A stretch of DNA of 38,682 bases from positions 1-38,682 of the forward strand of contig JABGSE010000023.1 in the NCBI GenBank assembly GCA_018647945.1, written 5' to 3'. Below the pieces are notes generated by a model. That model was not told the DNA's origin. It saw nothing but the letters and a program-made list of their open reading frames with translations, and did not search any database. A program made the position numbers and the translations under genes. The DNA comes from Flavobacteriales bacterium (GTDB lineage Bacteria > Bacteroidota > Bacteroidia > Flavobacteriales > BACL11). Shown piece by piece: positions 1 through 38,682 of this stretch. Position 1 is the first letter of the stretch. Each line of letters opens with the position of its first letter.

Positions 1-1
1 A

Positions 2-208
2 ACATACTTTTTACCAATCTCCGCAAAAGTAGAAATAACAATTTACAATCTACAAGGAGAGAAAATAGAAACAATAATTGAAGAGAAGATGTTAAAAGGC
101 AAACATCATTTTTATTACAATACAAACACTTTAAATGGAGGGTCTTATTTTTGTAAGTTCAAAACAGAGAGGTTTTCTTCCACACAAAGGATAGTAGTTG
201 TGAAATAA
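2..208 (+). CDS. 3' end of a secreted-protein gene with a T9SS type A / FlgD-like sorting domain
   Basis: Open frame from the left edge (codons start at base 2) to a TAA at 206-208; about 68 residues are visible. The fragment reads as a C-terminal beta-sandwich: hydrophobic alternation around VEITIYNLQGEKI, then GKHHFYYNTNTLNGGSYFC and a final IVVVK. This is the usual pattern of the C-terminal sorting domain (Por/T9SS type A, or FlgD-Ig-like) that directs Bacteroidota proteins through the type IX system. The main domain lies outside the window, so its function cannot be told. The domain call rests on pattern recognition. The gene is followed by a strong hairpin terminator. Confidence 0.7.
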   Translation, partial: TYFLPISAKVEITIYNLQGEKIETIIEEKMLKGKHHFYYNTNTLNGGSYFCKFKTERFSSTQRIVVVK

Positions 209-228
209 AAATAGTTTGGTTAATACGC

Positions 229-259
229 AAAAAAGCCGGTATTTATTACCGGCTTTTTT
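229..259. terminator. Bidirectional intrinsic terminator
   Basis: A perfect 7-bp GC-rich stem (GCCGGTA at 235-241 with TACCGGC at 247-253) encloses a 5-base loop. It is flanked by six A on the left (229-234) and six T on the right (254-259), so the stem can extend and a U-tract is produced on either strand. It lies between the + strand gene ending at 208 and the 3' end of tRNA-Asn at 264 on the - strand, and can serve both. It is the only textbook rho-independent terminator I found in the window. Confidence 0.9.
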
Positions 260-263
260 GTTG

Positions 264-337
264 CTCCCCCTCTAGGATTCGAACCTAGGACCCTCTGATT
301 AACAGTCAGATGCTCTAACCAACTGAGCTAAGGAGGA
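264..337 (-). tRNA. tRNA-Asn (GTT)
   Basis: The - strand folds into a complete cloverleaf. The acceptor stem TCCTCCT pairs with AGGGGGA (one G-U pair). The D-arm is GCTC...GAGC. The anticodon stem TCTGA/TCAGA holds loop CTGTTAA, giving anticodon GTT. The T-arm CTAGG/CCTAG holds TTCGAAT. The discriminator base is G, as expected for tRNA-Asn. The 3' CCA is not encoded: the next bases read CAA. A plausible promoter lies just upstream (357-387) and the terminator just downstream. Confidence 0.97.
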
Positions 338-356
338 ATTTCTAAAAATTAGTTCG

Positions 357-387
357 CAATATTAATACTAATCATTTAATTAAACAA
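357..387 (-). promoter_or_regulatory. Putative promoter of tRNA-Asn
   Basis: On the - strand a TTG (385-387) is followed 20 bases later by TAATATTG (357-364), one mismatch from the Bacteroidota -7 consensus TAnnTTTG. Transcription would start near 350, about 13 bases before the mature tRNA 5' end. Its -33 element abuts the -7 box of the divergent PfkB-kinase promoter at 388-395. Confidence 0.55.
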
Positions 388-395
388 TATATTTG
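388..395 (+). promoter_or_regulatory. -7 promoter box of the PfkB-family kinase gene
   Basis: TATATTTG matches the Bacteroidota -7 consensus TAnnTTTG exactly. It ends 13 bases before the ATG at 409, so the leader would be short (about 8-10 bases). No clear TTG is seen at the -33 distance. Confidence 0.5.
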
Positions 396-408
396 TAAAA
401 AAATTAAA

Positions 409-1332
409 ATGAGTATATTGATAGTAGGAACAGTAGCTTTTGACGCTATAGAAACACCTTTTGGTAAGACAGATAAAATAATTGGAGGAGCGGCAACTTA
501 TATATGTTTATCCTCCTCTTTTTTCACAAAAAATCTAAATTTAGTTTCGGTTGTTGGTGAGGATTTCCCAAATTCTGCAATAGAAATGTTGAAAAACCAC
601 AATGTTTGTATTAAAGGGCTTCAAATAAAAAAGGGTGAAAAGACTTTTTTTTGGTCAGGAAGATATCATAACGACATGAATACAAGAGACACTTTGGACA
701 CTCAGCTAAATGTTTTGGAATCGTTTAATCCTGTTGTTCCAGAAGAATATAAAGAGTGTAATTTTTTAATGTTAGGAAACTTAATGCCTTTAGTACAAAA
801 AAAAGTATTAGACCAAATGAAAAAAAGACCAAAACTAATTGTATTGGACACTATGAATTTTTGGATGGATAATTTTTTAGAGGACCTACTAGATTCATTA
901 AAAGAAGTAGATGTACTTACCATAAATGATGAGGAAGCTCGTCAACTTTCAGGAGAATATTCATTGGTAAAAGCTGCAAAAGTAATTTTAGAAATGGGCC
1001 CCAAATATTTAATCATTAAAAAAGGAGAGCATGGAGCGTTACTGTTTAACGACAAAGAAGTGTTTTTTGCACCAGCTTTACCATTAGAGGATGTGTTTGA
1101 CCCAACAGGTGCGGGAGATTCTTTCGCTGGAGGATTTATTGGTTATTTAGAAAAAACAGATGACATTTCTTTTGAAAACATGAAAAGAGCGGTAATTCAT
1201 GGCTCGGCAATGGCTTCTTTTTGTGTAGAAAAATTCGGAACAAAGAAACTAGAAGAGCTAACAGATGAGGATGTAGAAAAAAGATTACAAGAATTTGTTG
1301 ATTTGGTTCAGTTTGATATTTCTTTGGTGTAA
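409..1332 (+). CDS. PfkB/ribokinase-family carbohydrate or nucleoside kinase
   Basis: A 307-residue cytosolic kinase that would phosphorylate a sugar or nucleoside with ATP. The N-terminal strand ILIVGTVAFDAI and a GG motif near 26-27 (IIGGAAT) fit the substrate lid of the family. The C-terminal signature DPTGAGDSF lies at 231-239 with the catalytic base Asp237. The true substrate cannot be read from sequence. Homologues are generally found beside rnhA and purN in Flavobacteriales, as here. The ATG at 409 follows an A-rich stretch and a -7 box. The gene ends one base before the convergent rnhA. Confidence 0.88.
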   Translation: MSILIVGTVAFDAIETPFGKTDKIIGGAATYICLSSSFFTKNLNLVSVVGEDFPNSAIEMLKNHNVCIKGLQIKKGEKTFFWSGRYHNDMNTRDTLDTQLNVLESFNPVVPEEYKECNFLMLGNLMPLVQKKVLDQMKKRPKLIVLDTMNFWMDNFLEDLLDSLKEVDVLTINDEEARQLSGEYSLVKAAKVILEMGPKYLIIKKGEHGALLFNDKEVFFAPALPLEDVFDPTGAGDSFAGGFIGYLEKTDDISFENMKRAVIHGSAMASFCVEKFGTKKLEELTDEDVEKRLQEFVDLVQFDISLV

Positions 1333-1333
1333 A

Positions 1334-1810
1334 TTAAAACATCCCCTTTTCATTTGCTACATTATTTTCGTACCAAACATCCTTTTTAAGATTATTTGAT
1401 TCAGCAGCTTCTACAGCTAACTGATCACACCTTTCGTTTTCTTTAATATTCGCATGACCTTTTATCCAAACAAACTTAACAGAGTGTTTTCGGTAAATTT
1501 TCAGAAAACGAATCCATAAATCAGGATTTTTCTTTTTTCCAAAATTCTTTTTTTCCCAACCAAAAACCCACTTTTTTTCCACTGCATCGACTACATATTT
1601 TGAATCAGAATAAATAGTAACAGAAGTTTTTTCTTTTTTTAATTTTTCCAACCCAACAATCACACTAAGTAATTCCATCCTATTATTGGTTGTTAAAACA
1701 AAACCTTCTGAAATTTCTTTTCTATGAATGCCGTACATCATTACCACTCCATAACCACCATTTCCTGGATTTCCCTTTGCAGCTCCATCAGTATAAATTA
1801 TTACGCTCAT
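1334..1810 (-). CDS. rnhA: Ribonuclease HI
   Basis: 158 residues, normal for the family. The enzyme cuts the RNA strand of RNA-DNA hybrids (R-loops, Okazaki primers) in the cytosol. The catalytic set is visible: Asp8 in YTDGAAKGNPG, Glu46 in RMELLSV, Asp69 in YSDSKYVVD and Asp129 in RCDQLA, with the flexible-loop His119 in IKGHA. The lysine-rich middle (about 79-94) fits the basic substrate-binding protrusion. Its ATG overlaps the purN stop in an ATGA arrangement, so the two are probably translated from one purN-rnhA message. Confidence 0.96.
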   Translation of the reverse strand: MSVIIYTDGAAKGNPGNGGYGVVMMYGIHRKEISEGFVLTTNNRMELLSVIVGLEKLKKEKTSVTIYSDSKYVVDAVEKKWVFGWEKKNFGKKKNPDLWIRFLKIYRKHSVKFVWIKGHANIKENERCDQLAVEAAESNNLKKDVWYENNVANEKGMF

Positions 1811-2376
1811 TTTAATATAATTTTTTCAATTGTTTTTGGAAAAAATTCATGTTCCAATTTTTGTATTTTTTCAGATAAACTTTCAATAGTTTCATCTTCT
1901 GAAACAGAACATTTTTCTTGTAATATTACCCCCCCTTCATCATAATTATTGTTTACATAATGAATTGTAATTCCAGACTCTTTTTCTCCACTTTCAATTA
2001 CAGATTGGTGAACATTTTCTCCAAACATCCCTTTTCCTCCAAACTTTGGGAGTAATGAGGGGTGTATATTTACTATTTTATCAGAGTATAAGTTAATAAT
2101 TTTTTTAGGAACTTTGAGTAAAAACCCCGCCAAAACAATAAAATCAACCTCCAATTCTAAAAGTTTTTTTTCTACAATTACTGAATTATTCAAATCATTC
2201 TTAGAGAAAACAAAAGAAGGGATATTTAACTTTTGAGCTCTATTTATGACAAAAGAGTCTTTTTTATTTGTAGCAATTAATACCACCTCAAACCTAGTAG
2301 ATGTTGAGAAGTAATTACAAATATTTTCAGTATTTGTTCCCTCTCCAGAAGCGAATATAACTATTTTTTTTACCAT
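1807..2376 (-). CDS. purN: Phosphoribosylglycinamide formyltransferase 1 (GART)
   Basis: 189 residues. It transfers a formyl group from 10-formyl-tetrahydrofolate to GAR in de novo purine synthesis. The N-terminal phosphate-binding region IFASGEGTN (7-15) and the catalytic residues Asn103 and His105 (IVNIHPSLLP) and Asp146 (NYDEGGVI) match the PurN family. It is the first gene of a two-gene operon with rnhA (4-base overlap). A perfect -7 box lies 13 bases before the ATG. Other purine genes are not in this window. Confidence 0.96.
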   Translation of the reverse strand: MVKKIVIFASGEGTNTENICNYFSTSTRFEVVLIATNKKDSFVINRAQKLNIPSFVFSKNDLNNSVIVEKKLLELEVDFIVLAGFLLKVPKKIINLYSDKIVNIHPSLLPKFGGKGMFGENVHQSVIESGEKESGITIHYVNNNYDEGGVILQEKCSVSEDETIESLSEKIQKLEHEFFPKTIEKIILK

Positions 2377-2389
2377 TCTAAAATTTGTT

Positions 2390-2418
2390 CAAAAATAAAC
2401 AATTCAATAAATAAACAA
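2390..2418 (-). promoter_or_regulatory. Promoter of purN-rnhA
   Basis: The - strand reads TATTTTTG at 2397-2390, an exact TAnnTTTG. A TTG at 2418-2416 lies 18 bases upstream. It drives purN with a leader of under about 10 bases. Confidence 0.55.
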
Positions 2419-2447
2419 ACAAATGTTAAAATAGAAAAATATAAAAC

Positions 2448-2478
2448 TTGTGAGTTAACTAATTAATGTATTTATTTG
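2448..2478 (+). promoter_or_regulatory. Promoter of the acpP operon
   Basis: TTG at 2448-2450 is followed after 20 bases by TTTATTTG (2471-2478), one mismatch from TAnnTTTG. Transcription would start around 2483, leaving a leader of about 24 bases that ends in the A-rich sequence before the acpP ATG. It is divergent from the purN promoter in a 130-base intergenic region. Confidence 0.55.
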
Positions 2479-2506
2479 CACTATATTAATTTAAAAAACA
2501 ATTAAA

Positions 2507-2737
2507 ATGTCAGACGTAACTATAAAAGTAACAGCAATCATTGTTGATAAGTTGGGGGTTGATGAATCAGAGGTGACAATAGCGGCTAGTTTTGCAGATG
2601 ATTTAGGAGCAGACTCTTTGGATACAGTAGAACTTATTATGGAGTTCGAAAAAGAATTTGACATTCAAATTCCAGACGATAAAGCTGAAAAAATAGCTAC
2701 CGTAGGAGATGCAATATCTTTTATTGAGGCAGCTTAA
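2507..2737 (+). CDS. acpP: Acyl carrier protein
   Basis: A 76-residue acidic protein carrying growing acyl chains in type II fatty-acid synthesis. The phosphopantetheine attachment serine is Ser37 in [10 protein letters not shown], followed by the acidic recognition helix [13 protein letters not shown]. Length and pattern are typical. It is immediately followed by fabF, the usual pairing. The ATG is preceded by an A-rich stretch (ACAATTAAA) instead of a Shine-Dalgarno sequence. Confidence 0.98.
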
Positions 2738-2747
2738 TATTTCAAAA

Positions 2748-4001
2748 ATGAATAACAGAAGGGTTGTTGTAACAGGAATTGGGGCTTTAACCCCAATTGG
2801 AAACAACTTGCAAGAGTATTGGGAAGGACTAATTAAAGGAGTGAGCGGCGCTGCGCTAATCACTCATTTTAATGCCAAAAACTTTAAAACCCGCTTTGCT
2901 TGTGAGGTAAAAAACTTTGAGGTTACAGATTTTATCCACAGAAAAGAAGCTAGAAAAATGGATAAATTTTGTCAGTACGCAATAGTAGCTAGTGATGAAG
3001 CTTTTGTTGATTCTGGTCTTAATGTTGAGGAAATAGATTCTGATAGAGCGGGTGTTATTTGGGGATCTGGAATTGGAGGAATGAAAACTTTTGAAACAGA
3101 AACTTATAATTTCGCTAAAGGAAACGGAATACCTAGATTTAACCCATTCTTTATTCCAAAATTAATTTCTGATATACCAGCGGGGCATATTTCTATTAAA
3201 TACCAGTTTAGAGGACCGAATTTTACTACTGTTTCAGCTTGTGCCTCTTCTACAAACGCACTAATTGACGCTTTTAATTACATTAAATGGAATAAGGCAG
3301 ATATTTTTATTGCGGGAGGTTCAGAAGCTTGTGTGTACGAAACCGGTATTGGAGGGTTTAATGCAATGATGGCTCTTTCTACTAGAAATGACGACCCAAA
3401 AACAGCTTCTCGACCATTTGACAAAAACAGAGATGGATTTGTAATGGGTGAAGGAGCGGGAGCAATGGTGCTGGAAGAATACGAACACGCTAAAAAAAGA
3501 GGAGCTACAATTTATGCTGAAATTGTTGGTGGGGGATTAACCGCTGACGCTCATCATATTACAGCTCCACATCCAGATGGTTTGGGAGCAAAAAATGTAA
3601 TGAAGCTTGCTATTGAAGATGCGGGTGTAGATGTAATGGATATTGATTATATAAATGTTCATGGAACCTCAACTCCATTAGGAGATATAGCGGAAACAAA
3701 AGCGATTAAATCATTATTTGGAGAGCACGCTTATAGTTTAAATATAAGCTCTACTAAATCAATGACAGGACATTTATTGGGAGCAGCGGGGATTATCGAA
3801 ACAATAGCTTGTGTAATGGCGGTTAAAAATGATATTATTCCACCAACAATTAACCATGAAACAGAGGATCCGGATATTGATAAAAAACTAAACCTTACTT
3901 TTAATAAAGCTCAAAAAAGAACAGTTAACTACGCTTTAAGTAATACTTTTGGTTTTGGAGGTCATAACGCTTCAGTTTTATTAAAGAAATACACAGAATA
4001 A
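2748..4001 (+). CDS. fabF: 3-oxoacyl-[acyl-carrier-protein] synthase II
   Basis: 417 residues from the chosen ATG at 2748. An earlier in-frame ATG at 2709 lies inside acpP and would add residues unlike the family, whose proteins begin near RRVVVTGIGALTP. The enzyme elongates acyl-ACP by decarboxylative condensation with malonyl-ACP. The Cys-His-His triad is Cys165 (SACASST), His305 (NVHGTSTPLGD) and His342 (MTGHLLGAAG); the C-terminal FGFGGHNAS is also present. It lies 10 bases after acpP. Its stop codon TAA overlaps the probable ATT start of rnc. Confidence 0.97.
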   Translation: MNNRRVVVTGIGALTPIGNNLQEYWEGLIKGVSGAALITHFNAKNFKTRFACEVKNFEVTDFIHRKEARKMDKFCQYAIVASDEAFVDSGLNVEEIDSDRAGVIWGSGIGGMKTFETETYNFAKGNGIPRFNPFFIPKLISDIPAGHISIKYQFRGPNFTTVSACASSTNALIDAFNYIKWNKADIFIAGGSEACVYETGIGGFNAMMALSTRNDDPKTASRPFDKNRDGFVMGEGAGAMVLEEYEHAKKRGATIYAEIVGGGLTADAHHITAPHPDGLGAKNVMKLAIEDAGVDVMDIDYINVHGTSTPLGDIAETKAIKSLFGEHAYSLNISSTKSMTGHLLGAAGIIETIACVMAVKNDIIPPTINHETEDPDIDKKLNLTFNKAQKRTVNYALSNTFGFGGHNASVLLKKYTE

Positions 4002-4690
4002 TTCTTTTTCAAAAAACAATAAAAAAGCTCCCCTCTTTAAGGAAAAATAAAAAAGGGAATTTTAGTTTTCTAGAAGAAATAATTGGATTCAAACCATCTT
4101 CTCCCCCTCTTTATCTTTCCTCACTTCAACACAAAAGCTACAATAAAAAAGACAATTACGAAAGGTTGGAGTTTTTAGGGGATTCAATACTAAATTTGGT
4201 AGTAAGCGAGTATTTATATGAGAAAAATCCCAATAAGAATGAAGGTTATTTATCCAGAAAAAGATCGGAAATAGTTACCAGAAAAAACTTAAATAAGATT
4301 GGAGAAAAAATAATATCAAAAACAGAGATAAAACACAAGTTAGAGTTTTTATCAGAAAATATTTTTGGAAACATATTAGAAGCTATTATAGCGGCAATCT
4401 ATTTAGACAAAGGATACGAACAGTCACGAGTTTTTATAGAAAATAAGATTATTTTTAATTCTACCAACTCAGAAATAAAAGATGATTTTAAGAGTAAGAT
4501 TTTAGAGTGGTCGCAAAAAAAAGGTAAAATAATTCACTTTAAAACCATTCAACAGAAGGGCCCTGACCATAAGAAACAATATTTAATACAACTTTTAATA
4601 GACAAAGAGATTATTTCTGAGTCATGGGGATTGAGTAAAAAATCAGCAGAACAAAAAGTTTCGGAAATAGCGTATAAAAGCGTATGTTAG
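4001..4690 (+). CDS. rnc: Ribonuclease III, probable non-canonical ATT start
   Basis: This enzyme cuts double-stranded RNA in rRNA and mRNA processing. The frame holds a full RNase III domain: the signature ERLEFLGDS is encoded at 4160-4186, the second acidic motif is NILEAIIAAIYLD, and a C-terminal dsRNA-binding domain follows. The first TTG in frame (4166) falls inside the signature, so the gene must start earlier. The frame is open back to a stop at 3965 with no ATG, GTG or TTG. I place the start at ATT 4001 (229 aa), overlapping the fabF stop, because the encoded N-terminus then resembles flavobacterial RNase III in spacing to GFKP. ATA at 4019 is the alternative. The residue matching E. 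coli Asp114 is Asn. Confidence 0.85.
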   Translation: MLFQKTIKKLPSLRKNKKGNFSFLEEIIGFKPSSPPLYLSSLQHKSYNKKDNYERLEFLGDSILNLVVSEYLYEKNPNKNEGYLSRKRSEIVTRKNLNKIGEKIISKTEIKHKLEFLSENIFGNILEAIIAAIYLDKGYEQSRVFIENKIIFNSTNSEIKDDFKSKILEWSQKKGKIIHFKTIQQKGPDHKKQYLIQLLIDKEIISESWGLSKKSAEQKVSEIAYKSVC

Positions 4691-4696
4691 CTTTGA

Positions 4697-5122
4697 ATGA
4701 AAACGCTACAATTAGATAGAATTGAAAATCCAGATTTTTCGGTTTTGGCAATCAACAGCCATGTAAAGTCGTACAAAATTTGTTGGAGTATAAACAAACA
4801 CTTAAATACAAACTTTATAAAAGTAAAAAGTCATAAAGTTGAAACAAACACGATTCAGTTTTTTGATAGATTTACCTTTATTGACATAAAAAATGACTCG
4901 CAATACGATTTGGTCTGTAACCAAAGTCCTTCAGGATATTTGTTAGGATCACACAAAAGTGTGAACTACTTTTTAAAGATTCAAAACAAGTTATGGCAAA
5001 GCGAAAAACAATACTTTATTGATAAATTAAACGAAATTCCAGACATATTATTAATATTCGAACTAAATTTGGAAAAAATTAAATCATTAACACCATTTAT
5101 TTTAAATGATAAACAAAACTAA
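4697..5122 (+). CDS. IPExxxVDY family protein
   Basis: A 141-residue protein of the small Bacteroidota family named after a C-terminal IPExxxVDY-like motif; here it is degenerate as IPDILLIFEL (about 117-126). Function is unknown. The position between rnc and pyk is the usual one for this family in Flavobacteriales and supports the call. There is no signal peptide or membrane segment, so it is probably cytosolic. The start ATG lies 6 bases after rnc; the 3' end overlaps pyk by 17 bases. Confidence 0.75.
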   Translation: MKTLQLDRIENPDFSVLAINSHVKSYKICWSINKHLNTNFIKVKSHKVETNTIQFFDRFTFIDIKNDSQYDLVCNQSPSGYLLGSHKSVNYFLKIQNKLWQSEKQYFIDKLNEIPDILLIFELNLEKIKSLTPFILNDKQN

Positions 5123-6524
5123 AATAATAGCCACTCTTGGCCCAGCTACATCTTCAAAAACAATGATAAAACAATTGATATTAAGAGGAGTAAACGTGTG
5201 TAGATTAAACTTCTCACACCTTACACACGAGCAAGCAAAACAAGCTATTGTAAACATAAAGGAAGCGAACAAAGAATTACACACTCATACCGCAATTTTA
5301 GCTGATTTGCAGGGACCTAAAATTAGAGTAGGGATATTTGAAAAACCACTACAACTTAAAAAAGGAACTATAATTCAGTTTAGCGCAAATGAAAAAGACA
5401 AAAACAGTATTTTTATAAATTACAACCAGTTTGCAAAAGATGTAAAAAAGGGAGACAGAATATTATTGGATGACGGAAAACTATCATTACTAGTAGAGGA
5501 AACAGATCGTAAATCAAAAGTGAAATTAAAAGTTGTTTTCGGAGGATTGTTACAATCCAATAAAGGAGTGAATTTACCCACCACAATAATTTCTCTACCT
5601 TGTTTAACAAAAAAAGACAAAGAAGATTTATCATTTATCTTGGAAGAGAAAATAGAGTGGATCGGATTGTCATTTGTACGTAATTCTGATGATGTTAGTC
5701 AACTCAAGAAAATTATTAAAAGACACAAAAAATCCAAAGCTTTGGTAATTTCTAAAATTGAAAAACCAGAAGCGATTGAAGATATTGATAAGATTATAGA
5801 ATTATCGGATGCGGTGATGGTTGCTAGAGGAGATTTAGGAGTTGAAGTTCCTTTACATAAAGTTCCTGTTTACCAAAAAATGATTGTACAAAAATGTATA
5901 AAACAAGCTAAGCCAGTAGTAATTGCCACCCAAATGTTGGAAAGTATGACGGATAATATTTCCGCAACAAGAGCGGAGGTAAATGATGTTGCAAATTCAG
6001 TAATTGATGGTGCGGACGCTATGATGCTGAGTGGAGAAACTTCAGTTGGACTACATCCTTTAAGAGCGGTTGACACCATGAGAAAAGTGATAAAAGATGT
6101 GGAAAAAAGCAAACATAATATTTCCAAAAATCAGACACAAAGAGAGTTGGTGGTAAATGAAAGATATGTTTCAAATGCTATTTGTGCAAATGCTTGTCAG
6201 ATTTCGGAACAAGTAAAAACAAAAGCAATTATTACAGCAACATATTCCGGATACAACACCATTAAAACTTCAAGTTATAGGCCGAGTGCCTATATTTATG
6301 CTTTTACCAATAATCACACTATTCTGAATACTTTAAGTTTGGTTTGGGGAGTAAAAGCTTTTTATTATGAAGGAGGAAAAACCACAGATCAAACAATTGC
6401 TGACACAAAAGAAATCCTTAGAAAAAAGAAACTTATAAAAAAAGGAGACACGGTAATCAATATTGCGAGTATGCCGGTACTGGAAATGGGAATGACAAAT
6501 ATGATGAAATTAAGTAAAGTTTAA
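5106..6524 (+). CDS. pyk: Pyruvate kinase
   Basis: 472 residues; converts phosphoenolpyruvate and ADP to pyruvate and ATP, the last glycolytic step. Visible motifs are the N-terminal TKIIATLGPAT, CRLNFSH, the family signature ALVISKIEKPEAI with its catalytic lysine, ARGDLGVEVP, and the ATQMLESM / DGADAMMLSGETS blocks. The C-terminal allosteric domain is present. The start lies 17 bases inside the upstream gene, which implies translational coupling. Length is normal for the family. Confidence 0.97.
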   Translation: MINKTKIIATLGPATSSKTMIKQLILRGVNVCRLNFSHLTHEQAKQAIVNIKEANKELHTHTAILADLQGPKIRVGIFEKPLQLKKGTIIQFSANEKDKNSIFINYNQFAKDVKKGDRILLDDGKLSLLVEETDRKSKVKLKVVFGGLLQSNKGVNLPTTIISLPCLTKKDKEDLSFILEEKIEWIGLSFVRNSDDVSQLKKIIKRHKKSKALVISKIEKPEAIEDIDKIIELSDAVMVARGDLGVEVPLHKVPVYQKMIVQKCIKQAKPVVIATQMLESMTDNISATRAEVNDVANSVIDGADAMMLSGETSVGLHPLRAVDTMRKVIKDVEKSKHNISKNQTQRELVVNERYVSNAICANACQISEQVKTKAIITATYSGYNTIKTSSYRPSAYIYAFTNNHTILNTLSLVWGVKAFYYEGGKTTDQTIADTKEILRKKKLIKKGDTVINIASMPVLEMGMTNMMKLSKV

Positions 6525-6540
6525 AACAAACAAAACCACA

Positions 6541-7587
6541 ATGATAAATACAAAACTACTAGCTGAAATTTGTGAGGTAGCAGGAGCTCCTGGACACGAA
6601 CAAAGAGTAAGAGAAATTGTACTAAGAGAAGTAACATCTTTAGTTGATGAAATAAGGATTGACAACATGGGAAATGTTGTTGCAATAAAAAAAGGGAAAG
6701 AAAAAAAAAGAGTGATGATAGCCGCTCATATGGACGAGATTGGGTTTATCGTTACTCATATTGATGATAATGGATTTATCTACTTTCATACTTTAGGAGG
6801 ATTTGATCCAAAAACACTTACCGCACAAAGAGTAATAATTCATGGTAAAAAAGATGTTGTTGGAGTAATGGGATCTAAGCCAATTCATTTAATGAATGCG
6901 GCGGACAGAGCAAAAGTTCCTACCATTAAAGATTACTTTATTGATACAGGAAGACCAAAAAAAGAGTTGGATAAAATTATTTCTGTTGGAGACACCATAA
7001 CAAGAGAAAGAGAATTGATTGAAATGGGGGATTGTTTGAATTGTAAATCATTAGATAACAGAGTTTCGGTTTTTATTTTAATTGAAATGTTCCGTGAGAT
7101 GAAAAAGAAACCCAACTATGATGTGTATGGGGTGTTTACTGTACAAGAAGAAATTGGAATTAGAGGAGCAAATGTATCCTCAATGGACATTAACCCAGAC
7201 TTTGGTTTTGGATTAGACACCACTATTGCTTGGGACACACCAGGAAGCACCAAACAAGAACAAGTTTCTGCTCTTGGCGATGGGGCTTGTATAAAAGTAA
7301 TGGACTCCTCTACCGTATGTGATTATAGAATGGTAAAATACATGAAAGAAATTGCAAAAAAGAAGAAGTTAAAAACACAATTAGAGATTTTACCTGCAGG
7401 AGGAACTGATACCGCAGGAATACAAAGAATGAACCCAGGAGGAAGTATTGCGGGGGCAGTTTCTATACCAACTAGGCATATACACCAAGTAATTGAAATG
7501 GTGCATAAAAAAGATGTTAGAGGGGCAATTGATTTATTAAGGCACTCTGTAGAAAATTTACATACTTATGATTGGAAATTTAAATAA
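6541..7587 (+). CDS. M42 family metallopeptidase (aminopeptidase, FrvX/glutamyl-aminopeptidase type)
   Basis: 348 residues; a cytosolic, probably dizinc, aminopeptidase that would trim peptides. The metal and catalytic residues follow M42: His63 and Asp65 (AAHMDEIGF), Asp172 (SLDNRVS), Glu203-Glu204 (VQEEIGIRGA), Asp226 (GLDTT) and a late His around 313-315 (TRHIHQ). M42 members form tetrahedral dodecamers, which cannot be checked here. The gene starts 16 bases after pyk and overlaps the next gene by 20 bases, so it sits at the end of the acpP-pyk operon. Substrate preference is unknown. Confidence 0.9.
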   Translation: MINTKLLAEICEVAGAPGHEQRVREIVLREVTSLVDEIRIDNMGNVVAIKKGKEKKRVMIAAHMDEIGFIVTHIDDNGFIYFHTLGGFDPKTLTAQRVIIHGKKDVVGVMGSKPIHLMNAADRAKVPTIKDYFIDTGRPKKELDKIISVGDTITRERELIEMGDCLNCKSLDNRVSVFILIEMFREMKKKPNYDVYGVFTVQEEIGIRGANVSSMDINPDFGFGLDTTIAWDTPGSTKQEQVSALGDGACIKVMDSSTVCDYRMVKYMKEIAKKKKLKTQLEILPAGGTDTAGIQRMNPGGSIAGAVSIPTRHIHQVIEMVHKKDVRGAIDLLRHSVENLHTYDWKFK

Positions 7588-7828
7588 AAAAAGAATAGTA
7601 TCATTACTTTGCGTTTCATTGTTTATTTCTTGTGGAAATATTGAAACAGAAAAAGGAGATGGACTTTTTGAAAACGATTCAGGAAGGTATACTGTTGTTG
7701 AAGTTAAAAGCCCAGCTTCTAGTTTTAGGAGTTTCGATAAAACAAATACCGAATACCACCACACATATTATCTTCTAGACACTAAAACAGGAGAGATAAA
7801 AAAAATTAACTGGAGCGAGATCGAATAA
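7568..7828 (+). CDS. Small predicted lipoprotein
   Basis: 86 residues. Positively charged start (NLNKKR), a short hydrophobic stretch and a lipobox LFISC with Cys22 as probable lipidation site; the mature part is about 65 hydrophilic residues. I do not recognise the family. Its ATG lies 20 bases inside the M42 peptidase gene and there is no later in-frame ATG before the lipobox, so the overlap appears real. It ends 4 bases before the convergent pheS. It is most likely anchored on the periplasmic or outer-membrane side. Confidence 0.7.
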   Translation: MIGNLNKKRIVSLLCVSLFISCGNIETEKGDGLFENDSGRYTVVEVKSPASSFRSFDKTNTEYHHTYYLLDTKTGEIKKINWSEIE

Positions 7829-7832
7829 TAAA

Positions 7833-8846
7833 TTATAATAAAGAAAACTGTTTTAAAAACCTAACATCATTTTCAAAGAATAAGCGCAAATCATTTACCC
7901 CGTATTTTAACATAGCAATTCTCTCTATTCCCATACCAAAAGCAAAACCACTATATTTCTTAGAGTCAATACCGCAGTTTTCCAACACATTCGGATCTAC
8001 CATACCACAACCTAAAATCTCCAAATAACCAGTGTTTTTACATACATTACACCCCTTTCCACTACAAATATTACAACTTACATCTACTTCAGCAGAAGGT
8101 TCTGTAAATGGGAAATAAGAAGGTCTGAGTCTTATTTTTGTTTTTTCTCCGAACATTTCTTTAGCAAAATAAAGAAGACATTGTTTTAAATCTGCGAAAC
8201 TTACACTTTCGTCAATATACAAACCCTCTACTTGGTGGAAAATACAATGAGCACGAGCAGAAATTGCTTCATTTCTATATACCCTACCAGGAGAAAGAGT
8301 GCGAATTGGAGGTTTATTTTCATTCATATATCGTACCTGTACAGTAGAAGTATGAGATCTTAATAAAATATCTGGATTAGTTTGAATAAAAAAAGTGTCT
8401 TGCATATCTCTTGCAGGATGTTCTTTAGGAGTATTAAGTGCAGAAAAATTATGCCAATCATCTTCTATCTCTGGACCCTCACTTACCGTAAAACCAATAC
8501 GGTTAAAAATCTCTACAATTTCATTTCGGATGAGTGAAATAGGATGTCTACTTCCTAAATTATCTAATGGGACATTTCTTGTTAAGTCAATTTCAGAACT
8601 CTCAGCTTCTACTTCAAAACTATCTTTGTGCTCCTCAATTTTGGACTGTACCAATTGTTTTAAGTTATTTATAGTTGCTCCAAATTCTTTTTTCTGATCG
8701 TTAGTAACCTCTCTAAATGAAATAAATAAATCATTTAAAAATCCTTTTTTCCCTAAATACTCAATCCTGAAATTATTTAATTCCTCTTCAGATTTAGGGA
8801 TAAATTTATTTACTTTTTCAACTACTTCCTTTACTTTTTCTAACAT
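7833..8846 (-). CDS. pheS: Phenylalanine--tRNA ligase alpha subunit
   Basis: 337 residues from the ATG at 8846, chosen over an ATG 45 bases upstream because family members start near MLEKVKE. It forms an alpha2-beta2 enzyme with PheT (not in this window) and charges tRNA-Phe. The N-terminal coiled coil for tRNA binding is present. Class II motifs are seen: motif 2 around RVYRNEAISARAH and motif 3 GFAFGMGIERIAMLKYGV. The cysteine-rich segment CNICSGKGCNVCKNTG before motif 3 is common in this subfamily. It is a single gene with no partner on its strand nearby. Confidence 0.96.
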   Translation of the reverse strand: MLEKVKEVVEKVNKFIPKSEEELNNFRIEYLGKKGFLNDLFISFREVTNDQKKEFGATINNLKQLVQSKIEEHKDSFEVEAESSEIDLTRNVPLDNLGSRHPISLIRNEIVEIFNRIGFTVSEGPEIEDDWHNFSALNTPKEHPARDMQDTFFIQTNPDILLRSHTSTVQVRYMNENKPPIRTLSPGRVYRNEAISARAHCIFHQVEGLYIDESVSFADLKQCLLYFAKEMFGEKTKIRLRPSYFPFTEPSAEVDVSCNICSGKGCNVCKNTGYLEILGCGMVDPNVLENCGIDSKKYSGFAFGMGIERIAMLKYGVNDLRLFFENDVRFLKQFSLL

Positions 8847-8861
8847 TTGTAATAAAATTAC

Positions 8862-8869
8862 TATATTTG
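8862..8869 (+). promoter_or_regulatory. -7 promoter box of the lipoprotein gene at 8918
   Basis: TATATTTG matches TAnnTTTG exactly and lies 48 bases before the ATG. No TTG is found at the expected -33 spacing, so only the -7 element is supported. Confidence 0.45.
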
Positions 8870-8917
8870 CTTGTATATTTTTCAGCAACAAAGTAAAACA
8901 ATATTTTTAGATAAAAC

Positions 8918-9289
8918 ATGAAAACAATCACACATAAAATAGCTAGAATACTATTTGTATTTTTATTTATATCCTCCATTTTCACTTCTTGCGAAAAGGA
9001 AAAAGACACAATCGGAATCGTAAAAGTAGTTAACTCTAACGGAAACACAGTACAAGGAGCTACTGTAGTTTTGAATCAGTTAAATACAATTCCAGGAACT
9101 GATCCAATTGACAAATTAAGGCAAACTGCAAAAACTGATGCAAACGGAAAAGTGGAATTTGAATATACTTATGAAGCTATTCTGAATATAGAAGTAGATT
9201 ATACAAATGGAAACGATTCCTATACAGGGAGTGGTGTTATTCGCCTTTTAAGAGGTAAAATTATTTCTGAAACTGTAGAAATAAACTAA
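8918..9289 (+). CDS. Predicted lipoprotein with an Ig-like / carboxypeptidase-regulatory-like fold
   Basis: 123 residues. A lipoprotein signal with lipobox IFTSC (Cys25) is followed by Glu-Lys-rich residues. The mature domain has VKVVNSNGNTVQGATVVLNQ and then TDANGKVEFEYTYEAILNIEV. This is the strand pattern of small beta-sandwich domains of the carboxypeptidase-regulatory-like / Big type common in Bacteroidota surface proteins. No enzyme motif is visible. It is a single gene with its own -7 box, between divergent pheS and a convergent unknown gene. The fold assignment is an inference. Confidence 0.65.
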   Translation: MKTITHKIARILFVFLFISSIFTSCEKEKDTIGIVKVVNSNGNTVQGATVVLNQLNTIPGTDPIDKLRQTAKTDANGKVEFEYTYEAILNIEVDYTNGNDSYTGSGVIRLLRGKIISETVEIN

Positions 9290-9295
9290 TATTAT

Positions 9296-9619
9296 TTACT
9301 GGAAATAGCTAATAATAGCTTCTTTCATCAATAATTTTTGTTCTCTACTCGGTAGTTTTTCCATGTCTTTCGTTTCCTCATAGTGAGGCCAACCATCTTC
9401 ATCAATCATTTTAAATCTGTAATATCCGAATGGAGAAAGTAATTTGCAAATTGCAATATGGAAAAGGTATGTTTTTTCCTCTTTATCAAAATCTTTTATT
9501 CCTTGTCCTAACTCCTGAACTCCAATCAAAAACAAAATTGTTTTTAAAGAAAGTTCTTCCTCAAAATTTGGCTGAAGTTCCGAAATTAAATCATTCCACT
9601 TTTTTTCAATATCTTCCAT
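9296..9619 (-). CDS. Conserved-looking cytosolic protein of unknown function
   Basis: 107 residues, rich in Glu and Lys, with no signal peptide or membrane segment. It appears mostly helical, and near 79-83 there is a DGWPHYEET segment after FGYYRFKMID. I do not recognise a domain with certainty. Its reality is supported by an exact -7 box (TACTTTTG) exactly 4 bases before the ATG, divergent from cvpA, and by tight packing with both neighbours. The transcript may be leaderless. Confidence 0.65.
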   Translation of the reverse strand: MEDIEKKWNDLISELQPNFEEELSLKTILFLIGVQELGQGIKDFDKEEKTYLFHIAICKLLSPFGYYRFKMIDEDGWPHYEETKDMEKLPSREQKLLMKEAIISYFQ

Positions 9620-9623
9620 AAGG

Positions 9624-9631
9624 CAAAAGTA
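9624..9631 (-). promoter_or_regulatory. -7 box directly before the unknown gene at 9619 (leaderless candidate)
   Basis: The - strand reads TACTTTTG, an exact TAnnTTTG, then CCTT, then the ATG. With the usual distance from box to transcription start, RNA would begin at or within a base or two of the ATG. No TTG is visible at -33. Confidence 0.5.
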
Positions 9632-9640
9632 TTAAAATAC

Positions 9641-9648
9641 TATCTTTA
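9641..9648 (+). promoter_or_regulatory. -7 box directly before cvpA (leaderless candidate)
   Basis: TATCTTTA has one mismatch to TAnnTTTG in the last base. It is followed by CACT and the cvpA ATG, the same 4-base spacing as the divergent gene. The two boxes lie only 9 bases apart on opposite strands, so polymerases starting each gene would compete for the same DNA. Confidence 0.4.
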
Positions 9649-9652
9649 CACT

Positions 9653-10198
9653 ATGAATTATATAGATATTATTATTGCTATTTTGGTGTTGTTAGCATCA
9701 ATCAAAGGTTTTTCCAGAGGATTTATAAAAGAACTTGTTTCTGTAGTGTCATTAGTTTTAGGAATTTATTTGGCAGTAAAATTTTCTGGATTAGTAGAGG
9801 AATATTTAATAGAAAATCTGAAGGATTATAAGGAGTTTGTATCTATTATCTCTTTTGTTATTGTATTTTTAATCGTTTTTTTATCACTAAAACTAGCAGG
9901 AATTATACTGAGTAAAATAACAAAATCCCTAAAATTAGGACTTGTAAATAAGTTGTTAGGTATTTTATTTGGAGCCGTAAAAGTATTGTTGTTTTTGGGG
10001 ATTATATTATTTGAAACAGCTCATTTGGAAGAAACTTTTGGAGAGATAATTCCTAAAAAACAAATAAAAAATTCAGTTTTATACCAACCGACTTATGATA
10101 TTATTCCAGTTTTAATTCCAAAGGCAAAAAAGAAATTGAAGATTATTAAAACAATTGAAAAAAAGGTAAAAGAAGGGTATGATTCTATTACTGAATAG
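9653..10198 (+). CDS. CvpA family inner-membrane protein
   Basis: 181 residues with four predicted transmembrane helices (about 4-25, 28-47, 61-86 and 99-120) and a basic C-terminal tail. The opening NYIDIIIAILVLLASIKGFSRGFIKEL matches the CvpA/colicin V production family, including the conserved G-F-xx-G-F-xx-E pattern after helix 1. In E. coli CvpA is needed for colicin V export, but the general role is in envelope homeostasis and is not settled. It overlaps the convergent pgk by 11 bases. Confidence 0.85.
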   Translation: MNYIDIIIAILVLLASIKGFSRGFIKELVSVVSLVLGIYLAVKFSGLVEEYLIENLKDYKEFVSIISFVIVFLIVFLSLKLAGIILSKITKSLKLGLVNKLLGILFGAVKVLLFLGIILFETAHLEETFGEIIPKKQIKNSVLYQPTYDIIPVLIPKAKKKLKIIKTIEKKVKEGYDSITE

Positions 10199-11372
10199 CC
10201 ATTACTCCAGGTAATTCTTTTCCTTCCAAATATTCTAGCATTGCCCCGCCACCAGTAGAAATATAACTTACTTTATCCTCCATTTTAAACTTTTTAATAG
10301 CTGAAACCGAATCTCCTCCTCCAATTAATGAAAATGCACCATTTTCGGTAGATTTACAAATTGCTTCTCCTATCATTTTCGTTCCTTTTTCAAAATCACT
10401 CATCTCAAATACTCCCATTGGCCCATTCCAAATAATGGTTTTAGAATTTTGAATTACATCCGAAAACAATTGAATACTTTCTTCACCAATATCTAATCCC
10501 ATAAAACCATTAGGGACATTTGTTATTTTAGAATTAGTAATATTAGCATTGCTGTTAAAGTCATCAGCATTTACCGAATCTGTTGGTAAAAGTAAATTTA
10601 CTCCAACCTCTTTCGCTTTTTTAATAATACTTTTTGCCAAGTCCACCTTATCGTTTTCTACTAACGAATTTCCAATATTTCCTCCCATTGCTTTTGCAAA
10701 AGTGTAAGCCATTCCCCCTCCAATTATTAAGTTATCTACTTTGTTAAGTAATGATGTTATCACATCAATTTTACCTGATATTTTTGCTCCTCCAATAATT
10801 GCGGTAAACGGTTTTTTAGGATCTCTAAGTGCTTTTTCCAAACTATCAATCTCATTTTTAAGAAGTAGTCCAAAATATTTGTTATTTGGAAAAAACTGAG
10901 CAATAATCGCAGTAGAAGAATGAGCTCTGTGAGCTGTGCCAAAAGCATCATTTACATAAACATCTGCAAGTTCTGAAAGTTGTTTAGAAAATTTTAAATC
11001 TCCTTTCTTTTCTTCTGGATGAAATCGTAAGTTTTCCAAAAGTAACACCTCTCCATTTTGTAAATTTTTAACTTCCCTTTTTGTTTTTTCTCCAATACAA
11101 TTTTCAGAAAAAGAAACAGAAATATTCAATAGTTCCGACAAATGATTTACAATGTGTTTTAAGGAAAACTTCTCTTCCTCTCCTTTTGGCCTTCCTAAAT
11201 GAGACATTAGAATCACTTTTGCTCCGTCTGAGATTAGTTTATTTATAGTTGGCAAGGCCGCTGAAATTCTACTGTTGTCAGTAATGTTAAAATTTTCATC
11301 CAAAGGAACATTAAAGTCCACTCTTACCATTACCCTTTTTCCGATAAAACTTACTTCATTTATGTTTTTCAT
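10188..11372 (-). CDS. pgk: Phosphoglycerate kinase
   Basis: 394 residues; transfers phosphate from 1,3-bisphosphoglycerate to ADP in glycolysis. Motifs include VMVRVDFNVPL (13-23), the substrate-binding LMSHLGRPKG, YVNDAFGTAHRAHSS, GGAKISGKIDV, and the nucleotide-site GGGDSVSAIKKF and STGGGAMLEYLEG near the C-terminus. Length is normal. It is transcribed alone from the best promoter in the window, with the -7 box only 4 bases before the ATG. The start is supported by its match to the usual family N-terminus. The 3' end overlaps cvpA by 11 bases. Confidence 0.97.
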   Translation of the reverse strand: MKNINEVSFIGKRVMVRVDFNVPLDENFNITDNSRISAALPTINKLISDGAKVILMSHLGRPKGEEEKFSLKHIVNHLSELLNISVSFSENCIGEKTKREVKNLQNGEVLLLENLRFHPEEKKGDLKFSKQLSELADVYVNDAFGTAHRAHSSTAIIAQFFPNNKYFGLLLKNEIDSLEKALRDPKKPFTAIIGGAKISGKIDVITSLLNKVDNLIIGGGMAYTFAKAMGGNIGNSLVENDKVDLAKSIIKKAKEVGVNLLLPTDSVNADDFNSNANITNSKITNVPNGFMGLDIGEESIQLFSDVIQNSKTIIWNGPMGVFEMSDFEKGTKMIGEAICKSTENGAFSLIGGGDSVSAIKKFKMEDKVSYISTGGGAMLEYLEGKELPGVMAIQ

Positions 11373-11376
11373 CTTG

Positions 11377-11406
11377 CAAAAGTAAACAAAGTAAAAAAAT
11401 CACCAA
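11377..11406 (-). promoter_or_regulatory. Consensus promoter of pgk (leaderless candidate)
   Basis: The - strand reads TTG (11406-11404), exactly 19 bases, then TACTTTTG (11384-11377): a full match to the Bacteroidota consensus in sequence and spacing. The box is followed by CAAG and the pgk ATG, so transcription should begin at about the start codon itself. Confidence 0.75.
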
Positions 11407-11425
11407 CTGAATAGTCCAAAAACAC

Positions 11426-11433
11426 TAAATTTG
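11426..11433 (+). promoter_or_regulatory. -7 promoter box of the holB operon
   Basis: TAAATTTG matches TAnnTTTG exactly and lies 16 bases before the holB ATG, divergent from the pgk promoter. No TTG is found at the -33 position. Confidence 0.45.
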
Positions 11434-11449
11434 ACGGAAATATTTTACA

Positions 11450-12607
11450 ATGCTTTTTAAGGAAATAGAAGGAAATAAGGGGATAAAAAACCAATTAATA
11501 AGCTCGGTTTTAAACAACAGAGTAAGCCATTCTCAACTTTTTTTAGGAGGAAAAGGTAGTGCAAAGTTAGCTATAGCAATTGCTTTTGCTCAATTTATAA
11601 ATTGTACCACCAAAAATGAAAACGATTCTTGTGGAAATTGTGATTCTTGTGTAAAGTACAACTCTCTTACTCATCCGGATTTGTATCTAATATTTCCTGT
11701 TTTAACCATAAATGGGATTAAAAAACCAATAAGTGATAATTTTATTTTTCAGTGGAGAGAAGAGATTTTAAAAAATCCGTATTGGAATTTACATGATTGG
11801 TTTAATGTTTTTTCGGAGGATAATAAAACGGGAAAAAACGGATTAATTTATACACATGAAGCTGAAAATTTACAATCAAAACTTGCTCTAAAACATTACG
11901 AATCGGAATATAGAGTTGTAATAATGTGGATGCCAGAAAATATGCAGGCAAAAACATCAAATAAATTATTGAAACTTTTGGAAGAGCCTCCAAACAAAAC
12001 CATATTTTTATTGGTTTCTGAAAATTCGGAACAATTACTGAGTACAGTTCTTTCCAGATTACAGATTACTAAAATTACAAATTTTTCAGATGAAAATATT
12101 AAAAACTATATTCTCAAACAAAATAATATTTCTTCTAAAAAAGCAAATACTCTAATTAGCTATTCGGAGGGGGACTTAGGGAAAGCGTTAAGACTTTTGG
12201 AGGAGGAAGATTTGTATGATAGCCATTTTGAAGAATTTCAGAGTTGGATGAGAATTTGTTATTCTGCCAACATAAAAGAATTAACAAATTGGACCGCACA
12301 AAGAGCAAAAAAGGGAAGACAATCTCAGTCAGTATTTTTAAACTATTCATTAAAAATGATAAGAAATTGTTTGATTTTAAATTTTTCTACTCAGGAAACA
12401 TTGAATTTAGATGAAAAAGAAAATGACTTTTTGAGAAAATTTCATCCATTTATTCATGAAAAAAATATTGTAAATATTTCAGAAAAAATAGAAGAATGTT
12501 CGAGAAACATAGAAAGAAACGCCAACACAAAAATAATATTTTACGAACTATCATTACAAATGATGAAACTATTAAAAGTAAATCGTAAATTTGTAGAAAT
12601 AAAATAA
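11450..12607 (+). CDS. holB: DNA polymerase III delta' subunit
   Basis: 385 residues; part of the clamp loader that opens the beta sliding clamp. The N-terminal AAA+ region shows HSQLFLGGKGSAKL (27-40), a degenerate P-loop with Ala-Lys where an active ATPase has Gly-Lys-Thr, as expected for a non-hydrolysing delta' subunit. The zinc module is Cys52, Cys61, Cys64 and Cys67. NKLLKLLEEPP and a sensor-like TVLSRLQ follow. It lies 5 bases upstream of ricT, an adjacency also known from Bacillus (holB-yaaT). Confidence 0.92.
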   Translation: MLFKEIEGNKGIKNQLISSVLNNRVSHSQLFLGGKGSAKLAIAIAFAQFINCTTKNENDSCGNCDSCVKYNSLTHPDLYLIFPVLTINGIKKPISDNFIFQWREEILKNPYWNLHDWFNVFSEDNKTGKNGLIYTHEAENLQSKLALKHYESEYRVVIMWMPENMQAKTSNKLLKLLEEPPNKTIFLLVSENSEQLLSTVLSRLQITKITNFSDENIKNYILKQNNISSKKANTLISYSEGDLGKALRLLEEEDLYDSHFEEFQSWMRICYSANIKELTNWTAQRAKKGRQSQSVFLNYSLKMIRNCLILNFSTQETLNLDEKENDFLRKFHPFIHEKNIVNISEKIEECSRNIERNANTKIIFYELSLQMMKLLKVNRKFVEIK

Positions 12608-12612
12608 AGAAT

Positions 12613-13734
12613 ATGGGTTGCGGAACAGGTGGGGGTTGTGATGGTTGTGAGGTGTCAGAAAAAAGAGGATGTGGAACAAGTTCCGTTTTTAATTGGCTTT
12701 CAGGAATTGATTCTCAAAATGACAAATATAAAAACTTAGTAGAGGTAAGATTCAAAAAAAACCGAAAAGAATATTTTGACAATAAAAAGAGCCTTGTTTT
12801 GGCGGAGGGAGATTTGGTGGCTGTGGAAGGGAATTCTGGGCACGATATTGGTAAAATAACTTTAATAGGATCTATTGTAAATCTTCAACTAAAGAGGAAG
12901 AAAATAAATATTGATAAAGAACCTTTAAAAAAGATTTACAGACTAGCTAAAGAAACTGACTTAGAAAAATGGGGAAACGCTATTGATTTAGAAGAATCTA
13001 CACTAAAAAAAGCAAAGTTGATAATCAACAATCATAAGTTAGAAATGAAATTGGTTGATGTTGAATTTCAAGGAGATAAATCGAAAGCAATATTTTATTA
13101 TACAGCAGAAAAAAGAGTTGACTTTAGGGAGTTGATAAAAGAATATTCTAGGACTTTTGGAGTAAGGATAGAGATGAAACAGATTGGAGTAAGACAAGAA
13201 TCAGCAATGGTTGGAGGAATTGGAAGCTGCGGAAGAGAGTTGTGCTGTTCTACTTGGATGACTGAATTTCCTCCTGTTTCTACTTCATCTGCCAGATATC
13301 AACAACTATCAATAAACCCTCAAAAAATATCCGGACAATGCGGAAAATTAAAGTGTTGTTTAAATTTTGAATTGGATTCGTATTTGGATTCATTAAAAAG
13401 ATTTCCAAAATCGAAATTATCGCTGAAAACAAAAAAAGGTGATGCGAAACAAATAAAAATAGATGTATTTAAACGGAGGTTGTGGTATGTTTATAAAAAT
13501 CAAGCAAGCGAAATGTTCGAGCTTTCTTTAAATCAGGTTCTGAAGATTATTGAAGACAATAAAAACGATAAAACAGTACATTCTTTAGAGGAGTTTGTGG
13601 TTGAAAAACAAGCTCCAAAAATTGATTTTAAAAATGTTGTTGGACAAGATAATATAAATCGTTTTGATAAGAAAAAATCTAAAAAGAAGAATTTCAAAAA
13701 ACGAAATAACAGAAAATCTAAAAAAAATGAGTAA
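12613..13734 (+). CDS. ricT: PSP1-domain protein, RicT/YaaT family
   Basis: 373 residues. The core PSP1 domain holds GSCGRELCCSTWM and GQCGKLKCCLNFE, the cysteine pairs seen throughout the YaaT/RicT family. In Bacillus, RicT with RicA and RicF binds Fe-S clusters and promotes RNase Y-dependent mRNA processing; whether that holds here is unknown. An added N-terminal cysteine cluster is present (Cys3, Cys9, Cys12, Cys20), and the C-terminus is a Lys/Arg/Asn-rich tail (about 350-373) suited to RNA binding. It follows holB by 5 bases and overlaps gldH by 8 bases. Confidence 0.88.
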   Translation: MGCGTGGGCDGCEVSEKRGCGTSSVFNWLSGIDSQNDKYKNLVEVRFKKNRKEYFDNKKSLVLAEGDLVAVEGNSGHDIGKITLIGSIVNLQLKRKKINIDKEPLKKIYRLAKETDLEKWGNAIDLEESTLKKAKLIINNHKLEMKLVDVEFQGDKSKAIFYYTAEKRVDFRELIKEYSRTFGVRIEMKQIGVRQESAMVGGIGSCGRELCCSTWMTEFPPVSTSSARYQQLSINPQKISGQCGKLKCCLNFELDSYLDSLKRFPKSKLSLKTKKGDAKQIKIDVFKRRLWYVYKNQASEMFELSLNQVLKIIEDNKNDKTVHSLEEFVVEKQAPKIDFKNVVGQDNINRFDKKKSKKKNFKKRNNRKSKKNE

Positions 13735-14224
13735 TTTTTTTAGGTTACTTTTTTTAATCTTGATTGTTTTTTCTTTGTTAAATTGTACCGAAAAAAGAAA
13801 AGTAACATTTATTGACTATCACACTTTTGAAAATGAAAATTGGAATTCGGACCAAAAAATAAGCTTCAAATACAATATTGACGATTCAGTTTCTTATTTC
13901 CGAAAAGAGATTAAAATACGTCATAATAGTTCCTATAAGTTTCAGAATTTACTCCTATTTGTCAAACAAACTAATTCTGAAAACACAATATTAAGCGATA
14001 CTGTAAATATTTTATTGGCGGATAAAAAAAGTGGGAAATGGCTTGGAGAAGGGGTTACTGATGTTAGGGAGTTTTCCTATATTTTGGATTCTTCAGAATT
14101 GCAGCAAACAGGACCCCAATCTATAGAATTTGAACTAGCAATGCGTTATGGAGGATCTCCAAAATTAGATGGATTATTAAATGTATTAGGAATAGGATTT
14201 TCACTAAGCAAGCTAGATGAGTAA
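13727..14224 (+). CDS. gldH: Gliding motility lipoprotein GldH
   Basis: 165 residues from the ATG at 13727, chosen over an ATG 63 bases upstream because the lipoprotein signal (MSNFFRLLFLILIVFSLLNC, lipobox Cys20) starts here. The mature domain is a beta-rich lipoprotein with IRHNSSYKFQNLLLFV and DTVNILLADKKSGKWLGEG, matching the GldH pattern. GldH is required for gliding and for T9SS function in Flavobacterium. The position directly before a PBP1A gene is the usual one. Both its 5' and 3' ends overlap the neighbours by the same 8 bases, ATGAGTAA. Confidence 0.87.
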   Translation: MSNFFRLLFLILIVFSLLNCTEKRKVTFIDYHTFENENWNSDQKISFKYNIDDSVSYFRKEIKIRHNSSYKFQNLLLFVKQTNSENTILSDTVNILLADKKSGKWLGEGVTDVREFSYILDSSELQQTGPQSIEFELAMRYGGSPKLDGLLNVLGIGFSLSKLDE

Positions 14225-16502
14225 GAAGAAAATAATATTAATTTGGTTTTTGTGTTTGAGCCCTTTTGTAGGAGTTTTCACAATAATGTATCTGACAACT
14301 TTAGGCGTATTTGGGCCTCTTCCTTCTTTTGATCAGTTGGAAAATCCAAAAAGCAACTTAGCTACAATTGTTTACTCTGCAGATGGAATTATTTTAGGAG
14401 AATATTACTATGAGAATAGAAGTAACGTAAAGTATCCTGAAATTTCAGAACATCTGATTCATGCTCTTATTTCGACAGAAGATATTAGGTTTAACGATCA
14501 TTCAGGCATTGATATCCGTTCACTTTTCAGGGCTGTTTTTGGAGTTTTTGTGGGGAAAAAATCTGGAGGAGCGAGTACAATTACCCAGCAGCTTTCAAAA
14601 ATGTTATTTACTGAGCGGCCCGCATCAGGAGTTGAAAGAGTTCAGCAAAAATTAAAGGAATGGGTTGTAGCTGTAAGGTTAGAAGAAAGATATTCTAAAA
14701 ATGAAATTCTAACCATGTATTTAAACCGATTTGATTGGATAAATCAAGCAGTAGGACTAAAGTCAGCGGCAAAAATTTATTTCAATACTACTCCAGATAA
14801 ATTAACAATTCCTCAAGCGGCAATGTTGGTGGGAATGTTAAAAAACCCATCTTTATATAATCCAAAAAAAGGAAGGAATCCAGAAGGAACTCTAAACAGA
14901 AGAAATGTTGTTTTGTCTCAAATGAAGAAAAATAATAAAATCACACAAAATCAATACGATTCTTTAAAGGTGACTGGTTTAAATTTGGATTTTCAAATCA
15001 TAGATCACAATGAGGGACCAGCTCCTTATTTCAGGGAACAGTTGAGATCTCAACTTAAAAAGTGGTGTTCCAGAAATACAAAAGTAGATGGAGGTAATTA
15101 CAATATGTATACTGATGGATTAAGAATTTATACAACTATCGACTCTAGAATGCAAAAACATGCAGAAAAGGCTGTAAAAACTCATATTTCTGAACTTCAA
15201 GCGACATTTTACAAACATTGGAAAGGATACAGCAAAGCTCCCTATCCAACTGATTTTTCAAGAGAACAAATTAATACAATTATTGATCAAGGAATAAAAA
15301 GGTCGGAAAGGTATAGGAAATTAAAAAATAGCGGAAAATCAAATAAAGAAATAAAAGATGTTTTTAACGAAAAAGTATCAATGAAACTATTTTCATGGAA
15401 AGGAGAAATTGACACTATTTTATCTCCTAGAGATTCTGTAATTTATAATAAGTTTTTTATCCACACAGGAATGATGAGTATGGACCCCAAAACAGGGCAT
15501 GTAAAAGCGTATGTTGGAGGAATTAATCACAAATACTTCAAATACGACCATGTTTTACAAGGACAGAGACAAGTAGGATCAACCTTCAAACCATTTTTGT
15601 ATGCACTCGCTATGCAAGAAGGATTAAATCCGTGTGATGAAGTTATTAATTCACCAGTGGTTTTTAATGCAGAAAAATGGGGATTAGAGAAAGACTGGAT
15701 TCCTTCAAATTCTGATAGCGAATATTCAGGACTATCATTGGAATTAAAGTTTGGCTTAGCAAACTCTATTAATACATTAACCGCTTTTATTATGCACCAG
15801 TTTGGCCCGCAAGCGGTGGTGGATTTAGCGAAGCAAATGGGAGTAAAAAGCAATCTTTTAGCAGTTCCTTCAATTTGTTTGGGGACATTTGATATTTCAG
15901 TATATGAGATGGTAGGAGCTTATTCTACCTTTGTAAATAAAGGATTTTATACCACTCCGATTTTTATTACTAAAATAACTGATAAAAATGGAATAATACT
16001 AGAAGAATTCTCCCCAAAAAGAACAGAGGCAATGAGTAAAAAAACAGCCGCTCTAATGGTGAAATTATTGCAAGGAGTAGTAGATGGAGTTTACAGCTCG
16101 GCTGCCGATAAAAAAATGGGAACAGGCGTAAGGTTAAGGTATAAATATAAGTTTACATCAGAAATGGGTGGAAAAACAGGAACTACTCAAAATCAATCGG
16201 ATGGGTGGTTTATGGGAATTACTCCTAATTTGGTAACGGGAGTTTGGTCGGGATGTGAGGATAGGTCAGCTCATTTCAGAACAATACATTACGGCCAAGG
16301 AGCGAATATGGCTTTACCTGTTTTTGCAGAATTTATGAAAGGAATTTATGAAGATGAGAAGATTACTTCCGTAACTCAAGGGGATATTTTTCAGTTTGAT
16401 GAAGACATTAGTTTATGGGTAGAAGACAAAATAAATTGTAATAATAATTCAGAGGTTTTTGAGGAAGAAGAAAAATACTCTGAAGAAACAGAAGATTTTT
16501 AA
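14217..16502 (+). CDS. Penicillin-binding protein 1A, bifunctional transglycosylase/transpeptidase
   Basis: 761 residues; polymerises and cross-links peptidoglycan in the periplasm. There is an N-terminal membrane anchor at about 6-28. The GT51 domain has catalytic Glu88 in [13 protein letters not shown] and [12 protein letters not shown] (117-128). The transpeptidase domain has the nucleophile motif S455-T-F-K458, the S517-I-N519 motif and K653-T-G-T656. An inserted Lys/Arg-rich helical segment lies at about 330-410, and the tail is acidic (about 745-761). It starts 7 bases before the gldH stop and is followed by scoA after 2 bases. The family name PonA/MrcA would fit. Confidence 0.94.
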
Positions 16503-16504
16503 TT

Positions 16505-17206
16505 ATGATAAATAAAGTAGTAAATAATATAGAGGAAGCTCTACAAGGGGTAGAAAGCAACATGACTTTTATGGTAGGAGGTTTTGGTCTTTCAGGTATT
16601 CCAGAAAATGCAATAGAGGCACTTTCTAAAAAAGATATTTTCGGACTAACTTGTATTTCTAATAATGCTGGGGTAGATGATTTCGGATTAGGACTTCTTT
16701 TAAAAAGAAAGCAGATTAAAAAAATGATTTCTTCATATGTTGGAGAAAATGCGGAGTTTGAAAGGCAAATGCTGAGTGGAGAATTGGATGTAGATTTAAT
16801 ACCACAAGGAAGTTTAGCAGAAAGATGTAGAGCGGGAGGAGCGGGAATTCCAGCGTTTTTTACTCCAGCAGGATTCGGAACAGAAGTAGCGGAGGGGAAA
16901 GAAGTAAGAGAGTACAATGGAAAACCACATATATTAGAGTCAGCACTTACTGCTGATTTTGCATTTGTAAAAGCGTGGAAAGGAGATACTGCAGGAAACT
17001 TAATTTTTAAAGGAACAGCTAGGAACTTTAATCCACTTATGGCAATGGCTGGTAAAATTACAGTTGCTGAGGTAGAAGAATTAGTAGAAGCGGGGGAGCT
17101 GGACCCGAATCAAATTCATACTCCAGGAATTTTTGTACAAAGAATTTTTCAAGGAGATAAATACGAGAAAAGAATAGAACAAAGAACCGTTAGAACAAAA
17201 GAATAA
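16505..17206 (+). CDS. scoA: Succinyl-CoA:3-ketoacid CoA-transferase subunit A
   Basis: 233 residues; with ScoB it moves CoA from succinyl-CoA to acetoacetate or a related 3-keto acid. The fold signature [17 protein letters not shown] (24-40), the [28 protein letters not shown] block and the [13 protein letters not shown] segment are those of CoA transferase family I alpha subunits. It overlaps scoB by one base in TAATG, fitting a strict two-subunit enzyme. It follows PBP1A after 2 bases with no promoter of its own visible. Confidence 0.94.
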
Positions 17207-17862
17207 TGGCATTAGATAAAAATCAAATAGCACAAAGAATTGCTCAAGAATTACAACACAAGACCTATGTAAATTTAGGAATTGGAATTCCGACATTGGT
17301 GGCAAATTATATTCCACAGGGAATTGATATTGAGTTTCAATCGGAGAATGGAGTTTTGGGAATGGGACCTTTTCCATTTAATGGAGAGGAAGACCCAGAT
17401 TTAATCAATGCAGGAAAACAAACTATTACAACCTTGCCGGGAGCAGTACTTTTTGATTCTGCAACATCCTTTGCTATGATAAGAGGGAAACATGTTCAAC
17501 TTACAGTTTTAGGAGCTATGGAAGTATCTGAAAATGGAGATATAGCCAATTGGAAAATTCCTGGGAAAATGGTGAAAGGAATGGGAGGAGCAATGGATTT
17601 AGTAGCTTCTGCAGATAATATTATTGTAGCTATGATGCACACTAATCGACAAGGAGAAAGTAAGATATTGAAAAGGTGTACTCTACCCATTACTGGAGTA
17701 AATTGCGTGAAAAAGATAGTTACTAACTTATCAGTTTTGGAGGTTACCGAAAATGGTTTTAAACTTTTGGAAAGAGCTCCTGGAGTAAGTCTAGAAGAAA
17801 TAAAAACAGCTACTGAAGCAGATTTAATTATTGAAGGAGAAATCCCTGAAATGAAACTTTAA
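17206..17862 (+). CDS. scoB: Succinyl-CoA:3-ketoacid CoA-transferase subunit B
   Basis: 218 residues. The catalytic glutamate is Glu47 in FQSENGVLGMGPFP, which forms the covalent CoA thioester. LGIGIPTLVANYIPQG (24-39), DSATSFAMIRGKHVQLTVLGAMEVS and KRCTLPITG are typical of the beta subunit. It starts on the last base of the scoA stop codon and is followed after 8 bases by a small membrane protein gene. Confidence 0.95.
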   Translation: MALDKNQIAQRIAQELQHKTYVNLGIGIPTLVANYIPQGIDIEFQSENGVLGMGPFPFNGEEDPDLINAGKQTITTLPGAVLFDSATSFAMIRGKHVQLTVLGAMEVSENGDIANWKIPGKMVKGMGGAMDLVASADNIIVAMMHTNRQGESKILKRCTLPITGVNCVKKIVTNLSVLEVTENGFKLLERAPGVSLEEIKTATEADLIIEGEIPEMKL

Positions 17863-17870
17863 TTAAAAAA

Positions 17871-18131
17871 ATGAAAAAAAGAATTTTAATAAAACTATCT
17901 ATAATAATTCTTTTGTTGATGATTCCATTAATCAGTATGCAATTTACAGATGAAGTAAATTGGGAAAAATTAGATTTTAGTGTTGCAGCTATTTTACTTG
18001 TTGTATTGTTTTCAATTCATGAGTTGTTTGAAATGAGAATAAAATCGGATAGTAAAAAAAGATTAGCTATTCTTTTTTCAATTATAATATTTATAATAGT
18101 TTGGGCAGAACTTGCGGTTGGGGTATTTTAA
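17871..18131 (+). CDS. Small three-helix membrane protein
   Basis: 86 residues with three hydrophobic segments (about 4-24, 35-50 and 64-86). Polar marks are FTDEVNWEKLDF after helix 1 and WAELAVG in helix 3; I recall both from uncharacterised small Bacteroidota membrane proteins, but with no known function. Many of those end with a few more residues (a GTPFAGS-like tail), and this one stops just after AVGVF. The 3' end overlaps the convergent gpsA by 4 bases. It is probably translated from the scoAB message. Confidence 0.65.
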   Translation: MKKRILIKLSIIILLLMIPLISMQFTDEVNWEKLDFSVAAILLVVLFSIHELFEMRIKSDSKKRLAILFSIIIFIIVWAELAVGVF

Positions 18132-19123
18132 TTCAGTTTATCTGTTAAAAGTTTAATCTGTTTTTTAGCAGATTTTTTATCGTATAAAATATTGTAAACC
18201 GCCTGTGTAATTGGCATCTCTACTTTTAGTTTTTCATTAATTTCCATAATGCATTTTACAGCATAATATCCTTCCGCAATCATCTTAAGTTGTAGTTGAG
18301 CAGAGTTTACACTATACCCTCCTCCAATCATTTCTCCAAAAGTTCTGTTACGGCTAAATTGAGAATAAGCAGTTACGAGCAAATCTCCCAAATAAGCGGA
18401 TTCTTTTATATCTCTATCAATAGGATGGGCTTGGTCTACAAATCGTTTTATCTCTCGGATTGCATTGGAAACCAATACCGCTTGAAAGTTGTCTCCATAA
18501 CCTAATCCATGACAAATTCCTGAAGCAAGTGCAATCACATTTTTCAGTACTGAAGCATATTCTGTTCCGTAAATATCATCCGAAACAGTAGTTTTAATAT
18601 ACCTTCCAGAAATTGCATTTGCAAAAAACTTAGCTTTTTTAACATCACAACAAGCAATGGTCAAATACGAAAGCCGTTCTAAAGCCACTTCTTCAGCATG
18701 GCAAGGTCCTGTAATTACACCAATATTTTCGTAGGGAACATCATACTGATTATGAATAAATTCCCCAACAATAGTATTATTTTCGGGTACAATCCCTTTA
18801 ATTGCAGAGATGATAATTTTATCTTTCAGAGGAATTTCTAAACTTTGTAAAGTAGATTTTAAAAATGCAGAAGGAACTGCCAAAACCAAATAATCAGAGT
18901 TTTTCACTACTTCATTTATATCCGAACTCAAGTTTAATTTTGATTTTTTAAGTTCTGCATCCGAAATATAATTTGGGTTATGACCATAGGAATTAATGTG
19001 ATCAATCGCCTCTTCATTTCGCATCCACCAATTTACAGAATCTACATTTTCGCAAAGCATTTTCACAATAGCGGTAGCCCAACTACCTCCACCAATAACT
19101 CCTATTTTAAAATTATTTTTCAA
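18128..19123 (-). CDS. gpsA: Glycerol-3-phosphate dehydrogenase [NAD(P)+]
   Basis: 331 residues; reduces dihydroxyacetone phosphate to sn-glycerol 3-phosphate for phospholipid synthesis. The N-terminal Rossmann motif is GVIGGGSWATA (8-18). AVPSAFLKS, GPCHAEEVA and the catalytic-lysine block SVLKNVIALASGICHGLGYGDN all match the family. It is the second gene of a lysS-gpsA pair, 3 bases after lysS. It ends in a 4-base overlap with the convergent membrane protein gene. Confidence 0.96.
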   Translation of the reverse strand: MKNNFKIGVIGGGSWATAIVKMLCENVDSVNWWMRNEEAIDHINSYGHNPNYISDAELKKSKLNLSSDINEVVKNSDYLVLAVPSAFLKSTLQSLEIPLKDKIIISAIKGIVPENNTIVGEFIHNQYDVPYENIGVITGPCHAEEVALERLSYLTIACCDVKKAKFFANAISGRYIKTTVSDDIYGTEYASVLKNVIALASGICHGLGYGDNFQAVLVSNAIREIKRFVDQAHPIDRDIKESAYLGDLLVTAYSQFSRNRTFGEMIGGGYSVNSAQLQLKMIAEGYYAVKCIMEINEKLKVEMPITQAVYNILYDKKSAKKQIKLLTDKLN

Positions 19124-19126
19124 AAT

Positions 19127-20650
19127 TTATTCTTCAGTGGTAGATTTTTTTTCCGCTTTCATTTGTGGGAAAAACAATACATCTTGTATGGAATTACTGT
19201 TGGTCATAATCATAGAAAGTCTATCGATACCAATTCCTAAACCTGCAGTTGGTGGCATTCCGTATTCTATTGCTCTTAGGAAATCTTCATCTAAAAGCAT
19301 TGCTTCATCATCTCCTCTTTTTCCTAATTCTAATTGTTCTTCAAATCTTTCTCTTTGGTCAATTGGGTCGTTTAGTTCCGAAAAGGCATTACATATTTCT
19401 TTTTGATTACAAAACCCCTCAAATCGCTCTACCAAACCTTCATGTTTTCTGTGTTTTTTCGCAAGTGGAGACATTTCTACAGGATAGTCGGTAATAAAGG
19501 TTGGATGTATTAATTGTCCTTCACATTTTTCTCCAAATATTTCATCAATTAACTTACCTCTTCCCATGCTTTTATCTACAGAAACACCAAGTTTTTTTGC
19601 TGTTTCAGCCATAGTCGCCTCATCCATTTTCGAAATATCAATTCCTGTAAAATGCTCTATCGCTTCATACATAGTATAACGCTTCCAAGGTCTTTGGAAA
19701 TTGATTATATTTTCTCCTACTTCTATTTCCGTTTTTCCGTGTAAATCCATAGCAATTTTTTCTACCATTTCTTCTACCAAATCCATCATCCAAGCATAAT
19801 CTTTGTAGGCAACATACAATTCCATTTGTGTAAATTCAGGATTATGAAACCTACTCATTCCTTCATTTCGGAAATCTTTTGAAAATTCATATACTCCATC
19901 AAAACCACCTACAATCAATCTTTTCAGATATAATTCGTTCGCAATTCTAAGGTACAATTCCATATCCAAAGTATTGTGGTGTGTTTTGAAAGGACGAGCA
20001 GCAGCACCACCATAAAGAGGTTGTAAAATGGGAGTTTCAACTTCCAAATATTCTTTATTATTCAAAAACTCACGCATGGAGTTGGTAAGTTTAGTACGCT
20101 TTATAAAAGATTCTTTTACATCCGGATTTACTATCAAATCCACATATCTTTGTCTGTATCTTTTTTCAGGATCGGTAAAAGCATCATGTACAGTTCCGTC
20201 TGCTTCCACTTTTGGCAATGGTAATGGTCGTAAAGATTTTGTAAGAACCGAAAGCTCTTTTACTTTTACTGAAATTTCCCCTACTTTTGTAACGAAAACA
20301 GTTCCTTTTATTCCGATAATATCTCCAATATCCAATAATTTTTTGAATACTGTATTGTACATTGTTTTATCTTCTCCTTCACAAATCTCATCTCTATTTA
20401 CATAAATCTGAATTCTACCTTCACTATCTTGTATTTCTGCAAAGGAAGCCTTCCCCATTACCCTTCTGCTCATCAACCTTCCAGCGATAACTACCTCTGT
20501 CTCTTCCCCTTCTTTGTAGTTCTTCTTTATGTTTACAGAGTTATTGTTTATGTCAAACAATTCTGCCGGGTACGGATTTATACCTAGATCTCTAAGTTTT
20601 TGTAAGCTTTCTCGTCTTACTATTTCCTGTTCTGAAAGTTCTCTGCTCAT
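19127..20650 (-). CDS. lysS: Lysine--tRNA ligase (class II)
   Basis: 507 residues. An N-terminal OB-fold anticodon-binding domain ([23 protein letters not shown]) precedes the class II catalytic core: motif 2 [20 protein letters not shown] and motif 3 [15 protein letters not shown]. The [11 protein letters not shown] segment before motif 2 is typical of lysyl enzymes. It is first in an operon with gpsA. An exact -7 box lies 16 bases before the ATG. Confidence 0.97.
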
Positions 20651-20666
20651 TTGTAATTTTTTTTTG

Positions 20667-20674
20667 CAAAGATA
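20667..20674 (-). promoter_or_regulatory. -7 promoter box of lysS-gpsA
   Basis: The - strand reads TATCTTTG, an exact TAnnTTTG, 16 bases before the lysS ATG and followed by a run of A/T. A TTG exists 14 bases upstream, which is shorter than the usual spacing. Confidence 0.5.
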
Positions 20675-20699
20675 GGAATTCTTTTATCCAAATATTTTG

Positions 20700-20707
20700 T
20701 AATTTCG
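20700..20707 (+). promoter_or_regulatory. Weak -7 promoter box before the isomerase operon
   Basis: TAATTTCG has one mismatch to TAnnTTTG and lies 26 bases before the ATG at 20734, in an 83-base divergent region shared with lysS. No -33 TTG is visible. Support comes mostly from position. Confidence 0.3.
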
Positions 20708-20733
20708 GCTTCTTTATAAAAACACATATTGAG

Positions 20734-21723
20734 ATGAAAATGAATGACTATTTAAATGATTTTACAAATCATTTGAGAGAAGCAATGGAGATCGGAAACG
20801 CTTCTGCATTAAAGAAATCAGACAAAAAGTTTAGCAATATTTTAATTTGCGGGCTAGGAGGATCTGGTATTGGAGGTACTATTGTAAACGATATTGTTTC
20901 TCCTCTTTCAAATATACCAATTTTAGCAACAAAAGATTATAGTATTCCTAATTTTGTAGATGAAAACACTTTAGTAATTGCATCTTCTTATTCTGGAAAC
21001 ACGGAAGAAACCATTTATGCTTTAGAAAAATGTAGGAGTAGAAATGCTGAGATTTGTATTATTACTTCTGGAGGGAAATTAAAAACTACAGCAGAAGAAA
21101 ATAATTACAATCATGTTTTAATCCCTGGAGGACAACCTCCAAGAGCAATGTTCGGATATGCTTTTACAGAACTTTTTTTTGTTCTGAATCATTACGGAAT
21201 AATTGACGATTCATTTCAATCGGATTTTGAAAAATCTATCTCTTTGTTGGATTTAGAAAAGGAAAAAATACAGAAAGAAGCTATGGAGATTGCAAAGAAG
21301 ATGTACCAGAAAACCCCAGTTATTTATGTTGCTAATGGTTTTGAGGGTGTCGCAATTCGTTTCCGTCAGCAAATAAATGAAAACAGTAAAATGCTATGTT
21401 GGCACCATGTAGTTCCAGAAATGAATCATAACGAATTATTAGGATGGAGAACCAATGTAAACGATTTGGCGGTAGTGTACTTTCGTAATAAATCTGACTT
21501 TGAAAGGAACCAAATCCGAATGGATATAAACAAGAAAGTAATTTCAGAGTTTACCACTAATATTACAGAGGTTTGGAGTAAGGGAGAATCTAAAATTGAA
21601 AATACTTTATACCATATAAGTTTAGGGGATTGGGTAAGTTGGTACTTATCAGAAATGAATAATGTGGATGCTATTGAGATTGATGTAATCAACTTTTTGA
21701 AAGGAGAATTAGGAAAAGTATAA
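20734..21723 (+). CDS. Bifunctional phosphoglucose/phosphomannose isomerase (SIS domain)
   Basis: 329 residues. Two SIS folds in tandem: the first has CGLGGSGIGGTIVND (49-63) and SSYSGNTEETIYA. GGQPPRAMFGYAFTEL and MNHNELLGW, carrying the likely catalytic His/Glu residues, follow. This is the short PGI/PMI type found in archaea and Bacteroidota rather than the classic 550-residue Pgi. It interconverts glucose 6-phosphate or mannose 6-phosphate with fructose 6-phosphate. The start could be ATG 20734 or 20740. It overlaps lipB by one base (TAATG). Confidence 0.88.
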   Translation: MKMNDYLNDFTNHLREAMEIGNASALKKSDKKFSNILICGLGGSGIGGTIVNDIVSPLSNIPILATKDYSIPNFVDENTLVIASSYSGNTEETIYALEKCRSRNAEICIITSGGKLKTTAEENNYNHVLIPGGQPPRAMFGYAFTELFFVLNHYGIIDDSFQSDFEKSISLLDLEKEKIQKEAMEIAKKMYQKTPVIYVANGFEGVAIRFRQQINENSKMLCWHHVVPEMNHNELLGWRTNVNDLAVVYFRNKSDFERNQIRMDINKKVISEFTTNITEVWSKGESKIENTLYHISLGDWVSWYLSEMNNVDAIEIDVINFLKGELGKV

Positions 21724-22418
21724 TGAACAAAAAAGTAAATTTTCAGGATTTAGGGAAGATAGATTACAAAAAATGTTGGGATTTTCAGGAAGAACTTTTT
21801 GCTGAAATCTTAGCGGTAAAATCATCTAACAAAAAAAAAAATAAAACAGTAGAAACTAAAAATAATTTAATTTTTTGCGAGCACCCTCATGTTTACACTT
21901 TAGGTAAAAGTGGGGACGAGAAAAATCTTTTGGTAAATGAAGATTACCTTAAAAGTAGAGGAGCTACATTTCATAAAATAAATAGAGGGGGAGATATTAC
22001 CTATCATGGTCCAGGACAATTAGTAGGTTATCCAATTTTAGATTTGGATAATTTTTTTACTGACATTCATAAATATTTACGATTTTTGGAAGAGGCGGTA
22101 ATACTTACTTTAAAGGAATACGGATTGGAATCTGAACGCTCCCCAGGAGAAACGGGAGTTTGGTTTGATGTAGGAACTCCAAAAGCAAGAAAGATTTGTG
22201 CACTAGGAGTTAAAAGTAGCCGTTGGGTCACTATGCATGGTTTTGCTTTTAATATAAATTCCGACCTTTCATATTTTGGGAATATTATCCCATGTGGAAT
22301 AATAGATAAAAGTGTAACTTCCCTGCAGAAAGAATTAGGAAAAGAGATGGATATGCGAGAGGTGAAAAATAAAGTTAAATCTCATTTGATTGAGCTATTT
22401 GAAATGGAAATTATTTAA
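21723..22418 (+). CDS. lipB: Octanoyltransferase (lipoate-protein ligase B)
   Basis: 231 residues; moves octanoyl from octanoyl-ACP to lipoyl domains, the first step of lipoate synthesis. Key blocks are INRGGDITYHGPGQLVGYPI (86-105), Lys157 in RKICALGVK, MHGFAFNI and the acyl-accepting Cys191 in IIPCGI. An uninterrupted run of 11 A (21831-21841) encodes Lys-Lys-Lys plus the start of the next Asn codon near residue 37 and is a possible slippage site. LipA is not in the window. The gene abuts the serine hydrolase gene with no gap. Confidence 0.95.
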   Translation: MNKKVNFQDLGKIDYKKCWDFQEELFAEILAVKSSNKKKNKTVETKNNLIFCEHPHVYTLGKSGDEKNLLVNEDYLKSRGATFHKINRGGDITYHGPGQLVGYPILDLDNFFTDIHKYLRFLEEAVILTLKEYGLESERSPGETGVWFDVGTPKARKICALGVKSSRWVTMHGFAFNINSDLSYFGNIIPCGIIDKSVTSLQKELGKEMDMREVKNKVKSHLIELFEMEII

Positions 22419-23570
22419 ATGAAAAAACTTTTACAATACATATTTATTATTTTTATACTCCTAAATTTACTAGTAGTTATAAGTGGTAAAAGTTGGATTT
22501 ACAAAGCAATTAGCATTACCTATTTAAAGGGATATACATCTTCTTATATTCACGATTATGTGCACTTTCCAGCAAATGTTGTAGAAAATGGAGAACACCA
22601 ACAATGGCTTGTTTCTACCGATTATAATAAAGCAGATTTACCAGATTTTATAAAAGAGGTAAATGATAAATTAGAAACTACTGCTTTTATGGTAATACAG
22701 AACGATAGTATTATTTTTGAGGAGTACTGGCACGACTATTCTACCGACAGCGCTTCCAATTCTTTTTCAATGGCAAAAAGTTATATTTCTACCTTAATAG
22801 GTATTGCAATTAAAGAAGGAAAAATAAAAAGTATTGACCAAAAAGTATGTGAATATATCCCTGAATTTTGTGAGGTAGGAAATGCAAATATCACTATAAA
22901 ACATTTATTAACAATGAGTTCCGGACTTAATTGGGATGAGAATTATTACAATCCGATTGGACAAACTGCAGAAGCTTATTATGGGAATGACTTAAGAGGA
23001 TTAGTTATCGATTTACAATCGATTGAAACTCCAGGAAAAGTATTTAAATACCACAGCTCCTGTACTCAACTTTTAGCTTTTGTTGTAGAAAGAGCAACAG
23101 GAAAAACAATTAGCGAATATGTTTCTGAAAAACTTTGGAAACCAATGGGATCAAAACATCCCGCACTTTGGAATACCGATAAAGAAGGTGGAAACGAGAA
23201 AGCTTTTTGTTGTTTGAACTCCAATGCCAGAGATTTTTCCAGAATTGGAAAGCTGTATATGAATTATGGAAATTGGAACGGCAATCAGATATTAGACAGT
23301 TCCTATGTGAAAGAAGCTATCTCTATTGCAGATTTACTAGATGAGGATGGAGACAAAAATGTAAATTATGGTTATCAGTTTTGGCTTTCAAATTATAAAG
23401 GATTGGATATTTATTACGCAAGAGGTTTATGGGGGCAATATGTAATTTGTATTCCAGAAAAAGACATGATTGTGGTGAGGTTGGGAAGAAAATTTGGAGC
23501 TTATTTGGAAGATGGTCACCATAAAGATTTTTACCAATTTATTGATGCGGCACTTGAAATGTATAATTAA
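22419..23570 (+). CDS. Serine hydrolase of the beta-lactamase / class C PBP-like family
   Basis: 383 residues. An uncleaved anchor or signal segment at about 4-23 places the enzyme in the periplasm or membrane. The SxxK nucleophile motif is S117-M-A-K120 and the second motif is Y211-H-S213 (family YxN or YxS). LLTMSSGLNWDE is typical of the beta-lactamase-related (PF00144) group. A late RGLWGQY may supply the third motif. Substrates may be esters, D-peptides or beta-lactams and cannot be told from sequence. It starts right after the lipB stop and overlaps the next ATG by one base. Confidence 0.88.
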   Translation: MKKLLQYIFIIFILLNLLVVISGKSWIYKAISITYLKGYTSSYIHDYVHFPANVVENGEHQQWLVSTDYNKADLPDFIKEVNDKLETTAFMVIQNDSIIFEEYWHDYSTDSASNSFSMAKSYISTLIGIAIKEGKIKSIDQKVCEYIPEFCEVGNANITIKHLLTMSSGLNWDENYYNPIGQTAEAYYGNDLRGLVIDLQSIETPGKVFKYHSSCTQLLAFVVERATGKTISEYVSEKLWKPMGSKHPALWNTDKEGGNEKAFCCLNSNARDFSRIGKLYMNYGNWNGNQILDSSYVKEAISIADLLDEDGDKNVNYGYQFWLSNYKGLDIYYARGLWGQYVICIPEKDMIVVRLGRKFGAYLEDGHHKDFYQFIDAALEMYN

Positions 23571-24289
23571 TGTTAGATAACTTAAAATTAGAAAAAGTAC
23601 TTTTTTTGGATATAGAAACTGTCCCATGCGAGTATAATTTTGAAGATTTAGATTCTACATTTCAGAAATTGTGGGAAGAAAAAACGATTTGGCAAAGAAA
23701 AGAAGAGTTTTCTCCTTCAGAATTTTATAAGTTGAAAGCTGGAATAATGGCAGAATTTGCCAAGATAATCTGTATTTCTGTTGGCTATTTATTTACTGAA
23801 AAGAGAGAAAATCAATTCAGAATAAAATCTTTTTATGGAGATGATGAAAAACAAATTTTACAAGATTTTAACACATTATTAAACAAACAATTTTCTACAA
23901 ATCAACATTTACTTTGTGCTCATAACGGTAAAGAATTTGATTTTCCATTTCTTGCTAGAAGAACACTGATAAATGGATTAAAACTCCCAAAACTTTTGGA
24001 TATTGCAGGCAAAAAGCCATGGGAAGTAAATCATTTAGACACCATGGAACTTTGGCGTTTTGGAGATTACAAACACTATACTTCCATCAAATTACTTTCG
24101 GCACTTTTCGGCATTACAACTCCAAAAGACGATATAGATGGAAGCCAAGTGTCTAAGGTTTACTGGGAAGATAAAGATTTGGAAAGAATAAAAATATATT
24201 GTCAGAAAGACACCCTTACAGTAGCACAATTACTTTTAAAATACAAAGGGATAGATTTAATTAAAGAAGAAAACATTGATTTTGTATAA
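23570..24289 (+). CDS. Predicted 3'-5' exonuclease, DnaQ-like (DEDDy, PolB-exo-related)
   Basis: 239 residues. The DEDDy residues are all visible: Asp14 and Glu16 in FLDIETVP, Asp124 in CAHNGKEFDFPFL, and Tyr210 with Asp214 in IYCQKDTLTVAQ. This matches the predicted 3'-5' exonuclease group related to the PolB exonuclease domain (PF10108). It would trim single-stranded DNA or RNA ends, perhaps in repair; the substrate is unknown. There is no polymerase domain. It follows the serine hydrolase in a TAATG overlap. Confidence 0.87.
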   Translation: MLDNLKLEKVLFLDIETVPCEYNFEDLDSTFQKLWEEKTIWQRKEEFSPSEFYKLKAGIMAEFAKIICISVGYLFTEKRENQFRIKSFYGDDEKQILQDFNTLLNKQFSTNQHLLCAHNGKEFDFPFLARRTLINGLKLPKLLDIAGKKPWEVNHLDTMELWRFGDYKHYTSIKLLSALFGITTPKDDIDGSQVSKVYWEDKDLERIKIYCQKDTLTVAQLLLKYKGIDLIKEENIDFV

Positions 24290-24311
24290 CTGAGAAAAAA
24301 ACCTACTTTTA
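24282..24311 (+). promoter_or_regulatory. Putative promoter of the ABC ATPase gene
   Basis: TTG at 24282-24284, still inside the 3' end of the exonuclease gene, is followed by exactly 19 bases and TACTTTTA (24304-24311), one mismatch from TAnnTTTG. It lies 24 bases before the ATG at 24336 and would let the ABC-flavoprotein-rluF group be transcribed separately. Confidence 0.5.
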
Positions 24312-24335
24312 TACGCTCAAATAAAACAAAATAAA

Positions 24336-26135
24336 ATGGGAGATACACTTTTAGAATTTAAAAATTTAATTACACAATTTCGTACTGAAGGAATAATAGT
24401 GAAGGCGGTAAACGGAATAAGCTTTACACTTAATAGAGGTGAAACAATTGGGATTGTTGGAGAATCGGGTTCGGGAAAATCGGTTACTTCCCTTTCCGCA
24501 ATGCGCTTGATTCCATCTCCTCCAGGAGAAATTGCAGGAGGAGAAATTATTTTTCATAAAAATGATGGTACTTCAGTTGATTTATTAAATATTTCGGAAG
24601 AAGAAATGAGAGCCTTTAGAGGAAATGATATTGCTATGATTTTCCAAGAGCCAATGACTTCTTTAAATCCTGTTTTTACTTGCGGAAATCAAGTGGTGGA
24701 AGCAATTATGTTGCATCAAAAACTAAATAAAAAACAAGCTAAAGAATTAACAATAAAATTATTTGAGGAAGTTCAACTTCCAGACCCAGAAAGAATTTTT
24801 AGTACTTATCCTCACCAAATTTCTGGGGGACAAAAGCAAAGGGTGATGATAGCTATGGCAATGAGTTGTCAACCTTCCGTACTTATTGCGGATGAACCAA
24901 CTACAGCACTAGATGTAACAGTACAGAAAACGATTCTTCAATTGATGCAAAAACTGCAGAAAGAAAGAGATATGGGTATTATGTTTATTACACACGATTT
25001 GGGTGTAATTGCAGAACTTGCCGATAAAGTTGTGGTGATGTACAAAGGAGATATTGTAGAACAAGGAACTGTATTGGATATTTTCAGTAATCCGCAACAC
25101 CCTTATACAAAAGGACTTTTAGCCTGTCGTCCTCCACTAGATAAAAGATATACCTTCCTGCCAACTGTTTCCGACTTTATGAAAACAGATGAAGACGGTA
25201 ATATGATTGAAAATAATATCTCTGTAGAAGAATTTACCAAAGACCTTTCTATTCCTACTTCTGAAAGAGAAAAAAGACACAAAGAGTTGTATGTAAAAGA
25301 GCCTATTTTACAAATTAAAAATCTGAAAACACACTTTCCAATCCGTAACGGTTTTTTTGGTGGAATATCGGATTATGTAAAGGCGGTGGACAATGTTACT
25401 TTTGATGTGTATCCTGGGGAAACCTTAGGATTGGTTGGAGAGTCTGGATGTGGTAAGACTACAATAGGAAGAACTATTATCCGTTTGGAAGAACCAACTG
25501 AAGGAGAGATGATTTACAAAGGAAAGGATATTGCCAAAATGGAAGCAAAGGAACTTAGAGAATTCCGAAAAGAAGTTCAGATTATATTCCAAGATCCGTA
25601 TTCTTCTTTAAACCCAAGAATGACTATTGGAAATGCTATAATGGAACCTATGCAAGTTCATGGTATTTTAGAAAATGATGAGCAAAGAAAAAAGAGAGTT
25701 GAAGACTTACTTGCACGAGTTAATCTGGACCCATCTCATTTTTACCGATATCCACATGAATTTTCTGGTGGGCAGAGGCAAAGAATTGGAATTGCTCGAG
25801 CACTTGCTGTAAACCCTAAATTTATTATTTGTGATGAGTCGGTTTCCGCATTAGATGTATCGGTGCAAGCACAAGTATTAAACCTATTGAATGAACTAAA
25901 AGAAGAGTTTGGATTGACTTATATTTTCATCTCTCATGATCTTTCTGTAGTAAAATATATGAGCGATAGAATGTTAGTTATGCAAGACGGAAAAATTGAA
26001 GAAATGGGAGATGCAGATCAAATTTATAACAAGCCTGAAACAGAATATACCAAAAAACTAATTGATGCTATCCCAAAAGGAAAACTAGAAGATATTAAAA
26101 GACACCTAGAAAGTAAAGGGGTTAAAGTTGGATAG
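24336..26135 (+). CDS. Fused dual ATPase of a peptide/nickel-type ABC importer (DppD-DppF / GsiA-like)
   Basis: 599 residues comprising two complete ABC domains. Domain 1 has P-loop GESGSGKS near residue 44, signature ISGGQKQRV and Walker [10 protein letters not shown]. Domain 2, from about residue 325, has [17 protein letters not shown] and [12 protein letters not shown]. An oligopeptide-transporter-type C-terminal region follows each core (TYPHQ..., HPYTKGLL...). Both sites look competent for ATP. It would power uptake of di- or oligopeptides with membrane permeases, which are not adjacent here. The ATG follows an A-rich leader. Confidence 0.93.
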
Positions 26136-27341
26136 ATGAAAACCGTAGTAATTGGTGGTGGAGCGGCTGCATTTTTTGCGGCAATAAACACAAAAGAACA
26201 TTTCCCAAATTCGGAGGTAGTTCTTTTTGAAAAAACAAGCAAACTACTTTCTAAAGTATTGGTTTCCGGTGGGGGAAGGTGCAATGTTACCAACTCGGAA
26301 ACTTCTATTTCTAGTTTTTCAAAATGTTATCCCAGAGGAGAAAAACAACTCAAAAAATTATTTGGTACTTTCAATAATCACCATACCATAAAATGGTTTG
26401 AAAGTAGAGGAGTGGAACTTGTTGCAGAGCAGGACGGAAGGATGTTTCCAAAATCGAACAGATCTCAAACTATTTATGATTTATTCTTGTCCGAAACAGA
26501 AAGATTAGGAATAAAAATACAATTAAAATCAGGGATTAATTCTATAAAACAAGAAGGAGAGAAAATAAATTTGGAAGTAAACGGACAAAACCTCCTTTTT
26601 GATAAAGTGATTGTTTGTACGGGCGGCTCTCCAAAATTAGAAGGATTTAATTGGATCAAAACCTTAGGACATAAAATAGAAAATCCTGTCCCCTCCCTTT
26701 TTACTTTTAATATTCCGAATGAGAACATTACAAAATTAATGGGACTTTCGGTACCTAATGCTATTGTTAGTATTCAGGGTACAAAACTCAAAAATAAAGG
26801 ATCACTTCTTATCACCCATTGGGGAATGAGTGGTCCTGCAGTTCTAAAACTTTCTTCCTTTGGATCTAGAATGCTTTCTGATCAGAAATACGATTTCAAT
26901 ATAAATATTTCGTGGTGTGGGGAAAGTAATTTTGAAGGAGTAAAAGAATATTTTCAAGATGTGATTCGTGCAAATACAAAAAAGAAATTATTTAATATTC
27001 GCCCCTTTAATTTTCCGAAAAGATTGTGGAGTTATTTGTTGCAACGCTCCGAAATATTAGAAGAAAAACCATGGGGAGAGTTAGGAAAAAAACAATTAAA
27101 TAAATTAGTACAAACTATTTGTAACGATACTTACTGGGTAAAAGGAAAAACTACTTTTAAAGAGGAGTTTGTAACTTGTGGAGGTATTAGCCTGGAAGGT
27201 ATTAATATGAAAACCATGGAGAGTAAACACATAAAAAACCTTTACTTTGCAGGAGAAATTTTAGATATTGATGGAGTTACAGGAGGATTTAATTTTCAGG
27301 CCGCTTGGACTACTGCTTTTATCGCTTCAAAACTGAACTAA
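26136..27341 (+). CDS. NAD(P)/FAD-dependent oxidoreductase, BaiN/RdsA (HI0933/YhiN) family
   Basis: 401 residues. The N-terminal dinucleotide site is VVIGGGAAAFFAAI (4-17), followed by the family-specific SGGGRCNVTNSE, VCTGGSPKLEG, LITHWGMSGPAVLKLS and the C-terminal LYFAGEILDIDGVTGGFNFQ. These flavoproteins are widespread and poorly characterised. The start follows the ABC ATPase stop with no gap, and the end overlaps rluF in TAATG. It is cytosolic. The physiological reaction is unknown. Confidence 0.92.
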   Translation: MKTVVIGGGAAAFFAAINTKEHFPNSEVVLFEKTSKLLSKVLVSGGGRCNVTNSETSISSFSKCYPRGEKQLKKLFGTFNNHHTIKWFESRGVELVAEQDGRMFPKSNRSQTIYDLFLSETERLGIKIQLKSGINSIKQEGEKINLEVNGQNLLFDKVIVCTGGSPKLEGFNWIKTLGHKIENPVPSLFTFNIPNENITKLMGLSVPNAIVSIQGTKLKNKGSLLITHWGMSGPAVLKLSSFGSRMLSDQKYDFNINISWCGESNFEGVKEYFQDVIRANTKKKLFNIRPFNFPKRLWSYLLQRSEILEEKPWGELGKKQLNKLVQTICNDTYWVKGKTTFKEEFVTCGGISLEGINMKTMESKHIKNLYFAGEILDIDGVTGGFNFQAAWTTAFIASKLN

Positions 27342-28084
27342 TGAGCGAACCAAAACTTACCCGAATAAATAAATTTTTATCAGAAATAGGATTCTGCTCC
27401 AGAAGAGCTGCTGATAAATTAATAGAACAGGGAAGAGTAAAAATAAATGGAGAAGTTCCGCTTATGGGTACTAAAGTTTCGGAAGAAGATGAGGTAAGTG
27501 TAAATGGAAAAGTAGTGCACAGAGCCAAAAAGAAAAAAATGATTTACCTTGCCTTTAACAAACCAGTTGGTGTGGTTTGCACCACCGACCAAGTAAGGGA
27601 AAGAGATAATATTATCGATTTTATAAATTACCCCACACGAATTTTTCCTATCGGAAGATTGGATAAACCCTCTGAAGGACTTATCTTCTTGACTAATGAT
27701 GGAGATATTGTAAACAAGATATTGCGTGCTCGTAACAATCATGAAAAGGAATATGAAGTAACGGTACACAAGCCAGTAACCAAGGAATTTATTGAAGAAA
27801 TGAGTAATGGAGTTCCTATTTTGGACACTATTACTAGAAAATGTAAAGTAAAACATACTGGGAAAAACACCTTCAAAATTATTTTAACACAAGGATTAAA
27901 CCGGCAAATCCGTAGGATGTGTGAGTACTTGGAATATGATGTAAAAAAACTAAAAAGGGTAAGAATTATGAATATAAAATTAGATATTCCTGTTGGTACT
28001 TACCGTGACTTTACTGCTGCCGAGCTAAATACCATAAATCAATCAGTAGAACTTTCTAATAAAACTTTTGAGGAAGGTAAGTAA
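27341..28084 (+). CDS. rluF: 23S rRNA pseudouridine(2604) synthase
   Basis: 247 residues from the ATG at 27341, chosen over an upstream ATG 36 bases earlier because S4-domain proteins start near LTRINKFLSEIGFCSRR. The N-terminal S4 RNA-binding domain (about 5-65) is followed by the synthase core with catalytic Asp108 in GRLDKPSEGL. The stretch IFLTNDGDIVNKILRARNNH closely resembles E. coli RluF as I recall it, and distinguishes it from RluB or RluE. It modifies U2604 of 23S rRNA. It is the last gene of its + strand group, one base from convergent DUF2480. Confidence 0.93.
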   Translation: MSEPKLTRINKFLSEIGFCSRRAADKLIEQGRVKINGEVPLMGTKVSEEDEVSVNGKVVHRAKKKKMIYLAFNKPVGVVCTTDQVRERDNIIDFINYPTRIFPIGRLDKPSEGLIFLTNDGDIVNKILRARNNHEKEYEVTVHKPVTKEFIEEMSNGVPILDTITRKCKVKHTGKNTFKIILTQGLNRQIRRMCEYLEYDVKKLKRVRIMNIKLDIPVGTYRDFTAAELNTINQSVELSNKTFEEGK

Positions 28085-28085
28085 T

Positions 28086-28592
28086 CTATTTCTTCTTAAA
28101 AACTGGAACAGCAGAACACGCTTCCCCAAACATTAAACTACTAACTGTATTTTGTAATTTTTTAGTAATAGCAATGTATAAGGCTTCTGTTAATGGAATT
28201 TGTCCACAACCTTTTACAATTACTTTTTTACCTTCAAATTCTGAAGGGTTAATTGCGTCAATATTGTTTGTGAAAATTTTCTGAAACACATTTTCTTTTG
28301 TTCCAAAATGGATCTCAGAATTAGCGGTATTTAAGTAGGAAGTTACGAGCATAAAAGCCCACATGGGTACAATTGCATCCGAACTACAATTAAGAGCTAC
28401 AACTTTATCCGTATAGTTGGTGAAATCAAACTCTTTTAGTGCAGTTCGGAATTCTTTTTCTTTCAGGAAAATTCCTTCAAAAAGAAATTCTTTTATATCC
28501 AAAACTGCAATAGATTTTGTTGGGGCATAATCTGTCAAATCAATCGTAATCAAACTACTATTTGCTACTCTATTTACAATTTCGTCACTCAT
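28086..28592 (-). CDS. DUF2480 family protein, last gene of the suf operon
   Basis: 168 residues, matching the Bacteroidota DUF2480 family, of unknown function. Three cysteines sit in motif-like contexts: Cys69 in ALNCSSDAIVPMW, Cys129 in VKGCGQIPLTEA and Cys159 in MFGEACSAVPVF. There is no signal peptide or membrane segment, so it is cytosolic. It starts 2 bases after sufT, and this tight linkage to Fe-S assembly genes suggests a role in cluster or sulfur handling. That role is inferred from context only. Confidence 0.82.
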   Translation of the reverse strand: MSDEIVNRVANSSLITIDLTDYAPTKSIAVLDIKEFLFEGIFLKEKEFRTALKEFDFTNYTDKVVALNCSSDAIVPMWAFMLVTSYLNTANSEIHFGTKENVFQKIFTNNIDAINPSEFEGKKVIVKGCGQIPLTEALYIAITKKLQNTVSSLMFGEACSAVPVFKKK

Positions 28593-28594
28593 TT

Positions 28595-28918
28595 TTATAA
28601 CATTCCTAGTTCTAATTTTGCTTCTTCACTCATCATATCTTTTGTCCAAGTAGGTTCAAAAGTTATTTCTACTTTCACCTTTTTTACAGCAGGAATTACT
28701 CTCACTTTTTCTTCCACCTCAACTGGTAGAGTTTCTGCAACTGGGCAATTTGGAGAGGTGAGTGTCATGGTAATATTCACATCACATTCTTCACTTACTT
28801 CAATATCGTAAATTAAACCAAGTGCATAGATGTTTACAGGTATTTCCGGATCGTAAATCTCACAGATTACCTCTGCCACTTCCTCTCCTATTTTTTGTAA
28901 TTCTTTTTCTGTTTTCAT
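28595..28918 (-). CDS. sufT: SUF-associated Fe-S assembly protein SufT (MIP18/DUF59 family)
   Basis: 107 residues. The MIP18/DUF59 fold shows IYDPEIPVNIYALGLIYDIEV and the conserved Cys58 in MTLTSPNCPVAETLP. SufT-type proteins help maturation or delivery of Fe-S clusters to clients, though their exact step is uncertain. It sits 2 bases downstream of sufE and 2 bases upstream of DUF2480. Confidence 0.88.
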   Translation of the reverse strand: MKTEKELQKIGEEVAEVICEIYDPEIPVNIYALGLIYDIEVSEECDVNITMTLTSPNCPVAETLPVEVEEKVRVIPAVKKVKVEITFEPTWTKDMMSEEAKLELGML

Positions 28919-28920
28919 AA

Positions 28921-29337
28921 TTAGTTATTGAAAGCTAATGCGTATAATTTCATTTGTTTTATCATGGAAACTAATCCGTTTGCACGAGTAGGAGAGAGTT
29001 GCTCTTTCAGTCCTATTTTATTTATAAAGTCAAGTTTTGCAGTTGCAATTTCTGATGGAGCTTGTCCTGAAAGCACATTTATTAATATTGCGACAATTCC
29101 CTTGCTCATAATAGCATCACTATCTGCTGTGTAAATAATTTTTCCATCAGTATGTTCTGCATGTAACCACACTCTACTTTGGCAGCCTCTTATAAGGTTA
29201 TCTTCTGTTTTGTATTTCTCATCAATTGGGGATAATTCTTTTCCTAAATCAATAAGGTATTCGTACTTCTGTATCCAATCGTCAAACATTGCAAAATCCT
29301 CTATTATTTCTTTTTGTATTTCTTGTATTGTACTCAT
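28921..29337 (-). CDS. sufE: Sulfur acceptor protein SufE
   Basis: 138 residues; accepts persulfide from SufS and passes it to SufB. The acceptor is Cys52 in LIRGCQSRVWL, the defining motif. SEIATAKLDFINKIGLKEQLSPTRANGLVSM at the C-terminal side matches the family (shown here for its LSPTRANG core). The start overlaps the sufS stop by one base (TAATG), consistent with coupled synthesis of the SufS-SufE pair. Confidence 0.96.
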   Translation of the reverse strand: MSTIQEIQKEIIEDFAMFDDWIQKYEYLIDLGKELSPIDEKYKTEDNLIRGCQSRVWLHAEHTDGKIIYTADSDAIMSKGIVAILINVLSGQAPSEIATAKLDFINKIGLKEQLSPTRANGLVSMIKQMKLYALAFNN

Positions 29338-30551
29338 TACGATAACATCAATTTTGCCTTTTTAATGGCATTTATACAAAGATCAATTTCCTCTTTAGTA
29401 TTGTATATTGCCAAAGAAATTCGTGCCGTTCCCGGGATGTTAAATTTCTCCATAATAGGTTGTGCACAATGGTGTCCTGTTCTGATTGCAATTCCCATTT
29501 TATCTACAATCATTCCAATATCGTAAGGATGTAAACCTTCAATATTAAAAGATAGGATAGCGGATTTATTTTTAGCCGTTCCGTAAATTTTCACTCCTTC
29601 AATTTTAAGGATTTCAGATGTTACGTATTGTAAGAGTTCATCTTCATACTTTGCAATCGTTTCAACCCCTAAATTAGTTATAAAATCAATTGCAGATTTA
29701 AAAGCAATTACTCCAGCAATATTTGGAGTTCCTGCTTCAAATTTATGTGGTAATTCGGCATAAGTAGTTCCACTAAAACTCACTTCTTTTATCATTTCTC
29801 CCCCTCCTTGATAAGGAGATAATTCGTTTAATATTTCTTCTTTTCCATACAATACACCAACTCCTGTTGGTCCGAACATTTTGTGAGACGAAAAACAATA
29901 AAAATCAGCATTTAATTCTTGCATATTTATGGAAACATGAGAGGCAGCTTGAGCTCCATCAATCAATACTTTTGCTCCTATTTTGTGAGATTTTTCAATA
30001 ATTTCTTCAATATCATTTATTGTTCCCAATGCATTTGAAATATGAGAAACTGCTACTAATTTTGTACTTTCAGAAAGGAGATTGTTAAATTCATTCATAT
30101 CCAATTCCCCATTATCCAAAAGAGGAATTACCTTTAAAGTTGCTTCACTTTGCTCGCAACACATTTGCCAAGGCACAATGTTAGAATGATGTTCTAATTC
30201 TGTAATAATAATTTCATCTCCTTTTTTAAAAAGTGTTCTGAATCCGTTTGCAACTAAGTTGATGGAGTCAGTAGTTCCTTTAGTAAAGATGATTTCATGA
30301 CTGTGTTTCGCACCAATAAACGCTTGAATGGTATTTCTTGTCTCTTCAAATTTATCAGTTGCCAATCCACTTAAAAAATGAACTCCCCTGTGTACATTGG
30401 AGTTCTCATTTTGGTAATAATTAGATTCTGAATCAATAACTGCTTGCGGCTTTTGAGTAGTAGCTCCATTGTCAAAATACACCAAATCCTGTCCGTTTAC
30501 CTTTCGGCTCAGGATAGGGAATTGTTTTCGTATTTTACTGATGTCTAACAT
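29337..30551 (-). CDS. sufS: Cysteine desulfurase SufS
   Basis: 404 residues; a PLP enzyme that takes sulfur from cysteine. ELEHHSNIVPW (118-128) and the PLP lysine Lys224 in SSHKMFGPTG match the group II desulfurases, and Cys362 in RTGHHCAQP carries the persulfide. It is contiguous with sufD upstream (no gap) and overlaps sufE by one base. Confidence 0.97.
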   Translation of the reverse strand: MLDISKIRKQFPILSRKVNGQDLVYFDNGATTQKPQAVIDSESNYYQNENSNVHRGVHFLSGLATDKFEETRNTIQAFIGAKHSHEIIFTKGTTDSINLVANGFRTLFKKGDEIIITELEHHSNIVPWQMCCEQSEATLKVIPLLDNGELDMNEFNNLLSESTKLVAVSHISNALGTINDIEEIIEKSHKIGAKVLIDGAQAASHVSINMQELNADFYCFSSHKMFGPTGVGVLYGKEEILNELSPYQGGGEMIKEVSFSGTTYAELPHKFEAGTPNIAGVIAFKSAIDFITNLGVETIAKYEDELLQYVTSEILKIEGVKIYGTAKNKSAILSFNIEGLHPYDIGMIVDKMGIAIRTGHHCAQPIMEKFNIPGTARISLAIYNTKEEIDLCINAIKKAKLMLS

Positions 30552-31775
30552 TTATAAACTGAAATCTAAATCAACATTTAGTTTTTTGGCAAGTAGTTTT
30601 TGAGCTAATAGTTTAACTTCTTCAACCGAAATATTTTCAATTGCTTCAGATGCGAATGCGTAGGTTAAAACCGCCTTTGCTTCTTCCACTCCAATACCTC
30701 TACTTCTCATGTAAAAAAGTGCATCTTCATCCAATTGTCCGATAGTACAACCATGACTACATTTCACATCATCCGCATAAATTTCCAATTGTGGTTTGCT
30801 GTCAATAGTAGAAGTTTCGCTAAGTAAAAGGTTGTTGTTGGACTGGAATGCATCAATTTTCTGCGCGTCTTGCCTCACCATAATTTTACCATTAAATACT
30901 CCCTTTGAATCTCCTAAATAAATCCCTTTATACATTTCGTTGGAGCGGCAATGAGCTTGTTTATGGTCCACAAAAGTATGATTATCTGCTATCTGATTAT
31001 CATCTAGTACCGAAACCCCATTCATATTACTATCACAATTTGTTCCGTTTTGCTCAAAATTCAAGTTGTTTCTAGTTAGTTCTCCACCAAAAATTAGGGT
31101 GTTTACACAACAGTTAGTATCCGATTCCTGAAAAACATTCAGAGTGTCAATTAAAGTAGAGTTATTGGTATTGTTCTGAATTTTATTGTATTCAATTTTA
31201 GCGTTTTTTGCTACATTTATTTGTGTAAAGTGATTTACAAAACACTTGGATTTGTTCAAATTCTGAATTCGTTCCACAAATTTAATTTCAGCGTTTTCTC
31301 CTACAGAAATCTGATTTCTATATTGTTGAAAATTGTCCGTTTCTGAGTTTGTGAAAAATAAAATTTCAATAGGATTTTCTACCACAATGTTTTTATCAAC
31401 CGAAATGGTAAATCCTTTTTTTGCCAAAGCTGAATTTAAAGAAGACATCTCTGTATTGTTTGTAATATTACCTTCAGAAAAGTTAGAAATAGTAACTCCT
31501 TTAATAGATGGTTTACTTATTAAATTACCATTTACAAAAAGTATTCTATCAACAAGATTTAAAGAGTAATTTTCAATTTCATTTTCCGAAATATCAAAGG
31601 AACTTTCGTCAATTTTAAAATCGTTTTTTACAACTTTTCGTAAGGAAGTATATTTCCACTCCTCATCTTTAATACTCGGAAATCCTTTTGTCAAAAAAGA
31701 ATCCAATAACTCTTTTTTATCAGAAGACAAATTAATTCCTTCTGTATATGATTTTAAATTTTCAATTAATCCCAC
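30552..31775 (-). CDS. sufD: Fe-S cluster assembly scaffold subunit SufD
   Basis: 407 residues, the divergent partner of SufB in the SufBC2D scaffold. The beta-helix core ends with the conserved block EIYADDVKCSHGCTIGQLDE, whose His is the residue implicated at the SufB-SufD interface, followed by FYMRSRGI. The N-terminal PSIKDEEWKYTSLR motif is also typical. Its start overlaps sufC by 10 bases. Confidence 0.95.
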   Translation of the reverse strand: MGLIENLKSYTEGINLSSDKKELLDSFLTKGFPSIKDEEWKYTSLRKVVKNDFKIDESSFDISENEIENYSLNLVDRILFVNGNLISKPSIKGVTISNFSEGNITNNTEMSSLNSALAKKGFTISVDKNIVVENPIEILFFTNSETDNFQQYRNQISVGENAEIKFVERIQNLNKSKCFVNHFTQINVAKNAKIEYNKIQNNTNNSTLIDTLNVFQESDTNCCVNTLIFGGELTRNNLNFEQNGTNCDSNMNGVSVLDDNQIADNHTFVDHKQAHCRSNEMYKGIYLGDSKGVFNGKIMVRQDAQKIDAFQSNNNLLLSETSTIDSKPQLEIYADDVKCSHGCTIGQLDEDALFYMRSRGIGVEEAKAVLTYAFASEAIENISVEEVKLLAQKLLAKKLNVDLDFSL

Positions 31776-32527
31776 TTTTTATCCGCTTCTTTAGTTATCC
31801 AATCGTAGCCTTTTTCTTCAAGCTCATGAGCTAATTCTTTCCCTCCCGATTTTATAATTCTACCATTGTGTAAAACATGTACAAAATCTGGAACGATATA
31901 GTCCAACAACCTTTGGTAGTGAGTAATTACAATAGTTGCATTATCTTCACTTCTTAACTTGTTTACACCATTGGCAACAATTCTAAGTGCGTCAATATCT
32001 AAACCAGAATCAGTTTCATCCAAAATAGATAATTTAGGTTCTAATATTGCCATTTGGAAAATTTCATTTCTTTTCTTTTCTCCTCCCGAAAAACCATCAT
32101 TCATGTTTCTGGAAAGGTACCCTTTTTTGATGCTCAATAACTCCATTTTCTCTCTCAACTTTCTCAATAATTCCTTAGCTGGCATAGGATCTAAACCTGC
32201 AGCTTTTCTTCTTTCGTTAATAGAAGTTTTTATGAAGTTAGAAACTGAAATTCCTGGAATTTCTACAGGATATTGAAAAGATAAAAACACTCCTTTGTGT
32301 GCTCTTTCTTCTGGACTAAGATCCAATAAATCAGTTCCTTCAAAATCTATTTCTCCACCTTCCACTTCATATTCTTCTTTGCCAGCAATTACGGATGCAA
32401 GCGTACTTTTACCCGAACCATTTGGCCCCATAATAGCGTGTACTTGCCCTGTTTTTATTTCAAGGTTAATTCCTTTTAGGATTTGATTGTCTTCAATTCC
32501 TGCTTTTAAATTGTTTATCTTTAACAT
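31766..32527 (-). CDS. sufC: Fe-S assembly ATPase SufC
   Basis: 253 residues; the ABC-type ATPase of SufBC2D. Walker A is GPNGSGKST (35-43), the signature is FSGGEKKRNEI, and Walker B is SILDETDSGLD. There is no transmembrane partner, as expected, because SufC acts in the cytosol. It lies 10 bases after sufB and overlaps sufD. Confidence 0.97.
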   Translation of the reverse strand: MLKINNLKAGIEDNQILKGINLEIKTGQVHAIMGPNGSGKSTLASVIAGKEEYEVEGGEIDFEGTDLLDLSPEERAHKGVFLSFQYPVEIPGISVSNFIKTSINERRKAAGLDPMPAKELLRKLREKMELLSIKKGYLSRNMNDGFSGGEKKRNEIFQMAILEPKLSILDETDSGLDIDALRIVANGVNKLRSEDNATIVITHYQRLLDYIVPDFVHVLHNGRIIKSGGKELAHELEEKGYDWITKEADKKWD

Positions 32528-32537
32528 TTTGGTATTT

Positions 32538-33995
32538 TTAACCTACAGAACCTTCTAGGCTGATTTCTAATAATTTTTGTGCTTCTACTGCAAACTCCAT
32601 TGGTAATTGGTTTAATACATCTTTACAATAACCATTTACAATTAAGGTAATTGCTTGTTCTGTTCCGATTCCTCTTTGGTTGCAATAAAATAGTTGGTCT
32701 TCTCCTATTTTGGAAGTGGTCGCTTCATGTTCTATTTTGGAAGAATTATTTTTCACTTCAATATAAGGGAAGGTGTGTGATCCACATTTATCTCCCATTA
32801 ATAAGGAATCGCATTGTGAGAAGTTTCTTGAGTTTGTTGCTCCTTTTGCAATTCGAACCAATCCTCTATAATTACCGTTACTTTTTCCTGCTGATATTCC
32901 TTTTGCAATAATGGTGCTCTTGGTATTTTTCCCCAAGTGAATCATTTTTGTACCAGTATCTGCTTGTTGAAAATTGTTGGTTACCGCCACTGAGAAAAAC
33001 TCTCCTATAGAGTTATCTCCTTTTAAAATACAAGAAGGATATTTCCAAGTTACTGCAGAACCAGTTTCTACTTGCGTCCAAGAAATTTTCGCATTTTTAT
33101 AACAGATTCCTCTTTTGGTTACAAAATTAAATACTCCACCAACACCTTCAGCATTGCCAGGATACCAATTTTGTACCGTAGAATATTTTATGTCCGCATC
33201 ATCCATTGCAATAAGCTCTACCACAGCAGCATGTAGTTGGTTTTCATCTCTCATTGGAGCGGTACAACCCTCTAAATAACTTACTTGTGAACCTTCATCA
33301 GCAATCAATAAAGTTCTTTCAAACTGTCCTGTTCCTGCTTCATTAATTCTGAAGTAAGTAGAAAGTTCCATGGGACATTTTATGCCTTTTGGGATATAGC
33401 AAAATGAACCATCAGAAAATACTGCAGAATTGAGTGCTGAGAAGAAATTATCTCTAGCAGGAACAACTGTTCCTAAATACTTTTTTACTAATTTTGGATG
33501 ATCCTGTATTGCGTCGGAGATAGAGCAGAATATAATTCCTAAATCTCCTAATTTCTCCTTGAATGAAGTAGCTACCGATACAGAGTCCATAACGATATCT
33601 ACAGCCACATTAGCTAATTTATTTTGTTCATTAATAGAAATCCCTAGCTTATCAAACATCTTTTTCATTTCCGGATCCAAATCATCTAAACTGTCCAAAA
33701 CAGGTTTTTGTTTAGGAGCGGAATAATAAATTATATCTTGATAATTTGGTTTTGCATAACTAACATTTGCCCATTCTGGTTCCTCCATTTCTATCCAAGC
33801 TTTGTAGGCTTTTAGTCGGTAATCTAACATCCATTGTGGTTCATTTTTCTTTGCAGAAATAATACGAACCACATCTTCAGAAAGTCCTTTTGGAATAGTA
33901 TCTGACTCTATATCAGTGGTAAAACCATATTTATATTCGGTTGTAGTTACTTTTTCTAATAACTTATCTTCTGATAGTTGTTTTTTTTCGATCAT
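32538..33995 (-). CDS. sufB: Fe-S cluster assembly scaffold subunit SufB
   Basis: 485 residues, normal for Suf[55 protein letters not shown] and the C-terminal [17 protein letters not shown] are all family blocks. The Cys in YCNQRG corresponds to the cluster-related cysteine of E. coli SufB. It builds nascent clusters with SufC and SufD. It starts 9 bases after the A-type carrier gene. Confidence 0.97.
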
Positions 33996-34004
33996 TATTT
34001 AATT

Positions 34005-34328
34005 TTATAAGGAGAAACTTTCACCACAACCACAAGTTCTACTTGCGTTTGGGTTGTTGAATACAAATCCTTTTCCATTTAGTCCGTCAGAAAATTCAAG
34101 AGTAGTGCCAACCAAGTATAAAAAGCTCTTTTTGTTGACTAAAAGTTTTATTCCATTGTCATCAATTAACTCATCTTCTTCATTTTTGGATTTATCAAAG
34201 TCCAATTTATAGCTCAATCCCGAACATCCTCCACTTTCCACACCAACTCTAACATAGGAATTTTCTTTCTCACCTTTCCCTAGTAAGTGTAGTAATCTGT
34301 CTCTTGCTGAATCACTTATATTTATCAT
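34005..34328 (-). CDS. sufA: A-type Fe-S carrier (SufA/IscA/HesB family), first gene of the suf operon
   Basis: 107 residues from the ATG at 34328. An ATG 30 bases upstream would add a basic extension absent from the family and lies at the promoter, so I rejected it. The three cluster-binding cysteines are Cys35 (SGGCSGLSY), Cys99 and Cys101 (RTCGCGESF). It carries Fe-S clusters to apoproteins. It leads the operon, with an exact -7 box 27 bases before the start. No IscR or SufR regulator gene is adjacent. Confidence 0.93.
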   Translation of the reverse strand: MINISDSARDRLLHLLGKGEKENSYVRVGVESGGCSGLSYKLDFDKSKNEEDELIDDNGIKLLVNKKSFLYLVGTTLEFSDGLNGKGFVFNNPNASRTCGCGESFSL

Positions 34329-34355
34329 CTTATTTAGAATTAATCTAATTTTACG

Positions 34356-34363
34356 CAAAGATA
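34356..34363 (-). promoter_or_regulatory. -7 promoter box of the suf operon
   Basis: The - strand reads TATCTTTG, an exact TAnnTTTG, 27 bases before the sufA ATG, and is followed by the same GCG/CG-like dinucleotides as other starts here. The -33 region has only a T-rich tract. I saw no recognisable Fur or IscR-type palindrome between it and the start. Confidence 0.5.
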
Positions 34364-34403
34364 CAAAAACAATTTGTTCTGGATAAAAGTAAATAAGAAT
34401 ATA

Positions 34404-34411
34404 TATCTTTG
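34404..34411 (+). promoter_or_regulatory. -7 box directly before thiL (leaderless candidate)
   Basis: TATCTTTG, an exact TAnnTTTG, is followed by CCGC and then the thiL ATG. Transcription should begin at or next to the A of the ATG. The nearest upstream TTG (34374-34376) is 27 bases away, longer than usual. Confidence 0.55.
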
Positions 34412-34415
34412 CCGC

Positions 34416-35471
34416 ATGAGTATATTTGAAGATAATAAATTACAAAGCACATCTATTTCGGAGTTGGGAGAATTTGGTTTGATTGATCATATAACCAAAG
34501 ATTTTAAAAGTAAAAACAAAACTACTGTAAAAGCTGTTGGAGATGATGCTGCGGTTTTAAAATCAGCATTGGATAAATTACAACTAATTAGTACAGATAT
34601 GTTAGTTGAAGGAGTTCATTTCGATTTATCCTATGTGCCACTAAAGCATTTGGGATATAAGTCGGTATCGGTAAATGTTTCAGATATCTGCGCTATGAAT
34701 GGAAAAGCAACTCAAATTACTGTGAGTATTGCAATTTCGAATAGATTTCCGGTAGAAGCGGTAGAAGAATTATATTCTGGAATAAAGTCAGCTTGCGAAA
34801 AATTTAATGTAGATTTGATTGGAGGAGACACTACAAGTTCCGTTAGCGGATTAGTAATTAGTGTAACCGTTATTGGAGAGGCAAAAGAAGAAAAAATATC
34901 CTACAGATGCGGAGCGAAAGTAAATGATTTGTTAGTGGTAACAGGAGATTTGGGAGCTGCTTATTTAGGTCTTCAAATATTGAAAAGAGAAAAAGATATT
35001 TTTTTGGCAAATCCAGGAGTTCAACCAGATTTACAAGGAAATGATTATTCCCTGCAAAGGCAATTGAAGCCAGAAGCAAGGGTAAATTTAATTGAGGTAT
35101 TAGAGGAATTGGAAATAAAACCAACATCCATGATTGATGTTTCGGATGGACTTACTTCCGAAATTTTACATCTTTCCAAATGCTCGGATGTTGGAATTAC
35201 AATATATGAAGATAAAATCCCGATTGACCATACTACAATGAATTTGGCTAAAGATTTAAATTTAAATCCTATTTTTTGTGCCCTAAATGGAGGAGAAGAT
35301 TACGAACTTCTTTTTACCATTGGACAGGAACATTATGATAAACTGAAAAAAGATGTAGATTTTACCATTATTGGGCACGTTACTGACAAGTCAGAAGGAA
35401 ACAATTTTATTACTAATGATTCTGCCTCTCACCCAATTACTGCTCAGGGGTGGGATGCACTAAAAAAATAG
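34416..35471 (+). CDS. thiL: Thiamine-monophosphate kinase
   Basis: 351 residues from the ATG at 34416; an earlier ATG at 34374 is upstream of the -7 box, so it is unlikely. The enzyme makes thiamine diphosphate from the monophosphate with ATP. Motifs are AVGDDAAVL (40-48), STDMLVEGVHFDL, SVNVSDICAMNG, IGGDTTSS and ALNGGEDYELLF. It is a single gene, divergent from suf. Other thiamine genes are not in the window. Confidence 0.95.
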   Translation: MSIFEDNKLQSTSISELGEFGLIDHITKDFKSKNKTTVKAVGDDAAVLKSALDKLQLISTDMLVEGVHFDLSYVPLKHLGYKSVSVNVSDICAMNGKATQITVSIAISNRFPVEAVEELYSGIKSACEKFNVDLIGGDTTSSVSGLVISVTVIGEAKEEKISYRCGAKVNDLLVVTGDLGAAYLGLQILKREKDIFLANPGVQPDLQGNDYSLQRQLKPEARVNLIEVLEELEIKPTSMIDVSDGLTSEILHLSKCSDVGITIYEDKIPIDHTTMNLAKDLNLNPIFCALNGGEDYELLFTIGQEHYDKLKKDVDFTIIGHVTDKSEGNNFITNDSASHPITAQGWDALKK

Positions 35472-35562
35472 TTGGACACATGATGCGGGGGCTTCATGGT
35501 CACAGGGAAAAGGGCTTTAAAATTATGTCAGCACGTCTTTTCTGAAAGTTATTTTTTATTTG

Positions 35563-35570
35563 TATATTTG
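35563..35570 (+). promoter_or_regulatory. -7 promoter box of the secreted redoxin gene
   Basis: TATATTTG matches TAnnTTTG exactly and ends 29 bases before the ATG at 35600. It is preceded by a T-rich tract without a clear TTG. The 92 bases between thiL and the box contain a G-rich segment but no gene. Confidence 0.5.
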
Positions 35571-35599
35571 TCCTGTAATAAATTAAAACACTAGAAATC

Positions 35600-37048
35600 A
35601 TGAAAAAAATAACTACAATCTTTACAATAATTACTTTATTTTCATTGAGTAATTCTTATGCGCAGTTAGCTAACGGTTCTGTTGCTCCTGACTTTACTTT
35701 AACCGATTTAAATGGAACCACTCATAATCTTTATGATTATATAGATGATGGATATACTGTATTTCTTGATTTTTCTGCTGTTTGGTGTCCTCCTTGTTGG
35801 GGATATCATCAAAGTGGAGCTTTAGAAGATTTATACATCAATCATGGTCCATCTGGATTGCCAAATGTAAGCGCAACAACCACTAATGATGTTATGGTTT
35901 TCTTTATTGAAGGAGATGGAAGTTCTGTAGCTCAACTAAATGGTGGTTCTGGTTCTCAAGGAGATTGGGTTACGGGAACTCCTTACCCTATAATTTGTAC
36001 AGATGGAAACCCTAATAGTACATCAATTGCAAATGTGTATTCAATTGGATATTGGCCTACTGTTTATCAGATTTGTCCAAATAGAATATTAACAGAATGT
36101 GGTCAAACAGCAACTCCTTATTCATTAGTATCTGCTTGTCTGCCTCCTCCTTCTCAACAGAATGACGCTAGAAGTTTTATGACTAATTCCGCTAGTTCAG
36201 GATGTTCTTCTGTAACTCCTGAGATAAATGTGCAAAATTATGGTCTATCTAATCTTACATCTGTAAAAATTGATGTGTCTGTTAATGGACTTTTACAGTC
36301 TACAACTATATACGATACAACTTGGAATAGCACAACAAGTCAATACGAACCACTTAATTTAAACACTTTAGACATTGTAGATGTTCTACTAGATCCAATA
36401 ACAGGTTTAGTAAATAATGATTTAATTTCTATAGATGTTAGTATGCCAAATGGAGTAGTTGATGCAGATCCATCAAATAATCAGACAATCTCTTACATTG
36501 TAGATCTTGGTTTTGATAATGCATATTGGGATGGTGATTTATCTATTACCGTCTCAGGAGCTGAGTTTGTAAATTCTTGGTATCTTAAGAAAGTAAGTAA
36601 TGATTTAATTATAGCTTCTGGTTGGGGTGGCGAGACTGGGGCTTCTAATTGGTTTCCATTAGAGTTTGAAGAATGTTATACATTACAGAGTATTAATGGT
36701 GGTGGTGAGAGTTATACTGTGACTGATTTTGTAGGAAATATTGTGTTACAAGGAACTATTTCACTGGCTGAAGAGTTTGATAATTTTTCAACCGGAGCTG
36801 AAGTTTGGACTGGAGTTGAAGACGAAATAAATAACAGTATAAATATTTATCCAAATCCAGTTAAAGATAATTTATTTATAGAAGGTCAATATGATTATCT
36901 TGATATATTTGATTTATTTGGAAGATTACTAATTAGCTCGAATGCTAAAACTGAGATTGATGTTTCAAAATTAAGTTCTGGAACTTATGTTCTAGAAATT
37001 ATATCAAACAATATCAAAATATCTGAGAAAATAATTATTTCCAAATAA
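35600..37048 (+). CDS. Secreted thioredoxin-like (redoxin) protein with T9SS type A sorting domain
   Basis: 482 residues. A Sec signal peptide (1-21, cut after SYAQ) is followed by a TlpA/AhpC-type redoxin domain beginning VAPDFTLTDLNGT (28-40) with the redox motif C63-P-P-C66 in AVWCPPCWG. A beta-rich middle (about 190-400) with PEINVQNYGLSNLTSVKIDV resembles CARDB/Ig-like modules. The C-terminus (about 410-482) is a sorting domain, INIYPNPVKDNLFIEG...LSSGTYVLEI. The product is probably exported by T9SS to the cell surface or medium, where it could rearrange thiols. It has its own -7 box. Confidence 0.9.
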   Translation: MKKITTIFTIITLFSLSNSYAQLANGSVAPDFTLTDLNGTTHNLYDYIDDGYTVFLDFSAVWCPPCWGYHQSGALEDLYINHGPSGLPNVSATTTNDVMVFFIEGDGSSVAQLNGGSGSQGDWVTGTPYPIICTDGNPNSTSIANVYSIGYWPTVYQICPNRILTECGQTATPYSLVSACLPPPSQQNDARSFMTNSASSGCSSVTPEINVQNYGLSNLTSVKIDVSVNGLLQSTTIYDTTWNSTTSQYEPLNLNTLDIVDVLLDPITGLVNNDLISIDVSMPNGVVDADPSNNQTISYIVDLGFDNAYWDGDLSITVSGAEFVNSWYLKKVSNDLIIASGWGGETGASNWFPLEFEECYTLQSINGGGESYTVTDFVGNIVLQGTISLAEEFDNFSTGAEVWTGVEDEINNSINIYPNPVKDNLFIEGQYDYLDIFDLFGRLLISSNAKTEIDVSKLSSGTYVLEIISNNIKISEKIIISK

Positions 37049-37072
37049 ATACTGGTTTACAAAACATAGCGG

Positions 37073-37111
37073 GAGATAGAAGATTTAAGAATTCATTAAA
37101 TCTTCTATCTC
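37073..37111. repeat. Perfect 16-bp inverted repeat spanning the stop codon of the aminopeptidase gene
   Basis: GAGATAGAAGATTTAA (37073-37088) and its exact complement (37096-37111) enclose a 7-base loop. The right arm lies in the last codons of the convergent Xaa-Pro aminopeptidase gene; the left arm covers its stop codon (37085-37087) and the intergenic space after the redoxin gene (ends 37048). Both messages would carry the hairpin. It lacks a following U-tract on either strand, so it is not a classic terminator. Confidence 0.7.
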
Positions 37112-38362
37112 TTCTGCTTCAATTGGGATATTTTTCATTAAATCATCTGGCCCGTTAGAGGTAACCAAAACATCATTTTCTAAACGGATTCCTAACTCTT
37201 CTTCTAATATGTATATTCCAGGTTCGCAAGTAAACACCATTCCTTCTTTCATTGGCCAATCAAAATTACCAACATCATGCACATCCAATCCTAAATAATG
37301 GGAAGTTCCGTGCATAAAATATTTTTTGAATAATGGTTTTTCAGGGTCCTGTTTTAGTACATCATGTTTATCCAAAATCCCTAATTTTATAAGTTCAGAC
37401 TCCATAATATTCCCTATTTCTTTGTTGTATTGTTTAAATATTGTTCCTGGAGTCAACATTTTTGTAGCCTCTTTCATTACATGAAGAACGGAATTGTAAA
37501 CTGATTTTTGCCTGTCAGAAAATTTCCCATTTACAGGAATAGTTCTTGTTAAATCAGAAGCGTAATTTGCATATTCTGCACCAAAATCCATTAATAAAAT
37601 ATCTCCATCTTTACACTCTTTATTGTTTTCAATATAATGTAAAACACAAGAGCTCCTTCCAGATCCAATTATTGGTTGATAAGCAAATCCAGCAGATCTG
37701 TTTCTTAAGAATTCATGCATTAATTCCGCTTCAATTTCGTACTCCATAACTCCTGGTTTTATAAAAGGGAGAATTCGTCTTACTCCTTTTTCTGTTATGT
37801 TGCAGGCATTTTGTATTAAAGCGATTTCTGTTTCTGATTTTATAGACCTTAATTCGTGCATTATAGGAGCAACTTCTAATATTTCTTTGTTGTATTTTTC
37901 GGAAATCATTTTTCTAAATCGGTCGTCTCTTGTTTCTACTTCAGATGCAGATCGACTATGAATATTTTTGTTTACATATATTCCATCACACTTATTTATT
38001 AACTTTTCAATTATACTTTCCATTTCGCTCAACCAATAAACAGTAGAAATTCCAGAAGTGTTTAAAGCTTCTTCTTTTGTAAGTTTTGACCCTTCCCAAA
38101 TTGCAATTAGTTCGCTTGTTTCTTTCAGGAAAATAATTTCCTTTTCTTTATTATTAGGAAAAACTACTAACACACTTTCTTCCTGATCAACTCCAGAAAG
38201 CCAAAATAAATCGTTATTCTGTCTGAAAGGCATTGTACCATCAGCATTAGTTGGCATTATGTCATTCGAATTAAAAATAGCTAATGTATTTTCTTTCAGT
38301 TTAGAACTAAATTTCTTCCGATTATTTATAAATAGTTGACTATCAATCTGTAAGTATTTCAT
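37085..38362 (-). CDS. Xaa-Pro aminopeptidase (M24B family)
   Basis: 425 residues; removes N-terminal residues preceding proline. The N-terminal creatinase-like domain (1-165) shows FRQNNDLFWLSGVDQEES. The pita-bread catalytic domain has the dimetal ligands Asp259 (LMDFGAEY), Asp270 (SDLTRTIP), His355 (GTSHYLGLDVHD), Glu380 (CEPGIYI) and Glu395 (IRLENDV). Length and motifs fit PepP-type enzymes. There is no signal peptide, so it is cytosolic. An exact -7 box lies 20 bases before the ATG. A 16-bp inverted repeat covers its 3' end. Confidence 0.93.
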   Translation of the reverse strand: MKYLQIDSQLFINNRKKFSSKLKENTLAIFNSNDIMPTNADGTMPFRQNNDLFWLSGVDQEESVLVVFPNNKEKEIIFLKETSELIAIWEGSKLTKEEALNTSGISTVYWLSEMESIIEKLINKCDGIYVNKNIHSRSASEVETRDDRFRKMISEKYNKEILEVAPIMHELRSIKSETEIALIQNACNITEKGVRRILPFIKPGVMEYEIEAELMHEFLRNRSAGFAYQPIIGSGRSSCVLHYIENNKECKDGDILLMDFGAEYANYASDLTRTIPVNGKFSDRQKSVYNSVLHVMKEATKMLTPGTIFKQYNKEIGNIMESELIKLGILDKHDVLKQDPEKPLFKKYFMHGTSHYLGLDVHDVGNFDWPMKEGMVFTCEPGIYILEEELGIRLENDVLVTSNGPDDLMKNIPIEAEEIEDLMNS

Positions 38363-38382
38363 TTTTTGGAATTTTTCAAAAT

Positions 38383-38390
38383 CAAAGATA
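38383..38390 (-). promoter_or_regulatory. -7 promoter box of the Xaa-Pro aminopeptidase gene
   Basis: The - strand reads TATCTTTG, an exact TAnnTTTG, 20 bases before the ATG at 38362. No TTG is seen at -33. Confidence 0.45.
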
Positions 38391-38460
38391 ACAATTAGTT
38401 TTTATTTAATTAATATTAGGATTTTTTCTTTAAAATTAAAGATATAAGTTTAAAGATATT

Positions 38461-38468
38461 TATATTTG
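38461..38468 (+). promoter_or_regulatory. -7 promoter box of the gene at 38488
   Basis: TATATTTG matches TAnnTTTG exactly, 19 bases before the ATG. The leader is A-rich. It is divergent from the aminopeptidase promoter. Confidence 0.5.
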
Positions 38469-38487
38469 CCGAAATTAAAAAAACAAT

Positions 38488-38682
38488 ATGACGGAAGTTG
38501 TTGGAAGGGGAAAATCTTTTATCTCAACTTTGAGAGAAGATAGATGGTGGATTAGTCCTATGTTAGTGCTTTTTGGACTACTTAGTTTTATTATTTATTC
38601 TACTTGGGCAGCTTGGCAAGGAGAATACTTTTGGTGGAGTGGAGCCGTAAACGCTGAAGGGTTTGGAGGATACTTATCTCCC
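38488..38682 (+). CDS. N-terminal part of a membrane protein, possibly succinate dehydrogenase-linked
   Basis: An ATG at 38488 opens a frame of 65 codons to the right edge. It reads a short polar start, then LREDRWWISP, one hydrophobic helix (about 25-43) and YSTWAAWQGEYFWW, ending in GYLSP. The RDRWW...YSTW...YLSP pattern is one I associate with a small membrane protein encoded beside succinate dehydrogenase genes in several phyla. That link is from memory and cannot be tested in this window. The ATG follows an A-rich leader and an exact -7 box, supporting a real gene cut by the window edge. Confidence 0.7.
   Translation, partial: MTEVVGRGKSFISTLREDRWWISPMLVLFGLLSFIIYSTWAAWQGEYFWWSGAVNAEGFGGYLSP

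Follow-up and report, generated by a model that had tools for sequence, protein, structure and literature searches.

The suf run of a Flavobacteriales bacterium (assembly GCA_018647945.1, contig JABGSE010000023.1) ends in a gene for a DUF2480 protein, and this family probably assists the assembly of Fe-S clusters, as an overlooked accessory factor, in bacteria of the Bacteroidota type. That role is well supported by the family's recurrence behind Fe-S genes in four arrangements and by its near-invariant cysteines, and the original prediction had suggested it from the cysteines and the suf context. With a probability of about 0.5, DUF2480 is read here as a late-acting Fe-S carrier or insertion factor organised around C129, E157 and C159, which would bind the cluster. 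What is known of accessory factors in Fe-S assembly comes mostly from proteobacteria, firmicutes and mitochondria, and no paper naming DUF2480, PF10652 or IPR018914 was found in the literature searched, which mostly excluded subscription papers and preprints.

The window (the whole stretch of 38,682 nucleotides that was analysed) contains eight genes in the order sufA-sufB-sufC-sufD-sufS-sufE-DUF59-DUF2480, on one strand and without a break:

34005-34358, minus strand: sufA (A-type carrier), an ORF named by reading, with homologues at the equivalent place in relatives
32538-33995, minus strand: sufB, an ORF named by reading, with homologues at the equivalent place in relatives
31766-32527, minus strand: sufC (PF00005, E = 7.6e-25, and position in the run)
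30552-31775, minus strand: sufD (PF01458, E = 3.4e-79)
29337-30551, minus strand: sufS, cysteine desulfurase (PF00266, E = 4.1e-148)
28921-29337, minus strand: sufE (PF02657, E = 8.8e-47)
28595-28918, minus strand: SufT-type DUF59 gene (FeS_assembly_P; PF01883, E = 1.7e-17)
28086-28592, minus strand: DUF2480 gene, an ORF of 168 aa (PF10652, E = 2.2e-65 over residues 3-167), final gene of the suf run

The sufA and sufB genes, identified by reading, served as search seeds, and the Pfam scan covered sufC, sufD, sufS, sufE, DUF59 and DUF2480; the true sufA start probably lies inside its ORF. The DUF2480 reading frame runs from 28592 down to 28086, an interval in which the plus strand has many stops, and is separated from the end of the DUF59 gene at 28595 by a gap of 2 bases (28593-28594). 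On its other side, the DUF2480 gene meets a convergent gene of the plus strand (27305-28084), 3' end against 3' end, and is therefore the last gene of the run. The window protein matches PF10652 at 220 bits against a gathering cut-off of 25, over positions 1-165 of the 165 in the profile, and this score together with the residues kept across the phylum places the match beyond chance. The original prediction of a DUF2480 gene at this location, 2 bases downstream of sufT and closing an unbroken suf operon that begins with sufA, is thus confirmed.

The protein has three cysteines of interest, encoded as follows:

28386-28388, minus strand: TGT codon of Cys69 (Cys in 214 of 221 homologues, Asn in 6, an unread residue in 1)
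28206-28208, minus strand: TGT codon of Cys129 (Cys in 221 of 221)
28116-28118, minus strand: TGT codon of Cys159 (Cys in 221 of 221)

These counts come from 221 full-length homologues. Of these, 141 are primary copies found in the sampled genomes, that of the window among them, and the others are 80 named relatives, the best 80 of 233 candidates and hence biased toward the window's protein; three second copies and a contig-end fragment (G049, locus L158) were left out. Among the conserved candidate ligands, C129, E157 and C159 are invariant in the whole set, and in family f2 every one of the six members has Asn in place of C69. C129 and C159 form the core; among the three cysteines, C69 is under the weakest constraint.

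A structural model of the window protein, computed from an alignment of 81 rows (mean pLDDT 87, pTM 0.76), predicts strands at residues 64-68, 93-96, 123-127 and 152-155 and helices at 77-88 and 136-146, with each of C69, C129 and C159 just past the C-terminal end of a strand, so that the three would lie on one edge of the sheet if the sheet is parallel. The tail (163-168, pLDDT below 50) and the block 151-160 (mean 76) are the weak spots of the model, and the C-terminal part modelled separately from 32 rows has identical secondary elements. Fold searches with the window model gave no match at E <= 0.001 among 264 in Foldseek, and the best VIA matches were at the level of common arrangements, both for the whole model (Z 5.0, rmsd 3.3, 69 aligned) and for residues 99-168 (Z 3.9, rmsd 3.4, 59 aligned); the want of a match is not taken as evidence of a new fold. 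A sequence search of the PDB with the 81-row profile had no match up to E 10, and a weak earlier hit to lactate dehydrogenase (E = 0.0059) disappeared with that profile; neither the PDB sequence search nor the fold searches found a homologous carrier of solved structure. The window protein had no NCBIfam match up to E 0.01, and its PHROGs matches were all weak (E up to 0.1), involving families whose function is unknown.

DUF2480 is a tandem duplication of an alpha/beta unit of about 90 residues, and hhalign delimits the two repeats:

28299-28511, minus strand: N-terminal repeat, approximately residues 28-98, containing Cys69
28098-28256, minus strand: C-terminal repeat, approximately residues 113-165, containing KGC (Cys129) and GEAC (Cys159)

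The N-half (28-112) aligns with the C-half (112-168) over 46 gapless columns (E = 9.6e-15), and the alignment pairs C69 with G128, one residue off C129. A half-length form of about 90-100 residues is encoded in 15 genomes of families f13, f16, f29 and f50, always with both KGCG and GExC (15 of 15); four such sequences align by hhalign with the N-half (E = 1.4e-30) and with the C-half (E = 3.6e-32), and two of the proteins match PF10652 at 116 and 89 bits against the cut-off of 25, so that, as judged from sequence, the half-length form is a member of the DUF2480 family. A search of the class around genome G125 gave matches in 11 of 98 genomes, all half-length and none in genomes of family f18. 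The conserved residues of the half-length form alternate between features of the N-repeat (D32, E45, F48, R49), the C-repeat (K127-C129), the N-repeat again (P76, W78) and the C-repeat again (G156-C159). This alternation, assessed by reading, makes a simple deletion from the full-length form unlikely and leads us to read the half-length form as the ancestral single unit.

A search of 296 phylum-wide genomes found a DUF2480 match in 157. The 157 primary copies whose surroundings were examined are 155 of those hits plus copies from G318 and G319, with three second copies in addition; G128 (a chance match of 20.4 bits, under the cut-off) and G018 (a hit whose sequence was not included) were left out, and the copy of G049, cut by a contig end, was counted as unlinked. 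In separate lineages, comprising 18 of 31 families, 103 of the 157 primary copies immediately follow genes of Fe-S assembly, in one of four arrangements, counts that do not represent independent events because place in the operon is inherited within families. The order SufE-SufT-DUF2480, as in the window, accounts for 28 copies; SufA is immediately upstream (Suf-Nfu-SufA) of 41, of which 40 also have Nfu, SufS, SufD and SufC; an IscS-like desulfurase without other genes is immediately upstream of 20 (19 assigned by script, plus L142, placed by hand from gene coordinates with a desulfurase overlap of 1 bp; the desulfurase of L127 is IscS-like by NCBIfam with a score below the cut-off); and in 14 a desulfurase, in some cases IscU, an A-type carrier and a gene X precede the half-length form. 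One further copy (L161) has X alone at a contig end and another (L149) has a desulfurase 1.8 kb upstream.

The half-length loci read Rrf2-IscS-IscU-IscA-X-half in 10 of 11 cases, the eleventh (L161) being cut by the contig end, and desulfurase-A-type-X-half in all four loci of family f13; NCBIfam places the L159 proteins above cut-off, the desulfurase as IscS, the scaffold as IscU and the regulator in the Rrf2 superfamily. X, here X107, is a second uncharacterised gene of the half-length Fe-S operons (107-132 aa), found upstream of half-length DUF2480 in 15 of 15 loci, with no NCBIfam match for the L159 copy and no Pfam match above cut-off for the L159 and L160 copies:

L159:7379-7699, and the equivalent place in L160-L162, L188-L194 and L201-L204: X107

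The remaining 52 of 157 copies are unlinked, meaning that they are not beside any Fe-S assembly gene searched for; some of these loci were viewed over about 1.5 kb upstream (L018 and L019, for example), and L128 and L262 over less than 1 kb. Nine families (f2 and f4-f11) contribute 41 of the 52, every one of their 41 copies being unlinked, and the rest belong to f3 (2), f19 (3), f24 (1), f30 (1), f36 (3) and f45 (1). Among the 80 named relatives, 76 have the SufE-SufT-DUF2480 order and 4 have no linkage. On a quick tree the neighbourhood labels change 12 times, compared with a mean of 73.4 when they are shuffled, a clustering that inheritance of operon place would lead one to expect; the tree has few well-supported deep branches, its deep order was not used, and L142 is still labelled unlinked on it. 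The strict suf linkage proposed originally does not extend to the family, given the unlinked copies, and the proposed partnership with SufT, a neighbour in only 28 of 157, is not supported either: SufT was not detected in the stretches examined of the three other linked arrangements, and a SufT-only partnership as a general rule is rejected by the 75 of 103 linked copies that have other neighbours. Separately, in L049 the full copy is followed, about 1 kb downstream, by a second DUF2480 match, which covers a C-terminal part.

Divergent second copies of DUF2480 in three genomes (G282, G265 and G210) keep C69 and have neither C129 nor C159. All three are in cassettes with the order divergent SufR-like regulator, Fe/Mn superoxide dismutase, DUF2480 copy and FMN reductase, the best NCBIfam match of the regulator being SufR (E of about 1e-31, under its cut-off):

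L155:5866-8802, L156:1082-3609 and L157:6065-8587 (families f2 and f24): SufR-like/superoxide dismutase/DUF2480/FMN reductase cassettes

In the genome that contains the window (1.6 Mb, 97.8% complete), nothing matches the IscU/SufU family (PF01592), which suggests dependence on SUF, with SufE. The genome has three DUF59 matches and two matches to the NifU C-terminal domain; the latter are outside the window (G000:C30:5952-6143 and C30:28114-28314), and one of them is near the third DUF59 match (C30:26953-27120).

At E <= 0.001, Pfam finds DUF2480 alone in the window protein, with no match to A-type carriers (PF01521), SufT/DUF59 (PF01883) or SufU/IscU (PF01592). The A-type carriers SufA, IscA and ErpA have three cysteines, and DUF2480 resembles them in this number, in being an operon neighbour and in its proposed carrier role, but it is a separate Pfam family, and both often occur in one operon (the 41 SufA-adjacent loci). 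Three conserved cysteines are also a feature of SufU and IscU (NifU_N), which DUF2480 further resembles in having desulfurase genes nearby; it again belongs to another Pfam family, and SufU or IscU coexists with it in several operons. SufT is a close parallel: like it, DUF2480 is a small factor that came to notice through its place in suf operons, occupies that place in only some lineages and has a conserved cysteine, whereas its two invariant cysteines and one near-invariant cysteine, internal duplication and half-length form in ISC-type operons set it apart, and Pfam found no sequence relation between the two. SufT is reported to be involved at high Fe-S demand in S. aureus, and of 761 SufT homologues 374 are associated with sufBC, approximately half being outside suf operons (PMC4982691).

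As a late-acting carrier or insertion factor, DUF2480 would receive a cluster (or iron) from either scaffold, SUF or ISC, and pass it along, acting beside an A-type carrier, Nfu or SufT, with C129 and C159, joined by E157 and mostly C69, as a putative thiol/metal site located where beta-strands reach their C-terminal ends. The half-length form would do the same job as a homodimer with four cysteines, and the fused form would retain one complete site and one modified half. A late step is favoured because SufE, SufU or IscU is already beside DUF2480 in many loci and late factors (A-type, Nfu, SufT) often adjoin it. The predicted position of the three cysteines at strand ends (mean pLDDT 87) is in keeping with this reading, as is the absence of an IscU/SufU member from the window's genome, for which SUF is seemingly the scaffold route. 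Against it are the 52 unlinked copies, including all 41 in f2 and f4-f11, the Asn at position 69 in f2, the low-pLDDT C-terminal stretches and the lack of a carrier homologue of known structure. A bolder version, which we offer tentatively and consider possible rather than likely, is that DUF2480 is a new carrier family serving both ISC and SUF, in which an ancestral four-cysteine (two KGC, two GExC) half-length homodimer in ISC-type operons was later duplicated and fused to give an asymmetric three-cysteine site in SUF operons.

The joint loss of C129 and C159 from all three second copies agrees with the carrier reading and also with its main rival, a persulfide or thiol-disulfide relay, in which the two cysteines would receive the desulfurase's sulfur (or reduce a persulfide) and transfer the sulfur to a scaffold or other acceptor. 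Such a relay, somewhat doubtful in our estimation, would better suit the 20 copies directly behind a lone desulfurase, and KGCG and GExC are present in every half-length form; however, the fuller operons already own a sulfur acceptor (SufE in 28 of 28 SufT-type loci, SufU detected in 6 of 41 SufA-type loci, IscU in 10 ISC-type loci), and the DUF2480 gene is often behind late-acting factors.

The second copies, lying between superoxide dismutase and FMN reductase near a SufR-like regulator in two families, may instead point to DUF2480 as something other than a carrier, an oxidative-stress or redox helper that serves Fe-S assembly through repair, protection or sensing. This seems unlikely: the second copies lack the core cysteines and so may do a different job, and the accompanying contrast in COX1 is weak. 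COX1 is matched in all 157 genomes that have a DUF2480 match (that of G128 being a chance match) and in 128 of the 139 that have none, but shared descent confounds the comparison, and most of the contrast comes from one family, f18, to which 8 of the 11 genomes lacking a COX1 match belong. The location of all 41 copies of f2 and f4-f11 elsewhere would suit a conserved protein of another pathway that has no specific Fe-S role and hitch-hikes in some suf operons, an explanation made improbable by the occurrence of the gene behind four different Fe-S arrangements, including, as the half-length form, ISC-type operons.

The internal duplication, the half-length form and the divergent second copies of DUF2480 are new in this analysis. 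Fe-S assembly is essential, and DUF2480, present across much of the Bacteroidota, would add to it a factor that is directly testable.
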